This document shows, one piece after another, positions 1-50,894 of a stretch of DNA of 50,894 bases. The stretch is from Gammaproteobacteria bacterium (GTDB lineage: Bacteria > Pseudomonadota > Gammaproteobacteria > Enterobacterales > Kangiellaceae): contig JABXHY010000020.1 in assembly GCA_013373375.1 (NCBI GenBank), positions 1 through 50,894 of the forward strand, given 5' to 3'. Position numbers and translations under genes: made by a program. The stretch's first letter is position 1. Each line of letters opens with the position of its first letter. The notes beneath the pieces were generated by a model. The model did not search any database, was not told the DNA's origin, and saw only the letters and a program-made list of their open reading frames with translations.

Positions 1-129
1 GAAGGTAAGTGCGGCGAAGGCAAAAAGAAATCTGAAGGCAAATGCGGCGAAGGCAAATGCGGAGACGATAAAAAGAAAGATAAAAAAAGTGGTGAAGGCA
101 AGTGCGGTGAAGGTAAGTGCGGTAAATAA
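1..129 (+). CDS. hvfA: HvfA/bufferin-type EGKCG-repeat peptide, C-terminal part
   Basis: The window opens inside a gene; 42 residues and a TAA stop are visible. The visible part is almost only Gly, Lys, Glu and Cys and holds five EGKCG motifs, separated by Lys/Asp-rich spacers. EGKCG repeats are the hallmark of HvfA-type precursor peptides, whose cysteines are modified by an MNIO (DUF692) enzyme into copper-binding groups. The next two genes are exactly that enzyme and its partner, only 6 bp downstream, so the family call is firm although the signal-peptide end lies outside the window. Repetition at DNA level (gaaggyaartgcgg units) suggests the motif number can change by slippage. An alternative label is DUF2282/BufA-like. 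Confidence 0.85.
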   Translation, partial: EGKCGEGKKKSEGKCGEGKCGDDKKKDKKSGEGKCGEGKCGK

Positions 130-135
130 TTCGCA

Positions 136-981
136 ATGAAGTCTTCATCTCTTTATGGCTCGGGTTTGGGTTTGCGGCGTGATTTAATGCCGCAGCTCAC
201 CGAGCACCTCCCCAACGACATTGATTTCATGGAAGTAGCGCCTGAAAATTGGATCAATATCGGTGGGTCAATGGGTAAACAATTCAAATGGTTTACCGAT
301 CAGAAGCCTTTTGTATTTCATGGTTTGTCATTATCGATTGGTAGTCCGTCACCGGTCGACATCGAATTAGTTAAAAATATTAAACAACTGATGAAACAGT
401 GTAATGTCGATGTTTACACTGAACACTTAACCTATTGTAGTGATGATGGCCATTTATATGACCTGATGCCGATTCCGTTTACACAAGAAGCCATAAAATA
501 CGTTTCAGATAGAATCAAATTAGTTCAAGATATTTTAGAGCGACCAATCGCGATGGAGAATGCGTCGTATTATGCCGCTCCTCAACAGGAAATGTCTGAA
601 TTGGAGTTTTTAACAGCGGTGCTGGAAGAAGCTGACTGTCAATTGTTGCTGGACGTCAACAATATTTATGTAAACTCTATTAATCATGGATACGATGCAA
701 AACAGTTTTTACATGCACTACCAGGTGAGCGAATTATATATGGACACATTGCCGGTCATTACGATGAAGCAGACGATTTAAAAGTCGACACTCACGGCGC
801 AAATGTGAAAGAAGATGTTTGGGAATTGTTAGACGCTGCCTATGCAAGGTTTGGTGTTTTTCCGACATTACTTGAGCGCGATTTTAATTTTCCTCCCCTG
901 GATGAGCTGTTGCAGGAAGTTGCGAAAATAAAGACTATACAATCAAGATATATCGAGTCTAACAGCACAGTTGCAGGTTAA
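136..981 (+). CDS. hvfB: MNIO family peptide-modifying enzyme (DUF692), HvfB/BufB-like
   Basis: A 281-residue TIM-barrel DUF692 protein of the multinuclear non-haem iron oxidase family. Candidate metal ligands are in the expected order: H62 (FHGLSLSIG), E96-H97 (TEHLTY), E141-N142 (AMENAS), D173/N175-N176 (DVNNIYVN), H184, H204 and H208 (GHIAGH), D218/H220 (VDTHG) and E247 (LLERD). In HvfB and BufB relatives these bind two or three irons, and the enzyme oxidatively converts Cys in EGKCG motifs into copper-binding heterocycle or thioamide groups. It starts 6 bp after the repeat-peptide stop without a clear Shine-Dalgarno, suggesting translational coupling, and overlaps the start region of the partner gene. 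Substrate assignment comes from context; the chemistry is from the family. Confidence 0.9.
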   Translation: MKSSSLYGSGLGLRRDLMPQLTEHLPNDIDFMEVAPENWINIGGSMGKQFKWFTDQKPFVFHGLSLSIGSPSPVDIELVKNIKQLMKQCNVDVYTEHLTYCSDDGHLYDLMPIPFTQEAIKYVSDRIKLVQDILERPIAMENASYYAAPQQEMSELEFLTAVLEEADCQLLLDVNNIYVNSINHGYDAKQFLHALPGERIIYGHIAGHYDEADDLKVDTHGANVKEDVWELLDAAYARFGVFPTLLERDFNFPPLDELLQEVAKIKTIQSRYIESNSTVAG

Positions 982-985
982 TCTT

Positions 986-1747
986 ATGGGCGATCTACAG
1001 TTTCAAAAGACTCAATATCAATTTGCCAGTCATTTAAGAAATCCGGATGAAAATCCAGCGCCAGCTGGCATCGAGGATAGACGGCTAACCATCTATCGAG
1101 ATCTCATTTTTAATAATATTAAAGGATTTATTGATTCGGGCTTTCCTGTTTTATGCAGCATTACCCCCGAGTCGACATGGAATAATACGATTCGCAGTTT
1201 TATTGCTCAATACAGTGCCAAATCGCCGTACTTTAGCGAGGTTTCGAAGGAGTTTCTCAACTACTTGAGCGAAGATGAGTGTGAGTTGAACGCTACGTTT
1301 GAGTTTGCGTGCGAGTTAGCTCATTATGAGTGGGTTGAACTGGCATTGATGATTGACCCGAAAGATATTACTTCTATTCCAGTCAAACCAAGCATTGATC
1401 TTTTAAACGAAAAGCTTCTTTTTTCCCCTTTAGCTTGGCCGATGGTGTATGAATATGACGTTCATCATATCGGGGCAGATTACATTCCTGAAGCTAAACC
1501 AGAGCAACCGACGTTTATTGTTATTTACCGAGATCGGTCTGATGATGTCAATTTTATGCAGATTAATGCTCTTACTTACCAATTGATAGACATTGCACAA
1601 AACTCTCCGCATCTTACTGGCGCAAAAATGTTAGATGCTTTACAGAAATGTGTGCCACAAATGCCGGCAGAATCGATTTTTAAACATGGATTAGATATAC
1701 TGCTGCAGCTTTTCAAGCGTGACATAATTTTGTCTGCAACAGACTGA
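986..1747 (+). CDS. hvfC: DUF2063 partner protein of the MNIO enzyme, HvfC/BufC-like
   Basis: About 253 residues. The N-terminal half has the DUF2063 pattern (QFASHLRNP, RLTIYRDLIFNNIKGFIDSGFPV), typical of the putative DNA-binding/RiPP-recognition partners encoded after MNIO genes. In characterised systems this partner delivers the precursor peptide to the enzyme. I chose ATG 986, which directly precedes the family-conserved start; an in-frame TTG at 971 would add five residues and overlap the enzyme gene by 11 bp. Either way the two genes are tightly coupled. The C-terminal half is less conserved and has no motif I recognise. No convincing terminator lies before mlaA. Confidence 0.85.
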   Translation: MGDLQFQKTQYQFASHLRNPDENPAPAGIEDRRLTIYRDLIFNNIKGFIDSGFPVLCSITPESTWNNTIRSFIAQYSAKSPYFSEVSKEFLNYLSEDECELNATFEFACELAHYEWVELALMIDPKDITSIPVKPSIDLLNEKLLFSPLAWPMVYEYDVHHIGADYIPEAKPEQPTFIVIYRDRSDDVNFMQINALTYQLIDIAQNSPHLTGAKMLDALQKCVPQMPAESIFKHGLDILLQLFKRDIILSATD

Positions 1748-1802
1748 TATTCAAAAAGCGGTCTAACCTGAATAATTTTAAAGTTTTGCTTCAAGGAACT
1801 CT

Positions 1803-2516
1803 ATGAAAGGTTTGTTTTTCTCACTTGCCTTGTGCGTTTTAACTGGTTGTGCAACCTCTGGAACTAATTCGAATGATCCTTACGAGGATTTTAATCGATC
1901 GGTCTACAAATTTAACCGCGGTCTTGATAAAGCTGTTTTACAGCCAGTTGCAAAAGGGTATCAGGCTGTTACGCCTGACCCAGTTGAGACAGGTTTTAGC
2001 AATTTTTTCGATAATATTGGCGACGTTGGCAATATGGTAAATAACGCCTTGCAATTCAAACTGGGCGACGCTGCCAGTGATTTGGGTAGATTTTTGATCA
2101 ATAGCACCATTGGTTTAGCTGGCTTCTTTGATCCTGCTAGCGCAATGGGATTAGAAAAAAGTGATGAGGACTTTGGTCAAACATTAGCGACCTGGGGCGT
2201 GGGTTCCGGTCCGTATTTGATGCTTCCATTTTTAGGACCTTCTACAATGCGCGATACCTTTGCTATGCCCGGGGACAATTATCTTGACCCTTTTAGCGAA
2301 GTAAAGCCCGAACGTGACGAATATGCTTTGAAGGGATTTCGGTTATTAATTACGCGTGCTGAGTTACTTGAATTGGAATCGCAGCTTGAAAGTGCAATTG
2401 ATGAGTATGCTTTTGTGCGTGATGCTTATCTTCAAAACCGAAAATTTAAGGTTTACGATGGCGACTTGCCTTTAGACGATGTGTTTGAGTGCGACCCTGA
2501 GTATGAAGAGTGTTAG
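1803..2516 (+). CDS. mlaA: MlaA/VacJ outer-membrane lipoprotein
   Basis: 237 residues with a lipoprotein signal (MKGLFFSLALCVLTGC; lipobox LTGC, Cys16). It continues with the VacJ signature: DPYEDFNRSVYKFNRGLDKA, then NNIGDVGN-like text and FLINSTIGLAGFFDPA. MlaA sits in the outer membrane with porins and removes surface-exposed phospholipids, passing them to MlaC for retrograde transport. Length and motifs are standard. A good RBS (aaggaa) lies 6 bp before the ATG. It stands alone here: no mlaBCDEF nearby, which is usual for mlaA. The acidic C-terminus (ECDPEYEEC) has two cysteines, an uncommon touch. Confidence 0.93.
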   Translation: MKGLFFSLALCVLTGCATSGTNSNDPYEDFNRSVYKFNRGLDKAVLQPVAKGYQAVTPDPVETGFSNFFDNIGDVGNMVNNALQFKLGDAASDLGRFLINSTIGLAGFFDPASAMGLEKSDEDFGQTLATWGVGSGPYLMLPFLGPSTMRDTFAMPGDNYLDPFSEVKPERDEYALKGFRLLITRAELLELESQLESAIDEYAFVRDAYLQNRKFKVYDGDLPLDDVFECDPEYEEC

Positions 2517-2617
2517 CTGATACTGCTGAGAAGTATTCCAATACCAACTAATACTGACAGCGATAACATTGGGTCAATTTTGCTTTTTCTAAATGAACTT
2601 GAGTGACTGCGAATCAT
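2513..2617 (-). CDS. candidate 34-residue single-helix membrane peptide
   Basis: A short reading frame in what otherwise looks like a gene-free stretch between mlaA and the PilZ gene. On the minus strand an aggag lies 7 nt before ATG 2617. The product has a basic, serine-rich N-terminus (MIRSHSSSFRKSKIDPM) followed by an unbroken hydrophobic helix rich in Leu, Val, Ile and Gly (VLVGIGILLSS), then stops, overlapping the mlaA stop by 4 bp tail to tail. This positive-inside plus one-helix layout and the strong RBS argue for a real small protein. I know of no named family for it, and coding conservation is untested. Confidence 0.45.
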   Translation of the reverse strand: MIRSHSSSFRKSKIDPMLSLSVLVGIGILLSSIS

Positions 2618-2696
2618 TACTAAACTCCTAATTGGTTAAACCAGTATAGGACACAGATTAGGGGTTTAGTGAGACCTTAGTCGCAAATAATGAATC

Positions 2697-2999
2697 TTAA
2701 CTGACGTTCTCTATCGTTCCTGCAATTTCGTAGCGGTTATCTGACTGCTTGTCGCATCGCGTTACTATGAAGTCTGCTTTTAACGGTGGTAATTTCGATT
2801 CAGCCGAGCTTACTTTGACTTCTAGTCGAGTTCCAGTCGCCAACTCATGGTCACACACAAAAGCGACTCCACCAGCACTGAGATCTTTGCTCTCACCCTG
2901 AAAAGTATCCCCAGATTGCGGATCAGTAACTTCGACCTTTGCATCGACAAACATCCGTATGAAATCTCTTTTTTCTTCGTATTCTCTATCAACTGCCAT
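2697..2999 (-). CDS. PilZ domain protein
   Basis: 100 residues from ATG 2999, chosen because a purine-rich gaagggg lies about 9 nt upstream. The in-frame ATG at 3044 has no RBS and would add 15 unconserved residues. The PilZ c-di-GMP-binding signature is complete: RDFIR (the RxxxR arm) near residue 12 and DLSAGG (the D/NxSxxG turn) near residue 41. The rest fits one beta-barrel domain with nothing fused. Such stand-alone PilZ proteins act as c-di-GMP receptors controlling motility, adhesion or polysaccharide production; the target cannot be told from sequence. The next gene, divergent, is a two-component regulator. Confidence 0.85.
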   Translation of the reverse strand: MAVDREYEEKRDFIRMFVDAKVEVTDPQSGDTFQGESKDLSAGGVAFVCDHELATGTRLEVKVSSAESKLPPLKADFIVTRCDKQSDNRYEIAGTIENVS

Positions 3000-3185
3000 C
3001 GACGACAACCCCTTCAAAGCATTGGTGTCTGTTATTAGTATCATTGCATAGTAGAAAATATTCTCAATTTGGTCAATCTAGATGATTCGTCTCGAATGTG
3101 AATTGTTGCCTTGCGGTACAGAGGGTGTGTGCTATATCTATAAGACATCTTAAAAAGTTATTTTATCAGTCCATATTGGAAGTAA

Positions 3186-4409
3186 ATGCCTTTGGATACA
3201 CAGCCCCAGAATCAATTGAATAATTCAGCAGAAGAGTCAAAAGCAACCATACTAACCATTGAAGATGACGCTTTAGTTCGTCAGAGTTTTGTGATGTTTC
3301 TAGAGGACTATGGCTTTGATGTAATAGAGGCTGTTGATGGTGAAGCTGGTTTGAATGCGTTTGATCAAAGTAAACCGGATTTAGTACTTTGTGATATCAG
3401 AATGCCAAAAATGTCGGGTATGGAAGTATTGCAGCAAATATCACAACGTTCGCCAGAAACACCCGTGATAATGATTTCTGGTGCGGGAATGATTAATGAC
3501 GTGGTCGAGTCGCTGAGATTAGGAGCGTTCGACTATATTGTGAAACCAATCACTGACTTTGGCGTATTAGAGCACGCGGTTAATCAGGCACTGAATAAAA
3601 AGCAGCTTGAACAAGAAAATAAAGTTTTTCGCTCCGAGCTAGAACGAGCGAATCGCGAGTTGCAAAGTAACCTGGAAACTTTGCAAGAAGATCAAGATGC
3701 GGCCAGACGTGCACAGTTACAGCTGCTGCCTGAACCAGAAAGTACTTTTGGCCAATTCAGTTTTATGCACACCGTCATCCCATCATTAAACGTAAGTGGC
3801 GACTTCGTAGATTATTTTGAAATCGATGAGCAATATTTAGGGTTTTATATCGCTGATGTTTCAGGGCATGGCTCTGCATCGGCATTTGTCACTATGATGC
3901 TCAAGTCTTTGTTTAATCAACCGCTAAGAACCTACCGTGCGAGTGGTGATAAAACTATTCTCGATCCTGCAGCTGTTATGCGATATTTAAATCAAGAAAT
4001 TATCACGGCTAATGTTGGTAAACATGTAACGATGTTTTACGGTGTGATTGATACGTCTCAAAATCGTCTTGACTATTGCGTCGCAGGACAATTTCCTCGT
4101 CCTTTAATAGTTACTGAAGGTCAAAGACGAATTTTGCAAGATCGAGGTTTTCCGCTCGGATTATTCGACTGGGTAAGTTTTGAGTCTAAAAGCCTTGAGT
4201 TTTTACCTGGGCAAAGTGTGGTTATGTTTTCGGATGGAGTATTAGAGTCGATCAGGGAAGGAGAGGTTTGTCCTGAAGAAGCCTTGTTGAATATTCCAAT
4301 TTCAAAGTCGTCAACGGTATTAGGTTTAATCGACCAAATTGGTGTAAGAAGTATTGAAACGTTATCAGATGATGTCACTATTTTTATTGTGAGACACAAT
4401 GACCAGTAA
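3186..4409 (+). CDS. response regulator with PP2C-type (SpoIIE-like) phosphatase domain
   Basis: 407 residues. REC domain about 20-138: acidic pair E26-D27-D28, phospho-acceptor D70 (LVLCDIRMP), S98 and K120 (IVKPI). A coiled-coil linker follows, about 138-175 (LEQENKVFRSELERANREL). The PP2C domain is about 180-405, with metal-binding blocks SGDFVDYF (D206), IADVSGHG (D224), MFSDGVLE and a final SDDVTIF, so it looks catalytically intact, unlike the pseudo-phosphatase RssB. It should dephosphorylate a STAS protein, most simply the next gene, whose ATG overlaps its 3' end by 11 bp. The layout recalls Pseudomonas HsbR/HsbA, but the C-terminal kinase domain of HsbR is absent. RBS ggaag lies before ATG 3186. 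Confidence 0.9.
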   Translation: MPLDTQPQNQLNNSAEESKATILTIEDDALVRQSFVMFLEDYGFDVIEAVDGEAGLNAFDQSKPDLVLCDIRMPKMSGMEVLQQISQRSPETPVIMISGAGMINDVVESLRLGAFDYIVKPITDFGVLEHAVNQALNKKQLEQENKVFRSELERANRELQSNLETLQEDQDAARRAQLQLLPEPESTFGQFSFMHTVIPSLNVSGDFVDYFEIDEQYLGFYIADVSGHGSASAFVTMMLKSLFNQPLRTYRASGDKTILDPAAVMRYLNQEIITANVGKHVTMFYGVIDTSQNRLDYCVAGQFPRPLIVTEGQRRILQDRGFPLGLFDWVSFESKSLEFLPGQSVVMFSDGVLESIREGEVCPEEALLNIPISKSSTVLGLIDQIGVRSIETLSDDVTIFIVRHNDQ

Positions 4410-4866
4410 AATAGAATACGCCAATATCGATGAGGGTCATGTCATTCGGTTACACGGTGACATTCGATATGGGGATGTAGTTCCTCTGCATCAGTTACTT
4501 GAAGGAATTGGCAACAATGAGAAGAGTTTTGTAATCGATTTGACTCGTTGCACTCATCTCGATAGTACAGCTTTAGGAACATTGGCCTTAGTTGCGAAAA
4601 AAAGCCGCAGTCTGGACCAACAATCAAGACCTTTAATTTATATTTCCAAACCTGTTGTGAAAGAAGCGCTTTTAGGTGTTTGTTTCGATCTGATTTTTGA
4701 TATCGTCAACTGTGATCCCGAGTTGAAAGCTGATTATGAGTTGATTAAAAATGAAGTTAACGATACTGAGACAATTCGAAAAACGGTAGCAGCTGCTCAT
4801 CAACGCTTAGCGGAAATTTCACAGTCCAATAATGAGCTGTTCAAAGACGTTAATCTGCTCATATAA
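4399..4866 (+). CDS. STAS-domain anti-anti-sigma factor
   Basis: 155 residues. A STAS domain (about 1-100) carries FVIDLTRCTHLDSTALG; Ser56 in LDSTALG is the expected phosphorylation site. About 40 extra C-terminal residues beyond the usual STAS length (from ETIRKTVAAAHQRLA) are predicted helical. It overlaps the phosphatase gene by 11 bp, so the two are co-translated and probably substrate and enzyme. No anti-sigma kinase of the RsbW/HATPase type is adjacent; the nearby HATPase protein is a histidine kinase. The partner could be an anti-sigma factor, FlgM or a c-di-GMP enzyme encoded elsewhere. The gene is convergent with the next, 1 bp between stops. Confidence 0.88.
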   Translation: MTSKIEYANIDEGHVIRLHGDIRYGDVVPLHQLLEGIGNNEKSFVIDLTRCTHLDSTALGTLALVAKKSRSLDQQSRPLIYISKPVVKEALLGVCFDLIFDIVNCDPELKADYELIKNEVNDTETIRKTVAAAHQRLAEISQSNNELFKDVNLLI

Positions 4867-4867
4867 A

Positions 4868-5638
4868 TTACCACTTTTTCTTCGGCTGGAACAAATCGTC
4901 ACTATCACCTAATTCTTGAGTTGTTTCTTCCGCTTCCGGTTGTTGATCGTCTTGAACAGTTTGACCGCCACGGGCCTTTTGGATTTCTTGAATAAGCTGA
5001 TCCAATTCGCTCAGTTGTGCCTGAGTGTCGCTTTCACCTATATTTTGCTGCAGTAAAAGTTTTTTGGCGTTATCAAGGGCAATAATCGCTTGAGGAAAGG
5101 CTTTTTCGGTCATTTTCTTTTTGCCAATGGCGATATAAGTGTGAGTTTGTAATGTTAAATAAAGTTTTTTTAAATTGTTTAAGCCGCTACTGGCAGCACT
5201 GATGTCAATTCCTGGAATTCGACCAAGCCGGTGAACATAACGCATAAGGTTTTTAATTCGTCCCATTAGAACGACCAGTTCTTGAGCGTCACTTGGCGGT
5301 TTAAGCCTTGTTTTGTCAGCTGGAGCGTCAGGCGTTTCTATTTTCTGTTTGATCATATTGAAGGTATCGTGCAGATCGCGAATACTCGAGTCCACTTCAA
5401 TCGCTTTTGCCAGATTTAGTCCAATGTATTGCAATATTACCTTTCGCACAGCACCACTGATCGGTAAGTCGTAAAACTTATCATAGATATCTTGTCCCTC
5501 ACGTGCTCGATATCGATACTTTGACAAGTCTTGTTGTTTAGCTGCTTTTATCTGTTCACGATATTGAATAAACCCGCTAAGACCGACAGCGATCACGAGG
5601 AAAGTGATGATTATTCCAATTATCAGAGTTGTGCTCAT
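4868..5638 (-). CDS. unrecognised membrane-anchored helical protein
   Basis: 256 residues. One N-terminal membrane helix (about residues 4-23, LIIGIIITFLVIAVGLSGF) is followed by a basic cytoplasmic-looking stretch and a mainly helical region with leucine/alanine heptads (about 60-220, including LSELDQLIQEIQKA). The tail is Glu/Asp-rich and ends FQPKKKW. I do not recognise the family. It is third in a minus-strand set after the REC-TPR regulator and the histidine kinase, 68 bp downstream of the kinase gene. Membrane anchor plus helical bundle would suit a scaffold or sensor partner for these soluble proteins, but that is only inference. Confidence 0.75.
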   Translation of the reverse strand: MSTTLIIGIIITFLVIAVGLSGFIQYREQIKAAKQQDLSKYRYRAREGQDIYDKFYDLPISGAVRKVILQYIGLNLAKAIEVDSSIRDLHDTFNMIKQKIETPDAPADKTRLKPPSDAQELVVLMGRIKNLMRYVHRLGRIPGIDISAASSGLNNLKKLYLTLQTHTYIAIGKKKMTEKAFPQAIIALDNAKKLLLQQNIGESDTQAQLSELDQLIQEIQKARGGQTVQDDQQPEAEETTQELGDSDDLFQPKKKW

Positions 5639-5706
5639 GAACTATAGTCACCTGTCGAGTTTAAGGTGTTAATGTATTTATTTAAGTAACTTAACATAGC
5701 TATTCT

Positions 5707-6402
5707 TCAATTAGGTAGGCGTATTCGAAATATGCCCCCATTTAATTGTCCACCGTTGGCTAATTCAATATTTCCGTTTTCAGTATCGTTTTGGTGTATT
5801 TTTGCAATCTTTGCAGCAAAATAAAGGCCGAGCCCGGTACTGCCTGTACTGTAATCAATGGATTTAATGAAATTATGTTGTTGTTCAATCATATTTTGTG
5901 GGTAACCTGTGCCATCATCAGCAATTTCGATAACCAGAGCATCATCAAAATAGGCGCTCAGTAAAATTTTTGATTTTGTATAACGAATAGCATTCCCCAG
6001 CACGTTATTAATCACACTAGAAATTAAGTCAATATCAAAACATCCATCTAAATCATCTTCTGCGTCTATGTCTATTGTAATGTCTTTCGACTTTGCCAGA
6101 GGTTCATATTGCGCTGCTTGATCGGAAAGGAACTCGAACAGATTATAATAATTCAAATTAATAGGTAGTTGTTTTTGCTCAATTTTATATAAGCCTAAAA
6201 GTTGCACCAATGCTGAATTTAGTCGGCTTGATTCGTATTGTAGTACTGCTTGCTGCTTTTTGTCTTCGCTGTCAGAAGCAGGATACTTTTTTTCTAATGC
6301 ACTTATCGCGGTCATAAGAATCGCGAGAGAGTTTTTCATATCATGGACAGCTGAAGCAATTACTGAAGCGAAGTCCAGAGATTCTTTTTCTGGTTTCTCC
6401 AT
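5707..6402 (-). CDS. soluble histidine kinase without sensor domain
   Basis: 231 residues. The H-box begins almost at the N-terminus (SAVHDMKNSL, H20). The HATPase domain follows with N-box NNVLGNAIRYTKS, G1-box ADDGTGYP and G2-box STGLGLYFAAKI. There is no signal peptide, membrane helix, PAS or GAF domain, so sensing must come from a partner. Its ATG follows the stop codon of the REC-TPR gene directly (TAA-ATG, no spacer) and has an RBS aggag inside that gene, so the two are translationally coupled and likely a cognate pair. The VHDMKN H-box resembles kinases that phosphorylate stand-alone regulators. No DNA-binding regulator is nearby. Confidence 0.88.
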   Translation of the reverse strand: MEKPEKESLDFASVIASAVHDMKNSLAILMTAISALEKKYPASDSEDKKQQAVLQYESSRLNSALVQLLGLYKIEQKQLPINLNYYNLFEFLSDQAAQYEPLAKSKDITIDIDAEDDLDGCFDIDLISSVINNVLGNAIRYTKSKILLSAYFDDALVIEIADDGTGYPQNMIEQQHNFIKSIDYSTGSTGLGLYFAAKIAKIHQNDTENGNIELANGGQLNGGIFRIRLPN

Positions 6403-8031
6403 TTAGGCTTGCTCCTGCTGAATCACTCGAGTGAGTCTTAATAACTCAGAAAAACGTTGAAATCTATGATCATCAGGTGATATTGAGTTAATAGAGTTCA
6501 AGTAGCCCTCACACTTATCGATGATTGAGTCATCTGCATTTCCAGATTGATGCACCTTGAGTAACACTTGAACGGTATTGAGGATGATTGAAATATTCTT
6601 TGGACTGGCTTCGATTGCTTTGTTAAAGCAATCCACCGCTTGATCATATTTCTTTTCATCAAAAAGTTTTATGCCTTGTGAGTTTAATCGATGCGCTTGT
6701 TTTCCTTTTTCTAAAATACTTTTATCTTTTAGATGAGGTAAAGCTTTTTCAAGAAATTTCGCATCCTCAAAATTATGTTGAACCGCATCTTTTATAATTT
6801 CTTCTGCGACATCTTCTTCACCAAGATTCTGCAATCCTTGCGCTAGCTCTAAACCAGTATTCCCTGGGAGCATGGTATCAATTGTCGAGTATAATTGTTT
6901 TGCCGTTTCGGTACATTTTTTTGCTTCAGCTTCTTTCCCCTGACTTTTTAAATAATTTCCTTCTGCTACCGTTCCGCGTAACTTACACACTTTATCGTGT
7001 TTATATTCGTCATAGAATTCCTTCATGTATTTATCTGTTTCTGCGAGCATTTGCCGAGAGGCTGCAGTTGGGTCGTTAGCAATATAAGTCGATACACTAT
7101 TGGTGTATTTTATGTAGCTGTCCGGTGTTTTAAAAATGGAGTTGTCGCCTAAACGAATTGATTGTTTAAATGCATTAATCGATGATTCAAAATCTTGATT
7201 TGATTCGGCGACTTCCCCCAGTTTGTTTTGACGTTTGATTACTCTAGGAGAGCGTTTTATTGCTTCATTTAAGGTTTGTTGAGCCTCTTCGGGTTCATCA
7301 ATCTGAAGCTGGCAATCGGACAAAAGATCATAAGCTTCTAGCATCATTGGAAATTTTTTAATTGTCTCTTTCAATAAAGTTATGGCATTTTCCCATTGCC
7401 GCTTTGCCATTTGAGCTCGAGCCATTCCCACCATAGCCCATGGTATAGGCCTTTTTGCCAAAACCTCATCGTAAATGCTCATGGCTTCAGCGTATTGGCG
7501 CTTTTTCATTAATGTTTCAGCTTTAAGTTTTTCGATGGCACTTTTGTATTTTGGAAATGCCTCTAAAAGTTCATCGCATTGTTGAAGAGCGTCATTGAGC
7601 TTTCCTTTGTCGATAAAATTATAAATAGGTTGAAGCGCTTCTTTCTTTGCCGATAAATTATTTAACCTGGCTCTTAGCTGAGCGTTATTAAAAGGCTTTG
7701 TTAAGTAGGAATCGGGTTGATTTTCCAGTGCGCCCATTACCATAGCGGTAGTATTTTCTGCAGTTGTCATGATAAAAACGGCATCAGAACGAATGGAATT
7801 ATTGAAGTGCAGTTCTTCTAAAACTTGCATACCATTTTTACCGTGGCCAAGATTATAATCCGAGAGAATAATGTCGTAACTTTTCTCTCGGCAAGCTCTT
7901 ATAGCTGCCTCACCCGTATTTACGATATCAACATCATCCACACCAATTTCATTTAACATTGCACGTAACGAGCGGGCAAATTCTGCGAAATCTTCAATAA
8001 TCAAAGCGGATTTGTTTTCGTAATGAACCAT
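6403..8031 (-). CDS. response regulator with TPR repeats
   Basis: 542 residues. The N-terminal REC domain (about 8-125) has E13-D14, phospho-acceptor D58 (DIILSDYNLG), T90 and K112 (YLTKPF). The rest is a long chain of TPR-like helical repeats (about 135-520), for example AMVGMARAQMAKRQWENAITLLKE and the clear FDEKKYDQAVDCFNKAIEASP near 450-470. There is no DNA-binding or enzymatic output, so phosphorylation probably changes protein binding through the TPR superhelix. It is first in a minus-strand operon with the histidine kinase and the one-helix membrane protein, and sits next to a convergent phosphatase/STAS pair. Start ATG 8031 has only a weak RBS. Confidence 0.9.
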   Translation of the reverse strand: MVHYENKSALIIEDFAEFARSLRAMLNEIGVDDVDIVNTGEAAIRACREKSYDIILSDYNLGHGKNGMQVLEELHFNNSIRSDAVFIMTTAENTTAMVMGALENQPDSYLTKPFNNAQLRARLNNLSAKKEALQPIYNFIDKGKLNDALQQCDELLEAFPKYKSAIEKLKAETLMKKRQYAEAMSIYDEVLAKRPIPWAMVGMARAQMAKRQWENAITLLKETIKKFPMMLEAYDLLSDCQLQIDEPEEAQQTLNEAIKRSPRVIKRQNKLGEVAESNQDFESSINAFKQSIRLGDNSIFKTPDSYIKYTNSVSTYIANDPTAASRQMLAETDKYMKEFYDEYKHDKVCKLRGTVAEGNYLKSQGKEAEAKKCTETAKQLYSTIDTMLPGNTGLELAQGLQNLGEEDVAEEIIKDAVQHNFEDAKFLEKALPHLKDKSILEKGKQAHRLNSQGIKLFDEKKYDQAVDCFNKAIEASPKNISIILNTVQVLLKVHQSGNADDSIIDKCEGYLNSINSISPDDHRFQRFSELLRLTRVIQQEQA

Positions 8032-8145
8032 GCTTATTTTTTAGGCCTTGTTTCTGGTTTTGAATGTGTTAAAAGAACTTGTGAGAAGTATAGTTGCTAA
8101 TTTAAAATTTGTAATAGAATTCAATAAATTATATAAGGATTGCGA

Positions 8146-9060
8146 ATGCCTAAATCGCTTGGTGAAAAGCTAGTCGTTGCCATATCGTCGACTGCATTGT
8201 TTGACCTAGAAGACAGTCACAAAATATTTATGGAACAGGGTGTTCAGGCGTATTCTAACTATCAAATTGAAAATGAAGATAAAACGCTAAGCCCTGGACC
8301 GGCTTTTGATTTAGTTCGTAAGTTACTCGACTTAAACCAAATGGGCTCAGAGTCGAAACCTAGAGTGGAAGTGGTCTTAATATCGCGTAATTCTGCTGAT
8401 ACAGGATTGAGAGTATTTAACTCCATTCAAGCGCATAACTTGGATATTGTCAGGGCGGCGTTCACCGGAGGACGAAACCCTTATCAATATGTTTCTGCAT
8501 TTAATGCTCATTTATTTTTATCCACAAACCCAGAAGATGTTAGAAAGGCTCTTGAGAGCGGATTTGCGGCGGCTACTATTATCTCTAAAGCTAAGTCATC
8601 TCAGAATGTTAAAGCGGACAAACAAGAGTTAAAATTTGCCTTTGATGGAGATGCGGTTATTTTTTCTGATGAGTCAGAAATTATTTATAAAAAACAAGGG
8701 CTTAAAGCATTTGCCGATAACGAACGAGCCTCGGCCAAGAACCCACTAAAAGGTGGACCATTCAAATCCTTTCTTGCTGCACTGCATCAGATACAAAAGG
8801 ACTTTCCAGAGCAAGACTGCCCAATTAGAACGGCATTGGTTACCGCTCGTTCAGCTCCAGCGCATGAAAGGGTTGTGAGAACCCTAAGGAGTTGGGACAT
8901 TCGGATCGACGAGGCATTGTTTTTAGGCGGTCTGACAAAAGCAGAATTTTTGAAAGCTTATGGCGCTGACGTATTTTTCGACGATCAGCAAGGACATTGT
9001 GATTCCGCAGGTGAGTTAGTGGCGACAGGTCACGTACCTCACGGTATCGCTAATCAATAG
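8146..9060 (+). CDS. 5'-nucleotidase (NT5C1-like family)
   Basis: 304 residues from ATG 8146, which has aagga 6 nt upstream; an in-frame TTG at 8140 is less likely. It matches the bacterial members of the cytosolic-5'-nucleotidase-1 family along its length: KLVVAISSTALFDLE, then VVLISRNSADTGLRVFNSI, AAFTGGRNPYQYVSAFNAHLFLS, GFAAATI and ADVFFDDQQGHC. The ALFDLE and FFDDQ blocks stand for the HAD-like Asp motifs. The enzyme removes the 5' phosphate from nucleoside monophosphates in the cytoplasm, a salvage or overflow role. It is monocistronic and divergent from the REC-TPR gene, with 114 bp between. Confidence 0.9.
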   Translation: MPKSLGEKLVVAISSTALFDLEDSHKIFMEQGVQAYSNYQIENEDKTLSPGPAFDLVRKLLDLNQMGSESKPRVEVVLISRNSADTGLRVFNSIQAHNLDIVRAAFTGGRNPYQYVSAFNAHLFLSTNPEDVRKALESGFAAATIISKAKSSQNVKADKQELKFAFDGDAVIFSDESEIIYKKQGLKAFADNERASAKNPLKGGPFKSFLAALHQIQKDFPEQDCPIRTALVTARSAPAHERVVRTLRSWDIRIDEALFLGGLTKAEFLKAYGADVFFDDQQGHCDSAGELVATGHVPHGIANQ

Positions 9061-9071
9061 TGGTTAGCGAT
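9046..9071 (+). terminator. perfect 8-bp inverted repeat across the 5'-nucleotidase stop codon
   Basis: ATCGCTAA (9046-9053) pairs with TTAGCGAT (9064-9071) around a 10-nt loop that holds the TAG stop. There is no immediate U-run; a T-tract appears about 25 nt later after an A-run (aaaaaaacagcatttttt). It may be a weak or factor-assisted terminator. Confidence 0.35.
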
Positions 9072-9115
9072 TAATCAGGCGATCAAAAAAACAGCATTTT
9101 TTATTCGCTTTCGTA

Positions 9116-9130
9116 TGTTCCGCGTGGAAC
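9116..9130. promoter_or_regulatory. parS-like palindrome
   Basis: TGTTCCGCGTGGAAC differs at one central base from the parS core known in Pseudomonas (TGTTCCACGTGGAAC). The outer arms GTTCC/GGAAC are perfect. It lies in the intergenic space before cysB, about 80 bp from a cluster of DnaA-box-like sequences. It may be a functional or degenerate ParB site, or just a palindrome used by another regulator. Confidence 0.4.
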
Positions 9131-9207
9131 TTATTCTTTATTGTTATATATAGCAACTACTTTGGTCGAGAATTAATCAAGATTCAATATCTAGTAGTGC
9201 AAAGCTT

Positions 9208-9248
9208 TTATACACACAATACACACTCTATACACAGGTTTATCCACA
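9208..9248 (+). promoter_or_regulatory. cluster of DnaA-box-like sites upstream of cysB
   Basis: Two perfect matches to TTATNCACA are present: TTATACACA at 9208-9216 and TTATCCACA at 9240-9248. CTATACACA at 9228-9236 has one mismatch and CAATACACA at 9217-9225 has two. All point the same way at 9-12 bp spacing. Downstream, at 9266-9275, comes a TTTACTACTACT trinucleotide run and AT-rich DNA; upstream is TTATATATAG. Together this resembles a DnaA-binding/unwinding element. It could be an origin, a DnaA-titration site, or a DnaA-controlled promoter for cysB. Confidence 0.5.
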
Positions 9249-9334
9249 TTGGTTATTTTTTAGTTTACTACTACTCTTAATAAGTTAGCGGAATAAAAAA
9301 CAGTGTTTCTATTTTATTAGTTGGGAGTGGAAGA

Positions 9335-10309
9335 ATGAAGCTACAGCAGCTGAAATACATCTACGAAGTTGCTCGGCATGACCTCAATGTATCTGCTACG
9401 GCAGAAAGTCTTTACACGTCACAGCCAGGAATCAGTAAACAAATACGCTTATTAGAAGACGAACTGGGCGTGCAGGTATTTACCCGAAGCGGTAAACATT
9501 TGACCAATATTACCCCTGCGGGCGTTCGGATATTGGAAGTGACGACAGAAATACTTCAGCTGACCAAAAAGATTCAGGATATCGCTGCAGACTTTGTGTG
9601 TGAAGATAAAGGGATTTTTCGAATCGCGACAACTCACACGTTTTCACGGTACTTATTGCCAACTATTATTGAGAAATTTACCAAACAGTATCCCGATGTA
9701 AAACTGCATTTACACCAAGGAATAAATGCTCATATAGACCACATGTTGGATCATGGAGATATCGATTTAGTTATCTTTGGTGAAAGGGATGAGTGGTTTC
9801 CCGATAAAGTTCAGTTACCTTGTTTCCTGTGGCATCAATGCATTGTCGTCTCGAGAGAGCATCCTTTAAGTCGAGACGCTCATATTTCTCTTGAGAAACT
9901 TGCAAGTTTTCCCTTATTAGCAAAACTGACGCCTGATGGAAAGATGGGGGAGACACAAAAAGTATTTAAAAACGCTGGTTTGGAGCCGGACTTCGTTATA
10001 ACAGCAACAGACTCGGAGATTTTAAAGTCCTATGTTCGAATGGGAATGGGAGTTGGACTTATTGCCAGAATGGCCTACAACCCAGATAAAGACTCTGACC
10101 TTAAATTAATCAACGCCGATCATTTATTCTCGCCAACAAAAGCAAAAATTGTTTTTCATAAAAACTTTTTCTTCAGGCGCTATGTTACTGATTTTATATC
10201 AATGTTGGCGCCTCATGTTGATGAAGATATGCTGAAGAAAGTTGTTCGGTGTCGTTCATCAAATGAGCTAAACAACTTAGTGTCTGATGAGGTATTGCCT
10301 GAACGATAA
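9335..10309 (+). CDS. cysB: CysB, LysR-type regulator of cysteine biosynthesis
   Basis: 324 residues, the same length as E. coli CysB. The N-terminal winged helix is nearly canonical: MKLQQLKYIYEV, LNVSATAESLYTSQPGISKQ, LEDELGVQVFTRSGKHL. The effector domain (about 90-300) keeps CysB blocks such as FRIATTHTFSRYLLP, TATDSEILKSYVRMGMGVGLIA. CysB activates sulfate-assimilation genes when N-acetylserine or O-acetylserine accumulates. No cys genes are adjacent. The RBS ggag sits about 10 nt before ATG 9335. The unusually long, DnaA-box-bearing upstream region is noted separately. Some gammaproteobacteria carry a close Cbl paralogue, but length and sequence favour CysB. Confidence 0.92.
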   Translation: MKLQQLKYIYEVARHDLNVSATAESLYTSQPGISKQIRLLEDELGVQVFTRSGKHLTNITPAGVRILEVTTEILQLTKKIQDIAADFVCEDKGIFRIATTHTFSRYLLPTIIEKFTKQYPDVKLHLHQGINAHIDHMLDHGDIDLVIFGERDEWFPDKVQLPCFLWHQCIVVSREHPLSRDAHISLEKLASFPLLAKLTPDGKMGETQKVFKNAGLEPDFVITATDSEILKSYVRMGMGVGLIARMAYNPDKDSDLKLINADHLFSPTKAKIVFHKNFFFRRYVTDFISMLAPHVDEDMLKKVVRCRSSNELNNLVSDEVLPER

Positions 10310-10350
10310 TTATTCAATTACCAAGTCTGTATTACTCCTTAGATCGCTTG

Positions 10351-10391
10351 GTATCACTGGATGATACTTTACTCACAACGCTAGTGATTTT
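10351..10391 (+). terminator. probable weak terminator after cysB
   Basis: GTATCA (10351-10356) and TGATAC (10362-10367) form a 6-bp stem with loop ctgga followed by TTT. A second short TCAC/GTGA pairing ends in a run of seven T (about 10384-10391). Neither is strong alone. Confidence 0.4.
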
Positions 10392-10433
10392 TTTGAGGCT
10401 TCATTAATCTACTGAAATTGATTCAGGGGGTTA

Positions 10434-11357
10434 ATGATGTTTAAGTTTAAAGGTTTTATATTCTCGGTATTTTTAGCTGTTTCCGGTTGTCAGTTAAACG
10501 ATGGAATTGCTGAGAATTCGCGTATAACTTATTCCAACTTAAATTCCCAACCAGCTCAAGCGGCCAATATCCTGTCTCGAGAGAATTCTCATTGTGTCGT
10601 GTTATTTCACGGTATGGCGCGAACCCCACTTTCAATGAAATGGATTGAAAAACGGCTTAAAAAGCGGCAGTTTTTAGTGGTTAATCAGAGCTATCCTTCA
10701 TTGAAGCATTCATTACCAGAATTGGTAAATCTAGGTTACGTTGAGCAGGGTATTAATCTTTGTGAGGAACATCATGCAGCAAAAATCAGTTTTGTAACTC
10801 ATTCCCTAGGTGGGTTGTTAGTCAAGGACTCTCTACTCTCACTTCTAAAACAAAATAAATTCCCAAACAATATCGATTCAATTGTAATGCTAGGGCCGCC
10901 AAATCAAGGTAGTGACTTAGTACCAGCATTATACTCTTATTCGTTAGTTGAAAAAATTCTGAATCAATTTCCTTCGACGAGTCAATTGATTAAGCAGTTG
11001 TCATCTAGTAAAAACCCTGATCTAGGAGATATTCAAAACGCGAAAAATGAAGAAACGTTTAACTATAATATTGAATCCAACTCTCCAATCAAAGACTTTA
11101 AAGTTCCTTATCAATTAGGAATAATTGCAGGTACCAAAACGTTAAATCCGATCTTTTCTAAGTTGATTGATGGACCAGATGACGGAAAAGTATCGGTTCA
11201 AAATACGTGTAGTCCGGAGATGGTGGATTGGATTGCTGTACCAGAGAATCATACAACACTTTTATTTAGCTCAAGCGTTGTAAAGCAGGTTATTAGCTTT
11301 CTTGAGCATCACGAGTTTGAGCAATCGAGTCAAAAGCATTTTAATGTTATCTGTTAG
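10434..11357 (+). CDS. alpha/beta-hydrolase (lipase-like) lipoprotein
   Basis: 307 residues. The N-terminal signal ends in a lipobox (AVSGC, Cys19), so the protein should be a lipoprotein. The hydrolase core begins with CVVLFHGMART (oxyanion HG motif, about 54-64). The nucleophile elbow is THSLGG with Ser124, Asp249 or Asp250 lies in DGPDDGKVSV, and His273 in ENHTTLLF, giving a complete triad. This pattern fits lipases/esterases of the triacylglycerol-lipase-like type; the natural substrate is unknown. It starts at ATG 10434 (ggggg at 10426-10430) or at the adjacent ATG 10437. It is a single gene, convergent with sdaA. Confidence 0.82.
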   Translation: MMFKFKGFIFSVFLAVSGCQLNDGIAENSRITYSNLNSQPAQAANILSRENSHCVVLFHGMARTPLSMKWIEKRLKKRQFLVVNQSYPSLKHSLPELVNLGYVEQGINLCEEHHAAKISFVTHSLGGLLVKDSLLSLLKQNKFPNNIDSIVMLGPPNQGSDLVPALYSYSLVEKILNQFPSTSQLIKQLSSSKNPDLGDIQNAKNEETFNYNIESNSPIKDFKVPYQLGIIAGTKTLNPIFSKLIDGPDDGKVSVQNTCSPEMVDWIAVPENHTTLLFSSSVVKQVISFLEHHEFEQSSQKHFNVIC

Positions 11358-11453
11358 ACCAGATTTCAGAATCAACTGTAAGCATTGTTTTTGGCTGGAT
11401 TATAACGGAATTGAAAACTTTTCTTAGAGGTTAATTATTAAGATGAGAAATTA

Positions 11454-11485
11454 TAGGTTGAACAAGGTTCAACCTATTGTCTTTT
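11454..11485. terminator. strong hairpin between convergent lipase and sdaA genes
   Basis: TAGGTTGAAC (11454-11463) and GTTCAACCTA (11467-11476) form a perfect 10-bp stem with a 3-nt loop, followed on the plus strand by ttgtctttt. It probably ends the lipase transcript and may also act on the sdaA strand, where a looser T-rich stretch follows. Confidence 0.65.
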
Positions 11486-11500
11486 GTAAAAGAAATATTT

Positions 11501-12880
11501 CTAACACTCGATAATATTAACGGCTAATCCACCTCGAGCAGTTTCTTTGTATTTCGTTTTCATGTCAGCGCCAGTATCGCGCATGGTTTTAATGACTTTA
11601 TCCAGTGATACTTTATGAGTGCCGTCGCCACGCATCGCTAGACGCGCCGCGTTGATTGCTTTAATTGCCCCCATTGCATTTCTTTCAATACAGGGAACTT
11701 GAACAAGACCACCTACGGGGTCACATGTTAATCCAAGATTATGTTCCATGCCTATTTCAGCAGCGTTTTCAACTTGAGCTGTGGTGCCGCCAAGTGCTTC
11801 TGTTAGTGCTGCAGCTGCCATTGAACAGGCAACACCAACTTCTCCCTGACAACCCACTTCAGCACCCGAAATGGATGCATTTTCTTTATAGAGTATGCCA
11901 ATGGCAGCAGCGGTTAACAGAAAACGAATGATTGAGTCGTCTTCTGGTTCACCTTTGCAATGATGCTGTGTGTAGTAAAACAAAACTGCGGGGATAATTC
12001 CTGCTGCACCATTTGTTGGAGCGGTTACCACTCGACCGCCAGCCGCATTTTCTTCATTGACTGCCAATGCGTACAGGTTTACCCAATCCATAACGGCAAG
12101 TTCATCGGTTTGGTTTTTTGAAGCTTTTAGTTTTCTAAATAAAGCATGGGCTCGACGTTTTACTTTTAAGCCACCGGGAAGAATACCTTCTCGATCACAT
12201 CCTCTTTGCACACAATCTCGCATTGCTTGCCAAATGGTCATTAACTTTTCTTTAACTTCTGCTTCACTTCGCCAGGCAAGTTCATTTTTTAACATTAGGC
12301 TGGAGATACTTAGTCCATGATCGCTACTTAAAGCCAATAACTCTTCGGCGCTATTGAAAGGGTAAGTAACTTTAGTTTTGTCTTTAACGAATGGGTCTTC
12401 CGAAGAAACATCATCGTTAACCACAAATCCACCACCGACAGAATAATAAGTCGATGTTTTAACAAGTTCTTTATTTGCTCCATAAGCATGAAACTTCATA
12501 CCGTTCGCGTGTTTTGGTAATACTTCACGTCGATGAAACATTAAGTCTGTTTTTTCATTGAACTTTACTGAATGAGCTTGACCAAGTGTGATGGATTTTG
12601 AGTCTCGTATATTTTGCATTCTTTGCGGTACAGTATCGGGGTCCAATTCCGCCGGACGATGACCTTCAAGCCCCATTAAAACCGCGACATCACTTCCATG
12701 ACCTTTTCCTGTTTGGCCTAACGAGCCGTACAGTTCAGCTCGAATTCGAACCACATCTGTTAATAAATTTTTATTTTTTAACTCTTCAATAAAACGTCGA
12801 GCAGCTCTCATAGGACCTACCGTATGAGAACTCGATGGGCCAATACCAATAGTAAATATTTCAAACGTGCTAATCGACAT
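11501..12880 (-). CDS. sdaA: L-serine dehydratase (4Fe-4S), single chain
   Basis: 459 residues, the usual length of the fused alpha/beta type. It converts L-serine to pyruvate and ammonia. Visible landmarks are [17 protein letters not shown] at the start of the beta domain, [14 protein letters not shown] in the catalytic domain, and the cysteines of the oxygen-labile cluster in [33 protein letters not shown]. The chain ends in Cys459 (VNIIEC), matching the tail cysteine that enters the active site in type-2 enzymes. It follows nudL and pabB on the same strand but has its own 112-bp leader with a 12-bp direct repeat. Confidence 0.95.
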
Positions 12881-12888
12881 TATTACTC

Positions 12889-12916
12889 TCTTTAGAACTG
12901 CAAATCTTTAGAACTG
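12889..12916 (-). repeat. 12-bp direct repeat in the sdaA leader
   Basis: TCTTTAGAACTG occurs at 12889-12900 and again at 12905-12916 (16-bp period; plus-strand reading), ending 9 bp before the sdaA start codon. It covers the RBS region (minus strand aaagagag), so it might be a translational or transcriptional operator, or a small duplication. Confidence 0.6.
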
Positions 12917-12992
12917 AAAAATGCAGACATTTTAAGTGATTTTAATACGTATAATTGTAATGTGAATTAGGGTTTCACTCTAGTGATTCTTG

Positions 12993-13613
12993 TTATGAGG
13001 TAAGTGGTCGAACATGTTGATGAACGAGTTTTGAAAATTCAACTAAGACTCGAGCGGTAGCTCCCCAGATATTGTAGTTTTGATATTGAATTGTATAGTA
13101 AAATCGCTTTTGTCCCTGAAAATCAGCACTTTCTAGTTTGTGGTTATCTGGATTTAAAATAAAGTTGAATGGTACTTCAAAGGCTTCATCGACTTCAGAC
13201 GGATCAATCTTCAGAGTGTATTGGTTTTTAATAATACCAACGTATGGCGTCATCGAATACCGAGTTATAGTGTGATGAGGTTGTAACTTCCCCAGAATCC
13301 TAATTTGACTCGACGATATGCCGATTTCTTCGAAGGTTTCCCGAAGCGCAGTGTATTCTAAATTGGTGTCTGATTTTTCTTTTCTACCGCCAGGGAAACT
13401 AATTTGTCCAGCATGATGTTTTAGGTGCTTGGCACGGCGAGTGAGAAGTAATTGATAGTCGAGTTGCTGACCAACTTGGCGTTCAACTAGAGGTATTAAA
13501 ACCGCAGCAGGTTTCAAATCAATATCACCTTGTCCTGCAACGTCATGAGTTTGCGACAGGGAATCTGCGCTCTCTAAAACTTGTCTTAAAATATTCTGGT
13601 TGAGTTCAAGCAT
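12993..13613 (-). CDS. nudL: CoA pyrophosphatase, Nudix family
   Basis: 206 residues. It carries the CoA-Nudix (UPF0035) signature LLTRRAKHLKHHAGQISFPGG at about 56-76, merged with a Nudix box whose catalytic end is ALRETFEEIGI (R91, E92, E95, E96). Family members hydrolyse CoA and CoA derivatives to 3',5'-ADP and 4'-phosphopantetheine, and some act on other nucleoside diphosphate compounds. It begins 2 bp downstream of the pabB stop on the same strand, so the two are co-transcribed; pabB-nudL pairing is common in gammaproteobacteria and the link looks historical rather than functional. Confidence 0.92.
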   Translation of the reverse strand: MLELNQNILRQVLESADSLSQTHDVAGQGDIDLKPAAVLIPLVERQVGQQLDYQLLLTRRAKHLKHHAGQISFPGGRKEKSDTNLEYTALRETFEEIGISSSQIRILGKLQPHHTITRYSMTPYVGIIKNQYTLKIDPSEVDEAFEVPFNFILNPDNHKLESADFQGQKRFYYTIQYQNYNIWGATARVLVEFSKLVHQHVRPLTS

Positions 13614-13615
13614 AT

Positions 13616-15094
13616 TTAATCAAGTTTCTCATACTGTAATGGCGTTAAAATTTTACTCAGTTTTGAAAAGGTTTCGTTGTATTCGTCGGTACAATTTGAG
13701 TCATCAACAAGACCTCCACCTGCCCATGCATATAAGGCATTATCATGAGACACTAGAGTTCGAATCATAATGTTGCTATCGGATTTATTATTAAAACTAA
13801 AGTAAGCGAGTGAGCCGCAGTAAAAGCTGCGACGATGAGGCTCAAGTTCTTCGATTATTTCCATCGCTCTTACTTTCGGAGCTCCAGTAATTGAACCTCC
13901 TGGAAAAGCGGAAATGAAAACATCAAATGCTGTCTTATCGTTGGATAACTTGGCTTCGATAGTTGATATCAGGTGATGAACCGAGTTAAATGAATAAAGG
14001 CCAAACAATTCTGATACTTTGACACTGCCTGGTGCAGCTGACCTTCCAATATCATTTCGGAGCAAGTCAACAATCATCAAATTTTCAGCTTTATCTTTCT
14101 CGCTGTTTTGAAGCTCATTAGCGTGCTGCTGATCTTCGTGTTCGGAACTTCCTCGTGGTCGAGTGCCTTTAATGGGTTGGGTTGTAATATGATCTCCCTC
14201 AATCCGAATAAAGCGCTCCGGTGAAAACGACAAAATTTCAGCGTCGCCCAGATTAAAAAAACCGGAGAAAGGGGATTGGTTGAGTTTGTGTAAAAACTGA
14301 AATGTTTGCCACGCGTCTCCGTGATATTCCGCTTTAAATCGTTGAGCAAGATTAATTTGATAGCAGTCGCCGTTTTTAATATAAGTTTTCACAGTAGCGA
14401 ATTTTTTACTGTAGTCATCTTGTGTCATGTTTGACGTCCAATCCGACGCTAGTTTTGGATCTTTGTTTGACTCTTGTTTTATCTCGTCTTTGTAATATTG
14501 CTTTTCTAACCAGTCTGCTAGTTCATCTTTCTTAAATAAATTAAGTAAATAGGTTTTCTTTGCTTTGTGATCGACAACTAGCGGGCAAAAATAAACACCC
14601 GCAACTAAGTCAGGTAATTTAAGATCGTTTTCGGAGAGGAGCGGTATATTTTCAAGTTGCCGGCCGAAGTCATAGCTAAATGCGCCCGCCACGCCTCCGA
14701 TAAAAGGGAGGTGTTCAACCAAATTTTTTAATGAAGTTACCTCCGTACTTTCGGAATGTTGATCATCATAAGTTTTGGTTATTTCACTTGGCAGTTGATA
14801 GTGAGTCAGCCATTCATTTATTTGAGATTTTGGAGACAATAGGTTAAGCGGCTTTTCTTGCAGAGGAAGACCTGAAATCCAATCAGATTGATTAAAATCT
14901 AATCGATGATGTTGAACCTGTGGAGAAGAATGACTTACAACAACGGCACTTGGTGCAGCAAGTATGATGTCGTGTTGAGAACCATCTGCGTCTTGATTGC
15001 CGGTTAATAACAGTGAATATTTTAAAGATCGTACTTTTGAGAAGTAAAGGTCGGCTGTTCGATCACCAAAATATTCAAGTTCAACAACGCTCAT
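13616..15094 (-). CDS. pabB: aminodeoxychorismate synthase component I
   Basis: 492 residues, typical for PabB. The chorismate-binding half (about 220-490) has PIKGTRPRG with Lys309, the residue that marks PabB against anthranilate synthase (Ala at that place), and FPGGSITGAPKVRAMEIIEEL. The N-terminal half carries the family pattern FIGGVAGAFSYDFGR. With PabA glutaminase it makes 4-amino-4-deoxychorismate for folate. It is divergent from the fumarase gene; aggtgat about 10 nt before ATG 15094 serves as RBS. The shared intergenic space holds the fumarase promoter on the other strand. Confidence 0.93.
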   Translation of the reverse strand: MSVVELEYFGDRTADLYFSKVRSLKYSLLLTGNQDADGSQHDIILAAPSAVVVSHSSPQVQHHRLDFNQSDWISGLPLQEKPLNLLSPKSQINEWLTHYQLPSEITKTYDDQHSESTEVTSLKNLVEHLPFIGGVAGAFSYDFGRQLENIPLLSENDLKLPDLVAGVYFCPLVVDHKAKKTYLLNLFKKDELADWLEKQYYKDEIKQESNKDPKLASDWTSNMTQDDYSKKFATVKTYIKNGDCYQINLAQRFKAEYHGDAWQTFQFLHKLNQSPFSGFFNLGDAEILSFSPERFIRIEGDHITTQPIKGTRPRGSSEHEDQQHANELQNSEKDKAENLMIVDLLRNDIGRSAAPGSVKVSELFGLYSFNSVHHLISTIEAKLSNDKTAFDVFISAFPGGSITGAPKVRAMEIIEELEPHRRSFYCGSLAYFSFNNKSDSNIMIRTLVSHDNALYAWAGGGLVDDSNCTDEYNETFSKLSKILTPLQYEKLD

Positions 15095-15172
15095 TATTAA
15101 TGATCACCTATTAAGATTACAGAAAGTCCCTTTGAAGCATTTCTATGCGTACAGCGACTTAGATGAATAGGG

Positions 15173-15178
15173 TATAAT
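15173..15178 (+). promoter_or_regulatory. -10 element of the fumarase promoter
   Basis: A perfect TATAAT lies about 100 bp before the fumarase ATG. No good -35 hexamer stands 16-18 bp upstream, so it may depend on an activator. Confidence 0.4.
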
Positions 15179-15275
15179 ACCAAAGTTTCTATTCAGATTA
15201 TTGAACCGTTATATAATTTATTGTATGGTTGTGCGCTGCAAAAATCTAGCAGCGCTCCCTAACTGGAGGACTTCA

Positions 15276-16793
15276 ATGGCTGTCATCAAAAAAGCCGACT
15301 TTATCGAAAGCGTAGAGAACGCATTGCAATTCATCTCGTACTATCACCCTAAAGACTTCGTCGATGCAATGCATGAAGCGTATGAGAAAGAACAAAACCC
15401 AGGCGCCAAAGATGCTATTGCTCAAATTCTAATCAACTCCAGAATGTCTGCGGAAGGACATCGCCCCGTTTGCCAGGACACGGGTATTGTAACTGTGTTC
15501 GTAAAAATTGGTATGAATGTCCAATGGGACAGTGATTTGACTGTCCAACAAATGGTCGACGAAGGCGTAAGACGTGCTTATTCAAACGCAGATAATCCAT
15601 TGCGAGCGTCGGTTGTGGAAAATCCGGTTGGGCCTCGCAAAAACACCAAGGACAATACTCCAGCCGTAGTGCATATTGATATGGTGCCCGGAGATAAAGT
15701 AACCGTTGACGTTGCTGCAAAAGGCGGCGGCTCAGAAAATAAATCAAAATTTGTTATGTTAAACCCGAACGATTCGATTTTAGATTGGGTACTCGAAACG
15801 GTTCCAAAAATGGGCGCAGGTTGGTGTCCACCAGGAATGCTGGGAATTGGTATTGGCGGTACTGCGGAAAAAGCTATGGTTATGGCGAAAGAGTCGTTAA
15901 TGGAGCCTATTAATATTCATGAGCTTCAATCAGAGGGTCCTAAGGATTCAGTTGAGCAATTACGGCTGGATATTTTCAACGGAGTTAACAAACTCGGTAT
16001 AGGCGCTCAAGGATTGGGTGGATTAACGACTGTGTTGGATATAAAAATTAAAGATTGCCCAACTCATGCCGCATCACTACCAGTCGCTATGATTCCTAAC
16101 TGCGCCGCGACTCGACATGTACATTTTACTCTCGATGGGTCAGGCCCAGCAGAGTTAGAGCAACCTTCATTATCCGATTGGCCTGAAGTGACTTGGGAAG
16201 TTGGAGATTCTGTTAAACGTGTCAATCTTGAGACCATTACTCGAGACGAGATGGAAGCTTGGAAACCAGGTGAAACTCTTTTACTGAGCGGAAAAATATT
16301 AACTGGCCGAGATGCAGCACACAAAAAGATTCAAGAACTATTTGAGAGTGGTAAAGGCCTACCTGACGGCGTCGATTTCGCTGGCAAATTTATTTACTAT
16401 GTAGGACCAGTTGATGCCGTTAGAAATGAAGTAGTTGGCCCTGCCGGACCAACAACCTCAACACGCATGGACAAATACACCAACATGATGCTCGAGAAAA
16501 CTGGATTGATGGGCATGATCGGAAAAGCCGAGCGTGGTGACGTTGCAATCGACGCGATCAAACAACATAAAGCGACTTACTTAATGGCCGTTGGCGGCGC
16601 AGCTTATTTGGTGTCGAAAGCAATTAAAAAATCTCGTGTTGTTGCTTTCGAAGAGCTGGGTATGGAAGCGATTTATGAATTCGAAATTGAAGATATGCCA
16701 GTTACCGTTGCTGTCGATACAAATGGCGAATCAGTCCATAAAACTGGCCCAGCTATTTGGAAAGTAAAACTTGAAGAGATGGCAGAAGCCTAA
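15276..16793 (+). CDS. class I fumarate hydratase (4Fe-4S)
   Basis: 505 residues from ATG 15276, which is preceded by a perfect ggagg 7 nt upstream; the longer in-frame TTG start at 15201 lacks an RBS and lies in the leader. It is a single-chain class I fumarase joining alpha and beta regions. The three cluster cysteines are visible in HRPVCQDTG (Cys66), GWCPPGM and IPNCAATRH. The alpha region also carries GIGIGGTAEKAM, and the C-terminal beta region has GPAGPTTSTRMD and the MGMIGKAERG motif. It interconverts fumarate and malate in the TCA cycle. Class I enzymes are oxygen-sensitive; a class II FumC may exist elsewhere. Confidence 0.93.
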   Translation: MAVIKKADFIESVENALQFISYYHPKDFVDAMHEAYEKEQNPGAKDAIAQILINSRMSAEGHRPVCQDTGIVTVFVKIGMNVQWDSDLTVQQMVDEGVRRAYSNADNPLRASVVENPVGPRKNTKDNTPAVVHIDMVPGDKVTVDVAAKGGGSENKSKFVMLNPNDSILDWVLETVPKMGAGWCPPGMLGIGIGGTAEKAMVMAKESLMEPINIHELQSEGPKDSVEQLRLDIFNGVNKLGIGAQGLGGLTTVLDIKIKDCPTHAASLPVAMIPNCAATRHVHFTLDGSGPAELEQPSLSDWPEVTWEVGDSVKRVNLETITRDEMEAWKPGETLLLSGKILTGRDAAHKKIQELFESGKGLPDGVDFAGKFIYYVGPVDAVRNEVVGPAGPTTSTRMDKYTNMMLEKTGLMGMIGKAERGDVAIDAIKQHKATYLMAVGGAAYLVSKAIKKSRVVAFEELGMEAIYEFEIEDMPVTVAVDTNGESVHKTGPAIWKVKLEEMAEA

Positions 16794-16815
16794 GTCATAT
16801 CTTTTCTATTCCATG

Positions 16816-16887
16816 GGTATTGGATGGTTTTTCTGGACCAAGAAACTTATCCAATACCTTGCTAGCACGCTACAAGGGTCTCCCTTG
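16816..16887. repeat. two hairpins between fumarase and prpB
   Basis: A long hairpin pairs GGTATTGGAT (16816-16825) with ATCCAATACC (16849-16858), with inner pairing of TTTCT and AGAAA. A second one pairs CAAGGG (16873-16878) with CCCTTG (16882-16887). No U-run follows either, so classic intrinsic termination is not obvious; they may stabilise mRNA ends or control entry into prpBC. Confidence 0.5.
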
Positions 16888-16923
16888 CCTGATATTTAAA
16901 ATATTTAATTAAAAGAGATACTC

Positions 16924-17814
16924 ATGAGTCAAACACAAAGTCCTGGAGCAAAATTAAGAGCGGCAGTCGCGAATAATCAACCTTTGCAAATTGTCGGAAC
17001 CATCAATGCTTACACTGCCCATATGGCAAAACGAGTTGGGCACCAAGCAATTTATTTATCAGGAGGAGGAGTCGCTGCTAATTCGTTAGGAATGCCCGAT
17101 CTTGGTATTAGCTCATTGGAAGACGTTTTAATTGATGTACGTCGAATTACTGACGTATGCGATTTACCATTATTGGTTGATGCTGACACCGGTTGGGGTG
17201 GTGCATTCAATATCGCACGAACAGTAAAGTCATTAATCAAAGCTGGTGCAGCGGGTTGTCATATTGAAGATCAAGTTGCCGCTAAGCGATGTGGTCACCG
17301 ACCAGGAAAAGAAATTGTATCAAAGGGCGAAATGATCGATCGAGTTAAGGCTGCGGTTGACGCTAAAACCGATGATCAATTTGTCGTTATGGCGCGAACT
17401 GATGCGTTAGCGGTTGAGGGAATGGACAGTGCAATTGAGCGAGCACTCGCGTGTGTCGAAGCAGGCGCGGATATGATATTTCCTGAAGCGATTAATTCTC
17501 TCGAGCAGTATAAAACATTCAAAGAGGCCGTAAAGGTACCCATCTTGGCCAATATTACTGAGTTTGGAAAAACGCCATTATTTTCAACTCCAGAACTCGG
17601 CGAAGTAGGGGTTGATATTGTGTTGTATTGTTGTGGTGCTTATCGCGCAATGAATAAAGGTGCACTAACCGTTTATGAAGCTTTGAAAAACGACGGACAT
17701 CAGCGCGATGTTGTCGATATCATGCAAACTCGAGAAGAATTATACGATTACTTAAACTATCACAGTTATGAGCAGAAACTAGACTCGCTGTTCGCAGAAA
17801 ATAAGGAGAAATAA
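16924..17814 (+). CDS. prpB: 2-methylisocitrate lyase
   Basis: 296 residues. It splits 2-methylisocitrate into pyruvate and succinate, the last step of the methylcitrate cycle. The isocitrate-lyase-superfamily features are present: [19 protein letters not shown], metal-binding aspartates D86 and D88 in [11 protein letters not shown], and the catalytic loop [10 protein letters not shown] with Cys123. Length and sequence fit PrpB rather than ICL. It is followed by prpC after 3 bp, so they form one transcript. RBS aagaga lies before ATG 16924. No PrpR-type regulator is encoded in the window. Confidence 0.95.
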
Positions 17815-17817
17815 AAA

Positions 17818-18960
17818 ATGACTGAGCAGAAAAAGAAAGGTAAAAAATCAGTCGCACTGTCTGGTGTTGACGCAGGTAACACAGCTTTATGTACTGTTGG
17901 ACGAACCGGTAATGACCTCGCTTATCGAGGATATGACATTCTTGATTTTGCAGAAAAAGCAGAGTTTGAAGAAATCGCTTATTTACTTATCCATGGAAAG
18001 CTTCCAACAAAAGCAGAGTTAAAGAATTATAAAGCGAAATTAAAAGCAATGCGTGGCTTACCATTAGCGGTTCAAGAAGCGCTTGAGTGTATTCCTGCTG
18101 CCGCACATCCAATGGATGTATTAAGAACGGGCTGTTCGGTTTTAGGAACGGTGCTACCAGAAAAAGATGATCACAACGTTTCTGATGCAAAAGATATTGC
18201 CGATCGTCTAATGGCTTCTTTTGGTTCGATGCTACTTTATTGGTATCACTTTAGTCACAATGGCCGTCGAATCGATACCCAAACGGACGATGATTCTATT
18301 GGCGCACATTTCCTGCATATGCTTCATGGTGAAAAACCAAGTGAGTCATGGGAAAAAGCGATGCACATTTCGCTTATTCTTTACGCAGAGCACGAGTTCA
18401 ATGCTTCAACTTTTACTAGCCGAGTAATTGCTGGTACAAATTCCGATATGTACTCTGCCGTGTGTGGAGCAATTGGTGCACTTCGAGGACCTAAGCATGG
18501 TGGAGCCAATGAAGTTGCTTTAGAAATTCAAAAGCGTTATGACTCAGCTGACGAAGCAGAAACTGATATAAAAGAACGTATGGCGCGTAAAGAAATCGTC
18601 ATCGGTTTTGGTCATCCGGTTTACACCGTTTCTGATCCTCGAAACAAAGTCATTAAAAAAGTAGCGGAGCAATTGTCACAAGAACAAGGTGATATGAAGC
18701 TTTATCAAGTCGCAGAGCGACTTGAGCAAGTGATGTGGGATGAAAAGAAAATGTTCCCGAACTTGGATTGGTTCTCTGCGGTTTCTTATCATCAAATGGG
18801 TATTCCAACTTCAATGTTCACACCGATATTTGTGATGTCTCGAATCACTGGTTGGGCAGCTCATATCATGGAACAACGTGTAGACGGTAAAATTATTCGA
18901 CCCAGCGCAACTTATGTTGGTCCAGAAGATCTCGAGTGGGTGGATATCGACAAGCGATAG
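17818..18960 (+). CDS. prpC: 2-methylcitrate synthase
   Basis: 380 residues, short-type citrate-synthase family typical of PrpC. It condenses propionyl-CoA with oxaloacetate to 2-methylcitrate. The catalytic residues are in place: H227 (GPKHGGANE), H266 ([13 protein letters not shown]) and D317 ([11 protein letters not shown]). The N-terminus is lysine-rich ([10 protein letters not shown]) and precedes the usual [19 protein letters not shown]. It starts 3 bp after the prpB stop with RBS aaggag. A strong terminator stands between it and the downstream PrpD-like gene, an unusual separation for this pathway. Confidence 0.95.
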
Positions 18961-19030
18961 CTGAGTTGTTAATGATTACTTAATTGTGTAAAACAATTGC
19001 ATTACAGTCATTAACGATTTAATCCCTCTG

Positions 19031-19071
19031 AAATGCCGCAATCGAATTTCTATTTGCTTGCGGCATTTTTT
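19031..19071 (+). terminator. strong intrinsic terminator after prpC
   Basis: AAATGCCGCAA (19031-19041) and TTGCGGCATTT (19058-19068) form a perfect 11-bp stem with a 16-nt loop and a T-run to 19071. It ends just 43 bp before the PrpD-like start codon, so that gene needs read-through or its own promoter. Confidence 0.85.
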
Positions 19072-19113
19072 ATAGCTAGTCTAAAGCCAAAAAAAAAAGG
19101 AAAGAGATCGGTC

Positions 19114-20529
19114 ATGATGAACCCTTTAAACTTGGTAACTCATTCTCTATTTAAGCAGATTGCTCAATACGTCACTCAGTATGAAATAAAATCTAATGAT
19201 ACGTTAGCGTATGCGTTACTACGGTTGCGCGATGCCGTTGGTTGTGCGGCAGAAGGTATGTCCTATCCGGAATGCATTAAGCATCTTGGACCAATAGTGC
19301 CGGGTACCTGGGTTCCTCATGGTGCCCGAGTTATTGGCACACAGCTCGAATTAGATCCAATTAAAGCAACCTTTGATAATGCTGTATTAATGAGCTGGTC
19401 GCGACATAATGATTGTCTCGTTAGTGAAGACGGCAATTTATTTGCTAGTCCATCAATTTGTATTTCATCTGTCTTATCGGTAAGCGACTTTGTTTCTCGA
19501 CAGCATATTGCAGGCGGATACCCATCATTGAGCATGAAAGAGTTGCTTGTTTCAATAGTGAAAGTTTATGAGATTTTCGGTGCATTTCTGACCTACGTTG
19601 AAACAAAAGACTCAGGTTCAAACCAAAACACAAATAACTATCTTGCAGCAAAAATAGCATCCGTTGCTGTTTGCACACATATTCTGGGTGGAGGAGAAAT
19701 CGAAATAATCGATGCACTCTCGCAAGTTTGCGCCGATGGTTTATCAATAGATTTGGTAAATGAAGAAGGGGCTTATCGACATTTATGGGGCAGTGGTGAT
19801 TCAGTAAGTCGCGCTATCCGGTTAGCATTGATCACTATGACAGGTGAATCTGGATATTCAAAAATAAATAACGAAAGGCATGAATCGAGATGCCCTTCAG
19901 ACGAAAACCAACCAGTTCAAATTAACCTGCAAGACCATTTTATTAAAAATGCATTTACAAAATTTCATGGGAGTGCAGTGCCCGCAATAACCTCTGCTAT
20001 AGAAGCCGCTAGTTTGTTAAATATTGATATCGTTACTAATAAAGATGCCATTGAAAGCGTAACGGTTGAATTTACTACGAATAAAGATGATTTTTTACAA
20101 CAAGCAAATTTAACCGCCAGTAATGAATCGTTTTCTGAAGAGCTTAAACTCATTGTTGCAGCACTCTTTACAGGCGAAGTTAGTTATCAACAATTAAAGA
20201 GCACGCAATTTTTTAATGCGTCTTTGTCAAATGCGAATGTAAAGCTTGAGCCAACTGAGCCTAATGAAAATTTGATTAACGGATTATCCGCTCGTGTTCG
20301 AGTTGAATTCAACAATGGAGAAGAACCAAAAACAGCGCAAGTGAGGTTGCCGATTTCAGACGTTTCTCGCTTTGATGAACAGCAGGAACTGTTAATTGGT
20401 AAATTTTCGCAGCAAGCTCAGATGCGATATCCAAAAAAGCATGCTGAACAGATTTCACACCTGATGGAGAATTTAGATAATGTGACCAATATGACGGTTA
20501 ATGAATTTATGGACTTTCTGGTAATTTAA
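19114..20529 (+). CDS. divergent MmgE/PrpD family protein (possible pseudoenzyme)
   Basis: 471 residues from ATG 19114 (ggaaagag upstream; the next codon is also ATG). An upstream in-frame ATG at 19033 sits inside the prpC terminator and is rejected. It is clearly PrpD-related: LGPIVPGTWVPHGARVIGTQLELDP and SGDSVSRAIRLALI match E. coli PrpD nearly block for block. But the hallmark LDFNDTWLAAEWGHPSDN is here WSRHNDCLVSEDGNLFASPS, the block normally reading GFYDVSF is missing, and FPAEFHSQ and DHCIQY are not recognisable. The frame is intact across its whole length. It sits in the place of 2-methylcitrate dehydratase, but activity is doubtful; it may have another role or be a recently decaying copy. 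Confidence 0.8.
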   Translation: MMNPLNLVTHSLFKQIAQYVTQYEIKSNDTLAYALLRLRDAVGCAAEGMSYPECIKHLGPIVPGTWVPHGARVIGTQLELDPIKATFDNAVLMSWSRHNDCLVSEDGNLFASPSICISSVLSVSDFVSRQHIAGGYPSLSMKELLVSIVKVYEIFGAFLTYVETKDSGSNQNTNNYLAAKIASVAVCTHILGGGEIEIIDALSQVCADGLSIDLVNEEGAYRHLWGSGDSVSRAIRLALITMTGESGYSKINNERHESRCPSDENQPVQINLQDHFIKNAFTKFHGSAVPAITSAIEAASLLNIDIVTNKDAIESVTVEFTTNKDDFLQQANLTASNESFSEELKLIVAALFTGEVSYQQLKSTQFFNASLSNANVKLEPTEPNENLINGLSARVRVEFNNGEEPKTAQVRLPISDVSRFDEQQELLIGKFSQQAQMRYPKKHAEQISHLMENLDNVTNMTVNEFMDFLVI

Positions 20530-20572
20530 AGTGTTGTCAATTTTTTGAGTAATGCACAAAAAATAAATCTGA

Positions 20573-20617
20573 ATTTTAGAGCTATGACATTTAGAGCTAT
20601 GGATTTTAGAACTCTGG
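20573..20617. repeat. three imperfect 14-15 bp tandem repeats over the trmO 3' end
   Basis: ATTTTAGAGCTATG (20573-20586), ATTTAGAGCTATG (20589-20601) and ATTTTAGAACTCTGG (20603-20617). The last copy contains the trmO stop codon, so the repeat looks like a small duplication growing from the end of trmO into the convergent intergenic space. No terminator function is obvious. Confidence 0.6.
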
Positions 20618-21340
20618 ATTCTCGATTTTGGAGATAGCTAACACCTGCACAAGGTTTGCCGATATAAATTTAAATTGAATATTATAATTGTATAACGTCA
20701 TTCCGTAAGTTTTGAGCTCTTCAGAATGACGACGATACCCTGGTCTAGGGTCTTGTATTAGCACTTGAGTGATGGTCGATTGGATGTTTGGTATGTCGGC
20801 CGCTACTATATTTAAGGTTTCTAATGACTCTTGTGTGAATTCAACTTCAACATTTAAATTGTCCGGCTTTATTGCGTAAGAAGCTGCTGCATCAGGGATA
20901 CTGTCGGAATAGGGAACGTAGGGTTTTATATCAAGAATAGGTGTGCCATCAACAAAATCGCCACCATAAATTTCAATTATGATTTGAGAGTTCTTGGTAC
21001 AAATGGATTTTAGTTTGACTGCACTCATACCAATATTATTGGGTCTAAATGAGCTGCGAGATGCAAAGACACCTATCTTTGTATTCCCTCCAAGTCGTGG
21101 TGGGCGAATCAAAGGTGACCATTCTTGCTGTTTATTTTGGTGAAACTCAAAGATTACCCATAAGTGACTGAATTGCTCCAATCCACGAACAGCATTTGGA
21201 TCATTAAAAGGATGGACCAAATGCAATTCTGAGATGGCGGATGTTACTAAACCTGGTTGACGAGGAATGGCAAATTTTTCTTTGTAAGGAGATCGTATAT
21301 ATCCAATCGGAATTAATTTGCCTTCATCTGTCGAATTCAT
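20606..21340 (-). CDS. trmO: tRNA (t6A37) N6-methyltransferase TrmO
   Basis: 244 residues from ATG 21340, close to the usual 235 or so. A TTG further upstream (21394) would overlap the YceI gene and add 18 unconserved residues. Family blocks are present: PIGYIRSPYKEKFAIPRQPG, then LEQFSHLWVIFEFHQN, FASRSSFRPNNIGMSAVKL, GGDFVDGTPILDIKPY and DPRPGYRR. TrmO (YaeB/TsaA fold) uses S-adenosylmethionine to methylate N6 of t6A37 in ACY-reading tRNA-Thr. It lies just downstream of the YceI gene on the same strand, 31 bp after its stop. Three short repeats overlap its 3' end. Confidence 0.93.
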   Translation of the reverse strand: MNSTDEGKLIPIGYIRSPYKEKFAIPRQPGLVTSAISELHLVHPFNDPNAVRGLEQFSHLWVIFEFHQNKQQEWSPLIRPPRLGGNTKIGVFASRSSFRPNNIGMSAVKLKSICTKNSQIIIEIYGGDFVDGTPILDIKPYVPYSDSIPDAAASYAIKPDNLNVEVEFTQESLETLNIVAADIPNIQSTITQVLIQDPRPGYRRHSEELKTYGMTLYNYNIQFKFISANLVQVLAISKIENPEF

Positions 21341-21371
21341 AATTTTTCTTACTAAAAAATTACTTATAGTT

Positions 21372-21953
21372 CTACTTGGCTGAGTCAAATACAAACACTA
21401 AATTCACAGGAATAACTGCATCTATCGAATTAAGTTTGGCTAACTGTTGCAGTTTAAGAATACCTCCAACTAATTCAAATGGTTCAGCTTGAATAAAAAT
21501 TGGTAATGTATTAACGACTTGAATTTGTTTCTTATTTAACTTAGTGACTCTAAATGCAGCTTTATTCTGGTTACTTTTTCCATGCAGATTCAAAGTGAAT
21601 GCTTGTTCAATATCTACCGACTTTCCAATGGAAAGCTCTTCAACAAACCCATCAGGTAGTGAGAGCTCGATTGTTGCCGTTGAGAACTTGTCGACCTTAA
21701 AAAGATGCTCCTTCATTCGTTGATTTCGGATGTCAATATTGGTTTCAACACTGCTTAAGTCGATACTAATGAATACATTTTTATTATTCGTTACCTTGCC
21801 ACTGAAGTTTTTAAAAGAATGGTTCTCAGCAACTGCAGAGTTTTTAACAGATGAAAAAATTAGCTTGGATTCTGCGCTGTTTAAAGACCAGTTTTGAGCC
21901 GAGAGCGAAAATGACGCAAACAACATCAGACAAGTAACCAATATAGATTTCAT
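21372..21953 (-). CDS. YceI-family periplasmic protein
   Basis: 193 residues with a clean Sec signal (SILVTCLMLFASFSLSA, cleavage near SAQ-NW). It continues with the YceI start WSLNSAESKLIFSSVKN and a lipocalin-like beta-barrel pattern: VFISIDLSSVETNIDIRN, RMKEHLFKVDKFSTATIEL. YceI proteins bind isoprenoid-like or amide lipids; several are base- or stress-induced, and the physiological ligand here is unknown. The paired trmO gene is probably a co-transcribed but unrelated neighbour. No cytochrome b561 gene, a frequent YceI partner, is present. Confidence 0.9.
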   Translation of the reverse strand: MKSILVTCLMLFASFSLSAQNWSLNSAESKLIFSSVKNSAVAENHSFKNFSGKVTNNKNVFISIDLSSVETNIDIRNQRMKEHLFKVDKFSTATIELSLPDGFVEELSIGKSVDIEQAFTLNLHGKSNQNKAAFRVTKLNKKQIQVVNTLPIFIQAEPFELVGGILKLQQLAKLNSIDAVIPVNLVFVFDSAK

Positions 21954-22059
21954 GATATGAACAACCTCTTATGAATAAGTGAGATGTGTGACTTTAGTCT
22001 AAAGTACGTAGATAATATTCAGATAGATGAAAGATACCATTTTTGAGGAATAGGGTAAA

Positions 22060-22821
22060 TTGAAGCCTCCAACAGACCTTCGACAATTATTTTGTTTTGG
22101 CGACTCATCGACCGCGGGTGAGAGTGACATTGAACATGCTGGCTGGGTTGCTCGTTTATCAAGTTCTGCAATAAAGCGTAATCATCAATCCAACAATACT
22201 TGTCAGTCAAAAGATGAAAGTACCTCTCCAGCTATCTTGGATTGTCGAGTTTATGGACTGGGTGTTGGCGGTGAAACAGTCGATGGTTTGCTAGTTCGAT
22301 TTGAAAGTGAGTATCTATACCGTAAAATTAACAACAGTCGAAGGCTGGTGATTCTTCAGTACGGCATTAATGACATCGTCATTCATAAAAACAAAAACAA
22401 GGTACCTGTTGATATCTTCAAAAGTAAGTTAACTAAGGTGATTCAATTCTGTCTTAAAGATAAGGTTTCGGTTGCGCTTTTAGAACTGCAATCAATTGCA
22501 ACTCCACAGCAAAATCATGCTCTTAACGAAGGAAACGATGGAAAAGGTGTAACTGGAGAAGGAGTAACTGGAGAAGATTCTGTAAGGGCATCTTCTGTTC
22601 GGCGTATGCAGGACGTTGACCTCTACAATCGAGCATTACAAGAATTAAAACACCTCTATCCGATCGAGGTTTATCGATGGCAAGATATTATGAGTTATTC
22701 AAACATTACTGAAGCGAGAGAGTTGTTAGCGTCCGATGGATACCACTTAAATTCTAAAGGGCATAAGGCTCTGGCGAATTACTTGGAAAATTGCGTCGGA
22801 ATCTTCGACTCAAACTCCTGA
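22060..22821 (+). CDS. SGNH/GDSL hydrolase
   Basis: 253 residues starting at TTG 22060, which has gagg and aggg purine runs upstream and no better ATG before the first catalytic block. Block I is CFGDSSTAGESD (Ser nucleophile in GDS), the block III counterpart is QYGINDIVIH (Asn), and block V is SDGYHLNSKGH with the Asp-x-x-His pair. Cytoplasmic-looking, with no signal peptide. It resembles the esterase/lysophospholipase group of short GDSL hydrolases, but the substrate is not predictable. A short internal duplication (GKGVTGEGVTGED, about 160-172) lies in a variable loop. It is divergent from the YceI gene. Confidence 0.8.
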   Translation: MKPPTDLRQLFCFGDSSTAGESDIEHAGWVARLSSSAIKRNHQSNNTCQSKDESTSPAILDCRVYGLGVGGETVDGLLVRFESEYLYRKINNSRRLVILQYGINDIVIHKNKNKVPVDIFKSKLTKVIQFCLKDKVSVALLELQSIATPQQNHALNEGNDGKGVTGEGVTGEDSVRASSVRRMQDVDLYNRALQELKHLYPIEVYRWQDIMSYSNITEARELLASDGYHLNSKGHKALANYLENCVGIFDSNS

Positions 22822-23143
22822 AGTTGATGGAGTTCAGCCATTAAGACAAATGAGCACTATTGTACCCTTGTTGCACCGTAACATTATTAGTCTGTTTGCG
22901 TTTGTTAAAGTCACACTTGTTGTGCGAAACTAAAGCCACAAAGGGCTGTTTTCGGCTGGTATAGTCGGTTTTTAGTAAAGTTGTACATTGCTGGTATTTG
23001 ATGATCCGAGTTTGAGGTTTAAATGCATCGACTTTGATTTGTGTTCTTTTATAATGCCGCGGTCATTTTGCTGACTGGTCTGAGTGTTAATCGACAGCCT
23101 TAGCCCATATAATCCATGTATTAGTAAACTTAGGAATTAATGT
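22822..23143 (+). promoter_or_regulatory. 322-bp gene-free stretch with gcdH promoter
   Basis: No coding sequence is visible. A likely promoter is TCGACT (23028-23033), 16 bp spacer, TATAAT (23050-23055), about 90 bp before the gcdH ATG. A short AGCC...GGCT pairing near 22930-22960 could end the SGNH hydrolase transcript but lacks a clean U-run. Confidence 0.4.
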
Positions 23144-24322
23144 ATGTCTGGTGGAGTATTATCGAATTGGGATGATTTGTTATTGCTTGATGAGCAATTA
23201 ACGGAAGAAGAACGAATGATTCGTGATTCGGCTTATCAATATGCCCAAGAAAAATTATTACCTCGAGTGTTAGAAGCGAATCGTCATGAGCATTTTGATA
23301 CCGAGATAATGACCGAACTTGGCGAGCTTGGATTATTGGGTTCGACCATCGACGGTTACGGTTGTGCTGGCACCAGTTATGTAGCCTACGGCTTAGTCGC
23401 GAGAGAAATCGAGCGAGTCGACTCTGGATACCGTTCTGCCTGCTCGGTTCAGTCGTCGCTAGTTATGTATCCGATTTATAAATTCGGCAGTGAAGCGCAA
23501 AAAGAAAAATATTTACCGAAACTAGCGACCGGAGAATTCATAGGTTGTTTTGGATTGACTGAGCCCGATGCAGGATCTGACCCTGGTTCAATGAAAACCC
23601 GAGCCAAGAAAGTCGATGGTGGTTATTTACTGTCGGGAAGTAAAATGTGGATTACAAATTCGCCAGTTGCCGACGTTTTTGTCGTATGGGCGAAAAATGA
23701 TGAAGGGATTATTCGAGGTTTTGTTCTAGAAAAAGGAATGGAAGGTTTATCTGCTCCTAAAATTGATGGCAAGTTTTCACTTCGTGCGTCTATCACGGGT
23801 GAAATCGTTATGGATGGAGTCTTTGTACCAGAAGAAAACATGTTCCCTGAAGTAACGGGATTACGTGGGCCGTTCAGTTGCTTAAACATGGCTCGTTACG
23901 GAATTTCATGGGGCGCAATGGGCGCCGCGGAAGCCTGTTGGCATGCGGCTCGCCAATACACCCTCGACCGCAAACAGTTCGATAAACCTTTAGCGGCAAA
24001 TCAGCTAGTGCAAAAGAAGTTGGCTGACATGCAAACTGAGATTTCATTAGGATTACAGGCGTCTCTTCGAGTTGGGCGATTAATCGACGAGCAACGTTTT
24101 AAACCTGAGATGATTTCGATGGTTAAACGTAATGCTTGTGGTAAAGCTCTTGAAATTGCAAGAACAGCACGTGATATGCACGGTGGAAATGGAATCAATG
24201 ATGAATATCATGTGATTCGACATATGATGAACCTGGAAGCAGTGAATACCTATGAGGGGACTCATGATGTTCACGCTCTAATTCTTGGAAGAGCGCAAAC
24301 AGGCCTTCAAGCTTTTAAGTAA
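23144..24322 (+). CDS. gcdH: glutaryl-CoA dehydrogenase
   Basis: 392 residues of the acyl-CoA dehydrogenase fold. Several blocks are specific for [66 protein letters not shown] and [21 protein letters not shown]. The catalytic Glu371 is in [17 protein letters not shown]. The enzyme oxidises and decarboxylates glutaryl-CoA to crotonyl-CoA in lysine, tryptophan or aromatic breakdown, passing electrons to ETF. It is monocistronic with its own promoter and a strong terminator; the usual LysR partner or CoA-transferase (caiB-like) gene is absent. Confidence 0.94.
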
Positions 24323-24342
24323 GCTAAACTCAATGTTTCAAT

Positions 24343-24368
24343 AGCCAGCGTTTAGCTGGCTTTTTTTT
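24343..24368 (+). terminator. intrinsic terminator after gcdH
   Basis: AGCCAGC (24343-24349), loop gttta, GCTGGCT (24355-24361), followed by a run of eight T. Classic form. Confidence 0.9.
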
Positions 24369-24451
24369 GCCTGAAATCAAGCACCTAGTTTATTTTCGTG
24401 TGCTATAGTTTATCTATACAAAACGCATATGCCATTGGAAAATGGAGTTTT

Positions 24452-25027
24452 ATGATAGAACTTTCCGTTGTCATTTTTGCAGGAGGAGCCTCTCGTCGTC
24501 TTGGGGTCACCAAGCAAATGATTAATTATCATGGTGTCACTTTAATTGCGCATGCCTGTAGAAGAGCGCTTCAACTCTCAAATAATGTAACGGTCATCAC
24601 AGGCGCAAATCACCACAGTGTCGAAGCGGAAGCGCATAAATTTAAAGTCGATGTCGTATATAATCCTAAATGGGAAGAAGGGCTTGCCAACTCTGTCAGT
24701 TTAGCGATAAAGCATGAGTTTAATGCAAAACACGTGTTACTAATGAACTGTGACCAACCCTTGATTCCTTTAGATCATTACCAGGCGCTCGTTGAAAAGT
24801 CTAAGATAGAAGCCGACAAAATTATTGCAACCGAATGTGATGACGTTTATCAACTGCCAGCTGTTTTCCCTAATCGGCTGTTTTATGAGTTGACCACGTT
24901 GCAAGAAGACGACTCTCCTGATAGTGTGATTCAGGCTCACCTAGCGGAAGTTAGCTCCATTACCCATGAAAACGCTGCGTTTACAGTAGACACTGTTGAC
25001 GACATGAGGCGCCTCAAAGAGTTCTAG
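24452..25027 (+). CDS. MocA/MobA-like molybdopterin nucleotidyltransferase
   Basis: 191 residues from ATG 24452 (ggag 5 nt upstream). A longer in-frame start at 24398 has no RBS. The N-terminal nucleotide-binding loop is FAGGASRRLGVTKQMI, and LLMNCDQPLIPLDHYQAL holds the metal-binding Asp region. Length matches E. coli MocA (192), which attaches CMP to molybdopterin for xanthine-dehydrogenase-family enzymes. The conserved GxxGxP segment of MocA is replaced by QLPAVFPNRLF. A second MocA-like protein is encoded at 35053, inside a Mo hydroxylase operon; this one stands alone between gcdH and acnB, so its target enzyme is unclear. Confidence 0.82.
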   Translation: MIELSVVIFAGGASRRLGVTKQMINYHGVTLIAHACRRALQLSNNVTVITGANHHSVEAEAHKFKVDVVYNPKWEEGLANSVSLAIKHEFNAKHVLLMNCDQPLIPLDHYQALVEKSKIEADKIIATECDDVYQLPAVFPNRLFYELTTLQEDDSPDSVIQAHLAEVSSITHENAAFTVDTVDDMRRLKEF

Positions 25028-25129
25028 TTGGTCATATAGCAACCGACATAAACGCCAGCCTCTCATTTTTTATCTTCAAATAGCTCCAGAGCCTTTCAGG
25101 TAGTAATTTATTCCATGTGTTAATTGCTG

Positions 25130-25135
25130 TATAAT
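25130..25135 (+). promoter_or_regulatory. -10 element of the acnB promoter
   Basis: TATAAT about 100 bp before the acnB start. A weak TTTATT stands 17 bp upstream. The long leader (about 95 nt) would allow post-transcriptional control, as known for acnB in other bacteria. Confidence 0.4.
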
Positions 25136-25236
25136 TCGCTCCCTAAATTTTGCTAACAAGCGCCGATTTGACCTAACTTTGCGTTCTTTTGGCGTGAAAT
25201 TGTATTTAAACCAGTCGACCAACGAGGATTTAATTC

Positions 25237-27831
25237 GTGTTAGAAGCCTATCGTAAACATGTTGCTGAACGTGCCGAAATGGGAATACCTCCTAAACCTC
25301 TCAATCCAGAGCAAGTTAGTGAGCTTATTGAACTGCTAAAAAGTCCACCGGCTGGGGAAGAAGAGTTTCTCGTTGAGTTATTAACACATCGTGTACCCCC
25401 AGGTGTTGATGAAGCCGCTTACGTAAAAGCTGGATTTTTATCGGCAGTAGCGAAAGGTGAAGCGAATTCACCATTAGTGGATAAAAAGCATGCGACCCAA
25501 TTATTGGGTACCATGCTAGGTGGTTACAACATTGCCACTCTAGTCGAGCTGCTAGATGATTCAGAGCTTGCCGAAGTAGCAGCTCAGCAGTTAAAAAATA
25601 CAACTTTGATGTTCGATGCTTTCCACGATGTTGCCGATAAAGCAAAAGCAGGAAATGAAACTGCTAAAGAAGTAATCCAGTCTTGGGCTGATGCTGAATG
25701 GTTTAAATCTAAGCCTGCACTTGCTGACAAGATCACCGTAACTGTCTTTAAAGTTACGGGTGAAACTAATACCGATGATCTGTCTCCTGCGCAAGATGCA
25801 TGGTCTCGTCCAGACATCCCATTACACTCGCTTGCAATGTTGAAAAACCCACGAGAAGGCATCGACGGTAACCCGTTAGAAATTATTGATGAATTGCAAA
25901 AGAAAGGGCACCCAGTTGCTTATGTAGGTGACGTAGTTGGCACAGGCTCTTCGCGTAAATCAGCAACCAATTCAGTACTTTGGTGTACTGGTGATGATAT
26001 TCCTTATGTTCCAAATAAACGCGCTGGCGGTTATTGTTTAGGTGGAAAAATTGCGCCTATCTTCTTTAACACAATGGAAGACGCTGGAGCATTGCCGATT
26101 GAAGTTGATGTTTCAAAAATGGAAATGGGTGATGTTATTGACATTTACCCATACGAAGGAAAAGTAGAGAAAAATGGTGAAACCATTGCTGAATTTTCTC
26201 TAAAAACATCGGTAATGATTGATGAAGTTCAAGCAGGTGGTCGTATACCATTAATCATTGGTCGCGGCCTAACCGCGAATGCGCGCGAGTTTTTAGGTTT
26301 ACCAGAAGCAGACTTCTTCCGTAAACCTGGTGAAGTGAAAGACACTGGAAAAGGATTTACGTTGGCGCAAAAAATGGTTGGTAAAGCATGTGGCTTGCCA
26401 GGTGTTCGACCTAACCAATATTGCGAACCGAAAATGACAACCGTTGGGTCTCAAGATACAACAGGCCCCATGACTCGTGATGAGCTGAAAGATCTTGCCT
26501 GTTTAGGTTTCACTGCTGATTTAGTCATGCAATCTTTCTGTCACACTGCGGCTTATCCGAAACCAGTCGATATTGACACGCAGCACACATTACCAGACTT
26601 TATTCGTAACCGAGGCGGTGTCTCGCTTCGTCCAGGTGACGGCATTATCCATAGCTGGTTGAACCGTATGTTATTGCCTGACACAGTTGGAACCGGTGGT
26701 GACTCACATACGCGATTCCCGATCGGTATTTCATTCCCAGCGGGCTCCGGATTAGTTGCGTTTGCAGCTGCAACAGGCGTTATGCCTCTCGACATGCCGG
26801 AGTCTGTATTGGTTCGCTTTAAAGGTGAGATGCAACCAGGTATCACATTACGTGATTTGGTACACGCAATTCCTTACTATGCGATTCAAGAAGGTCATTT
26901 AACAGTCGAGAAATCTGGCAAGAAAAATATTTTCTCAGGTCGAGTGTTAGAAATTGAAGGTCTTGAGCATTTAACAGCTGAGCAAGCGTTTGAATTATCC
27001 GATGCTTCTGCTGAGCGTTCGGCAGCTGGCTGTACTATTAAATTATCGGAAGAGTCGGTTTCAGAATACTTACAGTCAAACATTGTTTTACTTAAGTGGA
27101 TGATTGCAAACGGCTACGGTGACGAGAGAACTATTGGTCGTCGAATTGAAAAAATGGAAGAGTGGTTAGCGAATCCAGAATTGATGGAAGCTGATGCTGA
27201 TGCCGAATACGCTGCAGTAATCGAAATTGATCTTAATGAATTGAAAGAGCCTGTACTTTGCGCTCCAAACGATCCAGATGATGCACGACTATTGAGTGAA
27301 GTGGCTGGAGATAAAATTGATGAAGTATTTATCGGCTCATGCATGACTAACATTGGTCATTTCAGAGCAGCGGGTAAACTACTTGATAAAGTTGAGCCCG
27401 GCACACTCGCAACTCGTCTGTGGATTGCTCCGCCAACAAAAATGGATGAGCATCAACTAATGGAAGAGGGTTACTACAACATATACGGTCGTTCTGGTGC
27501 ACGTCTTGAAATGCCAGGCTGCTCATTATGTATGGGTAATCAGGCTCGTGTTGCACCGAAGTCGACAGTTGTATCAACCTCAACCCGTAATTTCCCAAAT
27601 CGATTAGGCCAAGGCGCTAATGTCTACCTCGCATCGGCTGAACTTGCGGCAGTAGCGTCAATTTTAGGAAAGCTACCAACGGTTGAAGAGTATTTAGAGT
27701 ACGCCAAAGAAATTAATAGCATGGCAGATGACATTTACGTGTATATGAACTTCCATCAAATGGAAGAGTACAAGTCAAAAGCTAATTCGGTAACTATACC
27801 GGTGAGTAATCAAGTAACGGTTGATGCTTAA
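25237..27831 (+). CDS. acnB: aconitate hydratase B / 2-methylisocitrate dehydratase
   Basis: 864 residues, one shorter than E. coli AcnB and alike throughout. It starts at GTG 25237 (acgagga upstream), giving the canonical [16 protein letters not shown]. The N-terminal HEAT-like region (1-160) is followed by [53 protein letters not shown], and the cluster cysteines in [12 protein letters not shown] and [12 protein letters not shown]. It isomerises citrate to isocitrate, and AcnB also hydrates 2-methyl-cis-aconitate to 2-methylisocitrate. That fits the nearby prpBC genes. It is transcribed alone and ends in a strong terminator. Confidence 0.97.
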
Positions 27832-27852
27832 TCGCGAACTGAATGTCAAAAT

Positions 27853-27878
27853 AAAAAACCCGCTCTGGCGGGTTTTTT
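27853..27878 (+). terminator. intrinsic terminator after acnB
   Basis: CCCGC (27859-27863), loop tctg, GCGGG (27868-27872), flanked by six A and six T. The A/T arms make it work in both directions, so it may also stop the minus-strand transcript from the next gene. Confidence 0.9.
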
Positions 27879-27986
27879 ATTGCTAGTAGTTTTTCAAATT
27901 ATTTATCAAACACAGCTCTGGTTATTAGAGGTGTTCTTCTTCTAATTTTCGCATTCGATAAAAATTTAGTCTAATGATATTACTGC

Positions 27987-28742
27987 CTAGTGTACGTGAT
28001 CCGTTTTTGTTTCGTTATTTTCTTCAATAGCATGCGCGTGTTGTATAAATCCCATCTTGATCATTTTTTGTAAAAAAGGATCAGATTCGTTGTCGCCAAT
28101 ATCCGCAAAGTCGGTTGTTTGATAGCTTAACAGTTGATTAAATTTGTCGTTAACCGCCTTTTTGTTCGACGTTTTATTGAGCAGTTGCCATTCAATTAAG
28201 ACTTTATCACTTTCTTTTTTAAAGTGTTTCATGACTTTAATTGCAGGCATCCAGACAATCTGAGTTTTGGTATTACCGTGTGCCAAATGGTAATTTTGTA
28301 TTTTATCGCAGCCAGAGCCTTCTTCAGAAGTTAATGACATTGACTCTAGTGTTCTATTGGGAATGATTTGAAATTTTGCTTCCCAAGCAGCTTGAGAGCT
28401 CTCTGTTTTCAAATCGGATGATTGGTATTCTATACTTCGTTGATACTTATCAAAGTGACGAGTGGGTACAATAAATTTATTGGGCAATCGATGCCATTGA
28501 TCGGTAATTCCTTTTGTGAGGTTTTCTTGAGCGACTGTTTGATTGCGTCGCCAAAGATTAAGTTTTTCATCGACGGTTTGTTCACTCACTTTGTCGCTTT
28601 CATTCGATTTCTTTGTTTCGCTGATACTGTAACTTAGCATGATCGAATTAGCATCAATTGTGCATGAGTTTTCAGTCTCGTTTGCAGATAAACCGCAACT
28701 TACAATTGCTATTATCAAAGTAAACAAAATGTGCCTGTTCAC
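27987..28742 (-). CDS. unrecognised exported protein downstream of alkaline phosphatases
   Basis: 251 residues. The N-terminus (MNRHILFTLIIAIVSCGLSA) is a signal sequence; IVSC could be a lipobox with Cys16, or cleavage may occur after LSA. The mature part is hydrophilic, with a Lys/Glu-rich segment near 42-60, a central WRRNQTVAQENLTKGITDQWHRLP and a His-rich end (FIQHAHAIEENNETKTDHVH). I do not recognise the family. It is the last gene of the phosphatase group, but a terminator stands between, so expression may be by partial read-through. A link to phosphate scavenging is inference from position only. Confidence 0.75.
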   Translation of the reverse strand: MNRHILFTLIIAIVSCGLSANETENSCTIDANSIMLSYSISETKKSNESDKVSEQTVDEKLNLWRRNQTVAQENLTKGITDQWHRLPNKFIVPTRHFDKYQRSIEYQSSDLKTESSQAAWEAKFQIIPNRTLESMSLTSEEGSGCDKIQNYHLAHGNTKTQIVWMPAIKVMKHFKKESDKVLIEWQLLNKTSNKKAVNDKFNQLLSYQTTDFADIGDNESDPFLQKMIKMGFIQHAHAIEENNETKTDHVH

Positions 28743-28778
28743 AATTTTCTCCAGTTCTTCTGTTTAACTACGTATACT

Positions 28779-28811
28779 CAAAAAACCTCGAGCACTGACA
28801 TGCCCGAGGTT
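28779..28811 (-). terminator. terminator after the alkaline phosphatase pair
   Basis: On the minus strand ACCTCGGGC and GCTCGAGGT pair (28785-28793 with 28802-28810, one mismatch) and are followed by TTTTTTG. It separates the phosphatases from the 251-residue exported protein. Confidence 0.8.
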
Positions 28812-28836
28812 AGTTGTTTTACTTTTATCGTCTAAT

Positions 28837-30654
28837 TTATTGATTATCAGCTTTGCCAGATAAGTCTGCCGCCATTTCCATAATATGGAAAATGATACTT
28901 TGTTCGTTGGTACCATTAACAAGCTGAGCAAGAGGACCTTTTGCATAAATACCGACATCTTCACCAGAATGAGTTTCCGAAGAAGTTGGTATGGTGGCTT
29001 CTTGATGATACCCCGGGTTTTCAGTGTTAACACTGGTCAGATCCGCACGACCAGCACTTGGCGCAAAGTTATAACTGGCATCAGAATCTGTCTCTGTGCC
29101 TAAATCATTGAACCCAAGTCCATTGGTATAAGCTACCGTTGTGTAAGGCATATCATCTGCTGCAAGTGCGGGTTCCGTAGCGCCAACATTAACCACTTTT
29201 CCAAGAATAGGGTTACCACGTTTTGGATAACCACCAATTGTGAATACGTGACCGTGATCGGCTGTAACGATAATTAAAGTATCTTCTGGATTCGTTAATT
29301 GCATTGCACGTCTAACGGCATTCGATAATTCAACCGTATCGTTTAATGCGCCATAAGCATTACCTGCGTGATGTGCGTGATCAATCCTTCCAGACTCAAC
29401 CATTAAGAAGAATCCTTTGCTGTTGTTATCAAGAATTTTTACCGCTTTTTCTGTCATTTCAGTTAGGCTCGGTTCACCTGCAATATCGTTTCCTCGATCA
29501 GCTTCGTATTGCATGTGCGATTCGTTGAATAGTCCAAATACTCGCTCAGCTGATTCTGTATCAATTGCATCAAACCCAGTTTGTTCGTATACATAAGTCC
29601 CCTGGGGATAAGCCGATTGCCATTCCGCCGTTAAATCACGACCGTCCGTACGATCGCCTTCAACTGAACTTTGAGCATCTGGACTATTGAAAGCCACATC
29701 TTTTGGTAAGAAGTGACGACGGCCTCCACCAAAGACTACTTCGATTCCATCAACATCCACACCAGCAAACCGGTTTTCTAAATTGCTTTCAAAGTTAACT
29801 AATTGGTCTGCAATGTCTTTACAACCATCCGTAACTGCTTCTGCAGGCAAGTCCGAAATGTCTTCCCAGTTTCGATCTGCCGACTTAGCGTAAGTTGCTG
29901 CTGGAGTTGCGTGAGTGATTCGAGCTGTTGAAATAATGCCTGTCGAAAGTCCACCAATTTCTGCTAGCTCCAGTGCTGTCACTAACTCATTGCCTGCAAC
30001 GGTTGAACAGCGACCACGTTCTATGTCTTCGTCAACGCCAATTACACCGACATCGGTTTTAACGCCACTCATCATAGCGGTCATGGTACCCGCAGAATCA
30101 GGAGTTTGAGCATCAACATTATAGGTTTTCGATAATCCTGCAAATGGCATTTGACCAAAACTCAGTTGATTTTCTTCTCCCATCATTCCTTTTGCTTGAC
30201 CTTCAAAAATACGAGCAGCGGTAACGGTAGAGACTCCCATGCCATCACCAATAAACAAGATTACATTTTTTGCAGAGCCACGCTCAGTTTTTAGCGAATT
30301 AAGATTTTGTTTCGCTTGCTCGATAGAATTTTCCGATTGAATGAACCATTGATTATTGGTGCTGGTCAGTAATTGGCTTGACGATAGTGAGGTAATAGGT
30401 GCATCACAAACGTATTCCGATTGGTTGATTTCACTCTCATCTAAAATACCGTTACCGTTAGTATCAATACCTGAGTTGATTTGCAGTCCACCGTTGCGAC
30501 AATTGTCATCACCAATACTCAAAACGATTTGATCAACGAGAGAATTAAATCCATTGGAACGATCGGTGCCATCAGTTCCGTTATTGCCATCATCAACACA
30601 AGCGACCAGTCCGCTCACCGCCAATGCAACGCATGATAATTTAAATGTTTTCAT
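28837..30654 (-). CDS. alkaline phosphatase, lipoprotein form
   Basis: 605 residues. A lipoprotein signal ends in LVAC (Cys19). A linker domain (about 35-85) then holds GGLQINSGIDTNGNGILDESEI, an EF-hand-like DxNxNG loop of a kind often seen as a prefix on marine gammaproteobacterial surface proteins. The phosphatase proper starts near 128: GDGMGVSTVTAARI (metal Asp), DSAGTMTAMMSG with nucleophile Ser187, VESGRIDHAHHAGNA, VTADHGHVFTIGG and ETHSGEDVG. It hydrolyses phosphomonoesters on the cell surface or in the periplasm. It lies 29 bp behind a close paralogue and is most likely co-transcribed with it. Confidence 0.93.
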   Translation of the reverse strand: MKTFKLSCVALAVSGLVACVDDGNNGTDGTDRSNGFNSLVDQIVLSIGDDNCRNGGLQINSGIDTNGNGILDESEINQSEYVCDAPITSLSSSQLLTSTNNQWFIQSENSIEQAKQNLNSLKTERGSAKNVILFIGDGMGVSTVTAARIFEGQAKGMMGEENQLSFGQMPFAGLSKTYNVDAQTPDSAGTMTAMMSGVKTDVGVIGVDEDIERGRCSTVAGNELVTALELAEIGGLSTGIISTARITHATPAATYAKSADRNWEDISDLPAEAVTDGCKDIADQLVNFESNLENRFAGVDVDGIEVVFGGGRRHFLPKDVAFNSPDAQSSVEGDRTDGRDLTAEWQSAYPQGTYVYEQTGFDAIDTESAERVFGLFNESHMQYEADRGNDIAGEPSLTEMTEKAVKILDNNSKGFFLMVESGRIDHAHHAGNAYGALNDTVELSNAVRRAMQLTNPEDTLIIVTADHGHVFTIGGYPKRGNPILGKVVNVGATEPALAADDMPYTTVAYTNGLGFNDLGTETDSDASYNFAPSAGRADLTSVNTENPGYHQEATIPTSSETHSGEDVGIYAKGPLAQLVNGTNEQSIIFHIMEMAADLSGKADNQ

Positions 30655-30683
30655 GTTATGTAAACTCCTATAAAAATCTTCGC

Positions 30684-32267
30684 TTATTGGCTGATTAGTC
30701 CAAGTGCTTTATTAATGACGTGAAAAATATTGCTTTGTTCTACTACACCTTGAACAAGGTTTGAGCCAGGACCAGTTGCGTGTAACGAAATGTCTTCACC
30801 TGCGTGAGTTTCGGATGATAAAGGAACCAAAGCTTCTTGATGATAACCTGGTGCTGTTGTGTCAACGGCAGTTAAATCTACTCGACCAGTAACAGGACCG
30901 TCAGCGTATGAAGCATCGGAATCTGTTTCGTCACCTAAATCTCTGAAGCCTAATCCATTTGTGTATCCGACTGTTGTGTAAGGCATTCCATCAGATGCTA
31001 AAGAAGGTTCTGTTGAACCAACGCCAACCACTTTGCCTAAAATTGGATTGCCACGTTTCGGGTAACCAGCGATCGTGAATACATGACTGTGATCAGCGGT
31101 GACAAGAATCAATGTTTCTTCAGGATTGGTTGAGTCGACTGCAGCTTGAACGGCTTTCGCGAATTCAATAGTGTCGTTCAAAGCGCCGCTTGCATTTCCT
31201 GCATGGTGCGCATGGTCGATTCTTCCTGATTCAACGGTTAAGAAAAAGCCTTTACTATTTTTCTTTAACACTTGAATTGCTTTTTCAGTCATCTGACTGA
31301 GAGAAGGTTCGCCAGCAATGTCGTTAGCTCGATCGGCTTCGTATTGCATATGTGATTCATTGAATAGGGCGAATACTTTGTTAGTTGTTGATGGGTCTAT
31401 CGCATCAAAACCCGTTTGGTCGTAAACATAAACGCCATCTTCGTAAAGGGTTTGCCACTCAGCAGTTAAATCGCGTGAGTCAGTACGATCACCTTCGACA
31501 GAGCTGCTTGCATCTGGAGAGTTGTAGGCTTCATCTTTTGGTAAAAAGTGACGACGACCGCCTCCCATTACTACATCAATGCCGTCTACATCGGTGCCAA
31601 CATAACGCGCTTCAAGGTTGGATTCGAAATTAACCAGTTGGTCGGCAATATCTTTACAACCCGCGGTTATGGCCGCTTCTGGCATGTCCGACACATCCTC
31701 CCAGTTACGATCGGCAGACTTTGCATAAACTGCGGCTGGGGTCGCGTGCGTAATTCGAGCAGTGGATATAATACCGGTTGAAAGTCCTTTGATCTCTGCA
31801 AGTTCTAGTGCAGTAGCGACTTCATTTCCAGCAACCGATGAACAATCACCGCGCACAACATCTTCATCTATTCCGATTACACCAACGTCTGTTTTCAGTC
31901 CAGAAACCATAGCGGTCATTGTTCCGGCAGAATCAGGTGTTTGTGCGTCCACGTTGTAGGTTTTCACCAAAGCTGTGTAAGGAAATCTTTCGAAGCTTAA
32001 ATAACTTTCTTCGCCGTTGTTTCCTGCTTTTTGGCCTTCGAGAATTCGAGCTGCGGTAAGAGTTGAAATACCCATGCCGTCACCGACAAATAGAATTACG
32101 TTTTTCGCTTTTGCGCCGGTATTACGGTTCAATTTTTCCGCGAGTCGAGATTGTGCATCTTGATACCATGCATTGTCAGTTTGATAACTTGGAAGGGTGT
32201 CAGCTTGTAGCGCTGATGATATCGCGACTGTTAGAGTGCTAGCGATACCAAGAGTCTTTAATTTCAT
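30684..32267 (-). CDS. alkaline phosphatase, soluble periplasmic form
   Basis: 527 residues with a Sec signal ending near LQA-DT. Active-site blocks are those of the PhoA superfamily: GDGMGISTLTAARI (D63), PDSAGTMTAMVSG with nucleophile Ser113, VESGRIDHAHHAGNA, VTADHSHVFTIAGYPK and ETHAGEDIS. It lacks the lipid anchor and calcium-loop prefix of its neighbour but is otherwise near-identical over long stretches, pointing to tandem duplication. It is the first gene of the unit. A three-part CTGTCAT-like repeat about 95 bp upstream suggests PhoB control by phosphate shortage. Confidence 0.94.
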   Translation of the reverse strand: MKLKTLGIASTLTVAISSALQADTLPSYQTDNAWYQDAQSRLAEKLNRNTGAKAKNVILFVGDGMGISTLTAARILEGQKAGNNGEESYLSFERFPYTALVKTYNVDAQTPDSAGTMTAMVSGLKTDVGVIGIDEDVVRGDCSSVAGNEVATALELAEIKGLSTGIISTARITHATPAAVYAKSADRNWEDVSDMPEAAITAGCKDIADQLVNFESNLEARYVGTDVDGIDVVMGGGRRHFLPKDEAYNSPDASSSVEGDRTDSRDLTAEWQTLYEDGVYVYDQTGFDAIDPSTTNKVFALFNESHMQYEADRANDIAGEPSLSQMTEKAIQVLKKNSKGFFLTVESGRIDHAHHAGNASGALNDTIEFAKAVQAAVDSTNPEETLILVTADHSHVFTIAGYPKRGNPILGKVVGVGSTEPSLASDGMPYTTVGYTNGLGFRDLGDETDSDASYADGPVTGRVDLTAVDTTAPGYHQEALVPLSSETHAGEDISLHATGPGSNLVQGVVEQSNIFHVINKALGLISQ

Positions 32268-32360
32268 TATAATTCTCCACGGTAAATATTTTGTATCATT
32301 AATAATCGCAAGCTAGCGTAGCGTTAAGATGTGAATGCTTTGTTGTAAAAAAATGAATAA

Positions 32361-32393
32361 AAAGTGTCAGCTTGAAGTCAGATTTATGACTTA
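32361..32393 (-). promoter_or_regulatory. candidate Pho box upstream of the phosphatase operon
   Basis: On the minus strand three 11-bp units run head to tail: TAAGTCATAAA, TCTGACTTCAA, GCTGACACTTT. Each holds a 5-of-7 match to the PhoB half-site CTGTCAT at the 11-bp spacing that PhoB dimers require. An AT-rich stretch where a -10 would be expected follows. The rest of the 378-bp gap (32268-32645) has the glyoxalase terminator and an ACAGG/CCTGT inverted repeat at 32426-32439; I see no gene. Confidence 0.6.
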
Positions 32394-32529
32394 AAAACCA
32401 TAAGCATCATTGGTGATTACTTTACACAGGAATACCTGTAGAAATGATATTCAACAGGCTAGAGCTTATTTAACAGAGTTCAATTGAAGCAGAGTTCAGC
32501 TTTGTTTTTATCAGAATAGAACCAAGTGG

Positions 32530-32558
32530 AAAATAAAAGAAGCCACTACGGTGACCTC
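32530..32558 (-). terminator. terminator after the glyoxalase-like gene
   Basis: On the minus strand GAGGTCAC (32558-32551), loop CGTA, GTGGCTTC (32546-32539) pair over 8 bp with two G-U pairs, followed by TTTTATTTT. Confidence 0.7.
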
Positions 32559-32645
32559 TTTTATGTACAGGATGTTGAAATGTTTTGTACGGGGAACTGA
32601 AATGTAGAAACTTAAATTATTAGAACAATTATTTGTCTTCTAGTG

Positions 32646-33065
32646 TTACCAGGAGCCGTTATTTTCCATGTCATTCCACGGAGCCTTTAGTTCTAATGCT
32701 TCACCTTCTTGTAACAACTCGATTGAAATGCCATTCGGATCTTTTATAAATGCCATTCTTCCGTCCCGAGGCGGCCTAAGAATTTGAATGCCCATGTTTT
32801 GCAAATGTTCGCAAGTGTCGTAAATATTTTTGACCTGATAGGCTAAATGTCCGAATTGGTCTCCATTACTATACGTGCGATCATCATGATTGTGAGTTAA
32901 CTCAACCATAGGCCCATTTTCATCTTCGCCAATAAAATAAAGACTGAACTTCGCATCTGGATAATCTTTTTGTCGTATCAGTTTTAAACCAAGTCCTTCG
33001 CAATAAAACCGTATTGATGCTTCAGGATCTGTTGTTCGAATCATTGAGTGTAAGAAACGGCTCAT
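32646..33065 (-). CDS. glyoxalase I-like VOC protein
   Basis: 139 residues from ATG 33065, chosen for the ggag 7-8 nt upstream; an ATG four codons earlier is possible. Two beta-alpha-beta VOC repeats are visible. The four metal ligands of lactoylglutathione lyase are in place: His in FLHSMIRT, Glu in MVELTHNH, His in FGHLAYQV and Glu in ISIELLQ. The start LHSMIRTTDPEASIRFYCEGLGLKL is typical of GloA. It would convert the methylglyoxal-glutathione adduct to S-lactoylglutathione. The C-terminal tail (ALELKAPWNDMENNGSW) is longer than in E. coli GloA and unconserved. Other VOC activities cannot be excluded. Confidence 0.85.
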   Translation of the reverse strand: MSRFLHSMIRTTDPEASIRFYCEGLGLKLIRQKDYPDAKFSLYFIGEDENGPMVELTHNHDDRTYSNGDQFGHLAYQVKNIYDTCEHLQNMGIQILRPPRDGRMAFIKDPNGISIELLQEGEALELKAPWNDMENNGSW

Positions 33066-33189
33066 GAACTGCTCCATTTATTATTAGAAGATTAATGACG
33101 CAATTTACCATGGTTGATAACGCTAAGCATTATCAGTACTTAAGTTTTAGTTTTAAAGTGAGCATTAAGTATCTTTATCGGAGATATTT

Positions 33190-33282
33190 ATGGGTGGGGT
33201 TGAATATTCGAAAACTTCAGTTGCTTTAATATCTCAGTGTCCGTTGAGCCTGTTATTGATTTCTCTCTTGAAAAACAGTTAA
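33190..33282 (+). CDS. possible 30-residue peptide in the gap before the Mo operon
   Basis: ATG 33190 has GGAG 6 nt upstream and opens a 30-codon frame ending in a short hydrophobic helix (SLLLISLLKNS). The 335-bp gap 33066-33400 otherwise shows no gene; a minus-strand GTG frame (33188-33379) overlaps it without an RBS. Low confidence; it could serve as a leader of the Mo operon. Confidence 0.2.
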   Translation: MGGVEYSKTSVALISQCPLSLLLISLLKNS

Positions 33283-33400
33283 TTTGAGTTATTGCTGTTG
33301 AACTGATACCTTTACAGTAATCAATTTTCAGAAGTCTTAAGCATTCTACCAGATTTGCACTCAATAGATGATGTAACACGACAAATATAAAAAGGTGTTT

Positions 33401-33889
33401 ATGTCTTCACTCATTTATAACGCTGAACTGATGCAGCATTACCACCAACCGAGTGGTTGGGTAGATGAACTGACATTAGGTCAGCGACACAACATTGAAA
33501 ACAGTCATTGTGGCGATGAGCTAAAAATCGGTACCTTAATCGAAAGTAATCACCTTTTAGACATCGAGTTTTGCGGCGAATGTTGTGCAGTATGTCGCGC
33601 TTCCAGCTCTATCTTATATCAAAATTTGTTCAACCAGCCGATAAATGACGCTCTTTCTAAAATAATGGCGGTAGAAAAATGGCTGTTGGATGAGGGGGAG
33701 CGCCCCAACTTTATGGGACCGCTTGCGATACTTGAAAAAAACTATATACGACGTCAATGCGCTCAACTTCCCTGGGAGGGTATTCGTAACTCGATAATAA
33801 ATCAAATGAAGTTAGCGCCTGTAGAAAATAAGACTGGAGAAGTGACAGAGTGCAGGAATTACACAGAGTTATGCGTTCTCGCTCATTAA
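33401..33889 (+). CDS. IscU/SufU/NifU-N-like iron-sulfur scaffold protein
   Basis: 162 residues from ATG 33401 (aaagg upstream; an in-frame GTG at 33395 overlaps that RBS). The fold signature is clear: SHCGDELKIG with Cys37 and Asp39, GECCAVCRASSS with Cys62 aligned to the second scaffold cysteine, and RRQCAQLPWEGIRN with Cys120. Extra cysteines C58, C61 and C65 crowd the second site, unlike IscU or SufU. About 20 residues follow the domain, with two more Cys. It is the first gene of a Mo hydroxylase operon, so it may build the 2Fe-2S clusters of the small subunit or serve the XdhC sulfuration step. Function is inferred. Confidence 0.75.
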   Translation: MSSLIYNAELMQHYHQPSGWVDELTLGQRHNIENSHCGDELKIGTLIESNHLLDIEFCGECCAVCRASSSILYQNLFNQPINDALSKIMAVEKWLLDEGERPNFMGPLAILEKNYIRRQCAQLPWEGIRNSIINQMKLAPVENKTGEVTECRNYTELCVLAH

Positions 33890-33931
33890 GGTAATCATAT
33901 AACATTTCAACTTTCGAATAAGAGCAAACAC

Positions 33932-35062
33932 ATGCAAGACTGGTTTGAGTTGGCTAAGCAGATAGACTTTAAACAAGATTACGCACTTGCGTTATTGTTT
34001 CAAACCGAAGGTAGCTCTTATAAAAAATCGGGCACTATTGCTCTGGTTAACTCAGAACAATGTATCGGCTTAATTAGTGGTGGATGTTTAGAAGATGACT
34101 TGCAATTGCGAGCAAAAACTGTCATCGAAAAAAATGCTCCTCAACTTATACAGTATGATTTAACTGATGACGATGATGTATTTGGTTTTGGTGCAGGGTG
34201 TGAAGGGGTATTAGACATTTATCTGATGCCTTTACTTGCAAAGCATAATCACGCTAATTTCAAGCAAATACTTCAAGCGGCTGTCAATGATATCGATGGT
34301 AAACTAAACGAAGAAATGAATAGTAACCAGCGGTCATGCATTGCTGTTTTTAACCTGACAACCGATAAAGTAACACCAATACAAATAAAACGTGATAAAG
34401 AGCTCTTCGAGCATTTGACTGAATCAAAAGAGAGTCGATTAAAGAACAATTCCAGTAAATCCGCTCAATACCTTTTGCCGATTACTCAGCCCAAATCTGT
34501 TGTTATTGCTGGTGCCGGTCGTGACAGTTATCCTGTTGTTAAAGGAGCCTTAGAGCTGGGTTGGCGTGTGACGTTAATCGGTCATAGAAAGACAAATATT
34601 TCGAAATTTGAGGATAGGTTTCGATCACATTTAGGGTTTTCGTCTCAGGTTATAAAATTCAATTCGTCACTGAATGGCGATGAGATTAAGATTTTCGATA
34701 AAGCAGACGCGCTGGTAGTAATGACACATAATATTATGTTTGATGTGGAGTTAGTGAGAGCTGGAATGACGGCGAATATTCCTTATTTAGGTTTGCTAGG
34801 CCCGAAAAAAAGAGCCGTTAAAATTTTAGGCAATGTCACTAATAAGCTTATCAAATTATTTTCTGGTTATCTAAGCTCTCCAATTGGTATTGATATTGGA
34901 TCCTACTCACCTATGTCAATTGCGTTATCCATATTAAGTGAGTTGAATTGCTTTTTTTATAAACCAGATAAATTAACTCATCCATTCGATATAAAGTCTG
35001 AACTCAATCAGCTCTCGTCTAAATTACCCAATCAAGAACAGAAGAGTCGGTTATGCGATTAG
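33932..35062 (+). CDS. XdhC/CoxI family Mo-cofactor maturation protein
   Basis: 376 residues. The N-terminal XdhC_CoxI domain has the typical LLFQTEGSSYKKSGTIALV and GLISGGCLEDDLQLRA (GGCLE, 50-54). The C-terminal Rossmann domain begins PKSVVIAGAGRDSYPVVKGALELGW. XdhC proteins bind the finished molybdenum cofactor, hold it for sulfuration and insert it into the apoenzyme. Here the client is evidently the molybdopterin subunit two genes on. It overlaps the MocA-like gene by 10 bp (ATG 35053 within its end). The 42-bp gap after the scaffold gene has no terminator, so the operon runs through. Confidence 0.9.
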   Translation: MQDWFELAKQIDFKQDYALALLFQTEGSSYKKSGTIALVNSEQCIGLISGGCLEDDLQLRAKTVIEKNAPQLIQYDLTDDDDVFGFGAGCEGVLDIYLMPLLAKHNHANFKQILQAAVNDIDGKLNEEMNSNQRSCIAVFNLTTDKVTPIQIKRDKELFEHLTESKESRLKNNSSKSAQYLLPITQPKSVVIAGAGRDSYPVVKGALELGWRVTLIGHRKTNISKFEDRFRSHLGFSSQVIKFNSSLNGDEIKIFDKADALVVMTHNIMFDVELVRAGMTANIPYLGLLGPKKRAVKILGNVTNKLIKLFSGYLSSPIGIDIGSYSPMSIALSILSELNCFFYKPDKLTHPFDIKSELNQLSSKLPNQEQKSRLCD

Positions 35063-35766
35063 CAATTGTAATATTAGCTGCTGGAGAAAGTCGGCGATTG
35101 GGTGAGGCAAAACAACTAATATCTATTAATGGTAAAAGTCTTTTGCAAGATCGGTTAGAGGTTATTAAAAAAACTGTTACAAACTTCGACGCGGATTATT
35201 TTAACTGTGAATTATATTGTGTATTAGGCTCGCGAAATGAAAGTATTAAAAAGCAAATTAATTTTAGCAGTGTGACTTTGATTGATAACGGAAAGTGGCA
35301 AGAGGGTATTGCCAGTTCGTTACGCATTAGCGTTGATTTTATCAATGAGTCATACAAACCAGATGCGATTATGTACGTAACCTGTGATCAATGGTGCTTA
35401 AACCGTATGGATTTTCAAAAGTTATTAAGTTTATGGGTCGAAAATATCAAGCTTAATTCAAATAACATTGTTGCTGCTGAGTACGAGACGCTTGGCGTAC
35501 CGGCTATCTTTGATAAAAAGTGGTTTGTGTATTTACGAGAATTAACAGGTGATAGTGGTGCGAAAAAAATACTCAATCGATTTAAAAATGATGTGACTCC
35601 ATGTCCACTACCCAATGCTAAATTTGATCTCGATACTAAGCAAGACTATTTGTTTGCCCAAAAAATTTATAAAGCACAAATGACAGAACTTTCTTACGCT
35701 GACGCGCAAGATAATTCGATACAGACACCAGACTCTCACCGCACGACTTTAGGAGCAATTTTATGA
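35053..35766 (+). CDS. mocA: MocA-like molybdenum cofactor cytidylyltransferase
   Basis: 237 residues. It opens with the nucleotidyltransferase loop [18 protein letters not shown] and keeps VTCDQWCL (metal Asp), [18 protein letters not shown] (the GVPA segment lost in the other paralogue) and [11 protein letters not shown]. It should convert Mo-molybdopterin to the MCD form used by xanthine-oxidase-family enzymes. About 40 residues longer than E. coli MocA, the excess lying in a loop near 40-60 and the C-terminus. Start overlaps xdhC by 10 bp, and its stop shares 4 bp with the next ATG, so cofactor tailoring and enzyme are co-expressed. Confidence 0.88.
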
Positions 35767-36221
35767 TCACCTTAAAGGTAAATGGTAAGCAGCACAAAAT
35801 TGATGTTGATCCGGATATGCCATTGTTGTGGGCAATACGTGATTTACTCAATTTAACCGGAACTAAATATGGATGTGGTATGGCTTTGTGTGGTGCCTGC
35901 ACAGTTCATTTAGATGGCAAACCAACTCGAAGTTGCGTTCTCCCAGTTTCGCAGGCAGAAGGTAAGACTGTTACAACAATAGAAGGAATTTCTGCAGATG
36001 GTGAACATCCGGTACAAAAAGCTTGGCAATCGATAAAAGTGCCGCAGTGTGGTTACTGTCAGGCGGGACAAATAATGAGTGCAGTAGCGCTTCTTAATGA
36101 CAATAAAAATCCAAGTGAAGATGAAATTAAAGATGCGATGTCGGGCAATTTATGCCGTTGCGGAACTTATCAGCGAATCACAGTAGCGATCAAAAATGCT
36201 GCGAACGAAATGACTGAGTAG
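35763..36221 (+). CDS. 2Fe-2S subunit of a molybdenum hydroxylase (IorA/CoxS type)
   Basis: 152 residues. The plant-type ferredoxin domain binds cluster II with C38, C43, C46 and C58 ([18 protein letters not shown]). The helical C-terminal domain binds cluster I with C96, C99, C131 and C133 ([23 protein letters not shown]). It passes electrons from the Mo centre to an acceptor. There is no signal peptide, so export would have to be in complex with the Tat-signalled large subunit. ATG overlaps the mocA stop (ATGA). No FAD-binding subunit is encoded, which fits the isoquinoline-1-oxidoreductase-like group. Confidence 0.93.
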
Positions 36222-36234
36222 AAAGGAGCACACC

Positions 36235-38556
36235 ATGAACTATTTTGAACAAATTAATCAGTCAGAGCATCAGTCGTTATTGCAAGAAATTGAAGATAGT
36301 ACTCGGGCATTAAATGTGAGTCGACGTTCTTTTTTAAAAACTTTGGGAATAAGTAGTGGATTAGTCTTAGCGGTTAAGATTCCTGTAAGTAATGCTTCTC
36401 CCATGAAATGGGCAGTCGGTGCTAAAAAAGATGGTGAGTTTTCACCGAGTGCTTATTTGAGAATATCTCCAGACAATACGGTTACTGTTATTTGTCATCG
36501 ATCAGAAATGGGGCAGGGGATCAGGACCAGTATTCCTATGTTAATTGCAGATGAGTTAGGTGCCAGTTGGGAATCCATTAAAGTGGAGCAGGCATTAGCG
36601 GATCAAAAGTACGGCAGCCAAAATACAGATGGCTCGCGTTCAATCCGACGTTTTTTCTCACCTCTTCGAGAAGCTGCGGCAACTGCAAGATGGTTACTGT
36701 TGGAAGCAGCCAGTCAGCAATTAAAAGTTCCAGCGGATCAACTTGAGTGTAAAGACACTTTTGTAATGAAAAAATCTGGCGATAAAAAAATTGCTTTTGG
36801 TGATTTAATTGAAGCGGCCTCTAATCTTGAATTACCACCAAAGGAAAAGTTGACCTTTGTTACCGACAGTCAATCGAAATATGTCAACAAATCATCTTCG
36901 GTTGAGTTAGTCGATGGTCATGGGTTTGTAACCGGAACGGCTCTGTTTGGTGCGGACGTTCAACTGCCGGATATGTTAGTAGCAGTCATCGCTCGGCCTC
37001 CGGTGCTTGCGAGTAAAGTTAAATCGTTTGACGAAAAGGCTGCAAAAAAAGTTTCAGGTGTCGTTAGTGTCATTAAAATGGATGATCTTTCACTGCCAGC
37101 GGCATTTAAACCTCTCGGTGGTGTTGCAGTATTAGCTAAGAACACTTGGGCCGCGATGGAAGGCCGAAAAAAGTTGAATATTGAATGGGAATTAAGTGAG
37201 CACAAATCGCACAGCTCTGCGAAACAAAAAGAAGCCTTGAAAGAAAGCGCTAAAAATGCTGATAAAGTACTAAGAAACTTCGGTGACGCTGATAAGGCGA
37301 TTAAAGACGCAAAATATACTCATACGTCTGAGTATTATGTTCCGGCATTAATACATGCGCCCATGGAGCCTCCAATGGCAACTGCCCATTGGAAAGATGG
37401 TGTAATGAATATCTGGGCGTCAACACAAGCACCTCAGGGTGCGCAGCAAACAGTAGCGCAACTGACGGGTGTAAAACCAGAAAATATTAAAGTTCACGTG
37501 ACCTTGTTGGGAGGAGGGTTTGGTCGCAAATCTAAAGCAGATTTTGTTGCTGAAGCAGCGATTTTGTCCCAAAAATCCAACAAACCGGTAAAAGTATTTT
37601 GGACTCGTGAAGATGAAATTCAACAAGGTTATTATCATGCAGAAAGCTATCAAATTTTGCACGCTGCTTGGGATAAACAAAAAATACTTGCGTGGAAGCA
37701 TCAAGTTTCTGAACCTCCAATAGGTTCAACGTTTGCGAAAGATACAAAGCATATAGCCGGTGAAGCAAATCTTGGGCTTTTGGATATGCCATATGATATC
37801 CCTAATGTTATTTGTGCAAATGGTGCTGCCGAAGCTCATCATCGAATTGGTTGGTTAAGATCAGTTACAAATATTAATCACGCGTTTGCATCTTGTAGTT
37901 TCATAGACGAGATAGCGCACAAGTTAAAACAAGATCCAAAAGACTATCTAATTAAAGCAATCGGAAAAGACCGGCACATCGATTTAACCAAGCAACAGGC
38001 AGATTACGGTAATTACGGTGAAGATATTCAACTTTACCCTATTGATACCTCACGCATAAAAGCGGTTATTGAGAAAGTTGCAGAAAATTCAAAGTGGGGC
38101 AGTAAACGTCCAAAAAATCGATACCTTGGTATTGCTGCTCACCGAAGTTTTGTCGCTTATGTTGCTTCGGTAGTTGAAGTTGAAAAAACAAGCGAAGGTA
38201 AAATAAAACTGACCAATGTTTGGTTAGTGTCCGACAGCGGCACCATTGTTAATTTAGATAGGGTAAAATCACAAATGGAAGGTGCTGTCGTGTTTGGTAT
38301 TTCTTTGGCATTTTTTGGCAAAGTTACTTTTAACGAAGGAGCCGTTCAGCAAAGTAATTTTCATGATTATGAAATAGCCAGAATTAAAGACATCCCGCCT
38401 ACTCATGTTGATGTGATGATAAACGATCATCCTCCTTCTGGGGTTGGCGAGCCTGGAGTACCGCCTATTGCGCCAGCCATTTGTAATGCGATTTTTGCGG
38501 CGACGGGAAAACGTATACGAGAGTTACCCTTAAACGAGCAAAATATTCTGGCTTAA
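36235..38556 (+). CDS. molybdopterin-binding subunit, isoquinoline-1-oxidoreductase (IorB) type
   Basis: 773 residues. A twin-arginine signal lies after a 28-residue leader ([12 protein letters not shown]30-R31), followed by a hydrophobic stretch, so the enzyme should be periplasmic. The Mo-cofactor domains carry [17 protein letters not shown], a [12 protein letters not shown] block and the catalytic-glutamate motif [13 protein letters not shown] (E739). Such enzymes hydroxylate aldehydes or N-heterocycles with water oxygen. The real substrate is unknown. RBS aaggag sits 8 nt before the ATG. No cytochrome c subunit is encoded, so the electron acceptor must be elsewhere. Confidence 0.92.
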
Positions 38557-38573
38557 TTCTGACTCAATATAGT

Positions 38574-38604
38574 TATAGCCGAAATCGATTGGGTTTTGGC
38601 TATA
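38574..38604 (+). terminator. probable terminator after the Mo hydroxylase operon
   Basis: TATAGCC (38574-38580) pairs with GGCTATA (38598-38604), extended inward by AAA/TTT pairing. No strong U-run follows. Confidence 0.4.
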
Positions 38605-38725
38605 ATTCACGTTCAACTCCCAATCTTCAAATAATAATTATTGGTTCAAAGCTGCAGCGAACAGATTGCTATGCATTCCAGATTAACTTATCCTCCGAAG
38701 CTTGCAGTGATAGGGTAACTAATTA

Positions 38726-39904
38726 ATGAAGTCATTTGATGTTATTGTGATTGGAGCTGGTGCAGCAGGACTGTTTTCCGCAATAACCGCCGGTCAAAGA
38801 GGTAAGAAAGTTCTTGTTTTGGAACATGCCAAAAAGGTTGGGCGCAAAATTCTGATGTCAGGCGGAGGCCGGTGTAATTTTACCAATACCTACACTGAGC
38901 CAAGTAATTTTTTGTCGGCAAACCCACACTTCTGCAAATCAGCTTTGAGCCAATATACCCAGTGGGACTTTATCGATCTGGTGAGTCGCCATTCTATACC
39001 TTATCACGAAAAGACCTTAGGCCAGTTGTTTTGCGATAATTCCTCAAAAGACATAGTTGCACTTTTACTAAAAGAGTGTGAAAAATATGCGGTAGCGATA
39101 CAGTGCCGCGAAAGCATATTAGAACTCGAACAACTTGCGAATTGCTTTTCGATCAAAACGTCGGTGTCTCAATATCAGTCGGGAGCTGTCATTGTTGCCA
39201 CCGGAGGCCTAAGTATTCCATCTATGGGACCACATGGATTTGGGTATAAAATCGCCAAGCAGTTTAATTTATCACAAGAACCTTGCTCTGCGGCTTTGGT
39301 ACCTTTTGTCATGGATGCTGACTGGAAAAAATTATACACCGACTTATCGGGTAACAGTTTGCCCATTATTGCGGAAACCGACGAAGCAAGCTTTGACGAA
39401 GCTATGTTGTTCACTCATAAAGGGCTTAGTGGTCCTGCGATTTTGCAAATATCTTCTTATTGGAAGAAGAACTCGAATGTTTCAATTAACTTACTTCCAA
39501 AACATCGAGTGACTGAAGAGTTACTTGAGTTAAAGCAAAAAAAGCCAGATGTATTTCTAAAGTCATGGTTAGCTGAACATTTTACCAAACGTCTGGTCAA
39601 TATCATGTGTGAGCACTGGTTTCGGAATCGACGTTTAAATGAATTTAGTGATCGCGACATTGAAGTTATCGGCGATCATCTCAATCGCTTTCAAATCAAG
39701 CCAGAAACCACTGAAGGCTACAAAACTGCAGAAGTTACCCTGGGAGGCGTTTCGACAAACGAGCTGTCTTCGAAAACCATGATGGCGAATTCAGTGCCTG
39801 GTCTATATTTTGTTGGTGAAGTGGTAGATGTAACTGGGCATTTAGGAGGCTATAATTTTCAATGGGCTTGGTCTTCTGGATGGGTTGCTGGCCAAAATGT
39901 ATAA
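38726..39904 (+). CDS. HI0933-family flavoprotein (BaiN/YhiN-like)
   Basis: 392 residues. The FAD-binding Rossmann motif is at the start (DVIVIGAGAAGLFSAITAGQRGKKVLVLE), then the family hallmark MSGGGRCNFTNT at about residue 45-56, ATGGLSIPSMGPHGFGYKIA in the middle, LFTHKGLSGPAILQIS, and the C-terminal GLYFVGEVVDVTGHLGGYNFQWAWSSG. Members are NAD(P)/FAD-dependent oxidoreductases of mostly unknown role; BaiN acts on bile acids in gut bacteria, which should not be assumed here. Monocistronic, with 169 bp of upstream space and no clear promoter. Confidence 0.92.
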   Translation: MKSFDVIVIGAGAAGLFSAITAGQRGKKVLVLEHAKKVGRKILMSGGGRCNFTNTYTEPSNFLSANPHFCKSALSQYTQWDFIDLVSRHSIPYHEKTLGQLFCDNSSKDIVALLLKECEKYAVAIQCRESILELEQLANCFSIKTSVSQYQSGAVIVATGGLSIPSMGPHGFGYKIAKQFNLSQEPCSAALVPFVMDADWKKLYTDLSGNSLPIIAETDEASFDEAMLFTHKGLSGPAILQISSYWKKNSNVSINLLPKHRVTEELLELKQKKPDVFLKSWLAEHFTKRLVNIMCEHWFRNRRLNEFSDRDIEVIGDHLNRFQIKPETTEGYKTAEVTLGGVSTNELSSKTMMANSVPGLYFVGEVVDVTGHLGGYNFQWAWSSGWVAGQNV

Positions 39905-39956
39905 TCGGTGTATTGTACTAAAGTTTGGTTATACTCATTATTTAGCTAGATGACCG

Positions 39957-39987
39957 TTATTTTCAGGCGACTTTTATTTTCAGGCGA
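39957..39987 (+). repeat. 14-bp direct repeat before the protease gene
   Basis: TTATTTTCAGGCGA at 39957-39970 and 39974-39987 (17-bp period), ending about 40 bp before the protease start. It may be an operator for a dimeric activator or a promoter duplication. Confidence 0.55.
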
Positions 39988-40025
39988 AGAAAAAATTTAA
40001 GCGCAAAAGTTCAAAGGTGACGAAT

Positions 40026-41387
40026 TTGCAGTTTAAGCATTCAGGTAAATCACGTAAGTTTTTAATTTTAACCGTATTATTATCGGTTTTCTTCCAGGCC
40101 TTTGCGTTTTCAGCACAATCCGACATAAACACTACTCAATCCGCTCAAGATTTATTCAGCAATTTTGCCGATCGCTTGTTTCAAGTTAGAACGATTGATC
40201 GCGCTTCTGGTAGTAAAGCATCTATCGGTTCTGCTTTTGCGGTGAGTGCATCTGGCGTATTGGCGACAAATTATCATGTGGTTTCAAAGTATGTAATTGA
40301 TCCTGAAAAGTATCGAATAGAAGTGCTCACCAGCACAGACGATATTCTGCCTATTTCGGTAGTCAACATCGACGTTATCAACGACCTGGCATTAGTTAAA
40401 TTAGATACTTTCGAATTGCCAGTACTATCGCTTGCCGACACAAGCCCAACAAAAGGTGAGCAAATATATTCCTTAGGTAACCCAAGAGATCTTGGAATGA
40501 CGGTGGTTCCTGGTACTTTCAATGGCACAACCGCACATTCGTATTACGATCGAATTTTATTTTCAGGCTCTGTTAACCCTGGCATGAGTGGCGGTCCTGT
40601 TCTGAATGATAAAGGCGAGGTTGTTGGTGTCAATGTTGCGACATCGGGCAATCAGTTAAGCTTTTTGGTTCCACTGGTTAAGTTGCAACAATTAATGCGA
40701 TCAGAGCCGGTTAAAAACTTAAACTTTAAACAGCTTGCTCGCACTCAACTGACTAATAACCAAAGTCAACTTATGACTGAACTGTTATCTGGTAATTGGA
40801 AACTGAGTGAACTAGGTGATGCAACGGTTCCAGGAGAGTTTACCGACTTCATTAGTTGTTGGGGTGAGTCCGACCAAGCACGTGATGTAAAGTTTTCGCA
40901 AGTGTTTAAGCGTTGTAGAAACTCAGAATACATTTATATAGCGCCTGATTTTTATACTGGTATCTTTGAAATGGAATTTTATTGGTACAGCACAACAGAG
41001 TTAACCAACTGGCAGTTTTACCGGATGTTAAATGACTCTTTTGGCAGTGCGAGCGCAGGTAATGTGTCGAGTGAAGATCACGTCACAGAATTTCAATGTC
41101 GAGATGATTTTTTAAAAGGGAAAGATAAAAACACGGATGCGCTTTCAGTTGGTCAACAATCAACAAATGATAAGACAACTCAGATAAGTGATAACAACTC
41201 AGAAGTATCAAAAGTGGTTTACTGTGTGCGTGAGTATAAAAATTACCCTGGGCTGTATGACGCTTTGTATTTATCGGCTTCATTAAATCTTAAACAAAAA
41301 AGTCTGGTAAGCCATTACACATTATCAGGTGTAAGTCAGGCAAATGCTGAGAGTTTTCTAAAGCGATTTATGGAGTCAGTACTATGA
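40026..41387 (+). CDS. periplasmic trypsin-like serine protease
   Basis: 453 residues from TTG 40026, chosen because a near-perfect aaaggtga sits 5 nt upstream; GTG 40017 would add three residues. A signal sequence ends near AFSA-QS. The chymotrypsin/HtrA-like domain spans about 45-230 with an intact triad: H84 (TNYHVVS), D120 (INDLALVKLD) and S188 (NPGMSGGPVL). There is no PDZ domain. Instead a C-terminal region of about 220 residues follows, with scattered cysteines (FISCWGESD, FKRCRNS, EFQCRDD, VVYCVREY), which I do not recognise. Its stop overlaps the ATG of the FHA gene (ATGA), tying it to the kinase cluster. Its substrate may be a partner encoded here. Confidence 0.85.
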   Translation: MQFKHSGKSRKFLILTVLLSVFFQAFAFSAQSDINTTQSAQDLFSNFADRLFQVRTIDRASGSKASIGSAFAVSASGVLATNYHVVSKYVIDPEKYRIEVLTSTDDILPISVVNIDVINDLALVKLDTFELPVLSLADTSPTKGEQIYSLGNPRDLGMTVVPGTFNGTTAHSYYDRILFSGSVNPGMSGGPVLNDKGEVVGVNVATSGNQLSFLVPLVKLQQLMRSEPVKNLNFKQLARTQLTNNQSQLMTELLSGNWKLSELGDATVPGEFTDFISCWGESDQARDVKFSQVFKRCRNSEYIYIAPDFYTGIFEMEFYWYSTTELTNWQFYRMLNDSFGSASAGNVSSEDHVTEFQCRDDFLKGKDKNTDALSVGQQSTNDKTTQISDNNSEVSKVVYCVREYKNYPGLYDALYLSASLNLKQKSLVSHYTLSGVSQANAESFLKRFMESVL

Positions 41388-42517
41388 ATTTGGTCATAGA
41401 AGAAATAAATCGCGCCAGAAAAGTATTACATCGGCACAAATTTTTCGATAAAACAATTTTGATGATTGGTCGTGCGCTTGATAATGATATTGTTTTGAGC
41501 GAACCACACGTATCGCCGTATCATGCTGAATTACGATTAGGTGATGACAATAAGTGGAAAATATACGATTTAGACAGTACCAACGGTATTCGCAGTGAGC
41601 GGCGAAAGCCCATAGAATCTGGAAGCGTTATTGAGTCGGGTTCGACCTTCTTGTTAGGGCGTTGTTACTTAAGTATTTGGGATCAACAGCACCCAGTAGA
41701 AGAAACATGGCCTTTGCATTCAGTAGAAGAGGTGTTTCATCGTTTAAGTCATGCGGGCGTAGTGTTGATTTTATTGGCGGCGTTAATTTTCGGCGAGTGG
41801 CAGTTCGCTGTTTTGCAGTCTTATCGAGATCTGGCGCCATCTCGTCTGGTTAACGAATTGCTGTATGAAGTTGTCGCGGTGCTTGGCTGGGCTTCTGTCT
41901 GGTCGCTTAGTGGTCGAATTCTGAGGCATGATAGCCGGTTCCTGAGTCATCTTGCGGTAACCATCGTTGCTGCCATGTTACTGCAGTGGACACCTCACCT
42001 GTTGCGTATTGTGGCGTTTAATATTGATTTTGGCCTATGGATAACGGAAGTCAGCTACTTTATCAACGGACTAATATTTGCCTCTCTATTGTGGTGCAAC
42101 TTTTATCTCGCTTATCCGCAAAAACCAATGGTTCGTATCGTTTGGTCCAATACAATCGCATGGGGGATGGTGCTGGTTTATTTATTACCACCGCTATTTG
42201 ATCGCCAGGGATATCGCGGTTATCCGTTATATGACAGTACATTGATGCCCGCAAGCCTTGTGTGGGAAAAACCAGATTCACTAAACAGCTTTTTAAAATC
42301 AACCAAAAGCCTTTATCAGTTCAGTGAAGTTTCTGATGGAGTCAAAGAAATGGTTGAATCTGACAACCAAAAGTCGAAAGTGGATACCGACAAAGATATT
42401 CTCAGCAAAGACAGTCCCGGCAAGGATAATCCCAACAAGGATAGCCCCAGCAAGGATAACCCCAGCAAAGACGAGTCACCTATCGCGGTTGACAAGAAAA
42501 ACCCATCCGATAGATAG
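41384..42517 (+). CDS. FHA-domain multi-spanning membrane protein
   Basis: 377 residues. An N-terminal FHA domain (about 22-98) has the phosphothreonine-binding residues R30 (MIGR), S44 and H47 (SPYHAEL) and N67 (DSTNGI). Five likely membrane helices follow (about 123-143, 162-180, 188-210, 222-243, 251-270). The hydrophilic tail (285-377) ends in five tandem copies of a Lys-Asp/Asn-x-Pro-Ser/Asn pentapeptide. The domain order suggests it reads phosphothreonines, probably made by the Ser/Thr kinase encoded next. The ATG overlaps the protease stop by 4 bp. The frame continues beyond its TAG stop with a similar low-complexity tail. Confidence 0.85.
   Translation: MNLVIEEINRARKVLHRHKFFDKTILMIGRALDNDIVLSEPHVSPYHAELRLGDDNKWKIYDLDSTNGIRSERRKPIESGSVIESGSTFLLGRCYLSIWDQQHPVEETWPLHSVEEVFHRLSHAGVVLILLAALIFGEWQFAVLQSYRDLAPSRLVNELLYEVVAVLGWASVWSLSGRILRHDSRFLSHLAVTIVAAMLLQWTPHLLRIVAFNIDFGLWITEVSYFINGLIFASLLWCNFYLAYPQKPMVRIVWSNTIAWGMVLVYLLPPLFDRQGYRGYPLYDSTLMPASLVWEKPDSLNSFLKSTKSLYQFSEVSDGVKEMVESDNQKSKVDTDKDILSKDSPGKDNPNKDSPSKDNPSKDESPIAVDKKNPSDR
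42404..42478 (+). repeat. five tandem 15-bp repeats in the FHA-protein tail
   Basis: Consensus AGCAAGGATAACCCC, with copies starting at 42404, 42419, 42434, 42449 and 42464. It codes for S/G/N-K-D-S/N/E-P/S pentapeptides. In-frame expansion or loss of units would only change tail length. Confidence 0.85.
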
Positions 42518-42589
42518 GACTCTTCGCAACAGCATAATTCGATTGAGCAAGAGAAACCTATTGAGCAAAACAAGCCGAACGAGCAATAA
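42518..42589 (+). other. in-frame continuation of the FHA protein after its TAG stop
   Basis: Directly after TAG (42515-42517) the same frame runs 23 more codons to TAA 42587-42589 and encodes a repeat-like Glu/Gln/Asn/Lys/Pro-rich stretch (IEQEKPIEQNKPNEQ). This looks like the former end of the protein, cut off by a single nonsense change, or a read-through extension. Confidence 0.5.
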
Positions 42590-42891
42590 AAGCTTGTTCT
42601 GGAGGATAAAAGTAGAGCGAAATGCTGCTATTTGGCTGGTCATTATTGAATCGTAAGATGAACTCAATTGCTCAGATTGGCAATGCCACAGAGCCCTTCG
42701 GGTATAGGCCTATGGTTAGTAATTAAGCTGTTTTAACCATCTCGAAAGGAGACATTTGAGAAACCTCGACTGTATCACACCTTGCCTAAGCTATTTTCCA
42801 ATGTTTGCTATAAGTTTGCCTGAAGATCTATTATTATCAATAAGTTACTATTCATAGAACAATAACAATAATCGATTGGGGAAAACCTCGT
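42590..42891 (+). promoter_or_regulatory. 302-bp gap before the Ser/Thr kinase gene
   Basis: No firm gene. AAAGGAG (42745-42751) precedes a TTG-started 33-codon frame (42756-42857) of unremarkable composition, perhaps a leader peptide, more likely chance. A small CCC-TTCG-GGG hairpin lies near 42697-42706. The gap implies that the kinase gene has its own promoter, but I see no clear -35/-10 pair. Confidence 0.3.
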
Positions 42892-45135
42892 GTGAGCTCT
42901 ATAAACATCCCGGGTTATAAAATTATCAAAACACTAGGTGTCGGTGGGCAGGCGACTGTCTATTTGGCTATCCAGCAGGGGTTTGATAGAGAAATTGCGT
43001 TAAAAGTGATGTCTCCTGCTTTAGCCGCCGATCCGAGCTTTGGTGAACGATTTTTAAGAGAAGCAAAAATCGTTGCTAAATTGCGCCATACGTCAATTGT
43101 TACAGTGTACGATGTTGGTGAGCATGATGGTTTCTACTATCTGGCGATGGAATACTTGCCCGAAACCGACCTGCGAACCAGAATCGAAGGTGGGTTAAAA
43201 GCAAAAGACGCACTGCAGATTATCCAAAGTATCGGTAAAGCACTTCATTTTGCTCACAAGCAAGGCTACATTCATCGTGATGTTAAGTCTGAAAACATTT
43301 TATTTCGAAGTCTTGATGAACCAGTACTAACGGATTTCGGTATTGCTAAGGCATCAAACTCCTCAACTCAGATGACCCAGCAGGGTAAGCTGATTGGAAC
43401 CCCACAATATATGAGTCCTGAACAATGTCGCGGCCGTGCGCTTGATGGCAGATCGGACATTTACAGTTTGGGGATTATTTTTTACGAAATGCTCACGCAG
43501 TCAGTTCCTTTTGAGGGCGAGGATTCAGTTGCGGTTTGTTTACAGCATGTCACAAAGCCAATTCCTCGTTTACCGGCAAGACAGCAACATTACCAGTGGT
43601 TACTTGATCGGATGTTGGCGAAAGAACCAGAGGATCGCTTTCATGACGCCGAAAAAATGGCCAAAGAGATTGAACGGTTTGTCTCTGGAGAAGTATCACC
43701 TAGCCACGCCCCAACCATAACCATTGAAAGTGATCAAATTTCTGCTCGTCGAGATGATTACAGTAAAATGGAAGAAGAGGAGTTTGGCAGTCGAGCTGAC
43801 TCTTCTTCAAGAATAGGTTCCGGCACCAAATCTTCTTCCAGGCGTTGGCCTTATGTCGTATTTTTTCTGGTGTTGATTGGTGCTGGGGGATTTTTTACTC
43901 AAGCTAAATGGTTACCTCAAGCAAAAAATATTTTAGCGCAAATGTCTGGTGAGTCAGCCAGCCAAGTAGCAGACAGTAGCCTTCAGCAAACTACTTTACC
44001 CGCTGAGAAAGTGGCTGTTCAAAATCAAATTGCCAACCTTCTAGTTGAAGCTAATTCTTTATTGGGCATTCCTAAGCTATCGCCTCAGCAAGCAGAACAA
44101 GTATTGCAGAACTTTCTTAGAGTAATGGCATTAGAGCAAGACAATCCGAAGGCGAGTAGCGGCATTATGACCGCTACTAAAAAAATTAAACAGCTCGCGG
44201 AAGAAGCTCTAGCAGCAAATGATTACGAAGCTTTTGATTCCTATCGTTCGGTAATAAAAAATGTATTGCCACAGCACAATGTTTTAGAGGAGTTTCAGGT
44301 TGTTGAAGACAACTGGAAAAACTCTCAGCAGCTTGCAGTGCAGGAAACGGAACGACAGGAGCAGGTTAAAGCTTTTTTGAAAAAGGGTGAGTCTGCGTTG
44401 TTAAAAGGTGATCTAACAAAACCTGTGGAAAATAATGCTTGGTACTTTTTTCAACAAGCACTGTTGATCGATGAATCGAATGCCAGTGCTTTAGAAGGAC
44501 AGTCAAAGGTTATCGATAGAGTGATGGATAACGCGAAACAAGCCTTGTCCAATAAAGATCCAAACGGCATGAAAAATAATATAGACGTTCTTAAACAGTT
44601 AAATCCTGAATCTTCTGAAATTGGAACGTTAGAGCAAGAGTACACAGAGTTAAAAGCCCAAGTAGAAGAAGAGCAGAAAAGAATAGCCTTAGCCAATGCA
44701 AAAAAAGCAAAAGAAGAGGCAAGAAAAAAATTATTAGCGGATCCTTTAACAAAACTTAAAATTAGCAGTAAATTGGATGCTGCTCAGGCCGCTTATGATG
44801 AAAATCGTCTGGTGACACCTGAAGCAGATAACGCTTTAAGTAAGTACAAAGAAGTGCTTGACATTGATGACCAAAACCAACGAGCGCTTGATGGTATAAA
44901 ATTAATCGAAGAAAAACTTGTTTCACAAACTAAAAATGCGATCGCTAACTCTGACATAAGTGGAGCGGAAGAAAACTTGATTCAGTTAAAAACATTTTTT
45001 TCTAACAACCCATTGATTCCCGTGTTACAGCAGCAAATATCAGAAATCGACGTAGTAGTCGAACAACCGGTTGAAGACGAATTAACGTTAAATACTCGCA
45101 TATCAAATAATCCAAAAACGAGAAAACTGACATGA
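42892..45135 (+). CDS. membrane Ser/Thr protein kinase with long periplasmic region
   Basis: 747 residues from GTG 42892. The PknB-type kinase domain (about 8-265) is complete: glycine loop LGVGGQATVYLA, K38 (ALKVM), HRD D130 (YIHRDVKSENIL), DFG D148 (LTDFGIAKA) and TPQYMSPEQ. An acidic, Ser-rich juxtamembrane segment (280-317) follows, then one membrane helix (about 319-336). The periplasmic part (340-747) is helical, with TPR-like and coiled-coil stretches (EEEQKRIALANAKKAKEEARKK), instead of PASTA domains. It would sense envelope state and phosphorylate cytoplasmic targets, plausibly read by the FHA protein. Its stop overlaps the lipoprotein ATG (ATGA), so the two are co-translated. Confidence 0.93.
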   Translation: MSSINIPGYKIIKTLGVGGQATVYLAIQQGFDREIALKVMSPALAADPSFGERFLREAKIVAKLRHTSIVTVYDVGEHDGFYYLAMEYLPETDLRTRIEGGLKAKDALQIIQSIGKALHFAHKQGYIHRDVKSENILFRSLDEPVLTDFGIAKASNSSTQMTQQGKLIGTPQYMSPEQCRGRALDGRSDIYSLGIIFYEMLTQSVPFEGEDSVAVCLQHVTKPIPRLPARQQHYQWLLDRMLAKEPEDRFHDAEKMAKEIERFVSGEVSPSHAPTITIESDQISARRDDYSKMEEEEFGSRADSSSRIGSGTKSSSRRWPYVVFFLVLIGAGGFFTQAKWLPQAKNILAQMSGESASQVADSSLQQTTLPAEKVAVQNQIANLLVEANSLLGIPKLSPQQAEQVLQNFLRVMALEQDNPKASSGIMTATKKIKQLAEEALAANDYEAFDSYRSVIKNVLPQHNVLEEFQVVEDNWKNSQQLAVQETERQEQVKAFLKKGESALLKGDLTKPVENNAWYFFQQALLIDESNASALEGQSKVIDRVMDNAKQALSNKDPNGMKNNIDVLKQLNPESSEIGTLEQEYTELKAQVEEEQKRIALANAKKAKEEARKKLLADPLTKLKISSKLDAAQAAYDENRLVTPEADNALSKYKEVLDIDDQNQRALDGIKLIEEKLVSQTKNAIANSDISGAEENLIQLKTFFSNNPLIPVLQQQISEIDVVVEQPVEDELTLNTRISNNPKTRKLT

Positions 45136-47036
45136 CTAAATCAGCTTATAAAATACTCATTATGTTAACAGTCATCGCTGTTTTGCTTGGGTGTGGTGAA
45201 AAAAAGCCAATGGTTACCCAGCAAGATATAAGTGCAGCAAGACAAAATGGAAACCTTGAGCAGTTATACGCTAAAGTTAACGCAGATTTAGCTGAATCCT
45301 CAGGCTCTCGACAAGCCTCTTTGAAAGCAATTTCGATGCAAATTGCATTACAACTAGCAAAAGATAACCAAGCAAAAATATACCAAACGATAGAAGATAA
45401 TCGTTTACCTGGGGGTGTAACGTCACTTGCACTACTAAATGATCTTGAGCAACAAGCCAATAATATCCAACAGTGGGATACGGCTACCTCAACAGAGACG
45501 TTGCAAAAAATTCGTTCTGAAAAGTCCCTGGCGCAAACGGAACTTCAAAAAACATTAGTGCGTGTTTCTAAAATTCCAGTTTCAAACGAGTTGGAACGAC
45601 TCAATGCGATGAATATGGCGGCAAAGATTGCCGGTGAAGGCAGCCCTCAGTACAACAATTTTGTGAATCAAAAAGATCAAACTATTGCTACCTGGATGTC
45701 TCAAGCCGACGCTGCAATAGCAAATCGAGAATACACTCTTGCTGCAACGTTTTTGAGAAAAGTGTTGGGGCTTGAGCCGGAAAATCAGGAAGCGAAAGAC
45801 AAGTTGGCAAACTCTGAGCAAGAAGGGTTTGAATCTGCTTTTCGAAAAGCGCTCGAAGATGAAAAGCCAGAATTAGCATTGAGTGAACTGCAAAGAATTT
45901 CAATTTCGCCTTTGTTTTCAGGTATCAAAAGCTCTTTGGAATCGAGTATTTCTGCGCTTCATGAGTACTTTATTAATCGAGCACTTCAAAACTCTTCGCA
46001 AGGAGCTTTGAAAACGGCATACAAAAACTATAAGAAGGCTCGAACCATACGAGAGATTATGGAGATGCCTGCAAAACATAATGCAGAGAAGGATTATATC
46101 GAGCGGCTAATTAATTTTTCTAATGTTAAAGGGCAAAAGAAAGAATACGCTCAACAGTTGGCTTACCTTGAGATGGCGAATGAGTTTGATTCGGAATACC
46201 AAAATCTGGCAAAGACACTTCAGGATGCTCGAACTAACATCGTCGAATACGCTGCGACCTCAATGTTAGTTAAAGATTTTGCTCAAACGGGAACGCATCA
46301 TTCCGCAGGTAAATCGGTTGCGAAACAAGTTTATAATTGGGTATTCAACAACCTTAAAGGTGATGTTGCCTTAGTTTCAGCAAGCCAGATGTCTAATGCA
46401 GACACTTCAGCTCCAGGTAGATTATTAACTTTAGAAGGTGATATTTTACAGGCTGGTGTAGATTCAGAATCCACCAACAGCCAAAAAACCATGAGAGTAA
46501 CCGTTGAAACTATTAAAACTCCTAACCCAGAGTTTCAGGAATGGAAAGAAGACGGCTCAGAGGGAGAAGCGCCTCAAGAGTTTTTCGTAGAGGAAAAGCA
46601 AGAAAACATTTCAGTTGAAGTTTCTCATGTGCGTAAAACAGGCATTCTTTCGATTAGTTTCAGAGTTATCGATCAAAAAACAGGACAGGTATTATTGAAC
46701 GAAACGGCTCGAGACAAACAAGTTTCTGAAGGTGAGGGGAATGAAGGCGTAAGTATCGGTGAATTCGAATTACCTTTTCGCCGCCCCGAGCTTCCTTCTG
46801 ACCTCGAATTAATGGAGCAGTTATCAAATCAAGTCGCGATCCAAATTGGTGAAAAGTTACAGGCGATATTAACCTCTCCGGATCGTCGATATGAAGAGAT
46901 GGCTGATGCAGCATTGAAGCAAAAACAATATGCCGCTGCTAAAGCGTATTACGGCTATGCCACGGCCATTCGTGGGATGAAGGGAGACTATCAAGACGTG
47001 AAAACAAAATTGATCGATACTGTGATTAACTACTAA
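45132..47036 (+). CDS. large TPR-like lipoprotein, partner of the kinase
   Basis: 634 residues. The lipoprotein signal ends in LLGC (Cys21). The first 380 residues are helical with TPR-like units (EYTLAATFLRKVLGLEPENQEAKDKL, then the ELALSELQRI and YKNYKKARTI stretches). A beta-rich region (about 430-560: RLLTLEGDILQAGVD, ISVEVSHVRKTGILSISFRVIDQKTGQVLL) and a final TPR-like helix pair complete it. Residues after Cys21 are Gly-Glu, which does not give the Asp+2 inner-membrane signal, so outer-membrane location is likely. I do not recognise the family. The 4-bp overlap with the kinase gene and the shared TPR style suggest direct contact in the periplasm. Confidence 0.85.
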   Translation: MTKSAYKILIMLTVIAVLLGCGEKKPMVTQQDISAARQNGNLEQLYAKVNADLAESSGSRQASLKAISMQIALQLAKDNQAKIYQTIEDNRLPGGVTSLALLNDLEQQANNIQQWDTATSTETLQKIRSEKSLAQTELQKTLVRVSKIPVSNELERLNAMNMAAKIAGEGSPQYNNFVNQKDQTIATWMSQADAAIANREYTLAATFLRKVLGLEPENQEAKDKLANSEQEGFESAFRKALEDEKPELALSELQRISISPLFSGIKSSLESSISALHEYFINRALQNSSQGALKTAYKNYKKARTIREIMEMPAKHNAEKDYIERLINFSNVKGQKKEYAQQLAYLEMANEFDSEYQNLAKTLQDARTNIVEYAATSMLVKDFAQTGTHHSAGKSVAKQVYNWVFNNLKGDVALVSASQMSNADTSAPGRLLTLEGDILQAGVDSESTNSQKTMRVTVETIKTPNPEFQEWKEDGSEGEAPQEFFVEEKQENISVEVSHVRKTGILSISFRVIDQKTGQVLLNETARDKQVSEGEGNEGVSIGEFELPFRRPELPSDLELMEQLSNQVAIQIGEKLQAILTSPDRRYEEMADAALKQKQYAAAKAYYGYATAIRGMKGDYQDVKTKLIDTVINY

Positions 47037-47114
47037 GTACTGGTTGCTGGTTTGAAATATTATCCAATTCTTTGTTTGCGACTAAAATAGTATGACCGGT
47101 TTTCGGAGAGCCTT

Positions 47115-48428
47115 ATGAAGTGTGTATTTGATACCACAATTAATTTGAAACAATTGGTATCCACTGGTATCGAAAAGCTAATGTTACCGGTAAATGGTAA
47201 GCCTATGCTGGACCAGCACTTTTCAAACATGAGTCAGGCCGGTGTTACCTCATTATTCGTTTTGATTGAAACCGAGTCTTCTTTACGTCCGGTTATTGCA
47301 AGAGAAGCATTAAAGTACGGCTTTAACCCCACGTTTTTAGAGGTTGAACAGGAACAAATAGCGGATCGAAAATCTATTATGATAGCCGAACCCTATTTGA
47401 AAGATGTATTTCTATATTGGCCAGCGAATCGATTAGTGTCGGATGACGTGATTCGCAGTTTGGTTGAGCAACCAATGACCAATCATCAAATGGCGTCGGT
47501 TGTTTATACTGGGAAGTCGCATCCTCATTGTGATAAACCTGGTATTTATAAAGTGGTTCACAATGCAAATAACCAAGCAGGTGATGATAACCCCAATCAG
47601 CCAAAAGAGCCGGGTACTCCAGGGTTCGATATCGGTGTGTACAAATGCGGCACCATTATTTTTAAATTGATCAAGAAAGTTGCCGAAAATCGAGCACTTA
47701 GCTGGAATAGAATACAGACTGCGTTGAGTAGGGCTGGTCGATCAATTTTCGTTACAACTGAATCTGATCATTGGGCTTTAATAGAAACAAAGAAAGACAT
47801 TGAAACACTTGAGACTTTATTAGCATCAAGAACAATCGATAGGGCAGATTTAAATAACATTGATAAGTCGGTTTTTGAAGGTTTATACAGTTCCATCTTG
47901 CCTCCCTTATTACGGATCGACTTCATTAAATCGCAAGGTGCAAGTTTCTGGCTGCTCGGTATTGTGATTGGGTTAGTTGTCATGTTACTTGGTAACTGGT
48001 TGTTTTTATTAGGCGGTACTTTAGTCGTCGCATGCTTTATGGCGACATACCCAATTATCGAATTTGTTGGTGGTCAAAGCGCGCTAGTTAATCTATTAAA
48101 AAATAAATCACTTGCCGTATTTAGAATATTAATCGTGTCTGTGTTTAGCATATTGTGTTTCAAAGCGTTTGGCTTAGGCTTTTGGACGTTAATAAGCTTT
48201 TTGACGCTTGGTGCTGAGATTTATTTTGTTATTAAGCCCGAACCGATTCACGAACAAAGAGTAGAGTCGATCACAAGTAGTTTTGCCATCCATACCGGTT
48301 GGTTATTGTGTTCGATTTTCTTTTTCTTATCGACGTTAACTCTATTTGTTTACAGTTTGTTATCCTTAAGTATTTCTATTACAAAAGGCTTGCAGGTTTA
48401 TAAAGCCTATCAAAGGGACAAAGAGTAG
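47115..48428 (+). CDS. degenerate nucleotidyltransferase fused to a membrane domain
   Basis: 437 residues. The N-terminal half (1-240) has the outline of an NDP-sugar/CTP-inositol-phosphate nucleotidyltransferase (IEKLMLPVNGKPMLDQHFSNMSQAGVTSLFVL), but the glycine-rich nucleotide loop is gone. The linker SDHWALIETKKDIETLETLL matches how such enzymes end before a CDP-alcohol phosphatidyltransferase domain. The C-terminal half has about five or six helices (278-418) in that position, but the DGxxAR...GxxxD catalytic motif is absent. I therefore read it as a decayed or repurposed fusion of the inositol-phosphate cytidylyltransferase/DIPP-synthase type; this is from pattern memory and unproven. 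It follows the lipoprotein gene by 78 bp. Confidence 0.6.
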   Translation: MKCVFDTTINLKQLVSTGIEKLMLPVNGKPMLDQHFSNMSQAGVTSLFVLIETESSLRPVIAREALKYGFNPTFLEVEQEQIADRKSIMIAEPYLKDVFLYWPANRLVSDDVIRSLVEQPMTNHQMASVVYTGKSHPHCDKPGIYKVVHNANNQAGDDNPNQPKEPGTPGFDIGVYKCGTIIFKLIKKVAENRALSWNRIQTALSRAGRSIFVTTESDHWALIETKKDIETLETLLASRTIDRADLNNIDKSVFEGLYSSILPPLLRIDFIKSQGASFWLLGIVIGLVVMLLGNWLFLLGGTLVVACFMATYPIIEFVGGQSALVNLLKNKSLAVFRILIVSVFSILCFKAFGLGFWTLISFLTLGAEIYFVIKPEPIHEQRVESITSSFAIHTGWLLCSIFFFLSTLTLFVYSLLSLSISITKGLQVYKAYQRDKE

Positions 48429-48500
48429 AATTAACACTCAGGTACTCTAAAAGAACTGTACAGCGAATTAAACTTAACAACTATTTGAATGACGAGAGAT

Positions 48501-49634
48501 TCAGTCGAGGTGTGAAACGATTTTTTTTGTGGTTCTAATCAACTTAGCTAATGAGTTGTTCTCAACCGTTTTAATCTCTTTTTTTCGTTTATTAAGTTGA
48601 TTAATCGCCCATTGGATGTGCTCCTTTACCATATCACTCAAAGGTTCATTTAGTTTTTCCTGTAGCTTTTCCAGTTTAGATTTATGGTAGCTTGCATTTC
48701 CAAGTGCAATGGCAATGTTTCTGATCCACTTTTCGTAACCGATTCGCCTTATTGGAGAGCCTTCAAAGTTTATCAAAAATTGACTTTCGCTCCACTGGAA
48801 TAATTCGAGTAACGTTATATCATCTAACGAGTGTCTCGGTTTGAAATCCGACTCTTTGGTAGACTGTGATTCACGGTTGAAGGGGCAGACAAGCTGGCAG
48901 TCATCACAACCATAAATGCGGTTGCCAAATTTGCTTCTAAGTTCTATTGGAATAGCCCCGTGATGTTCGATGGTAAGGTAACTGATGCAACGCCTCGCAT
49001 CGACTTGATAGGGCTCGACAATAGCTCCCGTAGGACAAAAATTAAGACAAGACCTGCAAGCACCGCATTGGTTTGGTTTTAGATTGTCTGGAATTAGTGT
49101 CAAATCAGTAAATAACTCGCCAAGAAAAAAGAAAGAGCCTGACTCTTCATTCAGTAACATAGAGTTTTTTCCGATCCAGCCAAGCCCGGCTTGCTCTGCG
49201 AATGCTCTTTCCAATACTGGTGCGCTATCAACGAAAGCTCGAGAGTTATGTTGAATGCCGAGATTCTGAATCTCATTGCCAAGAGTGGTTAGTTTTTTTC
49301 GCATTAATTTATGGTAATCACGGCCGAGTGCGTAACGTGAAATATTGGCTTTGTCTGAATCGACCAGAGTGTTGGTGAATTTTGCTGGACTGCTCACGTA
49401 ATTCAATCTTACGGATATAACATAGAGAGTTCCTGGATGCAGTTGTGCTGGGTTTTCACGTAGTTCTTTATTGTTTTCCATATAGCTCATATCACCGTGA
49501 AATTGATTATTTAGCCACTGGTGATAATGCTCGATATGATGTTTGAGGTTTGATTGAGTCACGCCACATTCGTCAAAGCCAAGGCTTTTTGCAATTGCTT
49601 TGATTTTATCTGTGAGCTGTTTGGGTGAATTCAA
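48501..49634 (-). CDS. queG: epoxyqueuosine reductase
   Basis: 377 residues (E. coli 379). It reduces epoxyqueuosine to queuosine in tRNA with cobalamin and two 4Fe-4S clusters. The cobalamin region holds SRYALGRDYHKLMRKKL, FVDSAPVLERAFAEQAGLGWIGKNSML with the catalytic Asp, and GELFTDL. Ferredoxin-like cluster motifs are CGACRSCLNFCPTGAI and GCDDCQLVCPFN. A HEAT-like C-terminus (GNASYHKSKLEKLQEKL, IQWAINQL) ends the chain. It is transcribed toward the kinase cluster and ends 72 bp from the membrane protein gene; no clear terminator lies between. The gene order tsaE-queG seen in many relatives is not visible here. Confidence 0.95.
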   Translation of the reverse strand: MNSPKQLTDKIKAIAKSLGFDECGVTQSNLKHHIEHYHQWLNNQFHGDMSYMENNKELRENPAQLHPGTLYVISVRLNYVSSPAKFTNTLVDSDKANISRYALGRDYHKLMRKKLTTLGNEIQNLGIQHNSRAFVDSAPVLERAFAEQAGLGWIGKNSMLLNEESGSFFFLGELFTDLTLIPDNLKPNQCGACRSCLNFCPTGAIVEPYQVDARRCISYLTIEHHGAIPIELRSKFGNRIYGCDDCQLVCPFNRESQSTKESDFKPRHSLDDITLLELFQWSESQFLINFEGSPIRRIGYEKWIRNIAIALGNASYHKSKLEKLQEKLNEPLSDMVKEHIQWAINQLNKRKKEIKTVENNSLAKLIRTTKKIVSHLD

Positions 49635-49775
49635 TTGAGAATATCTTTAATTCGGAATACTGTGTAATTAAAACATGAACAACCCTTAGTTTAAATAGTA
49701 ATATCATGCTCTGCTAAATCGAAACAAACGTACGTAAGCTATTGAATATCTTAAATAACCGAATGAGGTAATTTT

Positions 49776-50294
49776 ATGCTCAAATTTATGAGACTAGCAG
49801 TATTGTTGAGTTCAGTTCTTGCTCTAGGCGCACAAGCAGAAACTGAGTGGGTTGGAAAGCCATTTCCTAATTATGATGTGAAGAACCAGAATGGTGATGT
49901 GATCACAAACGAGAAATACAAAGATAAATGGGTCGCTTATTATTTTTATCCAAAAGATAATACGCCTGGTTGCAGTATCGAGGCTGAAAATTTCGCAAAA
50001 AACCAAGAGAAGCTTGAGGAAGTTGGGTTAGAGGTTGTCGGAATCAGTCTCGATGATGTTGAGTCTCACGCTGAGTTTGCCAAAGACTTTAATCTCAAAT
50101 TCGATTTGCTTGCTGATACGGAAAAAGAGCTTTCTGAAAAATTGGACATGGTCAATATTTTGCCTTGGCCACATACAAGACGTGAAACTTTTATTGTTAA
50201 TGGCGAAGGTGTAATTGTTAAGCACTATGCTCAAGTTAATCCGAGAAAGCATGTCAGTGAAATTATTGAAGATATGAAGGTGCTCGCGAAATAG
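49776..50294 (+). CDS. exported PrxQ/Bcp-type peroxiredoxin lacking the resolving cysteine
   Basis: 172 residues with a Sec signal (RLAVLLSSVLALGAQA, cleavage before ETEW). The thioredoxin-fold AhpC/TSA domain contains the peroxidatic Cys66 in YPKDNTPGCSIEAENF. Bcp proteins of the atypical 2-Cys group have a resolving Cys five residues later; here that position is Asn71 or its neighbour Phe, and no other Cys exists in the mature protein, so it must act as a 1-Cys enzyme with an external thiol. It reduces H2O2 or lipid peroxides in the periplasm. RBS gaggt lies before ATG 49776. Monocistronic. Confidence 0.92.
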   Translation: MLKFMRLAVLLSSVLALGAQAETEWVGKPFPNYDVKNQNGDVITNEKYKDKWVAYYFYPKDNTPGCSIEAENFAKNQEKLEEVGLEVVGISLDDVESHAEFAKDFNLKFDLLADTEKELSEKLDMVNILPWPHTRRETFIVNGEGVIVKHYAQVNPRKHVSEIIEDMKVLAK

Positions 50295-50326
50295 AGCAGT
50301 GCACAGAAATCAGATGCGTTGTAGAT

Positions 50327-50355
50327 GGTCAGTTCTCTGAACTGGCCTTTTTTTT
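50327..50355 (+). terminator. intrinsic terminator after the peroxiredoxin gene
   Basis: GGTCAGTT (50327-50334), loop ctctg, AACTGGCC (50340-50347), followed by eight T. Confidence 0.9.
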
Positions 50356-50519
50356 GCAGAGATTTTGATTGAAAAGCGCACATCAGGCTTATTACAAGGT
50401 TATTCATTCTATAAAAATATCGAACAGAGCAATTGTTATGGTGCGTCACTAGACATTGAAAAAAGATTTGGTTTTCATGAGGAAAGGGGGATGTAGCATC
50501 GGATGATGGAGCATGAGTT

Positions 50520-50575
50520 GAGGCACTAAAGAGGCACCAAATACGGAGGGACCAAATACGGAGACACCAAATACG
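50520..50575. repeat. three tandem 15-bp repeats in the intergenic region
   Basis: GAGGCACCAAATACG (50531-50545), GAGGGACCAAATACG (50546-50560), GAGACACCAAATACG (50561-50575), preceded by a partial copy GAGGCACTAAA (50520-50530). No gene covers it. Function unknown; slippage-prone. Confidence 0.75.
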
Positions 50576-50741
50576 CACTGCGAGTTAATTGATGGGAAGC
50601 AATCGTCGGAGTTGATTAATTAAAAATCAGAAGAGCGGGGTGAACGCTGGGGCTGCCAGGTGACAACCCCGTATTGTTCTAACAACGCGTATTTTACGAA
50701 AAGTTATGTGTTATAACCCATAACTCAGTCGACGATCAGTC
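50576..50741. other. gene-free stretch with two inverted repeats
   Basis: CGGGGT (50636-50641) pairs with ACCCCG (50666-50671), and AGTTATG/CATAACT (near 50702-50725) forms a hairpin followed by TTTT on the minus strand, where it could end the transcript of the partial gene to the right. I see no coding sequence. Confidence 0.4.
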
Positions 50742-50894
50742 TTAGACCACCATTCTTCCTTGAAGACGCGAAGAAATGTCAACTGAACGAAGCATTTCCT
50801 TTTTAAATACTTCTTTCTTAAGTGTTGTGCCAACAAACCATTTGCACACTACATCTTCTTCAGTCGCACCCGAGTTGATGTAAGTACCTTTAGC
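50742..50894 (-). CDS. C-terminal end of an unidentified protein
   Basis: Fifty residues and a TAA stop are visible; the gene continues past the window edge. The segment (INSGATEEDVVCKWFVG, then LKKEVFKKEMLRSVDISS, ending GRMVV) is open in one frame only and well composed, so it is coding. I do not recognise the family from this fragment. An AGTTATG/CATAACT hairpin with T-run follows downstream. Confidence 0.65.
   Translation of the reverse strand, partial: AKGTYINSGATEEDVVCKWFVGTTLKKEVFKKEMLRSVDISSRLQGRMVV

Follow-up and report, generated by a model that had tools for sequence, protein, structure and literature searches.

The signals to which the Ser/Thr kinases of Gram-negative bacteria respond are mostly unknown, and the case that, to our knowledge, has been worked out best is linked to type VI secretion. 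In the PpkA-Fha-PppA threonine phosphorylation pathway, the outer-membrane protein TagQ lies upstream of the kinase (PMC10482370, in excerpt). Here we describe a locus near the end of a 50,894-nucleotide stretch of a Kangiellaceae genome (contig JABXHY010000020.1; the window is this whole stretch) that shares with PpkA-Fha-PppA and TagQRST of Pseudomonas type VI secretion a membrane Ser/Thr kinase, an FHA protein and a predicted outer-membrane lipoprotein (compared with the same excerpt of PMC10482370). In two relatives, G013 and G038, a PP2C-type phosphatase is also found next to the kinase. In contrast, the window cluster lacks a PP2C phosphatase, its FHA protein scores below the TagH cut-off, no TagR, TagS or TagT was seen and its lipoprotein is TPR/CsgG-like. 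The best reading by this analogy is a trans-envelope Ser/Thr-kinase sensor that would work like PpkA with TagQ, which does not imply membership in a type VI system. More specifically, we give about even odds (a probability of roughly 0.5) to a core consisting of a trans-envelope kinase-lipoprotein signalling pair, to which three proteins were added in one lineage.

ORF calls bore out the gene structure given by the first-pass annotation, with five intact genes on one strand, two pairs of which (protease/FHA and kinase/lipoprotein) overlap by 4 bp:

40017..41387, + strand: protease; exported serine protease of trypsin type; catalytic domain S1C/HtrA-like, PDZ absent; C-terminal domain unclassified, bearing four invariant Cys; Trypsin_2 match
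41384..42517, + strand: FHA protein; FHA domain at aa 28-92, hydrophobic segments, tail of low complexity; lineage-specific addition; Pfam FHA match
42518..42891, + strand: intergenic gap between the FHA and kinase genes; 374 bp, 5′ of the kinase gene
42892..45135, + strand: kinase; Hanks-type Ser/Thr kinase with one TM segment and ∼409 predicted periplasmic residues containing two TPR-like repeat blocks; core gene; Pkinase match
45132..47036, + strand: lipoprotein; helical TPR-like N-terminal part; C-terminal domain CsgG-like but degenerate in the window copy; core gene; lipobox and homology
47115..48428, + strand: transferase-like membrane protein; nucleotidyltransferase-like domain, degenerate; hydrophobic segments towards the C terminus; lineage-specific addition; sub-threshold matches

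The lipoprotein and transferase-like genes are separated by 78 bp. Because of the 374-bp gap between the FHA and kinase genes, protease-FHA and kinase-lipoprotein may be separate transcripts; promoter-like matches in this gap were no richer than in shuffled sequences, a terminator scan gave the same outcome, and Rfam returned no matches across the window.

The most widely conserved feature of the locus is the pairing of the kinase and lipoprotein genes, which are adjacent and on the same strand in 19 of 22 lipoprotein-bearing genomes (18 loci including the window, plus G157); in the other three, two loci are cut by contig ends and one lipoprotein is unlinked. The kinase frame is broken at one of the 18 adjacent loci (G159/L048). 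A profile search of 40 genomes of the family found the lipoprotein in 18 and the periplasmic part of the kinase in 19, and all 18 fell within those 19, in agreement with the partnership that had been proposed for the two proteins. The profile tracks genera and thus represents few independent events. Both were missing from all 20 genomes of g2, a small-genome genus of the same family (most 2.3-2.9 Mb); genome reduction has been described for Kangiella (PMC6000758, in excerpt). Outside the family, G185, from another order, has an unlinked lipoprotein, and the sole Hanks kinase found there has a TM segment and one repeat copy. G017 has a lipoprotein at a contig end, and neither of the two kinases found in this 91% complete genome resembles that of the window. 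A search of named genomes with the window lipoprotein gave no relative, and the same search with three distant lipoprotein homologues gave two metagenome-assembled records, PCTP01000077.1 and DFOV01000041.1, consistent with the G013 and G017 contigs.

The other three genes have a narrower distribution. The five-gene order is present in all six genomes of the window's genus and its sister genus, and in five of them it is part of a longer order of eight genes (HI0933-like, the five genes, QueG and Bcp); in the sixth (L033) the order holds for the first six genes, and the stretch examined stops before QueG and Bcp. Protein identity across the loci with the conserved eight-gene order is 30-68%, so retention of the order reflects more than chance. 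Of the 40 family genomes, six carry the protease tail, and the same six carry the transferase-like gene, always at this locus (28-64% identity); in each of them the FHA gene lies between the protease and kinase genes. The kinase-lipoprotein pair lies beside QueG with no protease, FHA or transferase-like gene in most g67/g68 stretches examined, indicating that the pair and these three genes have separate histories of gain and loss. As judged from these distributions, the five genes are not one uniform unit; the predicted core is the two-gene kinase and lipoprotein pair, which is older than the protease, FHA and transferase-like genes, the apparent additions in the window's genus and sister genus. 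The first-pass annotation had named a lack of co-occurrence in other genomes as a refutation, and this fails for the pair and for the five-gene neighbourhood of these six genomes; its treatment of the five genes as one old system is not supported.

That annotation had also used absences to distinguish the cluster from known kinase clusters. The absence of PASTA domains was upheld, as Pfam and NCBIfam gave no PASTA match in the kinase, but the argument from a missing PP2C phosphatase is weak because relatives have PP2C beside the kinase and the window genome has PP2C elsewhere. Two genomes of another family (G013 and G038) have the order PP2C-kinase-lipoprotein and also a divergent FHA gene; the window genome has homologues of this PP2C and this FHA gene away from the locus. 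Its two PP2C_2 genes, on C47 and C95, are not near the window kinase, and one of them is homologous over most of its length.

The kinase has a complete Hanks-type Ser/Thr kinase domain (Pkinase 5e-50; 171 bits against a Pfam cut-off of 31.7), and all six aligned kinases keep the catalytic Lys, HRD, DFG and activation loop. Its one hydrophobic segment (aa 322-338) is followed by 409 residues encoded at 43906-45132, matching the earlier estimate of about 400 periplasmic residues, and this part contains the two TPR-like repeat blocks. It shares its kinase fold and single-pass layout with the PASTA kinases Stk1/PknB, whereas its extracytoplasmic part is TPR-like; a PASTA kinase assignment was rejected because PASTA repeats are absent and the NF033483 score (319 bits) is below the cut-off of 450. 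The periplasmic repeat also occurs where the lipoprotein is missing, in 5 of 7 kinase ORFs read from 9 loci of such genomes. Across 12 genomes, the partial correlation given QueG was 0.70 between the periplasmic part and the lipoprotein and 0.75 between the catalytic domain and the lipoprotein, and the co-evolution of kinase and lipoprotein thus extends beyond the periplasmic domain, which the mirror-tree correlation did not single out.

The window lipoprotein begins with a signal peptide and an LLGC lipobox, and a lipobox was found at all 17 other placeable N-termini, using a loose pattern and starts chosen to fit it. Lipoprotein sorting is judged by the residue after the lipobox Cys, which here is Gly, not Asp, and the protein would most likely sit in the outer membrane. 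The first-pass description of a TPR-like lipoprotein was right about the N-terminal part and incomplete at the other end, where a CsgG-like domain had been missed. Against Pfam the window copy gave only sub-threshold matches, TPR among them, and against NCBIfam none. Three distant homologues pass the cut-off for CsgG (PF03783), which the window copy does not; CsgG was undetected in 16 of 19 aligned lipoproteins and in that of G185. The window lipoprotein is 24% identical over its length (E 3e-47) to a homologue that passes, and through this full-length homology it is classed as a TPR-like protein with a putative CsgG-like C-terminal domain. Among solved structures, its profile matched TPR proteins over about 65 columns, and no CsgG chain was matched by this profile or by one made from the three CsgG-positive homologues. 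In comparison with the family of CsgG, the curli assembly lipoprotein, the window protein has a long TPR-like N-terminal part, has lost the CsgG signature and has a kinase as gene partner.

The three added proteins were largely as first described. The protease may start at a GTG at 40017 or at a TTG at 40026 with AAAGG just upstream. It matches Trypsin_2 (3e-25, Pfam), its His, Asp and Ser are kept in 6/6 aligned copies, and its tail, without a Pfam match at E<=0.01, contains the four Cys in 6/6. Although its catalytic domain resembles those of HtrA, DegP and DegS, assignment to HtrA/DegP was rejected (TIGR02037 gave 81 bits where 416 are required, and PDZ went unmatched); it differs from these proteases in lacking PDZ and in its unclassified four-Cys tail. 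The FHA protein (FHA 6e-12, Pfam) retains in 6/6 copies the Gly-Arg, Ser, His and Asn-Gly that we take to be the FHA motif residues; one hydrophobic segment exceeds the threshold in the window copy, against four in L036. For the transferase-like membrane protein, which has hydrophobic segments, all nucleotidyltransferase matches in Pfam and NCBIfam were below threshold, and the Gly-rich loop, presumably the NTP-binding motif of nucleotidyltransferases, is absent in 6/6 aligned copies; an active nucleotidyltransferase (NTP_transferase) was rejected on both grounds. A defence system was set aside because nothing else pointed to a defence island; PADLOC gave many matches to the kinase (PD-T4-6, mad6 and others), mainly within the kinase domain, and weak ones to the protease, whereas the other three proteins had none.

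One explanation for this arrangement is that the genes are neighbours and not a system, with kinase-lipoprotein, protease-FHA and the transferase-like gene having separate functions and being kept by descent at a stable locus between the HI0933-like and QueG genes. The FHA-kinase gap of 171-374 bp in all six five-gene loci fits this idea, as do the kinase-lipoprotein pairs that lie beside QueG on their own. However, descent alone does not readily account for the protease tail and transferase-like gene sharing the same six genomes, always at this locus, despite their divergence, nor for the protease/FHA overlap being kept (4 bp in five loci and 1 bp in the sixth), and we regard this explanation as somewhat unlikely.

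Alternatively, the lipoprotein could be a client and not a sensor, namely a CsgG-like outer-membrane secretion or assembly protein whose amount or opening is set by the kinase. CsgG is an outer-membrane curli exporter, and its domain is above the cut-off in the three homologues, but the signature is lost in the window lipoprotein and its family, reading the window by eye revealed neither a curli gene nor a CsgG-related secreted substrate, and a cytoplasmic kinase could not directly phosphorylate a periplasmic protein, which together make a client improbable. We consider it very improbable that the cluster serves a type VI system as its threonine-phosphorylation pathway, with the rest of that system encoded elsewhere: kinase, FHA protein and outer-membrane lipoprotein are parts of that pathway (PMC10482370, in excerpt), but the FHA protein scored 24.4 bits against the TagH cut-off of 120.25 (TIGR03354), reading the ORF lists of the window by eye turned up no type VI gene, and none was found among the neighbours of 20 homologous loci, which were examined for the query genes.

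Of these readings we favour the kinase-lipoprotein pair, which probably informs the cell interior of events in the envelope. Building on the observed gene order, domains, intact catalytic motifs and conservation of the pair, we infer how the proteins might be placed and act. The single-pass kinase would sit in the inner membrane with its catalytic domain inside and its TPR-like repeat domain in the periplasm, where the lipoprotein, likely from the outer membrane, would act on this domain or be monitored by it, such that a change in the outer envelope would alter kinase activity. The exported protease could trim a periplasmic partner and the FHA membrane protein could read phosphothreonine made by the kinase; the degenerate transferase-like membrane protein, the third addition, is given no role in this model. 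A broader and rather doubtful proposal is a general trans-envelope Ser/Thr-kinase sensor that operates outside type VI secretion: the outer-membrane TPR/CsgG-like lipoprotein would span the periplasm and touch the TPR-like domain of the kinase, inter-membrane distance or integrity would be converted into threonine phosphorylation, and in one lineage the dedicated protease and the FHA membrane protein would carry this on from the outer membrane to a degenerate transferase-like membrane output.

A search of open-licence papers, with most subscription papers outside its scope, found no description of a CsgG-like/TPR lipoprotein together with a Ser/Thr kinase and FHA protein. A kinase and a single lipoprotein encoded together in several genera form a small, testable ligand-receptor candidate, and the locus illustrates accessory genes being added to a kinase-lipoprotein core.

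The ORF listing of the window confirmed the five plus-strand genes, in the order protease, FHA protein, kinase, lipoprotein and transferase-like protein, with intact frames at the positions reported in the first-pass annotation and with 4-bp overlaps between the protease and FHA genes and between the kinase and lipoprotein genes. The FHA and kinase genes are separated by 374 bp, and the lipoprotein and transferase-like genes by 78 bp. Pfam and NCBIfam searches gave clear Trypsin_2, FHA and Pkinase matches, only sub-threshold nucleotidyltransferase matches in the last protein, and for the lipoprotein nothing above any Pfam cut-off and nothing in NCBIfam. The 211-residue protease tail had no Pfam match at E≤0.01, and its four cysteines are invariant in all six copies. 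The FHA protein ends in a repeat-rich tail, missing from the five homologues, ahead of a TAG stop, past which about 23 further codons lie in open frame (window 42515-42590).

Among 40 genomes of the family, the lipoprotein was present in 18 and the kinase periplasmic part in 19, these being the same 18 plus G162 (73% complete), where the match is weak. The protease tail and the transferase-like protein occurred in an identical set of six genomes, five from the window's genus and one from its sister genus, all with the five genes in the same order downstream of an HI0933-like gene, and with QueG and Bcp on the other side wherever the fetched stretch extends that far. The stretches fetched from the genera g67 and g68 carry the kinase and lipoprotein genes but not the other three, FHA gene included, and QueG adjoins the pair in most; all 20 genus g2 genomes lack the pair. 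The observation of the locus in the first-pass annotation is confirmed, and its reading of all five genes as one trans-envelope signalling system is supported in part. The protease, the FHA protein and the transferase-like protein are specific to the lineage.

Over all searches, 22 genomes carried the lipoprotein: 18 of the family, three more of the order (G013, G017 and G038) and G185 of the class. In 19 of these the kinase gene lies directly upstream on the same strand, including G159, in which both frames are broken. In G151 and G017 contig ends interrupt the locus; the G151 kinase part runs to the end of its contig, and its lipoprotein contig starts with an acidic tail resembling those of related kinases, which is no more than suggestive of an adjacent kinase. 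In G185 the lipoprotein gene (L136 8793-10799) is unlinked, with no kinase alongside. Mirror-tree values against the lipoprotein over 12 genomes were 0.70 for the periplasmic part and 0.75 for the catalytic domain, the former thus not being favoured.

The single kinase match in the G185 genome, a 476-residue protein with a transmembrane segment, contains one copy of the periplasmic repeat of these kinases, recovered at 1.4e-16 by a profile built without it. The same profile matched kinases of G192, G282, G246, G475 and G398, all lacking the lipoprotein; these are five of the seven kinase ORFs picked up in nine fetched loci, the kinases of G542 and G502 not being among the seven. The kinase type is therefore broader than the pair, and the G185 repeat is correspondingly weakened as proof of pairing. 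The lipoprotein itself is rare: its profile matched 12 of 369 genomes in the class sample (full-length only in the window genome and G185, the other ten weakly in the TPR-like part) and 25 of 394 in the order sample (19 long, six weak and TPR-like). The kinase gene of G192 has a class III cyclase gene before it and, after it, the gene of another lipoprotein, of 262 residues and with a coiled coil, a second kinase-lipoprotein pairing:

L182 8245-9780, 5471-8071 and 4643-5431, all minus strand: cyclase, repeat-bearing kinase and unrelated lipoprotein cluster of G192

The lipoprotein aligns full-length with its homologues at 23-62% identity. Copies from G013 (E 4e-6), G017 (1.5e-4) and G038 (1.2e-7) exceed the Pfam CsgG cut-off; 16 of 19 aligned members, the window copy included, had no CsgG match, nor had the G185 protein at E≤0.01. 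Because the matches are confined to these three full-length homologues, whose VEREQL-type motif has been lost from the window's family in the alignment, we call the lipoprotein CsgG-like by descent.

The first-pass annotation took the absence of a PP2C phosphatase as distinguishing. A PP2C gene immediately precedes the kinase gene in both G013 and G038, alongside a divergent FHA-membrane gene (followed in G013 by a rhomboid gene). Away from the locus, the window genome carries two PP2C genes and several FHA genes, some of them in a cluster on contig C47:

L064 9165-12570, minus strand: PP2C-FHA-kinase cluster, with PP2C and FHA homologous to those of the G013/G038 cluster

Over most of their length, the C47 PP2C is 42% and the C47 FHA protein 39-43% identical to the G013/G038 proteins. 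The window FHA protein matches only over 52-83 residues of the FHA domain and is therefore a distinct protein. A phosphatase might likewise work in trans. Elsewhere in the window genome, a 585-residue ORF (G000:C2:49776-51257) has two Pkinase matches, as do single ORFs on G150:C36 and G160:C55, and lies beside a 395-residue ORF with three FHA matches (G000:C2:48339-49310). The window also encodes a fusion of a response regulator with a SpoIIE-type phosphatase (3186-4409), an adjoining small ORF (4399-4866; no Pfam match at 1e-5) that appears STAS-like, and two neighbouring similar ORFs recognised by eye as alkaline phosphatase-like (28837-32267).

For the kinase PpkA, passages of one paper place the outer-membrane protein TagQ and the periplasmic TagR upstream of the kinase (PMC10482370). 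We infer by this analogy that the window lipoprotein would inform the kinase, which could plausibly signal inwards by phosphorylation because its catalytic motifs are intact in the alignment. Judged by position alone, the likeliest candidate for a reader of the kinase is the FHA protein, and for a processor the protease. The locus would operate in the manner of an already described type of kinase sensor, and it is assigned to no family tested.
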